DNA of 49,247 nt from NCBI RefSeq assembly GCF_001642955.1, contig NZ_LWSK01000039.1, positions 1 through 49,247 of the forward strand, read 5' to 3'. Of this stretch, positions 1 through 49,247 are shown piece by piece; the first letter of the stretch is position 1; each line of letters starts with the position of its first letter. Below the pieces are notes generated by a model. That model was not told where the DNA came from. It worked only from the letters and a program-made list of their open reading frames with translations, and made no database searches. The position numbers were made by a program, and so were the translations under genes. The DNA is from Rubripirellula obstinata. GTDB taxonomy: Bacteria > Planctomycetota > Planctomycetia > Pirellulales > Pirellulaceae.

Positions 1-328
1 GCCAAGCGAACTTTGTTGAATGATCTGCGGGCTACCCCTCGTACGATCGAATAGCAGCTTGCGATGCAAATCGGAACTTCCAAAGAAAACCCGAATTTCA
101 CCTTGACTAAGATTCCCTCATAGCAGCGAAAGGCGACACTAATTTCCCGCTCGTTCCTAAACGGTGACTTAGATGTAGGCCGTAGCGAGTGGAACGAGTT
201 ACGGCAGGGCCGCAAAAAATGCCCCATCTGCCCGAAGCGTGCGCCAGAGTTCTTTGAGGACTTTCCAAGCCGAAGGTCATTTTCTCAGCGGAACTCAATG
301 TCGAACACCGAACAAGGAATCTCGAAGC

Positions 329-438
329 CACCTCTTTTTGTCGGCAATTTTTTTGTCTAACCGTCGTTGAGATCACTTTTGATGACGATCGCGATGTGGG
401 GAGGATGTAGACAAAAAAATTAACGACAAAAAGAGGTG
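329..438. repeat. T-rich hairpin element, copy 1
   Basis: The arms at 329-359 and 408-438 are near-perfect inverted repeats of 31 bp. They start with CACCTCTTTTTGTCG and end at the loop with ATTTTTTTGTCTA. The 48-base loop contains GTGGGGAG just before the right arm. A second copy lies at 726-817 and a related hairpin, in the opposite orientation, at 16836-16919. No coding potential. This is probably a small non-autonomous repeat. Confidence 0.75.
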
Positions 439-511
439 CTCGCTTTCGCGGTTGTTTGTCATACCGGTGAAGCGTTGTAGCCTGCCGTGCGATCGAGACT
501 GTGTAGCCTCT

Positions 512-607
512 GTAGGCCGGAACAAGCCGCTTCGGCGCAGTTCCGGCAATTGCATGGTACGGCGTTGGATTGCCGGAACTGCGCCGAAGCGGCTTGTTCC
601 GGCCTAC
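512..607. repeat. Long perfect palindrome, GTAGGCCGGAACAAG family
   Basis: The two arms (512-550 and 569-607) are perfect 39-bp inverted repeats around an 18-base centre. The outer ends read GTAGGCCGGAACAAG and its complement. Related palindromes or single arms occur at 13413-13500, 30615-30650 and 36190-36468, always between genes. The structure would form a very stable hairpin in DNA or RNA. Confidence 0.85.
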
Positions 608-725
608 GTCAATTCTCATTACGCCCTACAAGCTTTGAGGTCGAAAAGCGAATCAAATTACCGGGCAATTTTAGAATGAAGTGCGATTGGGCCTTGGCAC
701 GCAGGGGCAAACGCAGTTTCTACGC

Positions 726-817
726 CACCTCTTTTTGTCGCCAATTTTTTTGTCTAACCGTCGTTGAGATCACGTTTGATGAAGATCGCGATGTGGGGAG
801 GATGTAGACAAAAAAAT
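726..817. repeat. T-rich hairpin element, copy 2, right arm cut
   Basis: This copy matches the one at 329-438 from its left end through the loop (GTGGGGAGGATGTAGAC) to the T/A-rich core of the right arm. It then stops abruptly, and a GTAGGCCGTAGCGAG-family repeat (818-848, reverse orientation) continues in place of the missing arm. The clean junction suggests that one repeat inserted into or recombined with the other. Confidence 0.7.
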
Positions 818-864
818 GCCGTAACTCGCTCCACTCGCTACGGCCTACAAAAAACCAATTGATC

Positions 865-1251
865 CTAAGGCCGTGATGATGTGGTCGCCTGTTGGATCAA
901 TGGCAACAACCGTTTCATATCAACGGGCTTGCGTAGAACTTCAACGGTTCCGGCTTCCATTGCACGCTTGATGCCATCGCTTTTTGCTTCCGCAGTGATC
1001 ATGAAAGTCACGGTCGTCTCGCTCCTGGCCCGAATTTTTTGACACAGCAAAGCGCCGTCCATTCCCGGCATCTGGAAATCGACCAGTGCAACGTCATACA
1101 GATGTGCATCAACCAACGTCAATGCGTCCGCACCATTAGACGCGATGTCCGCGCAGTAACCCAAGTCGATAAGGATGTCCTGCAAATTGACAACGATATC
1201 GTCGTCGTCGTCAACAACCAGAATTCGATACACGCGTGAACTCGGTGTCAT
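865..1251 (-). CDS. Single-domain response regulator (CheY-like)
   Basis: A stand-alone receiver domain of 128 aa with no output domain. The acidic pocket is the DDDDD run at residues 14-18, the phosphoacceptor is Asp58 (VALVDFQMPG), and the conserved Lys is K108 (RKP). The ATG overlaps the stop of the kinase gene upstream by four bases (ATGA, 1248-1251), so translation is probably coupled, and the FixL-type kinase is the likely phosphodonor. With no DNA-binding part it probably relays phosphate or binds a protein partner; the divergent NtrC-type regulator at 4338 or the neighbouring REC-PAS kinase could belong to the same circuit. Confidence 0.9.
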   Translation of the reverse strand: MTPSSRVYRILVVDDDDDIVVNLQDILIDLGYCADIASNGADALTLVDAHLYDVALVDFQMPGMDGALLCQKIRARSETTVTFMITAEAKSDGIKRAMEAGTVEVLRKPVDMKRLLPLIQQATTSSRP

Positions 1252-2480
1252 GATACTGAGTTCTCCTCGCTTAAATTCAACTTGGCGGCGGGGAACCGAA
1301 TCGTGAACGTTGTTCCCTCGCCAAGCTTGCTGTTTACAGAAATGTCCGCATCGTTTTTTTCAACGATCGTTCGCGTGATGGCCAAGCCCAATCCCATTCC
1401 CCGCGCCTTGGTCGTGAAGAAAGGTTCCAGAATTCGATCGAGCTGTTCCGGCGAGATTCCCACACCGGTATCGGAAATGGACAGAGCAATCGACTTACCA
1501 TCTGCTTGAACCGAAATGGTGATCCGATTTGGATCAGGTGATCGGTCCGCACCGTTTGGCTTTTCGCTTTTAAGGTTTTGTGCTTTTTCGGCAATCGCAT
1601 CCCGAGCGTTTCGAATCAGATTGCGGAATACAATTTGAAGCTGGTTCTTATCCGCGAAGACAATCGCATCTTGGTTGGTTAAATCGTTGACGATTGTGAT
1701 GTTCTCCAATCCAGAAACATCGCCTAACACGCTCGCGAAAACTTCTGCCAAACTGCAACGAATCAGTTTTGGTTCCGGCAAGCGAGCGACATCGGTGAGG
1801 GATGTCACCACATTGTCAATCAGTCCGACTTGCCGATCGATTCGTTCTAGGTGCTCGCGCATTTTATCAGGGCTGACTGATTTTGCGTTCATCAGGAAAT
1901 ACGCCGATGTCTTGACGGCGTTGAGCGGATTACGGATTTCATGAGCGATTCCGCCTGAGACTTGCCCCAAGGTCGCTAATTTTTCTTTGGCAACGAGTTC
2001 CGCTTGCGCCCGCCGAAGTTCTTCAGTTCGCTCCAGGATGCGAACTTCAAGGGCGTCGTTGAGCTGGACAAGCTGGTTTTGGACATCCTTCAAATCGCTG
2101 ATGTCGCGGACGATTCCTGCGTAGTGAGTTTCGCCATCGAGGCTGAATTCACTGACCGCCAAGTGCATTGGGAAATCAGATCCATCTTTTCTGCGTCCCA
2201 CGACCTCGCGTCCCGTGCCAATGATGCGAGCCTGGCCGGTGCGTTGATAGCGATCAAGATAGCCGTCATGTTCTTCCCGGTAATTCGGTGGCATCAAGAC
2301 CTTGACGTTGTGACCAACGATTTCATCAGAGCAAAAGCCAAACATCCGCTCTGTCGCAGGATTGACCTTTTGAATGATCCCAGACCGATCAATCACAATG
2401 ATCGAATCCACCGCCGATTCCATGATCGCGGAAAGCAGGTCAGTCTGTTTGGGCGACGAATTGGGGCGGTGCGGATTCAT
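1248..2480 (-). CDS. FixL-type PAS sensor histidine kinase
   Basis: A soluble histidine kinase of 410 aa: a PAS domain at about 15-135, a short coiled linker, a HisKA domain with phospho-His180 (GGIAHEIRNPL), then HATPase_c with DTGVG and GMGLGLA motifs. The PAS domain closely resembles the haem PAS of FixL. His71 (EHDGYLDRY) aligns with the proximal haem ligand His200 of Bradyrhizobium FixL, and Arg77 and Arg91 (IIGTGREV) align with Arg206 and the oxygen-responsive Arg220. The domain may therefore bind haem and sense O2 or another gas, although PAS domains of this subfamily are not all proven haem proteins. No membrane segment is seen. It starts 24 bases after the REC-PAS kinase gene and overlaps the CheY-like gene downstream. 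Confidence 0.9.
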   Translation of the reverse strand: MNPHRPNSSPKQTDLLSAIMESAVDSIIVIDRSGIIQKVNPATERMFGFCSDEIVGHNVKVLMPPNYREEHDGYLDRYQRTGQARIIGTGREVVGRRKDGSDFPMHLAVSEFSLDGETHYAGIVRDISDLKDVQNQLVQLNDALEVRILERTEELRRAQAELVAKEKLATLGQVSGGIAHEIRNPLNAVKTSAYFLMNAKSVSPDKMREHLERIDRQVGLIDNVVTSLTDVARLPEPKLIRCSLAEVFASVLGDVSGLENITIVNDLTNQDAIVFADKNQLQIVFRNLIRNARDAIAEKAQNLKSEKPNGADRSPDPNRITISVQADGKSIALSISDTGVGISPEQLDRILEPFFTTKARGMGLGLAITRTIVEKNDADISVNSKLGEGTTFTIRFPAAKLNLSEENSVS

Positions 2481-2504
2481 TGGTGAAAACTCACGGGAAG
2501 CGAT

Positions 2505-4070
2505 TTATTGACCTTTCGGCTCACGAAAATGACGCGGGGCCGAAGACGGTGATAGGTCGGTCGGCAATGTCATAACGAAACACGCACCTGAATCGGACGG
2601 TTTCACTGCAACACTTCCCCGATGGGCTTCAATGATCCTAGCGACGATCGCAAGTCCTAAACCAGTCCCTGTCGGTTTCGTCGTATAGAAAGGTTCAAAG
2701 AGTTGCTGGTGATCGCCCGTTTCAAATCCTGGTCCGCTGTCCGCGATTTCCACGCTTAGATCGCCAGAGTCATCGCGAGTGCAGGTCACGCGAATCTGAG
2801 GCTTCGCGTCAGTGTTTGACTCGCTGCCGATCGTTTTCATCGCAGCGATTGCGTTTTCAAACAAATTGCGAAAAACCTGTTCCATTCGCATGATGTCTAC
2901 CGCGATATTTGCATTGTCGCTATTTGCATTGTCACTATTTGCATTGTCACTGGGGGACGGTTCGACAAGCGTTGCGAATGTCTTTTCGGTGGCGGGATTG
3001 AGTTGCCGCCAAACTCTTTGCCATACCAACCGCAAGTCGGTGTTCTCAATATGCAACAAAACCGGCGCGGCGAACGATCGAACCTCTTCCAAGACGCTTT
3101 GCAGGTCACTTGTCGCGCGGCGGACTGAACGCAAGTCTTTTTGAGCGTCTGCCTGATCAGGGATTTCAAGTTCCAGCATTTCCAAACCGGCATGAATTCG
3201 CTGCAACGCATTACGACTTTCGTGGGCCAGCGCCGCCATCGTCTTGCCGATCGCCGCCAAGCGTTCGGACTGTAAAGATCTCGTCTGAGCGGCCAGCATT
3301 TCGGTGATGTCAATTCCAACCGCCAATACGGAAGTAGTTTTACCTGCTTGGTTTTTTAGGCACGAATTTGACCACCGAACTCGCCGGATGTTGCCATCGC
3401 GACACAGCACTGGGTTGACCATGCTGGTGGTCTTGATGTCCGTCAACGTTTCCATGAACGTGTCTCGCACACGCTGGCGTTCATCCTGCGGAACAAAATA
3501 CTCAAACCAGTCTTTGTCTAAAACTTCGGACAATTTCCAACCCGTTAGTCGCTCTAAGAATGGATTGAATTGAATGACATTCCCGTTCAAATCCAGCACC
3601 AACACAATCGCTTCGGCGGTTCGGAGCATCTGGTTTGCGAACTGCTGTTCACGTTGAAGCACATTTTCAATTTGATGCCGATCATCGATCCGCCGAAGGC
3701 TTTGCCGAAGAGCATCAGGGTTGATCGGTTTTAAAATGTAATCAGCAATGCCGTAGCGAAAGGCAGCGATGGTGCTATCCAGTTCCGCGAATCCCGTCAC
3801 CACAATGATGTCTGAACGAGACCAGCGTTGGACTAGCTCCGGCAGAATTTCATCAATGTTGCCATCGGGAAGGCGACGGTCCAAAATGACAACGTCAAAC
3901 GAGGAATCGGTCGCTGCCTGGGCTTCCGCCAACGTTCCAGCGAGCGAAACGCTGTATCCATCCAGTTCCAGAATGTCCCGGATATTTGCCCGAGTGTCTG
4001 CATCGTCCTCCACCAGCAGAACGCGGAGCGTCGCCGTGGGCGGGAGCATTGAATCGAGGGAATTCGGCAT
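2505..4070 (-). CDS. REC-PAS histidine kinase
   Basis: 521 aa with a receiver domain first (residues about 14-130; Asp64 phosphoacceptor, Lys114), then a PAS domain (about 142-260), then a HisKA/HATPase_c core with phospho-His283 (LAHESRNALQ) and G-boxes DSGPGF and GTGLGLA. Having REC at the N-terminus suggests that its kinase activity is tuned by another kinase. Between the HisKA and ATPase parts, three in-frame copies of a five-residue unit (SDNAN) come from a 15-bp tandem repeat at 2911-2950. It is the first gene of a three-gene minus-strand operon and is divergent from the NtrC-type regulator gene 267 bases away. Confidence 0.88.
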   Translation of the reverse strand: MPNSLDSMLPPTATLRVLLVEDDADTRANIRDILELDGYSVSLAGTLAEAQAATDSSFDVVILDRRLPDGNIDEILPELVQRWSRSDIIVVTGFAELDSTIAAFRYGIADYILKPINPDALRQSLRRIDDRHQIENVLQREQQFANQMLRTAEAIVLVLDLNGNVIQFNPFLERLTGWKLSEVLDKDWFEYFVPQDERQRVRDTFMETLTDIKTTSMVNPVLCRDGNIRRVRWSNSCLKNQAGKTTSVLAVGIDITEMLAAQTRSLQSERLAAIGKTMAALAHESRNALQRIHAGLEMLELEIPDQADAQKDLRSVRRATSDLQSVLEEVRSFAAPVLLHIENTDLRLVWQRVWRQLNPATEKTFATLVEPSPSDNANSDNANSDNANIAVDIMRMEQVFRNLFENAIAAMKTIGSESNTDAKPQIRVTCTRDDSGDLSVEIADSGPGFETGDHQQLFEPFYTTKPTGTGLGLAIVARIIEAHRGSVAVKPSDSGACFVMTLPTDLSPSSAPRHFREPKGQ

Positions 4071-4337
4071 GGATGCACCAGGAATTGTCCATTACGCACA
4101 CATTACAGCCGGGAAACCGCACATGCGCGCCAATACGCACGTTAAAATAAAGGGGGCCGACGGTCGGTGCAAGTTTTCCGCGTTGACGATGCGAATCAGA
4201 GTGCCGCATTTTACGAGTTAATCATCAGCGTGTGTGAGACGGCAGCAAGAAAATGGCTTCCAGGGTCACCAACGGAACAAAGTTCGCTTCTTGCAGACGT
4301 AAACACGAAGTCCGCAGGCTTAACTAACTGAAAACCG
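4071..4337. promoter_or_regulatory. Divergent promoter region of the kinase and NtrC-type genes
   Basis: A 267-base gap between two outward-facing signalling genes must hold both promoters. I could not find a convincing sigma54 site (GG, ten bases, GC) or a clear sigma70 pair, so only the location is supported, not the elements. Confidence 0.4.
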
Positions 4338-5777
4338 ATGACTGACATACCGCTACGAATACTGCTGGTCGAAGACGAAGAGGACTTCCGAGATTCCTGT
4401 GCACGTTGGCTGCAGCGTAAAGGACACATTGTCACCGCACTTGGCAGCGGCGCTGAGGCGATCACTGCCTGCGAAGGACTTCAATTCGATGTTGGCGTTT
4501 TCGACTTGAACTTACCAGGCATGTCGGGACTGGAACTGCTTCACCGCATTCAGAAAGATAAGGTCGACATTGAAGTCATCTTTTTGACCGGCCAAGGCAG
4601 CATCGAATCCGCTGTGTCGGCAATGAAGATGGGCGCGAGCGATTACTTGACGAAGCCATGTTCGCTTGGCGACCTGGAACACCATTGTCTGCTCGCACAC
4701 GAACGGGGCAAGCTTCGTAAAGAAAATCAACAGCTCAAAGAAGTGATCTCGCGGACCCAACCCGCTGCTCAACTGGTCGGGGAATCTGCAGCAATGCAAG
4801 CCGTCAACAAGATGGTTCAAAAAGTTGCTCCGACGGATAAGCCAGTTTTGATTCAGGGGGAAAGTGGGACCGGGAAAGAAGTGGTCGCTCGTGCGATTCA
4901 GCAGTCGAGCATGTTGGCCGATAAGCCATTTGTGACGATCAACTGCGCAGCGTTACCCGAACAATTAGTTGAAAGCGAATTATTTGGTCACCTAAAAGGA
5001 TCCTTCACCAGCGCTAGCTCAGACAAACCTGGGCTGTTTGAAATCGCAGATGGCGGAACGCTGTTCATTGATGAAATCGGTGAACTGCCACCCGCATTGC
5101 AGCCGAAATTGTTGCGGGTTTTGGAAGATGGTTCGATGCGCCGGATCGGTTGCCACAAAGAGCGTCATGTTCGCGTTCGGATCATCGCAGCAACCAATCG
5201 TGATTTGCAAAAAGAGGTACGCGAAGGTCGGTTCCGCGAAGACCTCTACTATCGAATCAACGTTTTGTCTTTGAACCTTCCGCCACTTCGAGAACGTGAT
5301 GGTGACGCGCAGCGGTTAATTGAACATTTCCTGCCTTCGCAATGGCACCTGAATCCGGCCGCTCATCAAGCGCTGACAGAATACCATTGGCCTGGGAACG
5401 TTCGGCAATTGATCAACGTCATTCAAAGGGCAACGATTCTGGCTGATGCGCAGGAAATCATGCTGAGTGATTTACCAACGGAAGTGATTAACCGGACGGA
5501 TGGCCCGCTACAATCACGACCGCCTGTCGAAGCAGTTTCCTATCCAAACGCAGTCAGCAATAGCGGCTTAAACAACAGCGGCTATCGCTCGGCAGATCTG
5601 CCAACGGCGAAACTAGACGATATCGCCAAAGCTCATGTTTTGGAGGTTCTGGCGCTCGAAAACGGCAACAAGGCAAGGGCTGCGAGGAAGCTTGGTATTC
5701 ATCGGAGAAAACTCTATCGGTTGCTCGAGCGATTCGACAAGGATCGCCAGAGCAGCGATTCGACCGTTGAAAGTTGA
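4338..5777 (+). CDS. NtrC-family response regulator with altered GAFTGA loop
   Basis: 479 aa in three parts. The receiver domain (about 6-120) has Asp56 and Lys107. The AAA+ sigma54-interaction domain (about 145-370) has Walker A GESGTGKE at 174-181 and Walker B LFIDE near 245. The C-terminal Fis-type helix-turn-helix (about 430-470) ends in RKLGIHRRKLYRLLERF. The loop that contacts sigma54, normally GAFTGA, reads GSFTSA at 221-226: the Thr is kept but the Ala and second Gly are both changed to Ser. This could weaken or alter sigma54 activation. The gene is divergent from the kinase operon, which probably phosphorylates it. Confidence 0.9.
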   Translation: MTDIPLRILLVEDEEDFRDSCARWLQRKGHIVTALGSGAEAITACEGLQFDVGVFDLNLPGMSGLELLHRIQKDKVDIEVIFLTGQGSIESAVSAMKMGASDYLTKPCSLGDLEHHCLLAHERGKLRKENQQLKEVISRTQPAAQLVGESAAMQAVNKMVQKVAPTDKPVLIQGESGTGKEVVARAIQQSSMLADKPFVTINCAALPEQLVESELFGHLKGSFTSASSDKPGLFEIADGGTLFIDEIGELPPALQPKLLRVLEDGSMRRIGCHKERHVRVRIIAATNRDLQKEVREGRFREDLYYRINVLSLNLPPLRERDGDAQRLIEHFLPSQWHLNPAAHQALTEYHWPGNVRQLINVIQRATILADAQEIMLSDLPTEVINRTDGPLQSRPPVEAVSYPNAVSNSGLNNSGYRSADLPTAKLDDIAKAHVLEVLALENGNKARAARKLGIHRRKLYRLLERFDKDRQSSDSTVES

Positions 5778-5785
5778 CTGACGCG

Positions 5786-7036
5786 TTAAGATCCCAAGAC
5801 GCGATAGACTTCCGCTTGATCGGTCACCTTGTTGCCGACCCAATCGCTGGCTTGCTGGGCCAGCGATCGGCTTCCGACTCGCACCGCGGCCGCATTCATT
5901 TCCGCAACCGACAAGCCCGCTTCTAAAGCGTCGGCCAGCGCGTTGCCGATCGCCGCATGATCCGTCTGAGATTCGCCACGCTGAAACTCGGTGCCTTGAA
6001 ACTCGGTGCCTTGAAACTCAACACACTGAAACTCGATACACTGGGCAATCGGTCGGATTCCTTTGTATCCACGGCCTTGGCAGGTGGGGCAGTCGTGCGA
6101 TGAACCGGCTCGGCTGCCCGCCTTGCAATCGGGACAAAGGCACCGCAACAAACGTTGGTTAATGATCGCCCTGACACCGCTGCGGACGACCGGCCCGGGC
6201 ACGCCATAGGCCACCAACCGACGCAGCGCGGTCGCGATGTCGGTTGCGTGCAATGACGAGAAAACGAGATGGCCCGTCAACGAAGCCTGCATGGCGGCTT
6301 CGACAGTTTCCGGATCGCGAATCTCGCTGACCAGCAACACTTCGCTGTCTTGACGAACTGCACTTCGCAGCGCCGATGCCAACGTCATTCCCGTCGAAGC
6401 GTCAATTTCGCTTTGACTGATTCGTGGCAGCTTGGTTTCAACGGGATCTTCGATCGTCAAGACACTTCGCCGAGGATTCATTGATGCGATTTGTTGCAGC
6501 ATCGTGTAGAGCGTTGTTGTTTTTCCACTGCCCGCCGGCCCGGTCAAGAGAATCGCACCGTCCTTGGCTGCACACAATCGCGACAATTGTTTTGTGACGT
6601 GATCGTCCAACCCGAGTGAATCAAGCGTCTCAAAAACGCTTTCACGACGTAGCACCCGAATCACGGCGCGGGGTCCGTAAACGGTGGGAAAAATTCCTAG
6701 CCGCATCGAATGCTGACTTGCCCCCGAGTCACTTTCAATCCGTAAACGACCTTCCATCGGAGAACTCGATCGGTAAGTCGGCAAACCGGCCAACACCATC
6801 AATCGCGAAACGGGATCGCTGACTCCACCGCCGGGTAACTCGCAAACGTCTAACAGCACACCATCGATGCGAAGGCGTAAGTTCCAACCCACCGTTGACG
6901 GTTGCAGATGAATATCGGATGCGCCACATTGCACTGCCATCGGCAGCAAGCGATCAATCAATTCAATCGCAAACCGTTCGGAAGTTGAATCCAACCCCTG
7001 CGTGATTTCCTCGGCCAGAAAAGCAGTTGCGTTCAA
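5786..7036 (-). CDS. Short GspE/PilB-like secretion or pilus ATPase
   Basis: 416 aa, shorter than usual PilB/GspE proteins (about 500-570 aa) because the N-terminal MshEN/N1 domain is missing. Walker A is GPAGSGKT (166-173), the Asp box TIEDPVE (194-200), Walker B LLVSEIRDPE (usually VGEIRD, so Gly is replaced by Ser), and the His box GHLVFSSLHATD (255-266). A zinc-binding four-Cys set is present (C301, C304, C316, C319) with closer spacing than usual. After it comes a degenerate five-residue repeat from a 15-bp DNA repeat at 5981-6040. The start is a TTG; no in-frame ATG lies between it and the upstream stop. No other secretion or pilus genes are nearby. It converges with the NtrC-type gene, 8 bases apart. 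Confidence 0.85.
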   Translation of the reverse strand: MNATAFLAEEITQGLDSTSERFAIELIDRLLPMAVQCGASDIHLQPSTVGWNLRLRIDGVLLDVCELPGGGVSDPVSRLMVLAGLPTYRSSSPMEGRLRIESDSGASQHSMRLGIFPTVYGPRAVIRVLRRESVFETLDSLGLDDHVTKQLSRLCAAKDGAILLTGPAGSGKTTTLYTMLQQIASMNPRRSVLTIEDPVETKLPRISQSEIDASTGMTLASALRSAVRQDSEVLLVSEIRDPETVEAAMQASLTGHLVFSSLHATDIATALRRLVAYGVPGPVVRSGVRAIINQRLLRCLCPDCKAGSRAGSSHDCPTCQGRGYKGIRPIAQCIEFQCVEFQGTEFQGTEFQRGESQTDHAAIGNALADALEAGLSVAEMNAAAVRVGSRSLAQQASDWVGNKVTDQAEVYRVLGS

Positions 7037-7136
7037 AAGAGGTGCCCAGCTTCAATGAGTGATGTCTAACCCTAGTCTTGTTATCATAACCACAATCCAT
7101 TGACCACAACTGAATGATCCGAAGGGTGTTGTTTCG

Positions 7137-7865
7137 ATGAGCAAAGAAATGGTCGTGTTGCAGCGATTTTCAGATTCCGTTGCGGCTGAGACATTGCGTG
7201 GTCGTTTGGCGGTCGCCGGCATTGATACGTTCGTGCGCGGCACCAGCATCGAAACAGCGTTTGGACTTGGCGGAGCACCCACGTCCAGCGGGCTTCGGGT
7301 GGAAATTGCCAAGCGTGACGTTGACGCCGCGCTCGCGATCATGGCGGAAGACCAACGGATTCGCGAAGTCGCGGGCGATTGGATTTGCAGCCGCTGTGAC
7401 GAAGAGAATGACGCCGCGTTTGAGTTTTGTTGGAAGTGCCAAAAGGAACGCGGCCCCAACGACACCAAACAAAATCCGTCCGCACCCGAAATCAACCCCA
7501 TCGCCGCCCCAGAATCAAATGTAGCCAAATCGATCAAGCTTACGACCGCTGAAAAAGCCAATCCCTATCAGCCAGTTTTGTTGGAACCCAATGCGGCTCC
7601 CGTAGATTCGGGGGCAAACAGCAGCAGCATGATCGACGACGAAAAAATCGACGACACGATGCGAGATCTGTTTCGGTTGGCGTGTGTTTCGGTGTTGATC
7701 ATTCCCATTCCGTTGGCCCTGTATTCGGTGTACCGCGTGATGATGTTACCTGATGAATTACAGCAACATCCCCGAGTCCAATCACGACTCCGCAAGTACC
7801 TGTTTTTCTACCTACTGATTTCAACAATCGTCCTAGCATTCTGGGCCGCAATGCTATTCAGCTAA
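7137..7865 (+). CDS. DUF2007 and zinc-ribbon membrane protein
   Basis: 242 aa. The N-terminal part (about 5-75) looks like the DUF2007 signal-transducing fold (MVVLQRFSDSVAAETLRGRL). It is followed by a compact four-Cys zinc ribbon of RanBP2-like spacing (C84, C87, C98, C101: ICSRC and FCWKC). A low-complexity linker (about 105-170) leads to two C-terminal membrane segments (about 178-204 and 221-241). The function is unknown; it may be a membrane-anchored adaptor that binds protein or nucleic acid on the cytoplasmic side. It is divergent from the GspE-like gene and is followed at once by the REP array. Confidence 0.75.
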   Translation: MSKEMVVLQRFSDSVAAETLRGRLAVAGIDTFVRGTSIETAFGLGGAPTSSGLRVEIAKRDVDAALAIMAEDQRIREVAGDWICSRCDEENDAAFEFCWKCQKERGPNDTKQNPSAPEINPIAAPESNVAKSIKLTTAEKANPYQPVLLEPNAAPVDSGANSSSMIDDEKIDDTMRDLFRLACVSVLIIPIPLALYSVYRVMMLPDELQQHPRVQSRLRKYLFFYLLISTIVLAFWAAMLFS

Positions 7866-7872
7866 ACCAAGG

Positions 7873-8876
7873 CCTATGACCAAGGCCCGGCCGCTCACGC
7901 GCCAGCGGCTCACAACCTGTGAGCCGCAGGACGTAAGTCCTCGGGCCTCGTTGCGCAACTTTTCAGTTCAGAACGAAGCGATTCAGCCATGATCAAGAAC
8001 CCGGCCGCTCACGCGCCCGCGGCTCACAGATTGTGAGCCGCAGGACGTAAGTCCTCGGGCCTCGTTGCGCAACTTTCAGTTCAGAACGAAGCGATTCAGC
8101 CATGATCGAGGCCCGGCCGCTTACGCGCCCGAGGCTCACAATTTGTGAGCCGCTGGACGTAAGTCCCCGGGCCTCGTTTCGCAACTTTCAGTTCAGAACG
8201 AAGCGATCCAGTCAAGAACAAGGCCCGGCCGCTCACGCGTCGCGGCTCACAATTTGTGAGCCGCTGGACCTAAGTCCCCGGGCCTCGTTGCGCAACTTTC
8301 AGTTCAGAACGAAGCGATCCAGCCACGATCGAGGCCCGGCCGCTTACGCGCCCGAGGCTCACAATTCGTGAGCCGCTGGACGTAAGTCCTCGGGCCCCGT
8401 TTCGCAACTTTCAGTTCAGAACGAAGCGATCCAGTCAAGATCAAGGCCCGGCCGCTCACGCGCCCGCGGCTCACAACCTGTGAGCCGCAGGACGTAAGTC
8501 CTCGGGCCTCGTTGCGCAACTTTCAGTTCAGAACGAAGCGATCCAGCCATGATCAAGGCCCGGCCGCTCACGCGTCGCGGCTCACAATTCGTGAGCCGCA
8601 GGACGTAAGTCCTCGGGCCTCGTTGCGCAACATTTCAGTTCAGAACGAAGCGATTCAGCCATGATCGAGGCCCGGCCGCTTACGCGCCCGAGGCTCACAA
8701 TTTGTGAGCCGCTGGACGTAAGTCCTCGGGCCTCGGTGCGCAACATTTCAGTTCAGAACGAAGCGATCCAGGCATGATCAAGGCCCGGCCGCTTACGCGC
8801 CCGCGGCTCACAATTTGTGAGCCGCTGGACGTAAGTCCCCGGGCCTCGGTGCGCAACTTTTCAGTTAGATTCAGTC
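7873..8876. repeat. REP-like tandem array, nine units of about 112 bp
   Basis: Nine copies of a unit lie head to tail with steps of 111-113 bp, measured from the CCGGCCGC core at 7889, 8001, 8113, 8225, 8336, 8448, 8560, 8672 and 8785. Each unit contains nested palindromes: GAGGCCCGG pairs with CCGGGCCTC at the outside, GGCTCACA with TGTGAGCC inside, and AGGAC-GTAA-GTCCT beside it. A linker containing TTCAGTTCAGAACGAAGCGAT joins the units. Variants alternate (GCGCCCGCGG, GCGCCCGAGG or GCGTCGCGG; GCAGG or GCTGG). The array ends next to a RAYT transposase gene, and three more units follow that gene, as expected for a BIME. Confidence 0.92.
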
Positions 8877-8965
8877 ATGATCAAACCCCGGCCGCACATC
8901 GACCGATTCAATTTGTTAAAATACCTCATTGGTCCTGCGACGCATTTCGCGATTCGAGAACTACG

Positions 8966-9448
8966 ATGCCGAATGATCCTCTTGCGTACTTCATCACTTG
9001 GACGGTTTACGGAACGTTCCTTCCAGGCGATCCACGTTGGTGGCGGCACAAGAAACAAGGCCCATCGGCACCCGCCCGCGGTCTTGAGCAATGGTCCAAG
9101 AAACGCCTTCTCCACCCAATCAAACTGCTCTCCCCCGATGACCGAATTGTTTGCGAATCCGCCATCGACGAAATTTGCGTTTTTCGAAAATGGAAACTCT
9201 GGGCCCGATCGGCTCGAACCAACCACGTGCATGTTCTCGTAACTGCGTCGGCCAAGAAGCCAAAGTTGGTTCGTGATCAAATCAAAGCCAAATGCACTCT
9301 GGAAATACGAAATGCAAATTCTGGTTTCGTAGATCGGCCGATTTGGACGACCGGAGGCGACATCGAGTTTATCGATACGGAAGACGAGATCCGCGAATGC
9401 GAAACTTACATCAATGATGCCCAAGACCGGATGGATCGCGGTATCTGA
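8966..9448 (+). CDS. REP-associated tyrosine transposase (RAYT, Y1/HUH)
   Basis: 160 aa with the Y1-transposase (IS200-like) fold: N-terminal YFITWTVYGTFLPGDPR (8-24), the HUH metal motif TNHVHVLV with His87 and His89, and a C-terminal YINDAQ giving the putative nucleophile Tyr148 and Gln153. Such enzymes cut and join single-stranded REP hairpins. I chose the ATG at 8966 because upstream in-frame sequence lies in repeat units. The gene sits between nine REP-like units on its left and three on its right, which is strong contextual support. The key residues look intact, so it may be active. Confidence 0.9.
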   Translation: MPNDPLAYFITWTVYGTFLPGDPRWWRHKKQGPSAPARGLEQWSKKRLLHPIKLLSPDDRIVCESAIDEICVFRKWKLWARSARTNHVHVLVTASAKKPKLVRDQIKAKCTLEIRNANSGFVDRPIWTTGGDIEFIDTEDEIRECETYINDAQDRMDRGI

Positions 9449-9756
9449 ACCTCAAAACCCCGCCGCTTACGCGCCCGAGGCTCACGACTTGTGAGCCGCT
9501 GGACGTAAGTCCTCGGGCATCGTTGCGCAACTTTTCAGTTTAGAACGAAGCGATCCAGCCATGATCAAGGCCCGGCCGCTTACGCGTCGCGGCTCACAAT
9601 TCGTGAGCCGCTGGACGTAAGTCCTCGGGCATCGGTGCGCGACTTTCAGTTTGATTCAGCCATGATCGAGGCCCGGCCGCTTACGCGTCGCGGCTCACAA
9701 TTTGTGGGCCGCTGGACGTGAGTCCTCGGGCTTCGTTGCGCGACGTTTCACTTGGA
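9449..9756. repeat. REP-like array, three units after the RAYT gene
   Basis: Three further units in the same orientation, with cores near 9459, 9572 and 9673. They differ slightly from the left array (GGGCATCG for GGGCCTCG, and one GTGGGCC for GTGAGCC). The 345 bases between the transposase and the LarA-like gene hold nothing else. Confidence 0.88.
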
Positions 9757-9793
9757 ACTTGGGAATGGCACCACGAAACATGCGTTTGTTAAT

Positions 9794-11104
9794 CTAACCC
9801 AGCGGTGCTTCCCACAATCCGAGTGCTGGATTGCGGATGAAGTAGAACTCGCTGCCGTCGATGTCGGTATGGAATCCGTCGTCTAGCTTGGTGATGTCGT
9901 ACTGTTGCATCAGCAGATTGATGTCGCCGTATTGGTAGCCAACCGATTCGATTTCTTGGGCTGATAGTTTTCCGGCGGCGTAGATAACGTCAAAACGGTT
10001 TTCCGGGGATCCATGCACCAGGTGTGCTGCGGCGGATGGGTTCGCGGCAAGATCTTCGTTTTCGGCAACCAGTTTGACGACCTCTTCTTTCGTTCGGTAA
10101 CCGTACTTGCGAATCAGGCGATCGATTTCTTTGTCTTCACCAAACTCCTCGACCGCCGGTGCCAGCACTGTTAAGCGGCCGCCGGTTTGAATCGCCAAAC
10201 GCGTTCGGTAGATCGACTTGTTTCCCAACCAAGTGCTTTTGAATTCGCTTGGATCCAGGTAGGCGACAACGTGCTTGGGTGCGTGGTCCAAATGCGTGAT
10301 GTTCACCTTGCGTGCCAATTCTGCCGCTTGGAAAAACGTGTCATGATCGTCGCCAATGTACAGGCCACGAGTATGCAAGGCACCGTCAGGCATCTGCTGA
10401 ACCACGGTCAATGCGTACAGCAACGGCATCGATTGGCAGAATTGATCCTGAGCGTGATTGAGAATTTTTCGCAGCGGTGTGTCGGCTTGTCCAAGCGTTT
10501 GCTCGATCCCATAAATCGCACTCAGATAATGACTCTCGTTGATGCCTTCCACACCGCCGGTGCCAACGAACACGTTCTTGTTGTAATTCGCCATTCCGAT
10601 CACTTCGTGCGGAACGACTTGCCCGATTGAAAAGATCAAATCGTGACCACCGTCTCGCAGCATTTGATTCACTTGGGCTTTCCATGGCGAAGTGTAAACA
10701 CCACCGGTAACTTCGGAAACAAATTCGGCTGAAACTTCGCCAAGGGTCACCACATCGTCTCGCCAGTTATGCGCCCGAAACAAGTCGTGCGGAATACCGG
10801 GGAACATGTGATCAAGCTGGTCCGGTTTCATCGGGCTGTGCGTGCCAAGGGCTGGCATGATATCGGTCACCGCATCGCCCAACATTTCGTTGCTCAACAC
10901 CGTGATCTCGCCTGCTCGGCTGAACAAACGCGTCGCATCAGGAGGCAGCAATAATACCTTGTCGCGTTTGCCGATCGCGGCAAAGGTTTGTGAAAGAGCG
11001 TCGCGAAGGTCTTCGGTGGTCAGCGACGTGGACTCGTCGCCCCGAGCGTAGAAAATGGTCATGGAGGCTTTCATAGATTCCGGTAAACGATAACGGCACT
11101 TCAT
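9794..11104 (-). CDS. LarA-family nickel-pincer racemase/epimerase-like protein
   Basis: 436 aa in the lactate racemase (LarA, DUF2088) family, whose members use a nickel-pincer nucleotide to invert 2-hydroxy acids. The cofactor residues of LarA (His108, His174, Lys184, His200) have counterparts with the same spacing: His89 (ALGTHSPM), His166 (VPHEVIG), Lys176 (NYNK) and His192 (NESHY); the latter three keep the exact +10 and +16 offsets. The protein should therefore hold the cofactor, but the substrate is unknown and need not be lactate. No larB, larC or larE maturation genes are in the window. The start could be the ATG at 11104, 11074 or 11062; the third (MTIFYARGD) best fits the family N-terminus. 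Confidence 0.85.
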   Translation of the reverse strand: MKCRYRLPESMKASMTIFYARGDESTSLTTEDLRDALSQTFAAIGKRDKVLLLPPDATRLFSRAGEITVLSNEMLGDAVTDIMPALGTHSPMKPDQLDHMFPGIPHDLFRAHNWRDDVVTLGEVSAEFVSEVTGGVYTSPWKAQVNQMLRDGGHDLIFSIGQVVPHEVIGMANYNKNVFVGTGGVEGINESHYLSAIYGIEQTLGQADTPLRKILNHAQDQFCQSMPLLYALTVVQQMPDGALHTRGLYIGDDHDTFFQAAELARKVNITHLDHAPKHVVAYLDPSEFKSTWLGNKSIYRTRLAIQTGGRLTVLAPAVEEFGEDKEIDRLIRKYGYRTKEEVVKLVAENEDLAANPSAAAHLVHGSPENRFDVIYAAGKLSAQEIESVGYQYGDINLLMQQYDITKLDDGFHTDIDGSEFYFIRNPALGLWEAPLG

Positions 11105-11160
11105 CTTAACAAATCCGTGCCCGCTTGACGTCTAGACCGTTTTTGACGTCTCATAATGCA

Positions 11161-11643
11161 ATGAATCAAGCTGAAATACTTCGCCGAATTCCTCACCGCG
11201 GTCCGATGTTGTTGGTCGATGAGATCATTGAGGAAACCGAAACAACCATCGTTTGCAAAAAAACATTTGCGGACAACGAGTTCTTTTTCCAAGGCCATTT
11301 TCCGGACTCGCCGATCGTTCCAGGCGTGATCCAGTGCGAGTGTTGCCTGCAATCGGGCGCGCTGTTGTTGGCGGGAATTTCCGCTAGCGGTTCGACGAGT
11401 AACGATGATGATGAGTTGCCGGTCGCGACGCGGATGGACAGCGTTAAGTTCAAACGCATGATTCGTCCAGGCGACGAAATTGAAATGCACGTCACTCTGA
11501 ACGAACAAGTCAGTAACGCGTCCTATCTAACTGGCAAGATCCTTTTGGCGGGAAAACTTGCGATGCGTTTGGACTTTTCGGTCACGATGAGTCCCGCACC
11601 AACCAGCAGCAACGCTCCACCGAAAAAGGAATCGGCATCATGA
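11161..11643 (+). CDS. fabZ: FabZ-like (3R)-hydroxyacyl-ACP dehydratase
   Basis: 160 aa hotdog-fold dehydratase of fatty acid synthesis. The N-terminal [13 protein letters not shown] is the family signature. The catalytic pair is His46 ([11 protein letters not shown]) and Glu60 (QCE), 14 residues apart as in E. coli and Pseudomonas FabZ. I chose the ATG at 11161, since upstream in-frame codons do not match the family. The last four bases (ATGA) overlap the start of the enoyl-reductase gene, so dehydration and reduction enzymes of one elongation step are translationally coupled. Fab genes are often duplicated in planctomycetes, so this may be a second copy or serve a special lipid. Confidence 0.88.
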
Positions 11644-12485
11644 CAGCTCCCATGAAAGCGGCACACGAACCTGTCCACGATTTTTTGGGGCTAGCTGGAA
11701 AGTCAGTCTTGGTGATGGGGGTCGCGAATAAGAAAAGCGTCGCTTATCGAATCGCTCATACGCTTGAGCAAGCTGGCGCGGAAGTGATTTACAGCGTCCG
11801 CAGCGAGGCGAGAAAAGAAAGCCTGGCGAAGCTGTTGGCCAATCGCCGAATTTTTGTTTGTGATGTCGAGCAACCCGAACAGATTGATCAGTTGGCGATC
11901 GACATGAAAAACCAAAACATTCAACTGGCGGGCTTGGTCCATTCCATTGCTTTTGCTGATTACCCGGAAGGCATTCGCCCGTTTCACGAAACCACTCGAC
12001 GTCAATTTTTGCAAGCGATCGACATTTCGGCTTATTCATTGATCAGCGTCTGCAATGCGTTGAAAGATCGATTGGTCAAAGATGCGGCGGTTGTGACGAT
12101 CGGAATCAGCACAACGCGGATGGCGAGCGAGAGCTACGGTTTTATGGCTCCGATCAAGGCGGCGTTGGAATCATCGCTCGCTTTTTTGACCAAGTCATTT
12201 AGCAGATTTAGCGAAGTGCGTTTCAATGCGGTTGCCGCTGGTCTGTTAAAAACGAGTGCGTCGGCTGGCATCCCCGGCTACGTTGATTCCTATCTCTACG
12301 CCGAAAAAGTCATTCCTCGCGGCAAAGCGGTCTCGACCGATGAAGTCGCTTCGACCGCTGTTTTCCTGCTCAGCCCTCGCAGCAGCGGTATCACGGCTCA
12401 ATCAATCGTGGTGGATGCCGGGATGTCGATCAACTACTTTGATGCTTCGGTCGTCCAGGCCGTCACTTCCGCCGACGTTGATTGA
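11640..12485 (+). CDS. fabI: FabI-like enoyl-ACP reductase (SDR family)
   Basis: 281 aa SDR protein with the FabI hallmarks: an unusual nucleotide-binding start [13 protein letters not shown] (27-39), [11 protein letters not shown] (101-111), and the Tyr-x6-Lys pair Tyr166/Lys173 (YGFMAPIK). In classical FabI another Tyr (Tyr146 in E. coli) lies ten residues before the catalytic one; here that place is Ile156, so it is FabI-like rather than textbook. The C-terminus [20 protein letters not shown] is typical. It overlaps fabZ by four bases. Confidence 0.85.
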
Positions 12486-12541
12486 TTTGCAATCGGCGTT
12501 GCCGTTCATTTTTTCTACACCCCTTTCGCTACTAAGTTCTG

Positions 12542-13399
12542 ATGAGCCAACAGATTTATATCTCGGGCGAGTATTTCTCTCGCGACGACGCCAAGATCAG
12601 TGTCTATGACCACGGCTTGCTTTATGGCGATGGCGTCTTTGAAGGAATGCGGATCTATAGTGGCAAGGTTTTTCGGTTGCACGACCACATGGTGCGGCTG
12701 TGGGAATCGGCGCTCGCGATCTCTTTGCCGATTCCCATGTCGATCGACGAAATGACAGCGACGGTCAACGAATGCGTTGCTAAGAATGGATTGGACGACG
12801 GCTACATCCGATTGATCATCACTCGCGGAACCGGCACGCTAGGCTTGAATCCCTACACGTGCAGCGACCCGCAAGTGATCATCATCGCGGACAAGGTCGC
12901 GTTGTATCCGGCCGAGATGTATGAACAGGGTTTGGAGTTAGTCACCGCGTCAACGATCCGCAATCACCCGGCGGCGTTAAGCCCGCGAATCAAATCGCTG
13001 AACTACCTGAACAACATCATGGCTCAGATGGAGGCCTTGAAAGCTGGCTGTGTCGAAGCAGTGATGTTGAACACCAAGGGCGAGGTTGCAGAATGCACGG
13101 GCGATAACTTGTTCATCGTGCGTCGTGGCAAGCTTTATACGCCGCCAATCGACGCGGGAATCTTAGAAGGCATCACTCGCGCCGTGGTATTAGAACTGGC
13201 CGAAGCGGCGGGCATCGAAACCCACGAAACTCCGCTGACACGCCACGATATTTTCATCGCCGATGAGTGTTTCCTGACCGGCAGCGCCGCGGAAGTAATC
13301 GCGGCAGTCAAGTTAGACGATCGTGTGATCGGAACAGGCAAACCTGGGCCGATCACCAATCAACTCAACAAAGCGTTCCGAGAACTAGTTTCAAGCTGA
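12542..13399 (+). CDS. ilvE: Branched-chain amino acid aminotransferase
   Basis: 285 aa class-IV PLP aminotransferase. Diagnostic stretches are YDHGLLYGDGVFEGMRIY (22-39), the Schiff-base lysine Lys151 in RIKSLNYLNN, and GEVAECTGDNLFI (180-192), followed by GILEGITR. It should transfer the amino group between glutamate and Leu, Ile or Val. It lies 56 bases after fabI on the same strand and may share its transcript; branched-chain keto acids can prime branched fatty acids, though the link is only inferred. A D-amino acid transaminase of the same fold is a less likely alternative. Confidence 0.88.
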   Translation: MSQQIYISGEYFSRDDAKISVYDHGLLYGDGVFEGMRIYSGKVFRLHDHMVRLWESALAISLPIPMSIDEMTATVNECVAKNGLDDGYIRLIITRGTGTLGLNPYTCSDPQVIIIADKVALYPAEMYEQGLELVTASTIRNHPAALSPRIKSLNYLNNIMAQMEALKAGCVEAVMLNTKGEVAECTGDNLFIVRRGKLYTPPIDAGILEGITRAVVLELAEAAGIETHETPLTRHDIFIADECFLTGSAAEVIAAVKLDDRVIGTGKPGPITNQLNKAFRELVSS

Positions 13400-13412
13400 A
13401 TGGTCGCAGGTT

Positions 13413-13500
13413 GTAGGCCGGAACAAGCGCAGCGAAGTTCCGGCAATTGCATGGTAATTTGGAAGATTGCCGGAACTGCACCAAGCTTGTTCCGGCCTAC
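13413..13500. repeat. GTAGGCCGGAACAAG palindrome between convergent genes
   Basis: An imperfect inverted repeat whose outer ends are GTAGGCCGGAACAAG and its complement, with ATTGC at the inner ends. It fills the gap between ilvE (+) and the NtrC-type gene (-), so it may act as a two-way transcription terminator, although it lacks a T-run. Same family as 512-607. Confidence 0.8.
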
Positions 13501-13512
13501 GGGCACCTTAGC

Positions 13513-14910
13513 CTAACCTGCCATCTTCTTTTCTTCCGCCGCATTTATTTTGTTGTAGAGCGTTTTCAAGCTGACACCCAACTCTTCCGCGGCGGCTGGT
13601 TTGTTTCCTTCGTTTCGCTGGAGTGCTCGGTTGATCGCGATCACTTCAAGTTCTCGCAACGTCATCGGGCCGGATTCGAGCAATTCTTTGCGTAGTTTTC
13701 GGCGGCCAAACGACTGCGGCATATCATCGGCGTCGATTGGCAGCGAATCGCAAAGAATTGTGGCGTGTTCGATTACGTTCGCCAATTCGCGAACGTTTCC
13801 GGGCCAAGAGTAATTCGTAAGCAATTCCATCGCTTCGTCGGTGAACAAGTCTTCGTCACTGCCGTCGCTACGATGGCGTCGCAACAGGTGCTTGGCCAGC
13901 GTTGCAATGTCTTCGGGGCGTTGGCGAAGTGGCGGAACGTTGATTTCAAAAGTATTGATGCGGAACATCAGGTCTTCGCGGAACGTTCCCTCTTCGACCA
14001 TTTGTTCCAGGTCACGGTGGGTCGCGCAAACCAATCGCACGTTGACATTGGTCGTTTCAGTGTCGCCCAAACGTCGTATGTCGCCTGTTTCCAAAACTCG
14101 CAACAACTTGGCCTGCATCGCCAGTGGCAATTCGCCGATTTCGTCCAGGAAGATGGTTCCACCGTCGGCAACTTCAAAGAGTCCTGTTCTAGCTGAATCA
14201 GCACCGGTGAATGCACCTTTGCAGTGACCAAACAGCTCGCTTTCAATCAGGTTTTCGGGCAGAGCACCGCAGTTGACTGGAACCAGTGGTTCGTCGGCTC
14301 GCAAACTTGAATCGTGGATCGCTCGGGCGACCAGTTCTTTTCCGCATCCGGTTTCGCCACGAACCAGAACCGAGCTTTCGGTGGGAGCGACTTTCGCGAT
14401 CAGTTTCTTGACCACTTCCATCGGTTTGCCGGTTCCGACCAGCTTTGCATCACCTTGGGCGAGTCGCAGTCGTTGCTGCAGGGCGGCGAGTTGGCGTTTG
14501 CTGTTGCGACGTTCTTTGACTCGCCCCATCAGACCGGCAATGTCGGCCAGACGACTTGGTTTGGTTAGATAATCGAACACCCCATAACGTAGCGCGGCGA
14601 TGGCTGTTTCTTGACTTGGGTTGCCCGTCATGATCACGGCTTCAATTTCTGGCCGTAAACTGCGAGCCTTTTCGATCACTTCGATACCGTTCATGCCAGG
14701 CATATCCAGGTCAACCAGCAAGCAATCAAACGACTGCTTTTCCAACGCAGCGACCGCAGTCAAGCCATCGGGACAGACCGTGACTCGGTAACCCATGCGA
14801 GGCAATTCGGTACGCATCAGTTCCTGCAGATTCTTTTCGTCATCGGCAAAAAGAATGTGCATCCCTGCCTGTTCTTTTTTCTTGTCGGCATTCATTGATT
14901 GATTACTCAT
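13513..14910 (-). CDS. NtrC-family sigma54-dependent response regulator
   Basis: 465 aa: receiver domain (about 17-135; Asp67, Lys118 in YLTKP), AAA+ domain with Walker A GETGCGKE (185-192) and a canonical GAFTGA loop (232-237), and a C-terminal Fis-type helix-turn-helix (EVIAINRALQRNEGNKPAAAEELG and on). It should activate sigma54 promoters after phosphorylation by the kinase encoded 8 bases upstream on the same strand. The receiver is preceded by a short lysine-rich tail that is probably not structured. Compare the regulator at 4338, which lacks a canonical GAFTGA. Confidence 0.93.
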   Translation of the reverse strand: MSNQSMNADKKKEQAGMHILFADDEKNLQELMRTELPRMGYRVTVCPDGLTAVAALEKQSFDCLLVDLDMPGMNGIEVIEKARSLRPEIEAVIMTGNPSQETAIAALRYGVFDYLTKPSRLADIAGLMGRVKERRNSKRQLAALQQRLRLAQGDAKLVGTGKPMEVVKKLIAKVAPTESSVLVRGETGCGKELVARAIHDSSLRADEPLVPVNCGALPENLIESELFGHCKGAFTGADSARTGLFEVADGGTIFLDEIGELPLAMQAKLLRVLETGDIRRLGDTETTNVNVRLVCATHRDLEQMVEEGTFREDLMFRINTFEINVPPLRQRPEDIATLAKHLLRRHRSDGSDEDLFTDEAMELLTNYSWPGNVRELANVIEHATILCDSLPIDADDMPQSFGRRKLRKELLESGPMTLRELEVIAINRALQRNEGNKPAAAEELGVSLKTLYNKINAAEEKKMAG

Positions 14911-14918
14911 GATTTTTC

Positions 14919-16610
14919 TTACGCTGCACTTAGTCTTTTAGTGTTCTGTTGTTTTGAATCGAATGCGATTCGATGGCTTGCGGTAACATCTTGATTCTCC
15001 GGTTCAAGCGGTAGCATCAGTTCCATTGTTGAACCGCATCCTTCGCCATCGCTGTGCGGAGTCAACGAACCGCCGTGTTGCGAAATGATTCGATAGGTAA
15101 TGCTTAGCCCCAATCCCGTGCCGGTTCCGTCGCGTCGGCGAGTGAAGAAGGGCTCGAACAGATGCTTCATTACTTCTTCGTTCATGCCACAACCGTTGTC
15201 TCGCACGACAATCAGAGCTTTGCCTGCATCGCAACTGACGCGAATATCGACCGCACCATCGGTGTCAACGCTTTCCAACGCGTTGGTGACAAGATTTAGC
15301 ACGACCTGCCGAACCTCTTGTGGATTCACATGAGCCACGACAGCAGTCTCGGCATCGATGTTCATGGTCTTGCATCGGTATTGCCCGACGGTTCCGACCA
15401 TCGCAACGACATCGCGAACCAATTCGGCAAGGTCCGTCGGAGCCCGACGAATTTCGCTCAAGCGACTAAAGTCGAGCAACTTTTCCGTAATGCCTTTGCA
15501 TCGATACGCTTCGTCTTCGATGCGCCGCAGATTGTTGGCAAGTTCGGCTGTCCATTCTTGCGCGGTGTCGGCATCGGGTTGCCGACTCATTGCGAATTCG
15601 GCCGCGCGAGATTGCAACGATTCGGCACTCCAGGCGATCGTCGCGAGCGGGTTGTTGATTTCATGGGCGACGCCCGCTGCTAGGAAACCGACGCTGGCAA
15701 GTTGTTCATTCTGAATGACTTCACGGGTGCGGTCTTTGACTTGCTTGTCCAAGTTCAAACAAAGCGAATTGATGTTGGCCAAGGCACCTTGGAAGCGGTC
15801 TGTCATGTCGTTCATCGCATTGGCAAGTTCACTTAATTCGTCATCGGTTCCCAAATCAATGCGGTGGTCAAATTGTCCACCTGCCACCAATCGCGATCCA
15901 TCCAGCAGAGTTCGGAAAGGTTTTACGACCAGCGAACGGAACGCCAGCAGCAGCATTCCGACCATTGCGATCGCAAGAATCGTGCAGGTCCAGGCGATAC
16001 CGATCCAGGCACGGTACTGGCCGCGAACGTCACGACTAAACTCCGCCATCCCACCGTGAATGATTCGTAAGTGATCGTCTGTATCCTGAACCAACCGACT
16101 TAGATGCGATTTCATTTCCAGCCGCCGCGAAGGTTCAACCGTGTGCGGCGCTCGCAAGAACCCATCCAGGTTTTCAAAAGAAACTCGAATGTCGGCCAAA
16201 CTTTTTTGCTGGCCTTCCAGATCCACCAGCAGCGAATGTGTTTCCGTCATATCGCTCGATGCTGCTTCATATCGCTGTAGCGTTAGATGAAATTCGACCA
16301 GTGCGTTGTCAAACCGTTCGCTCTCCAGTTTCGCGATATCGAAGATTGGATCGCCTAGCGTTGATGACTGAATCATCCCTTCGCGGGCGCTGATTTGACC
16401 GCGACGCGTATCAATCTCGCAAAGCGTCAAGGCGTGGCGGTTCAGATCGTAGGCGTACGGAATCTCCATCGCTCGCGTGACAAGCGAATTCGCCAATTGG
16501 CGGTACCGATAAAGCCCCCAAAAGCCACTGAAAGCCAGCAGCAAAACGGTCGCCAGCAGCAAAGAAACTGCGATGAATAATTTAGACCGAATTCGCCAAC
16601 GTCGTACCAC
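14919..16610 (-). CDS. Membrane sensor histidine kinase with HAMP domain
   Basis: 563 aa. Membrane segment 1 is at about 11-32, followed by a periplasmic helical sensor region of about 170 residues and a second membrane segment at about 202-225. HAMP follows (about 226-280), then HisKA with phospho-His316 (AAGVAHEINNPL) and HATPase_c with DNGCGM and GTGLGLS boxes. Periplasmic sensing followed by phosphorylation of the adjacent NtrC-type regulator is the natural reading. The start is GTG (MVRRWRIRSK); no in-frame ATG precedes it. The signal sensed is not apparent. Confidence 0.92.
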   Translation of the reverse strand: MVRRWRIRSKLFIAVSLLLATVLLLAFSGFWGLYRYRQLANSLVTRAMEIPYAYDLNRHALTLCEIDTRRGQISAREGMIQSSTLGDPIFDIAKLESERFDNALVEFHLTLQRYEAASSDMTETHSLLVDLEGQQKSLADIRVSFENLDGFLRAPHTVEPSRRLEMKSHLSRLVQDTDDHLRIIHGGMAEFSRDVRGQYRAWIGIAWTCTILAIAMVGMLLLAFRSLVVKPFRTLLDGSRLVAGGQFDHRIDLGTDDELSELANAMNDMTDRFQGALANINSLCLNLDKQVKDRTREVIQNEQLASVGFLAAGVAHEINNPLATIAWSAESLQSRAAEFAMSRQPDADTAQEWTAELANNLRRIEDEAYRCKGITEKLLDFSRLSEIRRAPTDLAELVRDVVAMVGTVGQYRCKTMNIDAETAVVAHVNPQEVRQVVLNLVTNALESVDTDGAVDIRVSCDAGKALIVVRDNGCGMNEEVMKHLFEPFFTRRRDGTGTGLGLSITYRIISQHGGSLTPHSDGEGCGSTMELMLPLEPENQDVTASHRIAFDSKQQNTKRLSAA

Positions 16611-16986
16611 AGCGTTGCCCTCCCTAGCACCTGCGCATGAAACTTCCTTGCTTCAAGACAACAAACTATCGCGAGGCCGATTCGGCGGCAAGTCGAGTTC
16701 TTAGAATTGCAATTGCTGTCATTTGCTCCTATTGATCGATCTCCTCGATTCGCATGCAAATAAGCTTCTGCTGCCTCGATTACTTTTTCACCACACGACT
16801 GAATCAATAAAGATAAAACCACTGATGAGACTGAAAATTTTTTTGACAATCATTTTTTTGTCGTAATCTCCCCACCAGTCAGTGAAGGTTACGACAAAAA
16901 AATGATTGTCAAAAAAATTGCATGCTCGGCCGCCCGATTTTTGTTGCAATTCTGCCTGGAACGTTGGGACAGTAAACGGGGGCATC
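16611..16986. other. Gene-free stretch with a perfect hairpin
   Basis: No gene is seen between the kinase start and the end of the methyltransferase gene. Apart from the perfect palindrome at 16836-16919, I see no recognisable element; the promoter of the kinase-regulator operon must lie in 16611-16800. Confidence 0.6.
16836..16919. repeat. Perfect 31-bp-arm hairpin, T-rich family
   Basis: The arms at 16836-16866 and 16889-16919 are perfectly complementary over 31 bases (AATTTTTTTGACAATC outward, TTTTTTTGTCGTAA inward), around a 22-base loop. On the minus strand the loop carries GTGGGGAG just before an arm containing GACAAAAAAAT, exactly as in the elements at 329 and 726. The rest of the arm differs, so the loop motif and core are conserved while the arms change together. 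Confidence 0.85.
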
Positions 16987-17523
16987 TCAAGGTGACTTAC
17001 CCTTGGATTGTTCCAAGTCCAGCAGCGACTGCTTGGTCCGCAAACCGCCGGGGGCACTGAACCCTTGCAGCTTTCCATTGGATGCGATCACCCGGTGGCA
17101 AGGGATGACAATCAAGATTCGATTTCTTGACATCGCACCGCCGATCGCGCGACTGGCCCCTGGTCGTCCGACCGATTCGGCCAGCCGTTTGTAGGTGGAC
17201 GTTTTTCCAGCCGGGATTTTTCGACACAGTCGGTAGACTTGCGTACTCAAATCGGTCCAACCATCTTCGTCAATCTGAACCGATTCGAAGTCAGCGATTC
17301 CGTCGCGGAAATACTCCGCCAAAAGTGAGTCGAGTTGACGCTCGGGACCGTCTGCGGAACACTCACAAGACTCCGCCAGATCGTCCAGGTTCCAATCGAG
17401 GCCCAGGTTCCAATCGAGTCGGTACAACCCTCGATCTGTCCAGGTTGAAACCATCTTTCCCAACGGGGTCGAGTGCAGAAAGCCCGGTTGGTTGAAATGC
17501 GGATTAAACTTAGTCAGGTTCAT
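16987..17523 (-). CDS. ogt: Methylated-DNA-[protein]-cysteine S-methyltransferase
   Basis: 178 aa. The C-terminal half is a clear MGMT/Ogt domain: VGRPGASRAIGGAMSRN (118-134), the active-site Cys142 in IPCHRV, and GGLRTKQSLLDLE at the end. It transfers the methyl of O6-methylguanine to its own cysteine. The N-terminal half is poorly conserved and contains an 18-bp tandem duplication (17386-17421) giving LDWNLGLDWNL. I chose the ATG at 17523; longer frames upstream enter the divergent promoter region and look non-coding. Divergent from the gene at 17637. Confidence 0.88.
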   Translation of the reverse strand: MNLTKFNPHFNQPGFLHSTPLGKMVSTWTDRGLYRLDWNLGLDWNLDDLAESCECSADGPERQLDSLLAEYFRDGIADFESVQIDEDGWTDLSTQVYRLCRKIPAGKTSTYKRLAESVGRPGASRAIGGAMSRNRILIVIPCHRVIASNGKLQGFSAPGGLRTKQSLLDLEQSKGKSP

Positions 17524-17636
17524 TGTGAACGTTGCTGATTTCAAAGAAAAAATGTAAAGCTGAATCGTTGCTCGCCACCTATAGTGTGAGACGCACAGCC
17601 CCCTGACGACCAGCCCCAACGACCGGAAATTAAAGT

Positions 17637-18173
17637 ATGAAACGGAATGCCCTTGGCTCATTGCCCATCATCTTGATGCTGTTGGCGTTCTTCTTCGCGA
17701 GCAATCCAGCGGCGATGAATCAGGTGACAGGGCAGCAGCCCGAATCGCCGGTTCCTTTTCCTGAAATTAGTGATGCCGAGATCGCTAAGGCAGTGAAGGA
17801 ATCCAGTGCCAAGGATCGAACGAAAGATTCAACAATCGGGCCGAAGTCTAAAATCCGTGAAGTGCTGCAGGGTAATCAGCCCGCCCCCACGGGCGACGGA
17901 GTGTTGGAAGATGTGCTGGGCGTGATTCAACGACAAGGCAGCGTGCTTGATGGAAGCACGCTGGATCCGCCGCCGCGTCCCGATGCAGCCATCGCGAGCG
18001 AATCCAATTCGACTCCCCATGCGGCGACCCGGCGTGCGCTCGTTGCCGAACATTTACTCCGTGCTGCTCGCATGCTGGAACAGATTTCTGGCGACGAAGA
18101 ATCCGCAATCCTGGTTGCGTCGATGAGGCGTCGAGCCGCGACTTTGCTTCTGGCCAGCGAAAGCTCAAACTGA
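17637..18173 (+). CDS. Exported hypothetical protein coupled to the octahaem cytochrome
   Basis: 178 aa with an N-terminal signal sequence (hydrophobic about 9-27, then AMNQVTGQQ). The mature part is Pro/Asp/Ser-rich with a helical C-terminus (RRALVAEHLLRAARMLEQI). No known domain is recognised. Its TGA overlaps the ATG of the cytochrome gene by one base (TGATG), so the two are very likely co-translated; it may help to place or assemble the cytochrome at the cell surface or periplasm. Confidence 0.7.
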   Translation: MKRNALGSLPIILMLLAFFFASNPAAMNQVTGQQPESPVPFPEISDAEIAKAVKESSAKDRTKDSTIGPKSKIREVLQGNQPAPTGDGVLEDVLGVIQRQGSVLDGSTLDPPPRPDAAIASESNSTPHAATRRALVAEHLLRAARMLEQISGDEESAILVASMRRRAATLLLASESSN

Positions 18174-20479
18174 TGAAGCAGCTTTCCAACCGACGCGGGT
18201 TCATCATTCTCGCGATTGGCCTGATCCTGGCCGGAGCCGTCGCGGCTGATTATTACTCATCGTTGCCCGCAGTCTTGCCAGCCGAATTAGCCCCCGGCTA
18301 CGTCGGCCGCGATTCATGCATCGAATGCCACCAAAGTGAATTCAAATCGTTTGAAGGTTCGCACCACGATAAAGCGATGGACTTGGCGACCGAAGAAACC
18401 GTCTTGGGTGATTTTGATGATGCGACGATCGAACACGACGGCATCGTCAGCCGGATGTTTCGGCGTGATGGCGTGTACATGATCAACACCGAAGGCCCCA
18501 CCGGTGAGATGCAGGACTTCGAGATCAAGTACGTCTTCGGTGTCGAACCGTTGCAGCAATACATGATCGAACTGGATCGTGATCCTGATCTTCCGCCGGA
18601 TGAAATTGGCCGCGTGCAAGTGCTGCGAATTAGTTGGGACACAATCGCGAAAGAATGGTTTTACCTGCGCCCGCCGGACGTAAAGGAAAAGTTGGAACCG
18701 GGTGACCCGCTTCACTGGACCGGCATCGCGCAGCGTTGGCAAACCATGTGCGCGGTCTGCCATTCAACAGACCTAAAAACTGGATTCAACGCAGCCGAAA
18801 ACCAGTATCACACCACGTTTTCAGAAATCGACGTTAGCTGTGAAGCCTGTCATGGCCCGGGAAGTCTGCATCTGGAATTGGCCAACAGCCGATCACTATT
18901 TTGGGATCGCCATCACGGTTACGGACTGGCAGAACTGAAAGGGGAAAGCGTTGAGCCTCAATTGCAGACCTGCGCCCCGTGTCACAGTCGCCGTGCTGAA
19001 TTGACGGGAGATTTTGAAGCTGGAAACGAATTCTGCAATCACTATCAACTGGAAACGATGCGGGCGGACACGTATCACGCGGATGGTCAGATCAAGGACG
19101 AGGTTTACGTTTATGGTTCGTTCATTCAAAGTCGGATGTATCACCAGAACATTCGCTGCACCGATTGCCACGATCCGCATTCGTTGGAATTAAAATACCC
19201 GGGCAACGAAACTTGCACGTCGTGTCATCAGCATGCCGCCGGCAAGTACGACGTACCTTCGCATCATCATCACGCCGTGGGCAGCGAAGGTGCGAAATGC
19301 GTCAACTGCCACATGCCGCACACGACCTATATGGGCAACGATAAACGTCGCGATCATTCGTTACGCGTGCCGCGGCCAGACCTGTCGGTGAAACTGGGGA
19401 CTCCCAACGCGTGCAGCCATTGTCATGTCGAAGATCAGCTCACCTCATTGCCAACGGACGACCAACAACTCCTGGACGGCGAAGAGTACTCGCAATGGTT
19501 ACTGTTAGCCGATCAAGGCAACGAAGCGATCCGATCGGCAATTCAAAAGACAGACCAATGGTGCGATGACGCTTGCGAAAAGTGGTACGGCAAAGATCGG
19601 CAAACCCCTCCGCATTTTTCAGAAGCGATCGTTGCATTTCGTCGTGGCGAAGCGGGCGCAGTGGAGGAAATGCTGAAGCTAGCGGTTTCCAAGCCCGCTG
19701 ATCCCGCAAGTCTTCATCCGATGGCTCGCGCGTCGATCTTACGAGAAGTCGCTGCCGCTGGAATCAACTTAACGACCGCCGCCAAGTCGATCGGAAAACT
19801 GGCGAGTGATCCCGACGAAGATGCGATGCTTCGCGCTGCGGCGGTCACTGCGATCGGAAACACCGATGCCAATACCGTGCGATCGGTGCTACTGCCGTTG
19901 CTGAAAGATGAGTCTACTCTGGTCCGTATCGAAGCAGCGAGAACGATCATGAGCAGCGGAGTGTACCGTTCATTAACGGGGACCGAGGTGTTGCAAATCG
20001 ATCCGATTATCGAAAACGAGATTCTGCCGTCGTTGGCGTTGACCGCGGATCGTTCGGGATCGCACATGGCAGCGGCAAGAATCCACGAACAACGAGGAAA
20101 CTTTAACGCCGCGATGGATGCTTACCAATCCGCGATTCGTGTCGAGCCGACCACCGCCGGACCTCGGTCAAATTTCGCTGCGATGCTGGACAATTTGGCG
20201 AACCAGAAATCAAGGTCGCCTTCCGAGGTAAAGCAGATGTTGGCAAAGGCAAAACAGCTTCGCCAACAAGAGTTGCCGCTGCTGGAACGAGATGCAAAGC
20301 TAGCGCCCGAAAACGCAGAACTTCAAAACCGGTATGGTTTGGCTCTGTACCTCAGTGGCGACTATGAAAAATCGCTGCTTCATCTACAGCGAGCATCAGA
20401 ATTAGCGCCGGGCGTTGTCCAATTTCAGCAAGCCTACGATCTGCTGAAACAAAAGATGGAACAAGAGGAAGGCCAGTAA
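18173..20479 (+). CDS. Octahaem cytochrome c with HEAT/TPR C-terminus
   Basis: 768 aa, membrane-anchored or exported through an N-terminal hydrophobic segment (about 8-25). Eight CxxCH haem sites are visible: CIECH, CAVCH, CEACH, CAPCH, CTDCH, CTSCH, CVNCH and CSHCH, all in the first about 425 residues. The region from about 500 to 620 looks like HEAT-type helical repeats, and 620-750 holds TPRs (AAMDAYQSAIRVEPTT; GLALYLSGDYEKSLLHLQRASELAPG). The head resembles cytochrome c554-type multihaem proteins common in planctomycetes. A role in extracytoplasmic electron transfer is inferred; no catalytic haem (CxxCK) is seen. Confidence 0.85.
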   Translation: MKQLSNRRGFIILAIGLILAGAVAADYYSSLPAVLPAELAPGYVGRDSCIECHQSEFKSFEGSHHDKAMDLATEETVLGDFDDATIEHDGIVSRMFRRDGVYMINTEGPTGEMQDFEIKYVFGVEPLQQYMIELDRDPDLPPDEIGRVQVLRISWDTIAKEWFYLRPPDVKEKLEPGDPLHWTGIAQRWQTMCAVCHSTDLKTGFNAAENQYHTTFSEIDVSCEACHGPGSLHLELANSRSLFWDRHHGYGLAELKGESVEPQLQTCAPCHSRRAELTGDFEAGNEFCNHYQLETMRADTYHADGQIKDEVYVYGSFIQSRMYHQNIRCTDCHDPHSLELKYPGNETCTSCHQHAAGKYDVPSHHHHAVGSEGAKCVNCHMPHTTYMGNDKRRDHSLRVPRPDLSVKLGTPNACSHCHVEDQLTSLPTDDQQLLDGEEYSQWLLLADQGNEAIRSAIQKTDQWCDDACEKWYGKDRQTPPHFSEAIVAFRRGEAGAVEEMLKLAVSKPADPASLHPMARASILREVAAAGINLTTAAKSIGKLASDPDEDAMLRAAAVTAIGNTDANTVRSVLLPLLKDESTLVRIEAARTIMSSGVYRSLTGTEVLQIDPIIENEILPSLALTADRSGSHMAAARIHEQRGNFNAAMDAYQSAIRVEPTTAGPRSNFAAMLDNLANQKSRSPSEVKQMLAKAKQLRQQELPLLERDAKLAPENAELQNRYGLALYLSGDYEKSLLHLQRASELAPGVVQFQQAYDLLKQKMEQEEGQ

Positions 20480-20548
20480 GCATTGACGGAGGATTTGAGT
20501 ACAATCTCGACTCCTTCAAATCGACGACCTTTCTAAAAGTGAATTTCA

Positions 20549-21631
20549 ATGCTTCATGCAGTCATCATGGCTGGCGGCAGCGGTACCCGTTTTTGGCCTG
20601 CCAGCCGGAAAATGCAGCCCAAGCAATTGCTGGCCCTCTCGGGACAGCGAACCATGATCCAGTCAACGCTGGACCGGCTTGGTGATTTGGTGCCACAAAA
20701 CCAACGTTGGATCATCACCAATCAATTGCTGACGGACGCCGTTCGCGAACAATTGCCTGAGTTGCCGGCTGAAAATGTCGTCGGTGAACCTTGCAAACGG
20801 GACACCGCACCCTGCGTCGGTTTGGCCGCCGCAATGATTCGCCGAATCGATCCCGACGGAACGATGGTCGTGATGCCATCGGATCACGTGATCGCGTCAC
20901 CAGACAAATTTCAGGCAGCCATCGCCGCGGGCGAAAAGTTAATCGACGAAGATCCCACTCGCATTGTTACATTCGGAATCAAGCCTTCGTACCCGGCTGA
21001 ATCGTTTGGCTACATCGAACGTGATGAAGCAAGTCAAATCGATGCCGCCGGCGTGGACGCCTACGCAGTCAAGCAGTTCCGCGAGAAGCCCGACCAGGCG
21101 ACGGCGCAGCGGTACTTGGACGAAGGCACGTTCTATTGGAACAGCGGCATCTTTTTGTGGCGAGCGTCAACGATCTTTGACGCATTGGAAAAGAACGCAC
21201 CAAAAATGAGTCAGCATTTGACGGCGATCGCCGATGCGATGGGGCAAGACAACTTCGGTGAAGTCTTGACGAAAGAGTTTACTGCCATCGAAGGCACGTC
21301 CATCGATTATGCCGTGATGGAAAAATACAAAAATGTCGTCGTCGTCGAAGCACCATTCCCATGGGATGACGTCGGCAGTTGGCAAGCCTTGTCGCGACTG
21401 CACGATCCAGATTCCAACGGCAACACCGTGGTTGGATCACACGTTGGGATCGACACCGGCGGTTGCATTGTCGTCGGCGAACCGGGGCACACGGTCGTGA
21501 CGATTGACGTCAAGGACTTGATTGTCGTGCAAACCAAAGATGCCACCTTGGTCGCCCCCAAACATGCCGAAGAACGAGTACGAGAGGCCGTCAAGGCTTT
21601 GGAAGAGCAAGGCATGACGGACAAGCTGTAA
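20549..21631 (+). CDS. manC: Mannose-1-phosphate guanylyltransferase
   Basis: 360 aa nucleotidyltransferase making GDP-mannose from mannose-1-phosphate and GTP. The N-terminus AVIMAGGSGTRFWPASR is the nucleotide-binding signature, with the KQLL motif after it, and FREKPD in the middle plus FYWNSGIFLW are typical of the family. It is the short form without the C-terminal isomerase domain. GDP-mannose feeds glycan synthesis, which fits the O-antigen ligase-like gene just beyond the repeats. Confidence 0.92.
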   Translation: MLHAVIMAGGSGTRFWPASRKMQPKQLLALSGQRTMIQSTLDRLGDLVPQNQRWIITNQLLTDAVREQLPELPAENVVGEPCKRDTAPCVGLAAAMIRRIDPDGTMVVMPSDHVIASPDKFQAAIAAGEKLIDEDPTRIVTFGIKPSYPAESFGYIERDEASQIDAAGVDAYAVKQFREKPDQATAQRYLDEGTFYWNSGIFLWRASTIFDALEKNAPKMSQHLTAIADAMGQDNFGEVLTKEFTAIEGTSIDYAVMEKYKNVVVVEAPFPWDDVGSWQALSRLHDPDSNGNTVVGSHVGIDTGGCIVVGEPGHTVVTIDVKDLIVVQTKDATLVAPKHAEERVREAVKALEEQGMTDKL

Positions 21632-21656
21632 TTCAGTTTCTAAAGCCCTTTTTCCC

Positions 21657-21854
21657 TCGTGAGCCGCGACGCGTAAGCGGCCGGGCCTTCGTCTTTTCTT
21701 TCCTGAGCCGCGACGCGTAAGCGGCCGGGCTTTCGTCTTTTCTTTCCTGAGCCGCGACGCGTAAGCGGCCGGGCCTTCGTCCATGACTCGATTGCCTGGG
21801 TCGGAAACAAAAAAGAGCGAGACGAGGCCAAAGGACTTACGTCCGGCGGCTCAC
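21657..21854. repeat. Rearranged satellite of the REP-like family
   Basis: Three copies of one half of the REP unit (GTGAGCCGCGACGCG followed by TAAGCGGCCGGGCC) lie in tandem with a 46-bp period (21659-21781), in reverse orientation to the 7873 array. They are followed after 40 bases by the other half (AGGACTTACGTCC plus GGCGGCTCAC, 21831-21854). The halves are thus in swapped order compared with an ordinary unit. Located between manC and a convergent ligase gene. Confidence 0.82.
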
Positions 21855-21870
21855 CTTTGCCACTTTACAG

Positions 21871-23280
21871 CTACGTTGCCGCGACAACTCGATGATCGCG
21901 TTGGCTTGCAGCCTGACGTCTCGGTTGGATTCGCTCCGCTGTGATCCCTTGTCCGTGAACATTGATCGCCAATCCTGCGATGAACATCAGGAACATCTGC
22001 ACCATTGGAATCACAATCAAATCATGGAACATTGCATTGGCGACGTAGATGACGATGGCGCTGATCATCAAAATCCCTAGGTACCGTGCATCGGGACTGG
22101 ACTGCGGACGTCGGGCCAATTGCCACCCGACGACAAAGAATACCAGCAGCGGCAAACTGAACATCAGGATTCCGATTAATCCGCCATCGACCAAGATCGA
22201 TAAGAACGTATTGTGCTGCACGTAGACACGGACCTTTTCCAGCGGTAAATCGTATTCGCGATTATCGTGGTATGGACCATTGTTTTCAAAGTAGTGTCCA
22301 AAACCGTGACCAGCAATTGGTTTGTCTTTGAACATTTCATAGGCAACGATCGCCAACAAGGGTCGCAGTTCGACCGACTTAGCTGCTTCGGCCGCCGACA
22401 ATGCTTTATCGCGTTTGATTTCCATGAACTGATCCTTCAATCCCATTGCCATCGCACCAGCAAGCAAGACGACGGACGCTAAGCCCAAAACACGAACCCA
22501 ACGTGGCGAATGAATCATGGCAACCAGGCCGATCGCGCCGATCGCTCCCATCCAGCAACTTCGGGTCAGCGTCGCATAAACGCCAAACAGTAAGATGAAC
22601 GCGGCGATGCCGAAGAACAGTTTTCGCTGACGTACACCACTGCGAAAGAATTCGACCACAGCCACCATCAAGGCGAGCCCCATCAAAAAACCATTCGCGA
22701 TCGGGTTCAGCAGCGGACCGCGGGCGCGGCCATAGAATTCCCATACTTCGGGATTACTGATGTGTTTGGGAAACACAGCCCAGTGCATTTCTTTGATCTC
22801 GAAGATGCCCGTGATCGCAAGGTACAGACCGAGTCCTAAAATTGATCCAAAGACCCATCGCATGTCCGAAACGTTCAGTCGAATTGTCCGAGCAACGGCG
22901 TAGGTTCCAAGTGGCATGAAGATGTAAAACAACCAGCGAGCGGTTGGTGAACTCTCAATCACTCCGGGTCCGTCACCGCCTCGAAGGGCACTGAACAATA
23001 AAAACGCTGACAACCCTGCCATCAACCAATCGATGCGACCTGGTTTGGGAAACTTGATATTCCCCAATCGCCATCCCACCACAACCATTCCAATAATCCC
23101 CAGCCAAAGCAGTCGATCCAAACTGAATTGAATCGGGCCATCGATCGCAAAGAAAAACGGTCCAAACACGGTGCCGGTAATCAACATCATCATCGTGACG
23201 GGGATCACACGCCCGCGATGGATGACGGGAATCATCCACATGGCAGCGGCGGCAACGAATAGCAGGATCAGCAGTTCCAT
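21871..23280 (-). CDS. O-antigen ligase/polymerase-like membrane protein
   Basis: 469 aa, with about 11-12 predicted membrane segments from the N-terminus (MELLILLFVAAAAMWMIP) on. The large loop near 315-385 with GHGFGHYFENN and QHNTFLSILVDGGLIGIL is characteristic of the Wzy_C/WaaL family that transfers or polymerises lipid-linked glycans on the outer face of the inner membrane. The longer frame from a TTG at 23355 adds 25 polar residues; I prefer the ATG at 23280. It converges with manC, with REP-like repeats between them. Confidence 0.85.
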   Translation of the reverse strand: MELLILLFVAAAAMWMIPVIHRGRVIPVTMMMLITGTVFGPFFFAIDGPIQFSLDRLLWLGIIGMVVVGWRLGNIKFPKPGRIDWLMAGLSAFLLFSALRGGDGPGVIESSPTARWLFYIFMPLGTYAVARTIRLNVSDMRWVFGSILGLGLYLAITGIFEIKEMHWAVFPKHISNPEVWEFYGRARGPLLNPIANGFLMGLALMVAVVEFFRSGVRQRKLFFGIAAFILLFGVYATLTRSCWMGAIGAIGLVAMIHSPRWVRVLGLASVVLLAGAMAMGLKDQFMEIKRDKALSAAEAAKSVELRPLLAIVAYEMFKDKPIAGHGFGHYFENNGPYHDNREYDLPLEKVRVYVQHNTFLSILVDGGLIGILMFSLPLLVFFVVGWQLARRPQSSPDARYLGILMISAIVIYVANAMFHDLIVIPMVQMFLMFIAGLAINVHGQGITAERIQPRRQAASQRDHRVVAAT

Positions 23281-23393
23281 CGAGATCAGTCGGTGCTGTT
23301 CGGGTAAAACGGATAGTAGGGGTTGTGCTTGCGATTCACGTTTGGAATGCCGCAAGCATCACACAAACTTAGGTCAGGAATTCGCGTTAGCGA

Positions 23394-25154
23394 TCACTCA
23401 GGTGCGATGTCATGCGAAATATCGAATCGTTTCCAGCACCAGGTGGCAACAAGGAAGGTCATCGCGGCAAGTCCCCAACATGCAAACTGTGCCCCCGCGA
23501 AAATCGCGATCTCAGACATCGGGCCATTCAAATTGTCGCGACACACCGTTGCCCAAATCGCCAAAACCAAAGCGGCTGCAACCAGCAGCGATGATTTGCC
23601 TAGGAACGTCAGCTTGGTTCGCAGCACCATCGCAATGCCTTGGCTTCGCTGCGAATGCGGAAACGCCAGGAACAATGCGTTTTCAAACGCAAACGTAAAC
23701 GCTGACAAAGCCGCCAACATTCCCGTCCACAAACAGACTTGCTGCATCCCTGGTTGCAGCACCATCGATGCGATCGCGATCACGGTCCATTGGAAGAAGC
23801 ATGTGATTAAAAACGGAAACCACAACTGGCCCAGCACCATCGAACGCGGCTTCACCGGCAAGGATCGCAACAACAGCAAACGGGACAGGTCGCGACGGAA
23901 ATCAATTTTCAATGCAGCCGGTGCAATCAGCGATGTACACATCGCAATCCCACCAACGACGTACAACCACTGATCCAAAACGCGTCCCGTGACCAATGGC
24001 GACAAGCACAACAACACTGGCACCAACAAACTCATGAAGATCGTCGTTCGATAACGCACCACGCTGGACACTGTCCGAGCGGCAACCGCGGCCGCATCGG
24101 TATCAATCAGAGCCAAGGGGCTCAAAGCCAATCGACTGGGCCAAGCACTGGGGTGATACCACGGTTTGCGCTGTAGATCGTTCGTCGTATCGGAATTAAA
24201 ACGCTGCCCCAAATGCGGAACCGCTTGGATCGATCGCAATCGACTGCATTCATCAACCACCTGACGGGCGGCGCACCGACGATCCAGTCTGACGTACAAT
24301 TCAACAGCGATTGGCAACATCACGACTGCGATGATCAGACAAAGCAACGTCATCCAATCAAACGAGGAAGCGATCGCAACCTTGGCAGCGAAACTGAACG
24401 GCAGAGCTAACCACTGAACCGCGTCACATGCAGCCGTTTGTCCCAAGGCTGAAAACGTCTGAAACACATAGATCGGTGTGGGTGATCCCATCGGAGTCGC
24501 GGCAGCGATTCGGGCGATCACTTGTGCAGCGACCGCCACGGCGATCAGCGTTGCGACGACTTGGAATCGTTTCCGTCTGATCGAGTTGAGGCTGTTGATA
24601 AAACGAACGACGATCAGTCGAGAAATTTCAAGCAGCAACAATGCTGAAAAGACTCCGATTCCCAAACGCACGACGCCGAACCCGTCGGAGCCCTGCACAT
24701 CGACTGCCAGCACCGTACACAGCAGGATTGACTTGATCACCGTTGCCAAAGCAATGTCAGTAATTTGATGCACCACGATGGATGACCTGCGGATCGGTGC
24801 ACCACCGAGCCACAATTTTTCTGCGGCAGAGATTTCCAGTATCGATTGATCACTGGACCAGGCAGCTTTGAGTGCATGGTAGATCGCGTACAGAACCATC
24901 CCGCCAGAAAGCCACAGTTGCAACCGCTGGGGCGAAGCGGGCTGGCGATTCATTAAGATCGTAGCACCGAACGTTACATACAGAACCGCGTAAATGATCA
25001 CCAAAGCGGTCGCGACGATTCGACGCGGCGACAGCATCCGTGAAATCGTTCGCTTGATCCGGAAACGTCCCCGAGCCATCGTCAGCCCAAGCAGGTCGCG
25101 ATGCGTTTGCCAATCATCCCAAGTCGATAATGCGTTGGCTTCCACGCCGATCAT
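23394..25154 (-). CDS. ABC transporter permease (large membrane subunit)
   Basis: 586 aa with roughly 12 hydrophobic segments spread along the chain, including clusters near 50-110, 190-250 and 400-570. No periplasmic domain is apparent. The ATG overlaps the stop of the ATPase gene by four bases (ATGA, 25151-25154), making the two subunits a coupled pair. It resembles ABC-2-type permeases by context and topology rather than by a diagnostic motif. The substrate is unknown. Confidence 0.78.
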   Translation of the reverse strand: MIGVEANALSTWDDWQTHRDLLGLTMARGRFRIKRTISRMLSPRRIVATALVIIYAVLYVTFGATILMNRQPASPQRLQLWLSGGMVLYAIYHALKAAWSSDQSILEISAAEKLWLGGAPIRRSSIVVHQITDIALATVIKSILLCTVLAVDVQGSDGFGVVRLGIGVFSALLLLEISRLIVVRFINSLNSIRRKRFQVVATLIAVAVAAQVIARIAAATPMGSPTPIYVFQTFSALGQTAACDAVQWLALPFSFAAKVAIASSFDWMTLLCLIIAVVMLPIAVELYVRLDRRCAARQVVDECSRLRSIQAVPHLGQRFNSDTTNDLQRKPWYHPSAWPSRLALSPLALIDTDAAAVAARTVSSVVRYRTTIFMSLLVPVLLCLSPLVTGRVLDQWLYVVGGIAMCTSLIAPAALKIDFRRDLSRLLLLRSLPVKPRSMVLGQLWFPFLITCFFQWTVIAIASMVLQPGMQQVCLWTGMLAALSAFTFAFENALFLAFPHSQRSQGIAMVLRTKLTFLGKSSLLVAAALVLAIWATVCRDNLNGPMSEIAIFAGAQFACWGLAAMTFLVATWCWKRFDISHDIAPE

Positions 25155-25936
25155 GCCAACACGCCCACTGCTTGACTTGGATTCGCCTGTTCGTGCAATT
25201 GTGTCGCAGCAAAGTAGGCCGATTCCAGTGACGTTGATTCGGGATGACGGTTGCGAAGATCACTGACATTGCCAAAGTAATCGACGACTCCCTGTCGCAT
25301 CATCATTAGGTCAGTGCAGACCTCTTCGATCATCGGCAGCAAATGACTGCTCAAGATCACCGTTGCACCCTTTGCCGCACGCTGACGAATCGAATCTAAC
25401 AAAATGCGAATGCCGGGTGGATCCAGTCCAGTCATCGGTTCATCGAGCAACAACACCGACGGATCGTACAAATAGGCACATGCGATTGCCAGTTTTTGAC
25501 GCATGCCACGTGACAAAGTCGTCGCGCCCGCGTCGGCCTTTGCGATCAGGTCAAACTGTGTGATGAGAGCTTGCGATTTTTCGACGTAGCCTTCGACTCG
25601 ATAAATCCGTCCGATGAAATGCAAGTGTTCTCGAACGGACAAGTCGTCAAACAGCGGCGGGTCGTCTGGGACGTAGGCCAAGCATTTTTTTAATTCGATT
25701 GAATCGGTGCTGACAGCGTGTCCGGCCACGGTCATCTTTCCATCAGTCGCGGGCATCAGTCCCGCCAAGCATCGCATCGTTGTGGTTTTCCCAGCGCCAT
25801 TGGCCCCCACCAATCCACAAACCGATCCCGATCGAAGGGAAAACGAAACTCCATCGACGGCCAGGTAGTCGTCGTAGAGTTTTCGGAGGCCGTTAACTTC
25901 GATCATGGTTGCTTCGGTCATCGCTGATTCAATCAT
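25151..25936 (-). CDS. ABC transporter ATP-binding protein
   Basis: 261 aa from the ATG at 25936. Walker A is GANGAGKTT (44-52), the signature is LSRGM (usually LSGGQ), Walker B is VLLLDEPMTGLDPPG, and the H-loop is LSSH. It resembles the ABC-2 exporter ATPases (CcmA/NatA type), with a D-loop and Asp/Glu intact. Starts at 25936, 25921 or 25906 are possible; MIEVNGLRKLY at the third is closest to the family. A longer frame to 26335 runs through a repeat element and is not believed. It powers the permease that follows. Confidence 0.9.
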   Translation of the reverse strand: MIESAMTEATMIEVNGLRKLYDDYLAVDGVSFSLRSGSVCGLVGANGAGKTTTMRCLAGLMPATDGKMTVAGHAVSTDSIELKKCLAYVPDDPPLFDDLSVREHLHFIGRIYRVEGYVEKSQALITQFDLIAKADAGATTLSRGMRQKLAIACAYLYDPSVLLLDEPMTGLDPPGIRILLDSIRQRAAKGATVILSSHLLPMIEEVCTDLMMMRQGVVDYFGNVSDLRNRHPESTSLESAYFAATQLHEQANPSQAVGVLA

Positions 25937-26103
25937 GTTGGGAGAGCCTCCAACGCCGTGAAGGTTTTCTAAATCGTTTAACCGCGTGGGCATCGCACCG
26001 CGCGTCGTGCTGCCCCGAACGCGCGGGGCGATGCCCACGCGGTTAAACGAAGTAACACGTGTTTTCCGAAACCAAAAGTCTTCACGGCGTTGGGAGAGCC
26101 TCC
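25937..26103. mobile_element. MITE-like nested inverted repeat with flanking direct repeats
   Basis: The element has three layers. At the outside, 15-bp direct repeats (GTTGGGAGAGCCTCC) stand at 25937-25951 and 26089-26103. Inside are 14-bp terminal inverted repeats (CCAACGCCGTGAAG, 25950-25963, and its complement, 26080-26093). The centre is a large palindrome with TTTAACCGCGTGGGCATCG arms and a loop about 15 bases long (25978-26047). A related palindrome core lies at 48964-49085. No coding capacity. It sits just upstream of the ABC start and between the divergent ABC and MFS genes. Confidence 0.75.
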
Positions 26104-26249
26104 CCTTGGCGGAGCGAGACAATGGTGGGAAAACGCGTTTGATGAAACTTAGGCCACTTTTCGTGCGTCTGCCGGCGAATGATTGATTGTCGCGTTTATG
26201 CCGGTTTTCCTGAACAATCCAACTACCAACCCCACGTTTTTGTCTTCCT

Positions 26250-27488
26250 ATGCCGCCCAGCGATTCCAAATCCACCTGGGCTCCGCTTGCGTCACCCACG
26301 TTTCGTTGGTTCTGGATCGCGTCGGTCGTTTCCAATTTGGGGACGTGGGTTCACGAGGTCGGTGCGGGTTGGTTGATGACCAACTTAGATCCGTCACCAG
26401 AAATGGTATCAGCGGTTCGGGTTGCGATGACCGTGCCGATGTTGCTGATGGCGATTCCGGCCGGGCTGATCGTGGATGCAGTGGACCGACGAAAACTGTT
26501 AATCGTGACTCAATTGTTCTTGTTGATGTCCGCGACAACGTTGGCAACGCTGACTTACACAGGAAAGATCACGTCATGGTCGTTGCTGTTTCTGACGTTC
26601 CTGACAGGCATCGCGATGGTGATGCACATCCTGACTTGGCAATCAACGATTCCCGAATTGATCCCGCGTCACCAGCTATCGCGTGCGGTGGCGTTGGGCA
26701 GCATTAGTTTCAATCTGGCCAGATCGGTGGGACCGGCGCTGGGCGGGTTTCTAATCGCGATCGCGGGAGTCTGGATTGCGTTCGCCGTGAATGCCTGTTC
26801 GTTCGCAGCAGTTCTTTTTGTGTTGGTGCGTTGGCAACGAGAGCCTCGGCCGACGACATCGGGGCAGCCAATCCGACAATCGGCCTGGGACGGTTTGACC
26901 TTCGTTTGGCAATCGAAGTCGATGCGACATACTTTGATACGGTTGGGGTTGTTCATGGTCCCGGCTGCCGCACTTTGGTCATTGCTGCCGTTGGTCGCTC
27001 GTCAGCGATTGTTGTGGGATGAGCGAGGTTTTGGTTTTTTGGTGACCACGGTTGGCATCGGAGCTGTGATTGCTGTTTGGTTTTTGCATTGGATCCACCG
27101 GCGAATTGGTTTTAATCGCACGATCATTTTTTCAGGAGCCCTTTTTGCAATGGCCCTTGGCTTGCTGGGGATGACGACCAACGGAATCCTGGCTTCGCTT
27201 TTGACATTGGTGATTGGCGGGTCGTGGATGACAACGTTGACGACGTTCAATTCAGAAATCCAGATGACGTTGCCCAACGAAATGCGAGGTCGAGGAATGA
27301 GCTGTTACTACGCCGTCATGGCAGGTTCGATGGCGACGGGTTCGTTGCTTTGGGGGCAAGTCGGTGGCGCGATCGATGTCGGCCCAGCGTTGGTAGCCTC
27401 CGGAGTGACGTTAACCGCCACAGGATTGATCGGGATCGCCTTTCCGTTGGACGAACGGCCGGAAGATCACGAAATGTCATCTGGATAA
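26250..27488 (+). CDS. MFS transporter
   Basis: 412 aa, about 12 hydrophobic segments, of the MFS_3/enterobactin-exporter (EntS-like) subgroup: the opening FRWFWIASVVSNLGTWVHEV and the loop GLIVDAVDRRKLLI (the MFS A-motif, near 65-80) are typical. Near 150, SFNLARSVGPALGGF matches the 'NxaRxxGPaxaG' motif of that subgroup. It is probably a proton-driven exporter; the substrate cannot be judged. Divergent from the ABC pair, with the MITE-like element in the shared upstream region. Confidence 0.87.
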   Translation: MPPSDSKSTWAPLASPTFRWFWIASVVSNLGTWVHEVGAGWLMTNLDPSPEMVSAVRVAMTVPMLLMAIPAGLIVDAVDRRKLLIVTQLFLLMSATTLATLTYTGKITSWSLLFLTFLTGIAMVMHILTWQSTIPELIPRHQLSRAVALGSISFNLARSVGPALGGFLIAIAGVWIAFAVNACSFAAVLFVLVRWQREPRPTTSGQPIRQSAWDGLTFVWQSKSMRHTLIRLGLFMVPAAALWSLLPLVARQRLLWDERGFGFLVTTVGIGAVIAVWFLHWIHRRIGFNRTIIFSGALFAMALGLLGMTTNGILASLLTLVIGGSWMTTLTTFNSEIQMTLPNEMRGRGMSCYYAVMAGSMATGSLLWGQVGGAIDVGPALVASGVTLTATGLIGIAFPLDERPEDHEMSSG

Positions 27489-27795
27489 TTCTCCGCAGGG
27501 CAACTCACTTTTTCAGTCTGGGTTGGGCACTGAAATCCGAACCCGCCTAGGCTGTGAATCAATGAGCAATCCAAAACTTGTACTTCAACTTTTTCTTAAA
27601 CTTCAACTCTCACGGCGAAAGTTGAGGTTTAAGTTTACGGTAAAGAATGAGATAACTTCACAGCCTAGCAGTGTTAGTCCCCCAGCGTCAAAAAGTGAAT
27701 TGCCCTTGAAGTGGCCACCTCCGATTTCATTCTTACTGCTCGGCGAGGTTAGAATTCGGGCACACATGCCCGCCACCCTCGTCTAGTAAGCCGCC
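27489..27795. other. Gene-free stretch with a structured palindrome
   Basis: No gene is supported; a short frame from 27564 is low in complexity and resembles nothing. A nested fold is visible: CTAGGCTGTGAA at 27547-27558 pairs with TTCACAGCCTAG at 27657-27668, and inside, 27595-27611 pairs with 27617-27633 in 15 of 17 positions. It lies upstream of the GTPase operon and could be a leader structure or a small repeat. Confidence 0.55.
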
Positions 27796-29049
27796 GTGAC
27801 TGATCGAAATGAACCACCATCGAATTTAAGCTTTTACGAGAAATTTCGTTCGATGTGGTCAACCTCCCATTCTCAATCAATCGATCTGCCCGACGCTGTG
27901 CCGGTCGCGAAGATTTGGATGCTGGGAAAGACCGGCAGTGGGAAGTCGTCCATCATCCATTTCATCACCGGTGCCGATGACGCCGAAATCGGTAGCGGAT
28001 TTCGTCCGCAAACCAAACACTCGCGCGAATACGGTTTCCCTGATGACAAGACGCCGTTGGTTCGGTTCTTAGACACGCGAGGTTTGGGGGAAGCGGGTTA
28101 CGATGCCAGCGATGATCTGAAAGCGTTTGGCAAGGAAGCAAATCTGGTCATCATCACGGTACGTGCAACTGACCAGGCCACTGAGTCACTGATCGCACCG
28201 TTGCAAAAAATCCGCAAAGAGAATCCCGATCGTCCTGTGTTGTTGGTGATTACCGCGATCCACGACGCGTGTCCCGGCCAAACTGAGTTCCCGGCTGACA
28301 TGCTTGATCACTGGAATAGATCGAAGTTGCCAGAAGGTCTGCGTCGGGTGCTGCAGGAACAGCTACGCCGATTTGATGGACTTTATGATTCCGCAGTCGT
28401 GATTGACCTGACCAAACCAGAGGATGGTTTTCATCCACCGGATTTGGGCGGAGAACGACTGTTCGAGGCGATCATGAATGCAGTCCCGGCGGCGATGCGT
28501 TCCACGCTGGGGACGATGCGAATGCTGCAGCCGGAATTGCACTCTTCATCAGAGACCGATGTAACCAGCGTTGATACTCTTATTTTGACTCACGCAACTT
28601 TGGCCGCCGGCGCGGCTGCCGTTCCGATCGCTTGGATCGACATGCCGGTTGTTTTGGGAATTCAAACACATCTCGCTCATCGGATTGCAAAGCATCATGG
28701 GCAAACGCTAAACCCGACCGCGATGGCTCAATTGTCGGTCGTGCTGGGTGGACGAGCGGCGATTCGCATGGCGGTAAGAGGGTTTTCCAAGCTGATTCCC
28801 GTGGTGGGTTCGGCAATCAATTCGGCAGCAGCTTTTGCACTGGTCTTCGCATCGGGCAAAGTGTTGGACTGGTACTTTGCCCAGGTTCAAACCGGACGAA
28901 CACCAAGCCAAGAAGAGGTTTCCGAAATGTATAGCAACCAGTTGGACGCTGCTCGTGCCTATTGGAAGAAGAAACAATTGAGCGAATCCGATTTGGGTGC
29001 CGGTGATTCGGGTACCAGTGACAATCACGCTGATGGAGAAAATCGTTGA
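27796..29049 (+). CDS. GTPase with hydrophobic DUF697-like C-terminus
   Basis: 417 aa. The G domain (about 37-210) has the P-loop GKTGSGKSS (44-52), G3 DTRG, and a degenerate G4 where NKxD would be expected (TAIHD). The C-terminal part (about 255-355) has hydrophobic helices (LILTHATLAAGAAAVPIAWIDMPVVLG; KLIPVVGSAINSAAAFALVFASGKVL), like the DUF697 (YcjF-like) membrane region. It is likely a membrane-associated GTPase of unknown target. The start is GTG. Its stop overlaps the TTG of the next GTPase gene, so the two are co-expressed. Confidence 0.8.
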   Translation: MTDRNEPPSNLSFYEKFRSMWSTSHSQSIDLPDAVPVAKIWMLGKTGSGKSSIIHFITGADDAEIGSGFRPQTKHSREYGFPDDKTPLVRFLDTRGLGEAGYDASDDLKAFGKEANLVIITVRATDQATESLIAPLQKIRKENPDRPVLLVITAIHDACPGQTEFPADMLDHWNRSKLPEGLRRVLQEQLRRFDGLYDSAVVIDLTKPEDGFHPPDLGGERLFEAIMNAVPAAMRSTLGTMRMLQPELHSSSETDVTSVDTLILTHATLAAGAAAVPIAWIDMPVVLGIQTHLAHRIAKHHGQTLNPTAMAQLSVVLGGRAAIRMAVRGFSKLIPVVGSAINSAAAFALVFASGKVLDWYFAQVQTGRTPSQEEVSEMYSNQLDAARAYWKKKQLSESDLGAGDSGTSDNHADGENR

Positions 29050-30611
29050 TTGATCGCCGTTTGTTCTTCGTTAGTTTCTTGGTGGCGCTTCCGGTTTTGG
29101 TCTGCGTTTGCTTTGGTGCTCATGCGATCTGGGTGACTGGATACTGGAAATCGTTGTGGTGGGTGTTGCCTGGGTGCTGGGTGCTTGCTTGGTTGGCGTC
29201 ACAGTTTTGGAAACCAGGCAAGCGTGTCTCCGATGCTGCCGATGCGATCGCGATTGATCCAAAAGTCAGCAAACATTGGAGCGCACGAGATCACGAAGCC
29301 GCCAAGATTATTGATCGGCATCAGCGGGACATTGAAACCATCGACGCGGCTAAGCTTTCTGACCCGCATCATTATCTTTCGCAGGCACAAGTTTTGGCGG
29401 CGGAATTGGCCGAGTTCTATCACGGGAAAAGTAAACGTGAATCGGCTTCGCAAGTCATCGATTCGCTGACGGTGGTCGAAGTTGCTGCGGCAGCCCGTTT
29501 GGCGATCGATGATTTGGAAGAATGGATTTTAGAATCGGTTCCGGGCAGCAGTCTGGTCACGATCCGGCAATGGCGAGCAATCACATCCACGCCCAAGTGG
29601 TACTCGCAAGTGTCAAAGGTCTACTGGGCCGCATCGACGCTGGTCAATCCAGCCAACTTGATTCGATACGCGACATCAAGGGCGACGTTGGATCCGGTGG
29701 TAGGGCAACTGCAAAGTGAAGTCGTGGCGACGATCTACCTGAACTTCCTACGTCGCGTCGGTTTCTATCTGATCGAAATGAACAGCGGTCGGTTGCGTGG
29801 CGGTGCGATCGCTTACTCAACAGCATTTGGTAACGAAAGCCATTCGCCACAATTAAAGGACGTGCCGGTGTCCATTGCGTTGGTCGGCCAAACCAGTGCC
29901 GGCAAGTCCAGTTTGATCAATGCTCTGGTCGGCGATCAAGTTGCCACGACAGATTTGTTGCCGGAAACCCGACAGGTGTCTCGCTATCAGTACCAGATCG
30001 ATGGCGAAGATCAGGCAAGTAGTTCGCTGACGTTGCTGGACACACCCGGCTATGGGGAAGCGGGCGCGTCAAAGCAACAGCTTGCTGATTCGCAACAGGC
30101 GGCAGCTAATGCAGACGTTGTGTTGTTGGTGATCGATGGCCATAGTTCAGCCCGTGCGGCGGATCAGTCGATGATTCAAGAACTAGATGCACACTTTGCC
30201 GCCCAGCCAAAGCTTCGCCGTCCACCGGTCATCTGCGTGATGACTCACATTGACTTGATCCCACCGGCATCGGTTTGGGATCCACCTTACGATTTTGAAT
30301 CGCCCGCGGATGCGAAGGAAGACAACATTCGCGGCGCTCGCGACTACGCCGAAGAGGTGTTCGGTGACTCGGTCGTCGGCGTAGCGTGCGTTTGTCTGGC
30401 CGACCGAACGTCTGGCATCAGCGAATGGGGAGTCGCCGAGCATCTGTTACCGCTACTGATTCAAAATCTTGACGACGGACGTGCGGTGTCGATTGTTCGT
30501 ATCTTTGAAAACGAAGTCGATTCAAATCGGTTCAAAAAAGTGATGAAGCAAGCGAAGCGTTTTGCTGGGGATGCTTTTCAGACGTGGTTTGACCAGCGTC
30601 TTGGAAGTTAA
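29046..30611 (+). CDS. Era-like/dynamin-type membrane GTPase
   Basis: 521 aa. Two hydrophobic segments near the N-terminus (about 5-22 and 35-52) anchor it. A helical region follows (about 60-275), then a G domain: G1 GQTSAGKSS at about 281-289, G3 DTPG near 332, and THID (about 399-402) in the NKxD position. The N-terminal start is a TTG overlapping the previous stop (TTGA, 29046-29049), an arrangement that favours coupling. Together the two proteins may act as a membrane-bound pair of GTPases; their target is unknown. Confidence 0.8.
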   Translation: MIDRRLFFVSFLVALPVLVCVCFGAHAIWVTGYWKSLWWVLPGCWVLAWLASQFWKPGKRVSDAADAIAIDPKVSKHWSARDHEAAKIIDRHQRDIETIDAAKLSDPHHYLSQAQVLAAELAEFYHGKSKRESASQVIDSLTVVEVAAAARLAIDDLEEWILESVPGSSLVTIRQWRAITSTPKWYSQVSKVYWAASTLVNPANLIRYATSRATLDPVVGQLQSEVVATIYLNFLRRVGFYLIEMNSGRLRGGAIAYSTAFGNESHSPQLKDVPVSIALVGQTSAGKSSLINALVGDQVATTDLLPETRQVSRYQYQIDGEDQASSSLTLLDTPGYGEAGASKQQLADSQQAAANADVVLLVIDGHSSARAADQSMIQELDAHFAAQPKLRRPPVICVMTHIDLIPPASVWDPPYDFESPADAKEDNIRGARDYAEEVFGDSVVGVACVCLADRTSGISEWGVAEHLLPLLIQNLDDGRAVSIVRIFENEVDSNRFKKVMKQAKRFAGDAFQTWFDQRLGS

Positions 30612-30614
30612 TGC

Positions 30615-30650
30615 AATTGCCGGAACTTCGCTCCGCTTGTTCCGGCCTAC
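30615..30650. repeat. Single arm of the GTAGGCCGGAACAAG family
   Basis: One arm only (ATTGCCGGAAC to GTTCCGGCCTAC) lies between the convergent GTPase and REC-HATPase genes. It has an internal hairpin potential (CCGGAAC with GTTCCGG) and may serve as a terminator. Confidence 0.75.
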
Positions 30651-30655
30651 GCTTA

Positions 30656-31555
30656 TTATCCGAAACGTTTTACTAGAACGACTTCGTTGCCGGATTCGTT
30701 GAATGTCATTTCGTCGGTGAAGCTTCGCATCAGGATCAGGCCATGGCCGGATTCGCTATCCGAAGCTTCTAAATCCATTCTTGCGGAGGCTTTTGACGTG
30801 TCAAAACCTTTGCCTTGATCACGAATCAGGACTCGAAAATCTGTTTTCGAGATCGTTGCTTCAACGTGAACAGACCGGCCTTGGTACGGATCGCTTGTTT
30901 TGCGTTTCTCGATGAGGTCCGACGTTGCTCCGTCGTAAACCAACGCACGATGGCTTGGTGTGACGGAGGGGCCTAATTCTAAGTTGCCGCGGAACATCGC
31001 ATTGATGACGGCGTGTTCAATCGCGGTTCCCATTCGTCCCAATGCGGGGCCGCCGGCCAATTCCATCCCCGAGGCAACTTGCATCAACAGCCCGACCATT
31101 GGCGAGATCAAGTCAGCGTCGTTGGGCAGGTCAAACGTGTATGAATTTTCCTGCAAGGTCGAAATCAACTTTGCAAAACTAGCGTCCGTCTTGATCACAC
31201 CTAAAACATCAACAATGGTGTCGTTCAGCAGCGCTCGCAGATGATTTTTAGGAACGTATCCTGCCGCACCTTGTTGCAATGCCTTGGTTGCCAGTTCTTC
31301 GGACCCGCTGGCGGTGACAAGGACGGCGGGAATGTGTTCAAAGTCCAATTGCATTGCCTGGACCAAATCGAGACCATTCATTTCTGGCATTTCCAGGTCG
31401 GTCACAACGAGTTCGATCAACTCTTTTTCGAGAGCTTCGATTGCCAACTTTCCGTTGGCGACATGTTTCACTAGGTGATTTCCCTCTTCAAGCAACATCC
31501 TCATTTCGACTGCCTGAGTCGGACTGTCTTCGACTAAAAGGATTCGAGCCATCAT
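30656..31555 (-). CDS. Receiver domain fused to an RsbW-like ATPase domain
   Basis: 299 aa. Residues about 4-125 form a receiver (LLVEDS; the phosphoacceptor in VVTDLEMPEMNG; Lys in YVPKN). A linker of about 45 residues leads to an HATPase domain of the RsbW/anti-sigma type: N-box AVINAMFRGN, G1 RDQGKGFD, G2 GHGLILMRSF. There is no HisKA, so it is not a normal kinase; it may phosphorylate or sequester a protein (for example an anti-anti-sigma factor) under receiver control. No obvious partner gene lies beside it. Start at 31555 or 31552 (two adjacent ATGs). Confidence 0.85.
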   Translation of the reverse strand: MMARILLVEDSPTQAVEMRMLLEEGNHLVKHVANGKLAIEALEKELIELVVTDLEMPEMNGLDLVQAMQLDFEHIPAVLVTASGSEELATKALQQGAAGYVPKNHLRALLNDTIVDVLGVIKTDASFAKLISTLQENSYTFDLPNDADLISPMVGLLMQVASGMELAGGPALGRMGTAIEHAVINAMFRGNLELGPSVTPSHRALVYDGATSDLIEKRKTSDPYQGRSVHVEATISKTDFRVLIRDQGKGFDTSKASARMDLEASDSESGHGLILMRSFTDEMTFNESGNEVVLVKRFG

Positions 31556-31738
31556 TCGCCTCTATAAATTCAATTGAAAATGGCTGGCAATAAAAAAACA
31601 GATGGGCCAACCGGCTACCCCTCGATTCTAGCCGATTAGGCAGCAGCCGACACGAACGTAACCAGTTCCGTAACCGCTTTTGTGTCTCTTTGCGGCATGA
31701 CTGAAAGGAATGGGTAAGATCGAAACATGTCAAAGCAT

Positions 31739-32812
31739 CTAGCCTGGGATAAAGCTATCTTCGCGCGATAGATTTTGTGCAAACAGTGTCAGTAGTTTTG
31801 CAACGTTGTCGATGTCGGTCAGTGAAATCACTTCCACGGCTGAATGCATGTATCGATTGGGGATCGCAACAAGTCCGGTCGCCACACCACCGCCGTGAAT
31901 CTGTAACGCGTTGGCATCATTGGGTGCCGCGCGTCCAATCGCCGCGACCTGGAAAGGCACATCGTTTTGCTCGCACAGTTCAACCAATCTTGCGGCGACT
32001 TTTCGATTGATATTGGGGCCGCGAAAGATGACGGGACCACCGCCGACCGCAATGTCGCCTTGCCGCGTCGCGTCAATCGTTGGACAGTCCGATGCATGAG
32101 TCACGTCGACTGCGATCGCAACATCAGGATTGATGCTGCCGGCGGCTGTCTTCGCACCTCGCAGGCCGATTTCTTCCTGGACCGTTGCGACGCTGTGCAG
32201 GTGGCAGGCGAGCGGTGATTTTTTCGATTCATCAGCCGCGCGTCGCAGTGCTTCCATCACGGTCCACATCCCCGTTTTGTTATCCATCCCAGGACCAGAG
32301 ACGCGATCGCCCATCAGTTCACGATAGTTCAATTCAAGCGTGACGGGGTCACCGATGCGAACCTTTGCTTCGGCTTCCGCTTTGTTGGCTGCACCAATGT
32401 CTAGCCATAGCTCTTTTAGATCGACAACTTTTTTGCGTTCGTCATTGTCGAGCAGGTGAATGGGTTTTCGGCTGATCACTGCGGGGACGGGGCCGTTGTC
32501 GGTCCAGATCGTCATCGATTGACCAATCAATTGTTGTGGATCCCAACCACCAATCGTCTGAGCGTACAAAAAACCTTGGTCGTCGATGTGGCAAATCAGC
32601 ATACCGATTTGGTCGCAGTGACCGGCATACATCAATCGAGGTCCGTCGGCGTTTCCGATCGACGCAATCAGGTTCCCGTGAACATCGGTGCGAACGTCCT
32701 CTGCATGCGAAGAGATGTACTTGCCGACCACCCCCTGGATCTGTTCTTCAAAACCCGATGGGCTGGGTGTTTCGATCGCGGCTTGGAAGAAATCTCTTGC
32801 GGAAGGAATCAT
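31739..32812 (-). CDS. M42-family metallo-aminopeptidase
   Basis: 357 aa. The dinuclear metal site is clear: His65 and Asp67 (AGHCDQIG), Asp177 (GPGMDNKTG), the catalytic pair Glu213-Glu214 (QEEIGLRGA), Asp236 (AVDVTHA) and His323 (YMHSAVE). Proteins of this family (FrvX/PepA type, TET-like dodecamers) trim peptides in the cytoplasm; some members were annotated as endoglucanases. Length and spacing are normal. The upstream region contains a perfect 9-bp-arm palindrome at 32850-32870. Confidence 0.93.
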   Translation of the reverse strand: MIPSARDFFQAAIETPSPSGFEEQIQGVVGKYISSHAEDVRTDVHGNLIASIGNADGPRLMYAGHCDQIGMLICHIDDQGFLYAQTIGGWDPQQLIGQSMTIWTDNGPVPAVISRKPIHLLDNDERKKVVDLKELWLDIGAANKAEAEAKVRIGDPVTLELNYRELMGDRVSGPGMDNKTGMWTVMEALRRAADESKKSPLACHLHSVATVQEEIGLRGAKTAAGSINPDVAIAVDVTHASDCPTIDATRQGDIAVGGGPVIFRGPNINRKVAARLVELCEQNDVPFQVAAIGRAAPNDANALQIHGGGVATGLVAIPNRYMHSAVEVISLTDIDNVAKLLTLFAQNLSREDSFIPG

Positions 32813-32849
32813 CGTGTTTCCAATGTTCTGGGGGGATCTTGGTTCTGGG

Positions 32850-32870
32850 GCATCCTGATGTTCAGGATGC
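32850..32870. promoter_or_regulatory. Operator-like palindrome upstream of the M42 gene
   Basis: GCATCCTGA and TCAGGATGC flank a 3-base centre, perfectly complementary and 38 bases before the ATG of the M42 gene. It could be an operator for a dimeric regulator, or part of a dispersed repeat. It is the only notable element in the 250-base gap to the gene at 33064. Confidence 0.35.
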
Positions 32871-33063
32871 TGCGATGCTTTTCGGCATCATCGTTTGCAG
32901 AACGCCACTTTATCGTTGTTGATCAAATGCAACACCACCGGGGCCGTGCCGATCGAATCACCGGCGACTGGCGGCACGTAAGTCGTTCAAACGCAAGGCG
33001 TTAGCCGATCTTGGTTTGTCTAAGCGTGCGAGTTTGGACCAGAACGTGCTTTCTTAGCTCGCC

Positions 33064-33498
33064 ATGGAACTGTTTACCATTGCGCCTGCCGACCGACGTT
33101 TTCTTACCAGATCGCTACGTTGCCACGCGGTGATTTGGTTAGTGATTGGTGCCTTGTTCACGATTGGTTCATTGGTTCCGTCCCAAGGGCCGTATGCCGC
33201 AGCACCTGTGAACAAGCCCGCAAACAAAATCGAAGTCGAAGTCCCCGCTCGGATCGACGCCCATGTCCCGGTGGGTTGGCGACGGACGGCCGACGGATGG
33301 GAACACACATCGAACTGGTTGTCGGTCGATAAGTCGATTGACACCTGGATCGACGAACAAAAATCTCGCGAACCGGCCTGGATTCAACGCACCTTGGCCA
33401 TGATCCGCAACACACCGCCACTAGTGTTTGCGATGTTGCAAGTGTCCATGATTACGGCAGTCGTCTTGATTACGACTCGCCGAAAGTTGACGGTTTAG
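33064..33498 (+). CDS. Hypothetical membrane protein
   Basis: 144 aa with two hydrophobic segments, at about 20-42 (AVIWLVIGALFTIGSLVPS) and 119-137 (VFAMLQVSMITAVVLI), and an extracytoplasmic or loop region of some 75 residues between them, rich in Trp and Pro (VPVGWRRTADGWEH). I recognise no family, and it could be lineage-restricted. Convergent with the secreted-protein gene at 33658. Confidence 0.65.
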   Translation: MELFTIAPADRRFLTRSLRCHAVIWLVIGALFTIGSLVPSQGPYAAAPVNKPANKIEVEVPARIDAHVPVGWRRTADGWEHTSNWLSVDKSIDTWIDEQKSREPAWIQRTLAMIRNTPPLVFAMLQVSMITAVVLITTRRKLTV

Positions 33499-33657
33499 GA
33501 AACGAGCGGGGAATCACTTCCCGATTTCCAAACCCGAATGCGTAAGCGAGGGATTTTGTTTGACGCGGAAATCCCTCGCTCACGCGTTCGGGTTGGGATT
33601 TCGTCGCACCACATCTCGTAAAGTCATTTCGTGACCATTCCTGCGTTTGTCAGCCCG

Positions 33658-34506
33658 TTAGCGAAGTCTGGCGCTTCGCTCGGTTTCGGGGATCAGCGTT
33701 TCGGTCATCTTGGCTCGGTATTCCATCATGCTGTTGGGGCCTTGGAATCCGACGACGGTTTCATCCCAGTCCAGTTTCTTGCTGAGCATGCATCCGGCAT
33801 CCAGGTCGAAGCGGATTTCACCATTGCTTAGCTGTTGAACGACTTGGGCCTTAACCGATTCTTGGTCGATCGGTGTCAGGGGTTCGCTGCGAATCGAAAG
33901 CGTTGCGACGCCGGTCTTCACCTTTTCCAAAGTGTAGACCTCGCGAATTTTGATCGTCTTGACTTCGTTTTCTTCGGTGCGAGTTTTGACTTCGCGTGGA
34001 ACTGACCACGAACCACCGATGCGGATCGGTTCTTCGGGCAATGCCAAGGTCAACGATCCCATTCCGAGTGATGCCTTGGTGCCACCGAAGTCTTCACGTT
34101 CAAGTTCTTGGCCACGCGTGTTGATCTTGATCGTTGCCAGTGTTTGTCCCATTTGCTCGGCAACCTTGCTAAACATCTTGGGGGCTTCTTCACCGCTTTC
34201 GCTGTCCCAACGAATTTCGTCTTTGTCACCTTGTTGCTGAGTCATTTCGACGGAATCAACGATGTGATTAAACGTTGCTCCGGAATCGTTGGCATCTGTC
34301 ACCGCAAGATGCCGCTGACTGGTCGTGTGAACATTCGACGCTTCTTCTTCGCCTTTGATCCGGGTCTTGGTCTTGGCTGCATGCGTGACTTCATAGCGAA
34401 GCGTTTGTCCTGACTTTAGCGAGTACCGCAGCAAGTAGTCTTCGGCGGAGACACCCAAATTGGACGACAGGATCAAAAAGCTAAGGCAACAAAGAATACG
34501 ACACAC
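33658..34506 (-). CDS. Secreted hypothetical protein (DUF6263-like)
   Basis: 282 aa with a signal peptide (cleavage probable after GVSA, about residue 21). The body has alternating beta-type stretches (YLLRYSLKSGQTLRYEVTH; ATFNHIVDSVEMTQ; TLSIRSEPLTPI), resembling the planctomycete/bacteroidete 'DUF6263' style of exported proteins. No catalytic motif is seen. The start is GTG, preceded at a suitable distance by GGGAG on the minus strand. Function unknown. Confidence 0.7.
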   Translation of the reverse strand: MCRILCCLSFLILSSNLGVSAEDYLLRYSLKSGQTLRYEVTHAAKTKTRIKGEEEASNVHTTSQRHLAVTDANDSGATFNHIVDSVEMTQQQGDKDEIRWDSESGEEAPKMFSKVAEQMGQTLATIKINTRGQELEREDFGGTKASLGMGSLTLALPEEPIRIGGSWSVPREVKTRTEENEVKTIKIREVYTLEKVKTGVATLSIRSEPLTPIDQESVKAQVVQQLSNGEIRFDLDAGCMLSKKLDWDETVVGFQGPNSMMEYRAKMTETLIPETERSARLR

Positions 34507-34594
34507 AGGACGGTCTCCCTACACGAAAGTCAAACCAGTTTCACAAGTGTCGAAGAGTGTCAAAAAACCCGAGCGGAAACAAGATGAGTTTTTC

Positions 34595-35608
34595 TCAGCG
34601 CAGTTTCCATAGCGTGCCTTCGCTTGCGACCGTAAAACTGATTCTTCCCAGTTGATTGATCAGGTCGACTTTTGACGAATCGACCACGGCTTCGACTTGG
34701 CGGACATTGCGTTCGGACAGACTGCCAACGACGGCTGAAACAAGATAGCTATCCGAAGCCGAGAGCGTTTTTTCTGCACCTAAATCCAGGTCCACGATCA
34801 CTTTGGATGGCGGCATCACCTGGGCCTCGGCGTCTGAGAACCAAAAGTCCATTCCACCGATTACTCCGCCGCTGCGATCAACCAAAGCGTGTCGTTCAAT
34901 GTCCAAATGCGACAGAGCGGACGCACGACGGACCGAATCCGGCAGAATGCGTTTATGTTGAACCGTCGCCGAACGCCTCAATTGCATTGCTTCACGACTA
35001 AACGCCGGTCGATAACCTTCCGTCGAGGCAACGACGCGAACGAGCGACCGATTGGCAACAAAGCCGCAGGCCTGCAAAACGCCGTGCAAGCGAACATCCA
35101 AGTTCTCGATCCCATACCCGTGGCCATAGGGATTCAGCCCGGCGTATCCAAAATGGTCGTCTCGGAAAAGACCAGCGGTAATCGCGGCGGGGCCGTTGTT
35201 CTCTGTGCCGGATGCGGAGCGATTAGCATCAAGCCGACGCGAAAGCCTGACAGCTTCTTCCAACAGTTCAACGGCAACGTCGGCCTGGCATTCTTTTGCC
35301 AAGCAGATTGCCGCGATGGTAATGCCACCGGGTGCCTGATCGCTGGACGCCAACAGACTGTTTAAGCCTGAACTTAATGCAGGGTTCAGCCCAAAGTGGC
35401 ACCAGCCGACGATGACTTCGTTGTCGTTGCTGTCTCGAAGCGTGGCGATCAGGAAGTTCTGGGGATCGAAAAAGCTTCTGGCCAAAATTGCCTGTTCGAA
35501 CTGTGCCAGGGAAACGTCCGGCACCATGCCCGCAAGTTCGTGGTGCTGCCTAAAAACCGCAACCAATTGCGGCAGGTCCCCGTTTCGAAGAGAGCGAAAG
35601 CTAGTCAC
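34595..35608 (-). CDS. GNAT-like acetyltransferase (two domains)
   Basis: About 337 aa from the GTG at 35608 (MTSFRSLRNGDLPQL), which matches the usual start of a GNAT domain; a TTG at 35638 is an alternative. Residues up to about 150 form a first GNAT-like unit (VGWCHFG; GITIAAICLAKECQADVAVELLEEAVR), and the second half has a weaker similar layout (SLVRVVASTEGY; ALSHLDIERHALVDRSGGVIGGMDFWF). Duplicated GNAT folds are known in other acetyltransferases. The substrate is unknown. Confidence 0.6.
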   Translation of the reverse strand: MTSFRSLRNGDLPQLVAVFRQHHELAGMVPDVSLAQFEQAILARSFFDPQNFLIATLRDSNDNEVIVGWCHFGLNPALSSGLNSLLASSDQAPGGITIAAICLAKECQADVAVELLEEAVRLSRRLDANRSASGTENNGPAAITAGLFRDDHFGYAGLNPYGHGYGIENLDVRLHGVLQACGFVANRSLVRVVASTEGYRPAFSREAMQLRRSATVQHKRILPDSVRRASALSHLDIERHALVDRSGGVIGGMDFWFSDAEAQVMPPSKVIVDLDLGAEKTLSASDSYLVSAVVGSLSERNVRQVEAVVDSSKVDLINQLGRISFTVASEGTLWKLR

Positions 35609-35749
35609 AGGTTCGATCGATTCGGGGCAAAAAATCAAAGCGGCAAGAAAAAGAGTGTCCTGTCAAAATACAGGATATCTGTTGCCCGGATACTGCCAAC
35701 GCAGAAAAAACGTTGCGTGCAAGACCGTTCATTGGCTGAAGACCCAAAA

Positions 35750-35826
35750 GTAGGCCGTAGCGAGTGAAGCGAGTGACGGCTTTTTCAGCAGTACTGCCGT
35801 CACTCGTTTCACTCGCTAAGGCCTAC
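35750..35826. repeat. GTAGGCCGTAGCGAG palindrome
   Basis: The arms GTAGGCCGTAGCGAGTGAA and the complementary one form an inverted repeat. The centre holds a further inner hairpin (GTGACGGC with GCCGTCAC). Related sequences at 175-206 and 818-848 lie in opposite orientations around the T-rich elements. Confidence 0.8.
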
Positions 35827-35856
35827 AAGAATGATCAGCGATTAAAACGCAGGTCA

Positions 35857-35897
35857 AAAAAAAACGGTGAGGCAACCCAAAGGGCTGCCCCACCGTT
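35857..35897 (-). terminator. Strong rho-independent terminator (minus strand)
   Basis: On the minus strand AACGGTGGGGCAGCCC pairs with GGTTGCCTCACCGTT around a short loop and is followed by a run of nine T. It is the best intrinsic terminator in the window. No gene of that strand ends just before it: the next minus-strand coding region stops at 36499. It may end a small transcript from 35900-36180. Confidence 0.75.
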
Positions 35898-36189
35898 AGT
35901 ATCAAAACCCGCGAGAGGTTCTTGGTTGGATTCTGATGACGCAATCCCACTTTCGCCATCCACCAATCAAGTCCGCTCAGTTTTCTCGGAGTCATCCGAC
36001 AACGTCTTCAAACTCCTAAGCGTTGGGCGTTCCACACGGAAAGCCCTTGCCGGTTTAATAACCATCGGCCGATTATGCCCCTTAGCAGGGATCGGAACCG
36101 TCGAAACGATCATCCGGGTACATGCGGCGTACCTGTTGGCACGGTCAGGCAAGCTGTGCCGGTTAGGTGCGCTGGTCGGCCAGAAAACC

Positions 36190-36468
36190 GTAGGCCGGAA
36201 TTCGTAGGCCGGAACAAGACGCGTCAGCGACGCAGTTCCGGCAGACCGCATTGAGGCAGGTCGCAGGATTGCAAATTGCAAATTGGACAATGCAAATTGA
36301 AAATTGTCGGTGAAACACGGTCCTTCAGAATTTTCAATTTGCAACGTTCATCTTGCAATTTGCAATTGTCTGTCTTCGGGCTGGTTTCAACGCGATCTTC
36401 CGCATCGTTTTCAGGCAGGGCACGGGATTGCCGGAACTGCGCCGCTGACGCGTCTTGTTCCGGCCTAC
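36190..36468. repeat. Composite palindromic element
   Basis: The arms at 36204-36243 and 36429-36468 are 40-bp inverted repeats with one mismatch, of the GTAGGCCGGAACAAG family. Between them are AT-rich words repeated in both directions (TTGCAAATTGCAAATT, CAATTTGCAA). It is far larger than the simple palindromes and may be a MITE. Confidence 0.7.
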
Positions 36469-36498
36469 CTGAGTGCGGCCAATCAAAACTTTGCGAGG

Positions 36499-36879
36499 CT
36501 AAGCGGCGCGTCGGATGCCTTCATCACTGTCGGCTTGATCACTGTCGGCCGAATCAATTCTCTGCGAATTGATCGAGATCACGTGTGGCGATTCTTCGCC
36601 GGCCAAGCCAGCCGCGTCATCGATCTGATCAGCTTTCAAGACGCAACACAGACTCTGATCGGCGGTGAAAATCTTCACTTGGTCTTCTTCGATAAACCAA
36701 ACCGCACGATGGGTCGATGTGCTAAACCGTCGCCCGCAGTAATGTTCGTCGCGAATCAGGATCGACTCGATCGCGATCACGCAATCAACCTCGTCCGTAC
36801 TGCCCGGTTGATCCGCCTGGCTAGCCAAGTAACCTTCAATCGCTGATCGGACCGTTGTTAATCGCTGTGAATTTGTCAT
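36499..36879 (-). CDS. Hypothetical protein
   Basis: 126 aa from the ATG at 36879 (MTNSQRLTTVRSAIEGYL). The middle (DEVDCVIAIESILIRDEHYCGRRFSTSTHRAVWFIEEDQVKIF) looks folded; the C-terminus is a repetitive Asp/Ser tail (SADSDQADSDE). No known domain. It is divergent from hpt, 202 bases away. Plausible because of its sensible start and composition; a longer frame upstream to 37014 is not supported. Confidence 0.6.
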   Translation of the reverse strand: MTNSQRLTTVRSAIEGYLASQADQPGSTDEVDCVIAIESILIRDEHYCGRRFSTSTHRAVWFIEEDQVKIFTADQSLCCVLKADQIDDAAGLAGEESPHVISINSQRIDSADSDQADSDEGIRRAA

Positions 36880-37081
36880 GCGGTGAACTGGTCTGGCAAG
36901 TGAGGTACGATGGTGTAACTCGGAGTATTTTCGACCGTCGGAACGCGATTTGATTGACGTAATTTGCTCCAAGATCACGAACACCCCAATGCGACCGGTC
37001 AACCGGATCGACACGGTCTGCTCAAATCCCCTAAATTAAAATCATCTAAACACCAGGAACCTGGTTTCCAAGGATTAATCG

Positions 37082-37627
37082 ATGCGAACTTTGCTCACTG
37101 AATCTCAACTTCACGATGGTGTCCAGCGATTGGCGGTCGAAATCGATGAACATTACGGCAACAATCGCCCCATCACTTTGATTGCGGTCATGACCGGATC
37201 GCTGGTCCTGTTCGCTGACCTGATCCGCCGGCTATCGATGCCGCAACGGATCGGCGTCATCCAGGCATCCAGCTATCGCGGCGGGACCACGTCGGGTGAA
37301 TTAAGCGTCGATTCAAAAATGATGATCGACGTCAAAGGACGTGACGTGTTGCTGGTCGACGACATTTTCGACACCGGCAAAACGTTGGATCGTTTGACGG
37401 GAATGCTGACCGACTTTGGTGCTCAGTCCGTCAAGACAGGCGTGCTGCTGCATAAGCAACGCGAGCATTCGACGACGCTGCGTCCAGACTTCGTTGCCTT
37501 CAAAATCCCGGACGAATTCGTGGTGGGTTACGGTTTGGATTACTTGGACATGTATCGCAACCTGCCATATCTGGCGGTACTGGAACCGTCTGAAATTGAA
37601 GCCACGGCAGCCCAAGCCAATGCCTGA
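37082..37627 (+). CDS. hpt: Hypoxanthine phosphoribosyltransferase
   Basis: 181 aa type-I phosphoribosyltransferase. The PRPP-binding motif is VLLVDDIFDTGKTL (90-103), and the N-terminal half has ITLIAVMTGSLVLFADLIRR and QASSYRGGTTSGEL, typical of HPRT. The C-terminal VGYGLDYLDMYRNLPYLAVL is a good family signature. It salvages hypoxanthine/guanine with PRPP. Its last 8 bases overlap the next gene, so purine salvage and the two glycosyltransferases share a transcript. Confidence 0.93.
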   Translation: MRTLLTESQLHDGVQRLAVEIDEHYGNNRPITLIAVMTGSLVLFADLIRRLSMPQRIGVIQASSYRGGTTSGELSVDSKMMIDVKGRDVLLVDDIFDTGKTLDRLTGMLTDFGAQSVKTGVLLHKQREHSTTLRPDFVAFKIPDEFVVGYGLDYLDMYRNLPYLAVLEPSEIEATAAQANA

Positions 37628-38888
37628 GCCATCGTCGGCGGATTCTGGAAAGCTGAAATCAAGTCGAAAAAGAATACTGATCGTGGGCCGTCGGTTTTGG
37701 CCGCACGGCGGGCACGCTGAAGCCGTTCACTTAACGGAACTTGCGTCCGGTTTGCATCGACTTGGGTATCACGTCGAAGTCGTGACGCCGCGTTATGCAT
37801 CGCATTGGCCAGAACGGTTTCAGTTTCGCGAGTTCGCGGTTCATCGCCCCGTTGCCGCACCCAAGAGTGACTGGAGCGTCGCTCGGTACACAAGACAACT
37901 GACCCAGTGGCTAAGAACCAAGTGCCGATCGTTTGACGCGATCATTGTGGATTGCATTCGCGAAGAAGCCATCGCCGCGATCGAGGCAACTCGCAGAACC
38001 GCCTGCCAAACGATCCTGAAATTTGGCAGCCGAGACGGCGTCAGTGATGATCAATGGTGGAACCAGAATCGGGCTTCGCGACGGTGTGCTGCCATCGGAC
38101 GAATGGCCGACCATGTGATTGTTACCAATGCGAATCAATCACGATCGCTTTTGACCCACCACTTTGACGTTGCCCGAATCAAAAGAATTGAAAATGGGTT
38201 TCGCTCTGGCCCTGTTCAGAATGCTGTCGGCAAAGCAGCGGCCCGCAAGTCGCTTGGTCAGGTCAATGGAGACTTATTGACGGACAGCGATTCGATTGTG
38301 TTGCTGACGACCGATCGCATGACGCGAGGCGGCGGCGTTTTCACGCTTGTCGAAGCGGCTCGGTTGCTAATGACCAAGCACCCCAATTTGCGAATCTGGT
38401 TTATCGGTGACGGACCGGCTCGCGATAAGATCTATTCCACCCTTCGCAGCGACGGAATCCGAGCTCAGATTGCGATGCCAGGTTCGTTTTGCGACTTCGA
38501 TGATTTGATGATGGCGGCTGACGTCTACATTCACAGCGGCGATGATGGCGGCGCTTCATTGTTACCCATCGCCATCGCATCCGGCTTGCCCATCGTGGCA
38601 CGCAGCAGCCCGGCAAACTATGAGATCCTTGGTGCTGCGTCGGCCGACCAATGCCCCGAAATCGCGTGGTATGATTCAGACAAGGAATATGACCTGCGTA
38701 AAAAAATTAGTCATCTGCTAAGAGATCGCACGGCGAGTCTGCAGGCATCCGAAATTCTAAAACGACGCTTGCTTCGATCCCGTCCCGAATCGCGGATGCT
38801 TGAACAGTACGATGAATTAATTCAGCAACAGAATCCAACGACAACACAAACGACAAAACCCGACGCAAACCGCAAGGCGACTGGATGA
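37620..38888 (+). CDS. Glycosyltransferase family 4
   Basis: 422 aa, GT-B fold. N-terminal domain: ILIVGRRFWPHGGHAEAVHLTELASGLHRLGYHVEVVTPRY (22-62). C-terminal donor-binding domain: LLTTDRMTRGGGVFTLVEAARLL, RIWFIGDGPARD and ASGLPIVARSSPANYEI. The usual Glu-x7-Glu is less perfect (SGDDGGASLLPIAIA). The start at 37620 overlaps hpt by 8 bases; a longer frame upstream lies inside hpt. It probably adds a sugar during glycan or glycolipid synthesis. Confidence 0.87.
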   Translation: MPEPSSADSGKLKSSRKRILIVGRRFWPHGGHAEAVHLTELASGLHRLGYHVEVVTPRYASHWPERFQFREFAVHRPVAAPKSDWSVARYTRQLTQWLRTKCRSFDAIIVDCIREEAIAAIEATRRTACQTILKFGSRDGVSDDQWWNQNRASRRCAAIGRMADHVIVTNANQSRSLLTHHFDVARIKRIENGFRSGPVQNAVGKAAARKSLGQVNGDLLTDSDSIVLLTTDRMTRGGGVFTLVEAARLLMTKHPNLRIWFIGDGPARDKIYSTLRSDGIRAQIAMPGSFCDFDDLMMAADVYIHSGDDGGASLLPIAIASGLPIVARSSPANYEILGAASADQCPEIAWYDSDKEYDLRKKISHLLRDRTASLQASEILKRRLLRSRPESRMLEQYDELIQQQNPTTTQTTKPDANRKATG

Positions 38889-39994
38889 CGATCCGTTTAG
38901 CACTAGTCATCCCCACCATGGACCAGGGTGGCGCTGAGAAACAGCTTTGTTTGCTGGCCGAGAATTTACCGCCTGACCAGTTTGACGTTCGTGTGTTCTT
39001 GTTGACGCGCGATGGGCCGCTGTCGGATCGACTTCGCCGCGCGGGTGTCGAAGTGGTCGTGATTGGAAAGCGGTTTAAGGCTGACCCGACGGCCCTGTTT
39101 CGTCTACGAAAACACTTCCAATCGTTCCAGCCCGACATTGTTCATACTTGGCTGTTTGCGGCGAACAGTTTTGGCCGTGTTGCGGCACGAATGGCGTCGG
39201 TCCCGCGAATCATGGCGTCGGAGCGATGCGTGGACCTTTGGAAAACTGCGGCTCACTTTTTGATTGATCGTCGGCTAGCCGGTTTCACTGAAACGATCAC
39301 CGTCAACAGTCAAGGCATCGCTGATTTCTATGCAGGCCATGGAATCCCGGCCAGTAAGTTTCGCGTGATTCACAATGGCATCACGCCTAGCAGCGATGCA
39401 AATTCGGAGGAATCAAAACCAACCGATTCGGCATGGGCACGCGAGAGTTTGCAGATTGTTGATGATCGCCGATTGATCTTGGCAGTGGGACGTTTGTGGC
39501 CTCAGAAACGTTATCGCGATTTGATCTGGGCAGCCGAGTTAATGGCGACGATGCGAGGCGATACGACGTTGGTCATTGTCGGCGACGGTCCTCAGTCCGC
39601 TGAATTGTTGCGGCATCGCGACGCCGTATCAACGCCGCTGCACGTTCGTTTCGCGGGCCACCGCAGCGACGTTGCCAGTTTGCTGCCGCACGCGGATGTG
39701 TTTTGGATCGGCAGCGAATATGAAGGGCAAAGCAATTCCGTCATTGAAGCCATGCAAGCCGGCGTCCCGGTGGTGGCGAGCGACATTCCCGGTAACCGAG
39801 ATCTAGTGGTCCCCGGCGAGACTGGATTCATTGTCGAACTTGGCGACACCGCAGACTTCGCAAGACAGACCCACAAACTATTGGAAGATCCTGAATTGGC
39901 CCGGCAAATGGGCGAGTCCGCAAAAACAAGAATCGCAAACGAGTTCAGCGTCGAAAAAATGGTCGACGCCTACGTTGATCTGTATCGATCTTAA
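38885..39994 (+). CDS. Glycosyltransferase family 4
   Basis: 369 aa, GT-B fold. The N-terminal VIPTMDQGGAEKQLCLLAENL (9-29) and C-terminal LVIVGDGPQSAELL, GSEYEGQSNSVIEAMQAGVPVVASDIPGN (near 277-305) with its Glu-x7-Glu-type motif are typical. It overlaps the previous GT gene by four bases (ATGA), making hpt-GT-GT one operon. Likely partner in the same glycan pathway. No membrane segment is seen. Confidence 0.9.
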   Translation: MTIRLALVIPTMDQGGAEKQLCLLAENLPPDQFDVRVFLLTRDGPLSDRLRRAGVEVVVIGKRFKADPTALFRLRKHFQSFQPDIVHTWLFAANSFGRVAARMASVPRIMASERCVDLWKTAAHFLIDRRLAGFTETITVNSQGIADFYAGHGIPASKFRVIHNGITPSSDANSEESKPTDSAWARESLQIVDDRRLILAVGRLWPQKRYRDLIWAAELMATMRGDTTLVIVGDGPQSAELLRHRDAVSTPLHVRFAGHRSDVASLLPHADVFWIGSEYEGQSNSVIEAMQAGVPVVASDIPGNRDLVVPGETGFIVELGDTADFARQTHKLLEDPELARQMGESAKTRIANEFSVEKMVDAYVDLYRS

Positions 39995-40003
39995 CTTCGC
40001 GGA

Positions 40004-40513
40004 TCAATCGACGTTTTCAAAATCGTCGAAGTCATCGAGTTCATCGTCGATGTCATCTTCAACGTCGTCGTCTTTGTCTTTGCCAGCGGTGTTGAGACCA
40101 AATTCGGTGCTGATTTCATCGTCGATTTCAATCTCGTAGTCGTCCTCAAGTTCTTCCTCGAAGTCGTCATCAAAGTCATCGTCGAAATCATCTTCGTCGA
40201 TATCGTCGAATTCATCTAAGTCTTCGTCGTCATCGAGTCCATCTTTGAATCCGCCGTCCTCGGTCTCGGTACCAAAGCCCGCGTCGTCAATTTCCGGCTC
40301 ATCTTTTTCGTCCTCGTCATCGTCGTCGTCGTCGTCATCATCATCGTCGTCATCATCTTTCGACGCTGACACAGTGTCCGTCACCGAAGGGCGAAGTGTC
40401 TCATTTGGAAGAACGACGGTTTGAAGAGTCATCAGTGGTGAAACCAACGTCGGTGCGTCCGCGGTCATGGGAACGGCCAATGGCATATCAATACTGGGAG
40501 AAAAGACGGGCAT
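40004..40513 (-). CDS. Very acidic hypothetical protein
   Basis: 169 aa from the ATG at 40513. The first part is ordinary (VFSPSIDMPLAVPM), then the chain is almost all Asp/Glu, including an Asp run of about 14 and units such as DDDEDLDEFDDIDEDD. Its codons are mixed GAC/GAT, which suggests protein-level selection rather than a pure DNA triplet repeat. Such proteins may bind calcium or other cations. I see no domain. An alternative is that the region is non-coding; the reverse strand gives a serine-rich frame. Confidence 0.6.
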   Translation of the reverse strand: MPVFSPSIDMPLAVPMTADAPTLVSPLMTLQTVVLPNETLRPSVTDTVSASKDDDDDDDDDDDDDDEDEKDEPEIDDAGFGTETEDGGFKDGLDDDEDLDEFDDIDEDDFDDDFDDDFEEELEDDYEIEIDDEISTEFGLNTAGKDKDDDVEDDIDDELDDFDDFENVD

Positions 40514-40770
40514 GAGCAGCGATGTTTGAGGCGATGTTTGAAGCGATGTAAGGATAGGCAAAAAGGGCGGCTTTGCAAAAGCCCGTTGAGTTTTCGTCGG
40601 TTTCTTATTTCCCGGCCAATCAGTGCTGTGCCCAGCCGATATGACAATGTGGGTGGTTCATTCAGCGAACATTTTGATAGGTACCGCTCAGGCTACAAGC
40701 CGACGCACGCCACTTTTCGCAATGAAAGTCGCGTAAACCACTGAAACAATCATAAAAAGCCGACTTCCGC

Positions 40771-41595
40771 ATGACTCGATCACAACTTTCGTACTGCCAA
40801 GATCTATTAGAACGCAGTTTTGGTCTCATCAATCGAGCTTCAAAGCCGATTACGACTTTGCTTATCGCATTTTCCCTGGCCAGCCTGTTTTCGGCATCCG
40901 GGTGTGCTTCTCGGCAATATGGTCACATGTTGGCGTCGGATGACAAAGATATCGTCGGCAGCCACAACGCTGGCGCGGCGACTTGGAACCCCTTGGTGGA
41001 TGAATCGGTCGCCAAAATTCTCTCACGCTGTCCGCCAAGCATTCAACCGGTCTCCTTCGAGCTCGCAGGCCATGTGACACCGGATCCCACCACGGTCGGA
41101 TCTTCGCTGGTCCCCGAAACATCACTGGCAGGAACATCATTGGCAAACGGGCCGGCCTCGGTTTGCTTTGTCGGGATTGAAAACAAGAGTGCAGAAGAAT
41201 TGGCTGATTTCAAGGAACAGCTTTACCAACAAATCGACTCTCAGATCAATTCCGCCGAGACCTTTCGCGGGATCAGTCGTCGCATGGTCGATGCAGCTCT
41301 CGTCGAAACTCGGTTGCGTCCCGAATCTTTGATGCTCCCTCATCACCGCGATGCGTTTGCCGCAGCCTTGGGGCGTCAGGGAACGCCGGTGGATTATTTG
41401 ATGTTTGCTACCGTCACGACTGGCACAACGGATCGCAACAAAACCACTCAGCGTGATTACACATTGACGCTAGAAATGGTGAACTTGCACACCGGCGAAT
41501 TTCTGAAAGAGTCGGCCAAGATTCGCAAGGGATACAGCAAAACGCGTGCGGGTAAATGGTGGAACTTTGGCATCTTTGATCAGGCTGACGGCTAA
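40771..41595 (+). CDS. LpoB-like lipoprotein
   Basis: 274 aa. An N-terminal hydrophobic segment ends in a lipobox (SASGC, Cys about 45). The C-terminal half has the LpoB (penicillin-binding-protein activator, COG3417) layout: VCFVGIENKSAEELADFKEQLYQQI, DYLMFATVTTG and YTLTLEMVNLHTGEFLKESAKIRKGY. LpoB of E. coli activates PBP1B from the outer membrane. Residues SLAG/SLAN come from a 15-bp tandem duplication (41119-41148). The next gene is COG3014-like, as in many proteobacteria. Confidence 0.75.
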   Translation: MTRSQLSYCQDLLERSFGLINRASKPITTLLIAFSLASLFSASGCASRQYGHMLASDDKDIVGSHNAGAATWNPLVDESVAKILSRCPPSIQPVSFELAGHVTPDPTTVGSSLVPETSLAGTSLANGPASVCFVGIENKSAEELADFKEQLYQQIDSQINSAETFRGISRRMVDAALVETRLRPESLMLPHHRDAFAAALGRQGTPVDYLMFATVTTGTTDRNKTTQRDYTLTLEMVNLHTGEFLKESAKIRKGYSKTRAGKWWNFGIFDQADG

Positions 41596-41604
41596 ACCAT
41601 CCCA

Positions 41605-43008
41605 GTGAAAACTGTTAACGACTGTCGATCGCTGCGATGCTTTGCCTGTCTGCCATTGTGCATCCTGTTTTTGACCGGCTGCTTTTTGACCGGCTGCCTT
41701 GGATGCGCCCGCAGCGTCGGCACCATCGATTCGGCTCGGTCAGCTTTTCACAATGGCGACCTTGTCGCGGCCGAAGAAACACTTTCGCAAATTGCCAGCA
41801 AGCAAGGCGGCGACTCGCATGCCGCTGCACTTGATTTGGCAATGGTCAGACTTTCGGCTGGCGATTTAGACGGCGCTGAAAGCGAGCTTCGCAGGCTTCG
41901 CAATCAGTTCGACGAACTCCCCGAAACAAACCTGCTTTGCGATTCGGCATCGATGTTGACCGATGATACGGTCCGCGTGTTTCGCCCCGCGGGCTACGAA
42001 GAAGTTATGATCCGAGCGATGTTGGCGGTGTGTTCGTTGGCGGGTGATTCGATCGATGCAGAAGCCTACGCGCTGCAGGCTTCGATGCAGCAAAACAAGC
42101 TACGTGATCGAGCCGAGCAGCGCGGTATTCCTTCAGCGACAGAAAAGTTTGAACCGATCGCGATCGCACCCTATTTGCGCGGCGTTCTTCGCGAGGCAAC
42201 TCATCACGACTACGACGATGCCGCCAAAGCGTATCAATTGGTCAGCGCCGTACGGCCTCAATTTGGCCCGGCCAGCGCCGACATTCAACGAGCCACCACG
42301 GGCACGCACAGCCGACCTGGGCACGGCGTTTTGTACGTGATCGCCTGCGTTGGCGAAGGCCCACGGCTTGTCGAAACCGAGGCACCGACCACCTCGGACG
42401 CGCTCGCAATCGCATCGGTAGCACTGAGTGCGAGTCAAAACAATTCGCAAAAATCCAACGGCGGTAAATCCAGGGCCGTGCCGGTGATTCCTAACATCGC
42501 ATCAGTGAAGGTTCCGCGAGTCGTGATCCCGGAAACTCCCATCGCGTCGGTCGGAGTTCGCGTGAACGGGGTTCTCTACGGAGCAACACAAACGTTGACG
42601 GATGTGGGCGACTTGGCCATCAAACAAACCGAAGCCGAAATGCCCTGGACGCTAGCCCGCGCCGTGATGCGACGAACGACAAAAGAATTAGCCGTCGCCA
42701 AGATCGGCGATTCGATGGGCCTGGGCGGAGGTGCCGGATCACTGTTCCAGTTCGCGGCCGCATCGGCGTGGGCGGGCACCGAGAACGCTGACACTCGCTG
42801 TTGGGCGTTATTGCCACGCGAGATCCAAGTCCTGAGGGCAGAACTGCCGTCCGGCCAACATGATTTGGTGGTCGAACCACTCGGCTGGAACGGACAGCCG
42901 ATCGGATCAACAAACCTGCGCGAGATCGAAATGGTCGATGGACGCAATACCTATGCGGTGGTCATCGCGCCGGGAAAGGTGATCTACCAAATCGGCTCAG
43001 CAAAGTGA
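41605..43008 (+). CDS. COG3014-like lipoprotein
   Basis: 467 aa with a signal sequence and a doubled lipobox (LTGCFLTGC), caused by a 15-bp duplication of TTTTTGACCGGCTGC (41668-41697). The section AGYEEVMIRAMLAVCSLAGDSIDAEAYALQASMQQNKLRDRA resembles the conserved core of COG3014, and TPR-like helices precede it. The start is GTG. It lies 9 bases after the LpoB-like gene, so the pair is an operon; this neighbourhood is known for lpoB in proteobacteria. Function: unknown, possibly cell-wall synthesis control. Confidence 0.72.
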   Translation: MKTVNDCRSLRCFACLPLCILFLTGCFLTGCLGCARSVGTIDSARSAFHNGDLVAAEETLSQIASKQGGDSHAAALDLAMVRLSAGDLDGAESELRRLRNQFDELPETNLLCDSASMLTDDTVRVFRPAGYEEVMIRAMLAVCSLAGDSIDAEAYALQASMQQNKLRDRAEQRGIPSATEKFEPIAIAPYLRGVLREATHHDYDDAAKAYQLVSAVRPQFGPASADIQRATTGTHSRPGHGVLYVIACVGEGPRLVETEAPTTSDALAIASVALSASQNNSQKSNGGKSRAVPVIPNIASVKVPRVVIPETPIASVGVRVNGVLYGATQTLTDVGDLAIKQTEAEMPWTLARAVMRRTTKELAVAKIGDSMGLGGGAGSLFQFAAASAWAGTENADTRCWALLPREIQVLRAELPSGQHDLVVEPLGWNGQPIGSTNLREIEMVDGRNTYAVVIAPGKVIYQIGSAK

Positions 43009-43032
43009 GGAACGGTTTTAAAACGACCTACC

Positions 43033-43103
43033 CGTAGCCGATCCCGCCAGGGTTCAGTTCAACGTAAGCTGTACCCAACTGAACCCTGGCGGGATCAGCT
43101 ACG
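43033..43103. terminator. Palindrome between convergent genes
   Basis: Arms of 27 bases (CGTAGCCGATCCCGCCAGGG, then TTCAGTT) are complementary except for one position, around a 17-base loop, followed by TTTT on the plus strand. It lies between the COG3014-like gene (+) and the PL14-like gene (-), so it probably terminates from the plus strand and maybe both. A half-copy is at 48907-48930. Confidence 0.65.
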
Positions 43104-43130
43104 TTTTGATCAGTTTCTGAGCGAAGTTTC

Positions 43131-44048
43131 TTACCTCAACACTTCGACTTCAAATTCATCGAAGAAAATCGTTTCGTCTTTCGATGGACCCCAATCGTCA
43201 CTGCTGCCGCCAAAGAAAGTGGTAAAGTAGAACACGTCGATCTTAAGATCGTTGGTCTTGCGGAACTCGATGTTCCTGGCGTCCAGAACTTGCTTTCCAT
43301 TGATGAATGATTTGATTCGTCCGTTCGCTCGCCCGACTTTGTTCAGCTTCAACAAAGTCACGATGCGGTAGAATTGTCCGGAATTGATTTCGATTCGTTC
43401 GCCGTCTTCATCGGTCCAATACAAGTTGTCTTCTTGTCGTCCATCGTTGTTGAAACCGCTCGTTGGATGTTTGACGTATTGCACCAAGTTTGCCTTGGTT
43501 TGAACCGGGGCGCCCGGTTGGCCTTCGTGATCAGTTCGCCACATCATGCGAGCACCAAAGCCGTTGAAACCGTCCGCTTGCGTTGATCCGGTCGGAGCCG
43601 TTCCGCCCGCCAAGCCGGGAAGCTTTCCACCGCGTACGAAATCGAATCCATCAGCGAACTTAACGCGGTAACGAAGACGAACCATCTGGCCGCCTTCCTC
43701 GAAATCAAACTTCCATTGAGCACCGCCGTCCTTGGGGCCAACACCGCCGGCGGGGAAATCAACCGCCATCGCTCCGCCGCGTCCGCGGTAAGTATTCGCG
43801 CCCTTCACGATCGAAACACGCTCTTCACGAATTCCATCTTCCCAAACGGGATCGTTCCAGTCGGATTCCCAGTCATCCTTGGTGTAAAGTTTTGCCTCCG
43901 GATAGTCATCAAACTTCAGATCTAACATCTTCTGACCTGAAACCGTTGATGGCGACAAAACACTCGACCCAACGAATAGGAATGTCAGGCACATCAAGTT
44001 CAGCAACTGACGCGACTTGAACAGGCGATTGATTGGGAAGGTCTTCAT
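43131..44048 (-). CDS. Polysaccharide lyase family 14-like secreted protein
   Basis: 305 aa with a signal peptide (hydrophobic about 18-35, cleavage near VSGQ). The PL14-like jelly-roll signature is visible: RLRYRVKFADGFDFVRGGKLPGLAGG (near 124-150) and the closing FFGGSSDDWGPSKDETIFFDEFEVEVL. Family 14 lyases cut alginate or glucuronan by beta-elimination. The usual tyrosine/lysine catalytic residues cannot be assigned with certainty without an alignment. It likely degrades a marine polysaccharide outside the cytoplasm. Confidence 0.8.
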   Translation of the reverse strand: MKTFPINRLFKSRQLLNLMCLTFLFVGSSVLSPSTVSGQKMLDLKFDDYPEAKLYTKDDWESDWNDPVWEDGIREERVSIVKGANTYRGRGGAMAVDFPAGGVGPKDGGAQWKFDFEEGGQMVRLRYRVKFADGFDFVRGGKLPGLAGGTAPTGSTQADGFNGFGARMMWRTDHEGQPGAPVQTKANLVQYVKHPTSGFNNDGRQEDNLYWTDEDGERIEINSGQFYRIVTLLKLNKVGRANGRIKSFINGKQVLDARNIEFRKTNDLKIDVFYFTTFFGGSSDDWGPSKDETIFFDEFEVEVLR

Positions 44049-44355
44049 GGAAACAATCTTGATAGTAGGAGCAATTTCTCCGCCAAAGGCACTAGGCGGT
44101 AAGATGGGGATTTTAGGTCGTCTTTTTCATGTCGCAAGGATTGCAGCGATTCTCTTTTTTAACGCCCCACTCTATCTCTTTAAGGTAGATAGAAAGGAAG
44201 ATCCGTACCCCTTAGGCATCTCTGATAAGTGAAGATTCTCCCAAACGCGGGTTTCAGCTCGCTTGAATCGAAGGCATTCAGCCAGCTCGACGCTTAGACT
44301 GATGGGACTTTGACGAAGCCAATTCATTCTCAAATACCCGCGTTTCCCGACTTCA
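44049..44355. other. Gene-free gap with weak hairpin
   Basis: The shared upstream region of the lyase and oxidoreductase genes, 307 bases. A small hairpin (CTATCT with AGATAG near 44173-44191) is visible, but no clear promoter pair. Confidence 0.5.
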
Positions 44356-45738
44356 ATGTCTCAATCATCAAATAGCCGCCCATCCAACAGTCGCCGCCGG
44401 TTTTTAGCATCCAGCACCGCAATCTCCGCATCGGTCGCCATGAACTTTGCCGCAGAAGGAAAAGTTGCAGAAGGGAAAGCAGCGGACGAGCAAGCCGCAG
44501 GTCCGAACGAAAGCCCAAGTCCATCGGCTGATGACAACACGGACCAGGATGCTTCGATGCCGATTCGCATCGCCTTGGTTGGTGCCGGCGGCCGCGGAAC
44601 CGGCGCGGTGATCGATTCGCTTTCGATCAACGAGAACGTCAAGCTCGTTGCGATGGCTGATATGGATGAGCGGATTTTGGCGTCGGCTCGCAAGAGGCTG
44701 TCAAAACGTTATCCCGAAAAGGTGGACGTTGCAGAGAAAGACATGCACGTCGGCATCGATTCTTATCAACGCATTTTGGATGATCCGAAAATCGATCTTG
44801 TCTTGATGGCCACGCCGCCCGGCTTTCGTCCGCGACAGGTTCTTGATGCCGTGGAAGCCGGCAAGCATGTGTTCGCAGAAAAACCGACTTGCGTTGATCC
44901 GGCTGGATTCAAAATCTGTTTGGCCGCTCACGATAAGGCAGTCGAAAACGGTACCTGCATCGTCACGGGGACTCAGTACCGGCGGCAAGTCAATTATGTC
45001 GAAGCGATCAAACGCATTCACGAAGGCGTGATCGGTGACATCGTTTCGGCGACGTCGCGTTACTGCGGCGCGGGGATTTGGTTCAAGAATCGTCGGCCCG
45101 ACATGAGCGACACTGAGTACCAGATTTACAATTGGATGCACCACATCTGGTTGTCCGGTGATCAGATTGTTGAACAATCCGTCCACAACATTGACGCGAT
45201 GAACTGGATCATGGGCGGACCACCTGAATCGGCGTACGCCAGCGGCGGACGGTTTACTCGCCCCGAAGGCAGCGAGATGTGGGACAGCATGTCGGTGGAC
45301 TATCTGTATCCCGGCAATCGCAGCGTGTCGTTTAAGTGCCGACAAATCCCTGGCACCGATGGCGAGAATTCCAACGTCATTCGCGGCACCAAGGGGCATG
45401 CGGTGATCTATGGAATCAACCGCGGGGCGTTTCTTTACGACGCGGAAGGTGCTGAAATCTGGTCGATGAAAGGCGACCTGTCCGCCGCGTACCAGCAAGA
45501 ACACAAAGTGCTGGTGAACGCCATCCGCAGCGGCAAACCGATCGTCGAACTACGCGAAACTAGCGAGAGTTCTCTAACCGCTGCGATGGGCCGCGTCGCT
45601 GCCTACACCGGTAAGCATGTGTCTTGGAAGTTTATGTCCGAAGAATCCAAATTGGATCTCTTCCCCAAAAAATTGGACATCAACAGTTCGCTTCCCGAGC
45701 CCAAGCATGCGATTCCGGGTAAGACAAAGCTAGTTTGA
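44356..45738 (+). CDS. Tat-exported Gfo/Idh/MocA-type oxidoreductase
   Basis: 460 aa. The twin-arginine signal is SRRRFLASS (12-20). A tandem repeat of 15 bp (44452-44481) gives AEGKVAEGKA. The Rossmann motif ALVGAGGRGTGAV (near 74-86) binds NAD(P), EKP is near 177, and the family His is in EQSVHNIDAMNW. It resembles the many planctomycete sugar oxidoreductases of this family, which act on carbohydrates after export. The substrate is not known. Confidence 0.9.
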   Translation: MSQSSNSRPSNSRRRFLASSTAISASVAMNFAAEGKVAEGKAADEQAAGPNESPSPSADDNTDQDASMPIRIALVGAGGRGTGAVIDSLSINENVKLVAMADMDERILASARKRLSKRYPEKVDVAEKDMHVGIDSYQRILDDPKIDLVLMATPPGFRPRQVLDAVEAGKHVFAEKPTCVDPAGFKICLAAHDKAVENGTCIVTGTQYRRQVNYVEAIKRIHEGVIGDIVSATSRYCGAGIWFKNRRPDMSDTEYQIYNWMHHIWLSGDQIVEQSVHNIDAMNWIMGGPPESAYASGGRFTRPEGSEMWDSMSVDYLYPGNRSVSFKCRQIPGTDGENSNVIRGTKGHAVIYGINRGAFLYDAEGAEIWSMKGDLSAAYQQEHKVLVNAIRSGKPIVELRETSESSLTAAMGRVAAYTGKHVSWKFMSEESKLDLFPKKLDINSSLPEPKHAIPGKTKLV

Positions 45739-45762
45739 GACGCAGTTTTTAACCACAGAGTC

Positions 45763-45802
45763 ACTGAACGGCACTGAACGGCACCGAACGGCACTGAACG
45801 GC
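45763..45802. repeat. 10-bp tandem repeat
   Basis: Four copies of CACTGAACGG (one with a C for T) follow the stop of the oxidoreductase gene. Words such as CACAGAG stand next to them, and the complementary CTCTGTG words follow at 45857-45885, so the array sits inside a loose inverted repeat. No gene is seen here. Confidence 0.75.
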
Positions 45803-45974
45803 ACAGAGGATTGTACCGACAACCTGAATCCACCCCTCGTAGGTCTCTTTCTCTCTGTGCCCCTCTGTGCCTCTGTGGTTCATTATTTTCTTAAAATCCG
45901 ACCTAATAAAGTCGCTGCTCGGTCGTCTTCCTGATCGAACCGCATCTTTTCTTCCCTCTTGATCCACGCCATCG

Positions 45975-46502
45975 ATGAACCGAACTGATCGAAAATGGCC
46001 GGCCAGCGAATTGTCGGGCATTATCGACCGCTTCGAGCGACCATTGTTGGCGTATGCGTCTCGCATGCTCGACGGCGATTGGCAGGGAGCACAGGACGCG
46101 GTGCAGGAAACGTTCCTGCGGTTGTGCCGCGAAGATCCGTCAAAGATTGAATCTCGCGTCGCAGCTTGGCTATTCACCGTCTGCCGAAGCCGAGTGATCG
46201 ATATGCAACGAACCAAACGCCCAGTGTCAGTCGCGATGGGGCCGATCGACGCATCAGTGCAAACGATGCCCGACGATTCGCCCGACGCATCCCAGATCGC
46301 AAGTGACGCCGAAGAACAGGCCAAACTGCAAGGCTTGCTCGATGACCTAACTCCGCGTCAACAAGAAGTTATCCGGCTGCGAATGCAAGCCGGGCTGTCC
46401 TACAAAGAAATCGCCAGCGTGACCGGCATGACGGTCAGCAACGTTGGCTTCCACCTGCATGAAGCCATCAAATCACTGCATGGTCGTCTCGCTGCTCCCT
46501 AA
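45975..46502 (+). CDS. ECF-type RNA polymerase sigma factor
   Basis: 175 aa. Region 2 spans about 15-80 (FERPLLAYASRML; GAQDAVQETFLRL; AWLFTVCRSRVIDMQR), and region 4 spans about 115-172 (LTPRQQEVIRLRMQAGLSYKEIASVTGMTVSNV). The linker is short, with no region 3. It recruits RNA polymerase to promoters set by its own signal. The next gene, 58 bases downstream, begins with a zinc-free anti-sigma-like stretch and may regulate it. Confidence 0.9.
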   Translation: MNRTDRKWPASELSGIIDRFERPLLAYASRMLDGDWQGAQDAVQETFLRLCREDPSKIESRVAAWLFTVCRSRVIDMQRTKRPVSVAMGPIDASVQTMPDDSPDASQIASDAEEQAKLQGLLDDLTPRQQEVIRLRMQAGLSYKEIASVTGMTVSNVGFHLHEAIKSLHGRLAAP

Positions 46503-46560
46503 CAAAGAGACCTGACCCCTTTTTTGCATCCCACGCACACAAAACACTTTGGTTTCTGTT

Positions 46561-48861
46561 ATGTCTTCTGAAAACAAATCTCCTTGGAATGATCCTCGCA
46601 TCACTGCTTATGTGTTGGATGAATTGCCGCCCGACGAACGGGTGTCTTTTGAAAAAGAAATGGCCGCTGATGAAGCGTTGTCACAGGCTGTCGCCGGCGC
46701 TGGCGAAGTCACGGGACAATTGTCAGCCCTGTTTAAAACCGAAACGACACCTCCGCTGACCGATCACCGTCGCGCTGCGATCATCAACGAACCGGCGACC
46801 GTTCGACCTGAAGATGAAAAGACCAACCGAGCAACGGTGATCGCATTTTTGGCCATCGCCGCAACCGCATTGGCGTTGATTGGACTATCCCCAATGTTGA
46901 AAACGCAGCAGGTTGCACAGGTCGATCAAGTCATCGCCAGCGATCGTTCGGCTGATGAAATGGAAGTGGCTCTTTCGGGGAGCAGAATCGTGTTGAATGA
47001 ATCCAAGCCAGTTGACTCGAAACCCGAATCGATCGCGCAGATAGAGAACCAAGACAAAAGCCAATCTATCTCGGCAGGCTACGCCATGGCACCACCGGTT
47101 CCCGTGATGACGCAAAGCGAACCGCAATCGGAGGCTTTTTCAAAAGTCCAAATGAGTCAGTCGCCAAATGTCAAGAACGTCAGGCGAGAATCATTGCAAG
47201 AAGTTAAGAAAGCTTTCCAGGAAGATCGAGCGAGAATCGGCAGGCAGCAGAGGGATATCGTGGAGCAAACTAGAATCGCATCAACGCGTGCAGCAGAAAT
47301 CCGGCCCGCCCAAAGCGACTTTAAGTTTTACATCACACCAAGAATCATCATCCAAGAAGAAGAGCAACTTGCTCAAACCGGTTTCGATCCGCGTTCCGCT
47401 CTCGGCCGTGGCCCCGGCATGGCAGGAGACCAGTTTGACCCGATCGTTGAAAACAACTTCATCCGCACTGCCGATCATCCGCTCAGCACCTTTTCCGCCG
47501 ATGTCGATACGGCCAGCTATTCCAAAGTGCGTGACTTCTTGATGCGAGCGAATCAAATGCCGCGTCCTGATGCGGTGCGTATCGAAGAGATGGTGAATTA
47601 CTTCGATTACGATGACGCACCGCCCGCCGACAATGCCGAGCATCCCTTTGCCGCTCGAGTGAACATCACCGAATGCCCTTGGAATGACGGGCATCGATTG
47701 GCTCGGATCGCCATCAAAGGGAAAACGATGAAGCCCAAAGAACGCCCGAATTGCAACTTGGTTTTCCTGCTGGATACCAGCGGTTCGATGAACGCAGCCA
47801 ACAAGTTACCGCTGGTGGTCGAAGGCATGAAAATGTTGACCGGCCAACTGACCAAGAAAGACAAGGTCGCCATCGTCGTGTACGCGGGATCTGCTGGAAT
47901 GGTCTTGGATTCCACATCGGCAAAGAAGAAGAAAAAGATCCGCCGCGCACTGGAGAATCTGTCCGCCGGTGGCAGCACCAACGGCGGCCAAGGGATCGCC
48001 CTGGCCTACCAAACCGCTCGTGAGCATTTCATCGAAGGTGGCGTCAACCGAGTCATCCTTTGCACCGACGGTGATTTCAATGTCGGGACAACCGGAACTG
48101 ATTCACTGGTCCGGATGGTCGAAAAAGAAGCCAAGGACGACGTCTACTTAACGGTGCTTGGTTTCGGAATGGGCAATCACAACGACGCCATGCTGGAACA
48201 AATCAGCGGTCGCGGAAACGGCAATTACGCCTTCATCGATAACCAACGTGAAGCGCATAAAGTCTTGGTCAAGCAGACGGCGGGAACGTTGGTCACGATC
48301 GCCAAAGACGTCAAACTGCAAGTCGATTTCAATCCCGCCAAAGTCGGTGCCTATCGTTTGATCGGTTACGAAAACCGCATGCTGGCGAAGGAAGATTTCA
48401 ACGATGACACAAAAGACGCCGGTGAAATCGGTGCGGGCCACAGCGTGACGGCATTGTACGAATTGGTGCCGCCGGAATTGGCCGACGAAGTGACAAAGCC
48501 GGCCGTGGACGAGTCTGAGTTCACCAAAAACGATGACGACGAAGCAGCCCCCGTGGTCGAGAGTAACAAGACGCTGGTCGTTCGGATCCGTTACAAGCAG
48601 CCCGAGTCCAGTAAGAGCACGCGAGTTGATTTCCCGGCGATTGATACAGACCAATCGTTTGCCGATGCCAGCGTTGACACGCGATTCACCGCTGCCGTTG
48701 CCGGCTTTGGAATGCTGTTGCGTGAGAGCAAGTTTTCAGGCGACTGGGAACTTGCCGACGTTTTGAAAGTCGCCAAGTCCGCGATCGGTGATGACCAAAG
48801 TGAGCTGCGAGCCGAGTTTGTGCAGTTGGTGAAGAAGGCGAAGCAGTTGAGTGGAAAGTAG
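46561..48861 (+). CDS. YfbK-like von Willebrand A protein with anti-sigma-like N-terminus
   Basis: 766 aa from the ATG at 46561. Residues 1-50 (DPRITAYVLDELPPDERVSFEKEMAADEAL) look like the N-terminus of an anti-sigma factor. A membrane helix follows at about 91-111, then a Ser/Gln-rich region, then the YfbK N-domain (ADHPLSTFSADVDTASYSKVRDFLMRANQMPRPDAVRIEEMVNYFDYD). The vWA domain with the MIDAS start LDTSGSMNA (near 404) and a C-terminal DUF3520-like part come next. It is likely a membrane-anchored regulator of the sigma factor before it, facing outward with its vWA domain. Confidence 0.88.
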   Translation: MSSENKSPWNDPRITAYVLDELPPDERVSFEKEMAADEALSQAVAGAGEVTGQLSALFKTETTPPLTDHRRAAIINEPATVRPEDEKTNRATVIAFLAIAATALALIGLSPMLKTQQVAQVDQVIASDRSADEMEVALSGSRIVLNESKPVDSKPESIAQIENQDKSQSISAGYAMAPPVPVMTQSEPQSEAFSKVQMSQSPNVKNVRRESLQEVKKAFQEDRARIGRQQRDIVEQTRIASTRAAEIRPAQSDFKFYITPRIIIQEEEQLAQTGFDPRSALGRGPGMAGDQFDPIVENNFIRTADHPLSTFSADVDTASYSKVRDFLMRANQMPRPDAVRIEEMVNYFDYDDAPPADNAEHPFAARVNITECPWNDGHRLARIAIKGKTMKPKERPNCNLVFLLDTSGSMNAANKLPLVVEGMKMLTGQLTKKDKVAIVVYAGSAGMVLDSTSAKKKKKIRRALENLSAGGSTNGGQGIALAYQTAREHFIEGGVNRVILCTDGDFNVGTTGTDSLVRMVEKEAKDDVYLTVLGFGMGNHNDAMLEQISGRGNGNYAFIDNQREAHKVLVKQTAGTLVTIAKDVKLQVDFNPAKVGAYRLIGYENRMLAKEDFNDDTKDAGEIGAGHSVTALYELVPPELADEVTKPAVDESEFTKNDDDEAAPVVESNKTLVVRIRYKQPESSKSTRVDFPAIDTDQSFADASVDTRFTAAVAGFGMLLRESKFSGDWELADVLKVAKSAIGDDQSELRAEFVQLVKKAKQLSGK

Positions 48862-49247
48862 TTCTTCGGCTTGTCGTGATCATGCCGTCTTCGGCGAATT
48901 CTTTCGTAGCTGGGCCCGCCAGGGTTCAGTCGGGTACAGATCAAGGCCGTGAAGAGATTCTGGACTGTTTAACCGCGTGGGCATCGCCCCGCGCGGTGAA
49001 GGGTTTCTAAATCGTTTAACCGCGTGGGCATCGCCCCGCGCGTCCATGCGGGGCGTAACGCGCGGGGCAACGCCTGGGCCGCTAAATCTTTGGTATTGAC
49101 ATAGTATTTTGCAATTAAGAATTTGTTCCGCTTTCAGTCCAATGCGGCCATTCGAATCGTAGGAGGCAACTCGATCGATTTCCGTTGCGGGCTTGTCCCG
49201 GCGGAATCACAACTGGCGGCTACCAATGCTCCGTTTCAACGCCAACA
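48862..49247. other. Repeat-rich end of the window
   Basis: No gene is supported. A half-copy of the CCCGCCAGGGTTCAG palindrome (48907-48930) is followed by repeated CCGCGTGGGCATCG units at 48966 and 49017, related to the element at 25937, and then AT-rich unique sequence to the end. A promoter of the next gene may lie there, but nothing can be assigned. Confidence 0.65.
48964..49085. repeat. CCGCGTGGGCATCG element, rearranged copy
   Basis: Two direct copies of TTTAACCGCGTGGGCATCG followed by CCCCGCGCG stand about 50 bases apart, and a partial inverted arm (CGCGCGGGGCAACGCC) follows. The joint GTGAAGGGTTTCTAAATCG matches the border of the element at 25937-26103. It looks like a rearranged or fused copy. 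Confidence 0.7.

Follow-up and report, generated by a model that had tools for sequence, protein, structure and literature searches.

What a transposase and its repeats are to one another, when a single Y1/HUH gene lies within a dozen nearly uniform repeat units, is the question raised by positions 7873-9756 of the window (the whole stretch of 49,247 nucleotides analysed here). A first-pass annotation had described a RAYT gene within a 12-unit REP-like array, nine units preceding and three following the gene. This count was confirmed by the unit starts (CC[GC]GCCGCT[CT]ACGCG, at 7887, 8001, 8113, 8225, 8336, 8448, 8560, 8672 and 8785 and, after the gene, at 9459, 9572 and 9673) and by TRF, which reported 7876-8866 as period 112 with 8.8 copies and 91% matches. 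The unit length, given as 111-113 bp, held as a period of about 112 bp but not as a range, the measured spacing being 101-114 bp. With at most three mismatches, GGCCCGGCCGCTYACGCG matched 15 times in the window against 0.09 expected from shuffles, 12 times in the array and three times at 21670-21775, while GGCTCACA..TGTGAGCC was exact in 7 and GGACGTAAGTCC in 10 of the 12 units. The array sits between two convergent genes, 7137-7865 (DUF2007/zinc-ribbon protein) and 9794-11104 (lactate-racemase-N-like protein), and comprises, together with related repeats further along the window, the following features.

7875-8879 (edges approximate), plus strand: left array part, nine units, each of REP-a (minus), REP-b (plus) and a linker of about 50 nt
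7920-7945, plus strand: REP-b of unit 1, TGAGCCGCAGGACGTAAGTCCTCGGG
8034, 8146, 8257 (variant), 8369, 8481, 8592, 8705, 8818, 9492, 9604 and 9705 (variant), plus strand: starts of the further REP-b copies
8224-8249, minus strand: REP-a with the exact skeleton, TGAGCCGCGACGCGTGAGCGGCCGGG
8559-8584, 9571-9596 and 9672-9697: other exact-skeleton REP-a copies, the remaining eight units having a variant one base longer
8880-8894, plus strand: beginning of a tenth REP-a, cut short, TCAAACCCCGGCCGC, where the sister species (L044) has a complete REP-a
8966-9448, plus strand: class-3 Y1/HUH transposase (RAYT) gene, 160 aa, with NHVH (86-89), W127, Y148 and Q153, and with I70 and K109
9451-9750 (edges approximate), plus strand: right array part, three units
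21660-21773, plus strand: three REP-a copies with a 44-bp period, no RAYT gene adjoining
21827-21844, minus strand: degenerate REP-b with GGACGTAAGTCC, inverted, after the three REP-a copies

In each unit two 28-nt REP subtypes, REP-a and REP-b, form an inverted pair with their 5' ends facing each other, and the linker follows. Both subtypes share the skeleton GTGAGCCGC-NN-stem-GTAA-stem-NN-CGGGC, read as TGAGCCGC-GA-CGC-GTAA-GCG-GC-CGGG in REP-a (one extra base in 8 of 12) and as TGAGCCGC-TG-GAC-GTAA-GTC-CT-CGGG in REP-b. The three nested palindromes first noted in each unit read as the hairpins of the two REPs and a central palindrome, CTCAC..GTGAG, formed at the junction of the two REP feet, which meet head to head. 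Folded as DNA, the REP-b 28-mer formed a foot, a 3-bp outer stem, a bulge, a 4-bp inner stem and a GTAA loop at -5.6 kcal/mol, a value matched by 9 of 200 shuffles. The REP-a hairpin by itself folded weakly (53 of 200 shuffles as good), and two whole units folded strongly (-29.2 with 0 of 200 shuffles as good, and -21.8 with 1 of 200). Rfam returned no match in 7800-9800, and a CRISPR-like reading of the array was set aside because the linkers are repeated as well.

The 160-aa protein has the HUH and single-tyrosine core of RAYT, and its ATG agrees with the start in the sister species. The gene had been called intact in His-x-His, Tyr and Gln, and it is: the motifs NHVH (86-89), W127-T and Y148....Q153 are all there, and H87, H89, W127, Y148 and Q153 were invariant in a 39-sequence alignment. 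Among 17 aligned sequences, H87 was found in 16 (L054 deviating) and the other four residues in all 17. T11, W12, Y15, G16, L19, G21, D22 and W26 in the N-terminal part were kept in at least 90% of the 39. Pfam Y1_Tnp scored 20.6 bits, slightly below its cut-off of 23, and was matched at E <=0.01 by 37 of the 39 aligned members; the curated NCBIfam family REP_Tyr_transpos (NF047646) gave 13.5 bits, short of its cut-off of 80. Sequence search of the PDB yielded no convincing relative (a single match, a collagen adhesin, at E 0.14), so that a fold search was needed. With the AlphaFold model (pLDDT 87.6), the 30 best PDB matches were ISDra2, IS608 and other Y1 transposases, and the E. coli RAYT with REP (4er8) ranked 16th. 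The protein fits the sparsely described class 3 TnpA_Y1 (Quentin et al. 2018) and not the GTAG RAYTs of the gammaproteobacterial type.

These fold matches speak for a first alternative, an insertion sequence of IS200/IS605 type, in which the gene would move as a whole element and the units would be its internally deleted, non-autonomous copies. Class 3 has moreover been described, in the part of the Quentin et al. account available, as possibly intermediate between classes 1 and 2 (PMC6006769). Transposed copies of the gene-bearing element were, however, not seen: the genome holds one gene of this type and no near-identical copies, its sole other RAYT being a class-3 gene (L002, contig C261) only 42% identical. 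That second gene has a REP type of its own, ATACAAGCTCGACGCGCAAGCGAGTGGGT, in inverted pairs at its flanks.

Set against these two distant genes are 162 copies of the REP pattern TGAGCCGNNNNNNGTNANNNNNCGGG in the same genome (0 for the reversed-pattern control). Stems among the first 100 places listed were CGC/GCG, GCC/GGC, GAC/GTC and GCG/CGC on one skeleton, and at least eight inverted REP pairs with gaps of 12-29 bp lay outside the array among those same places. Among 27 non-redundant copies, of which 22 were REP-a, conservation had sharp edges, at G(-1) on one side and C(+26) on the other (96% each). At sampled loci, 3 of 14 REP sites fell inside proxy genes (longest ORFs), compared with 84% of random positions. 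The copies thus show what defines REPs and REPINs, being high-copy, mostly extragenic imperfect palindromes that are partly in inverted pairs. The search of the whole genome proposed at the outset divides the unit from its parts: complete units with the GAC/GTC stem were confined to the window contig, as were all 11 occurrences of GGACGTAAGTCC, while the REPs also occur elsewhere, so that the array is local and its REPs are genome-wide. GAC/GTC REP-b was seen in the RAYT arrays of this species and of the sister species (genome G003), and the dispersed REP-b copies listed have GCC/GGC or GCG/CGC stems; among the copies listed for G003, GAC/GTC stems occurred only in the RAYT array and dispersed REP-b had GCC/GGC.

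Tandem REP-a arrays were also found away from both RAYT genes, at C1:64547-65003, C54:4953-5369, C222:161-376 and C243:45739-45970, with periods of about 74, 67, 41 and 55 bp, respectively. A second alternative is that the window array is a passive tandem repeat, made by replication slippage and surrounding a transposase gene by chance. It has in its favour these distant arrays, the tandem order of the units and their nearly constant linkers, and it is opposed by the sister species, where the orthologous gene lies in an analogous array whose linkers have diverged. That array (L182:5554-9929) contains at least 19 REP-a and at least 18 REP-b over 4.4 kb; it is interrupted at L182:7251-8732 by an ORF whose domains are of the Tn5 transposase type (Pfam Tnp_DNA_bind, Dimer_Tnp_Tn5, DDE_Tnp_1).

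The same comparison bears on the proposal that the gene was inserted at a unit start, drawn from the almost identical words at its two flanks. In G003 the left side of the gene has a complete REP-a followed by the gene leader and the right side a truncated REP-a and a REP-b, so the words are read as two REP-a starts, not as target-site duplications, and the proposal found no support. Within the 16 kb compared, no flanking gene of at least 150 aa was common to the window and the G003 array. A look for a conserved insertion site gave no empty site to compare: the neighbouring gene 9794-11104 was matched in 28 of 36 genomes (counting the own one), but 3' of it relatives showed neither a REP of the pattern nor a DUF2007 neighbour (the flank covered reached 1.5 kb at most; one GACGCGnnAGCG was present at L164, and L168 and L181 were almost without flank). 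Both results lend some support to an IS200/IS605-type element, because they imply that the whole locus may have been relocated on one or more occasions. Weighed against the many REPs per gene, the absence of near-identical gene copies in the genome and REPs that track the protein clade, such an element is nevertheless an improbable explanation.

The distribution of the REPs among related genomes follows the gene closely, though not strictly. Of 60 genomes searched (own included), 21 matched the protein. More than 7 copies of the pattern were found only in the four genomes with a RAYT of this clade (4/4, 38-303 copies), namely the own genome with 162, G003 with 105 (RAYT 77% identical), G034 with 303 (56%) and G032 with 38 (49%). 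The remaining 56 had at most 7 copies each, 48 of the 60 had none, and the control totalled 10 over all 60. An equal presence of the units in genomes lacking RAYT, named beforehand as the finding that would speak against the link, was accordingly not seen; yet eight of the 56 genomes without a RAYT of this clade carried 1-7 copies, including G001 (6) and G015 (7), which have no RAYT match at all. The pairing of RAYT with cognate REPs was supported, though not as a strict link. One GAC/GTC copy was noted in G021, a genome without RAYT match. A second REP type, GCGGNNNGGCGCTAGCC, was abundant in all three genomes with an identified RAYT of its clade (G030 with 781, G032 with 38, G017 with 13), and it also occurred in G051 (65), G014 (35) and G013 (17), where no RAYT of that clade was identified; REPs can therefore exist without the gene, or outlast it. 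A class-3 profile of 154 positions matched in 45 of 294 sampled genomes, the weaker matches of which need not be class 3.

Beyond the closest relatives, the best 80 of 260 related loci were kept from a scan of named genomes (79 planctomycete, L146 labelled only 'bacterium'). A rule for the hairpin loop had first been noticed in 18 loci, two of which (L048 and L050) are L091 and L115 of the 80. Of the 80 loci, 71 had a repeat bearing CGNNAG or its complement within 600 bp of the gene; of 77 far windows, 9 had one. Repeated 11-mers of any kind were found within 600 bp in 80/80 loci but also in 51 of the 77 far windows of 1.2 kb, so only loop-bearing repeats discriminate. A repeat flanked the gene both left and right in 71 of the 80, a count that stands without a control. 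C-GNNA-G is an unusually stable DNA tetraloop. Hairpins with this loop and a stem of at least 4 bp numbered 196 in 88.7 kb near the genes and 72 in 368 kb far from them (10- to 13-fold enrichment); among the 20 commonest loop classes listed no other exceeded about 1.7-fold, and all others together gave 261 near and 1296 far. This hairpin test detects 40 of 80 loci and misses REPs with 2-3-bp stems, for which reason the repeat-based test was added. In a hold-out of 29 loci from a phylum sample, a CGNNAG repeat was near in 25 and far in 3, or near in 24 and far in 3 of 27 once two loci already among the 80 were removed; a repeat was present on both sides in 28 of 29, and plain repeats in 23 of 29 far windows. 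Flanking REPs are thus the rule for this gene class among the loci examined. Of what had been called unusual for a planctomycete, it is the length and regularity of the array that are unusual.

The REP consensus of each locus was taken as the largest cluster of CGNNAG-centred repeats (none was obtained for 5 of 80 loci). The loop rule is thereby built into the stem-pairing, edge, foot, Mantel and residue-loop tests, and was itself tested by the near/far hairpin count, the near/far repeat count and the hold-out. Loci with fewer than two copies were dropped from the consensus set and from the all-pairs code test, and those with fewer than three from the foot analysis and the 75-pair column scan. 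In 91 distinct consensuses the stem positions paired in 97, 68 and 38% versus 77, 35 and 17% when shuffled, with slid controls reaching at most 52%, at the third pair; an outer stem in any of 9 registers was found in 89% versus 43%. An outer stem of 3 bp was present in 79 of 95 loci having at least three copies, preceded by a foot reading NNAG in 60 of the 79, NNAA in 12 and GTAG itself in 2. Certain palindromic loci allow two registers, such as L073, which was called CGCCAG and has a second cluster CGCTAG. By these sequence comparisons, a hairpin architecture with compensatory stem changes is shown. Two distant class-3 relatives, L197 and L199, have a REP consensus (two copies each) with a GTAG foot, a near-perfect stem and a GTAA loop, which makes a link to GTAG REPs possible.

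Gene and REP diverge together. Distance between REP consensuses tracked protein distance with a Mantel r of 0.637 (0 of 2000 permutations, n = 88), and with r = 0.498 (0/2000) for pairs below 60% protein identity, compared with 0.033 (n = 86) for the 20 nt just outside the REP. After deduplication, which removed the hold-out loci L186, L195, L048 and L050 (duplicates of discovery loci) and L190 (a near-duplicate of L187), and with the other hold-out loci added, r at n = 114 was 0.532 for the REP (0/2000), the 18 flanking nt giving 0.149. With growing protein identity, REP identity rose from 0.33 to 0.85 and that of the adjacent 20 nt from 0.26 to 0.35. Where a genome has two or three RAYTs, 29 of 32 directed comparisons placed the REP nearer to that of the closest protein elsewhere than to the REP of its genome mate, and REP types grouped by protein clade on a quick tree (42 of 90 inner branches open). 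Cognate pairing and co-occurrence of gene and REP are shown on this comparative evidence. The joint divergence and the loop-bearing repeats beside 71 of 80 related genes already contradict replication slippage as a full account, which leaves it very improbable; slippage probably accounts for how many units the array has, but not for the REPs.

The protein columns were scanned against four features of loop and stem. For loop base 2, residue 70 was the single perfect column in 75 pairs (two A-loop rows left out), being His in 51 of 51 C-loops and in 0 of 24 T-loops. The correspondence of His70 with C agreed in 29 of 32 hold-out pairs (25 of 28 deduplicated) and in 115 of 119 of all pairs (110 of 114 deduplicated). 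The exceptions are L200, L207 and L215, with a C-loop and no His70, and L088, with an A-loop and His70; the loop of L207 may have been misread. Asn109 corresponded to T at loop base 3 in 109 of 114 pairs (25 of 28 in the deduplicated hold-out). Mapped by Fitch on the quick tree, with columns 70 and 109 excluded from it and duplicates removed, the 7 changes of His70 all fell among the 11 branches with a change at loop base 2 (P 6e-11, against 2e-3 for the next of 146 columns), and residue 109 was the best column for T at loop base 3, with 4 of 5 changes falling on 8 branches (P 3e-6, against 4e-3 for the next column). Strongly supported branches alone left 4 independent pairs, 2.5 in the same and 0 in the opposite direction (sign test p 0.25). 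An MI scan for residues tracking the stem pairs gave nothing outstanding.

Residue 70 lies at the end of the helix preceding the HUH strands and residue 109 in the helix that follows the HUH strand (AlphaFold model), two positions past the invariant K107. We consider it rather likely, from this covariation, that residue 70 reads loop base 2 and residue 109 loop base 3 in class-3 REPtrons. In the proposed code, His at residue 70 would correspond to C, Thr, Val, Ile or Leu to T, and Tyr to A in two hold-out loci; Asn at residue 109 would correspond to T and mostly Trp or Tyr to other bases. The present protein has I70 and K109 at these two candidate positions. GAAA-loop REPs beside RAYTs with Tyr70 were seen at L213 and L214, and two further A-loops carry Asn and His at residue 70, not Tyr. 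By analogy, K82 of the E. coli enzyme would lie in the region equivalent to the helix of residue 109. As far as PMC8266576 was available, it places K82 in the DNA-binding helix alpha3, from which loop contacts are suspected, and reports loop bases as critical in group 3, with contacts only speculated on.

The locus is thus very probably a class-3 REPtron whose enzyme would read a cognate tetraloop, a reading in which we infer binding, cleavage, strand transfer and direct contacts. The gene product would be a Y1/HUH single-strand-DNA endonuclease binding a cognate 28-nt imperfect-hairpin REP, composed of a 5' foot (GTGAG here, NNAG in most relatives), a 3-bp outer stem (CCG/CGG), an asymmetric bulge, a 3-4-bp inner stem and the C-GNNA-G tetraloop. 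Tyr148 would cut beside the hairpin, probably at a CT frequently found after CGGGC and with an A3-G4 foot guide as in E. coli, and rejoin single strands, so that REPs and inverted REP pairs would be dispersed over the genome and the gene would mostly remain in place. With residues 70 and 109 reading loop bases 2 and 3, every paralogue would serve its own REP family. The 112-bp unit would be an inverted REP-a/REP-b pair (BIME/REPIN-like), presumably amplified in tandem around the gene. A further alternative is a domesticated RAYT, with the REPs serving the host (transcript ends, folding, nucleoid structure), the enzyme maintaining them and transposition rare or extinct. The mostly intergenic sites, the position of the window array between convergent genes and an association that spans the phylum sample are in line with it. 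Alone, it leaves the loop-reading covariation unexplained, which suggests a maintained protein-hairpin contact; we regard domestication as unlikely but compatible with the REPtron reading.

On how a RAYT chooses its own REP, 114 natural gene/REP pairs point to two residues and two bases. This covariation gives a candidate recognition rule open to direct laboratory test. Were so simple a two-residue code true, one or two residues could suffice to set apart the targets within a family of cognate hairpin-processing enzymes that are insulated from one another.

Literature searches, in which subscription journals are poorly covered, returned only PMC3733652 and PMC6006769 on RAYT in Planctomycetes (a weak negative), PMC6006769 as the sole relevant title among the 15 of 23 papers listed on class-3 TnpA_REP there, and none on repetitive extragenic palindromic elements in Rhodopirellula or on tyrosine transposase REP hairpin loop recognition. 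As described in the available part of PMC6006769, class 3 (24 proteins, mainly in Planctomycetes) has the motifs NHVH, W[TA] and Y----Q, the spacing of the last being related to class 1, an extended conserved N-terminal region (155-aa profile), and a gene flanked by several atypical, possibly high-copy hairpins with a 5' foot CnGA. The present system agrees with that description in the three motifs, the N-terminal region and the flanking hairpins; CCGA stands before the REP-b hairpin only if the strand opposite to the GNNA reading is taken, and does not stand before REP-a. Tetraloop, GNNA and coevolution are not mentioned in the main text of PMC6006769. Beyond the description as available there go the tetraloop rule, the inverted-pair units, the long array, the co-divergence over 88-114 loci and the two-residue/two-base covariation. 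The locus is a new member of the class-3 systems, to whose description the tetraloop signature, co-divergence and two-position covariation add, and the sequence comparisons suggest that these systems form a widespread REP system in Planctomycetota with its own hairpin signature.

With the RAYT/TnpA_REP systems of GTAG REPs (E. coli, Pseudomonas, Stenotrophomonas) the locus shares an HUH/Y1 enzyme, the REPtron layout, bulged hairpin REPs, a 5' foot ending in AG and inverted pairs. It differs from them in its foot (GTGAG/NNAG) and its C-GNNA-G loop, with no GTAG/GTGG 5' of the hairpin. It resembles IS200/IS605 elements (IS608, ISDra2) in predicted fold, in Y----Q spacing and, putatively, in hairpin recognition, but has many solo hairpins per gene and no near-identical gene copies. 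As in BIMEs and REPINs, two REP subtypes occur in inverted orientation, dispersed and in tandem; unlike in those, twelve regular units of about 112 bp flank the transposase gene itself.
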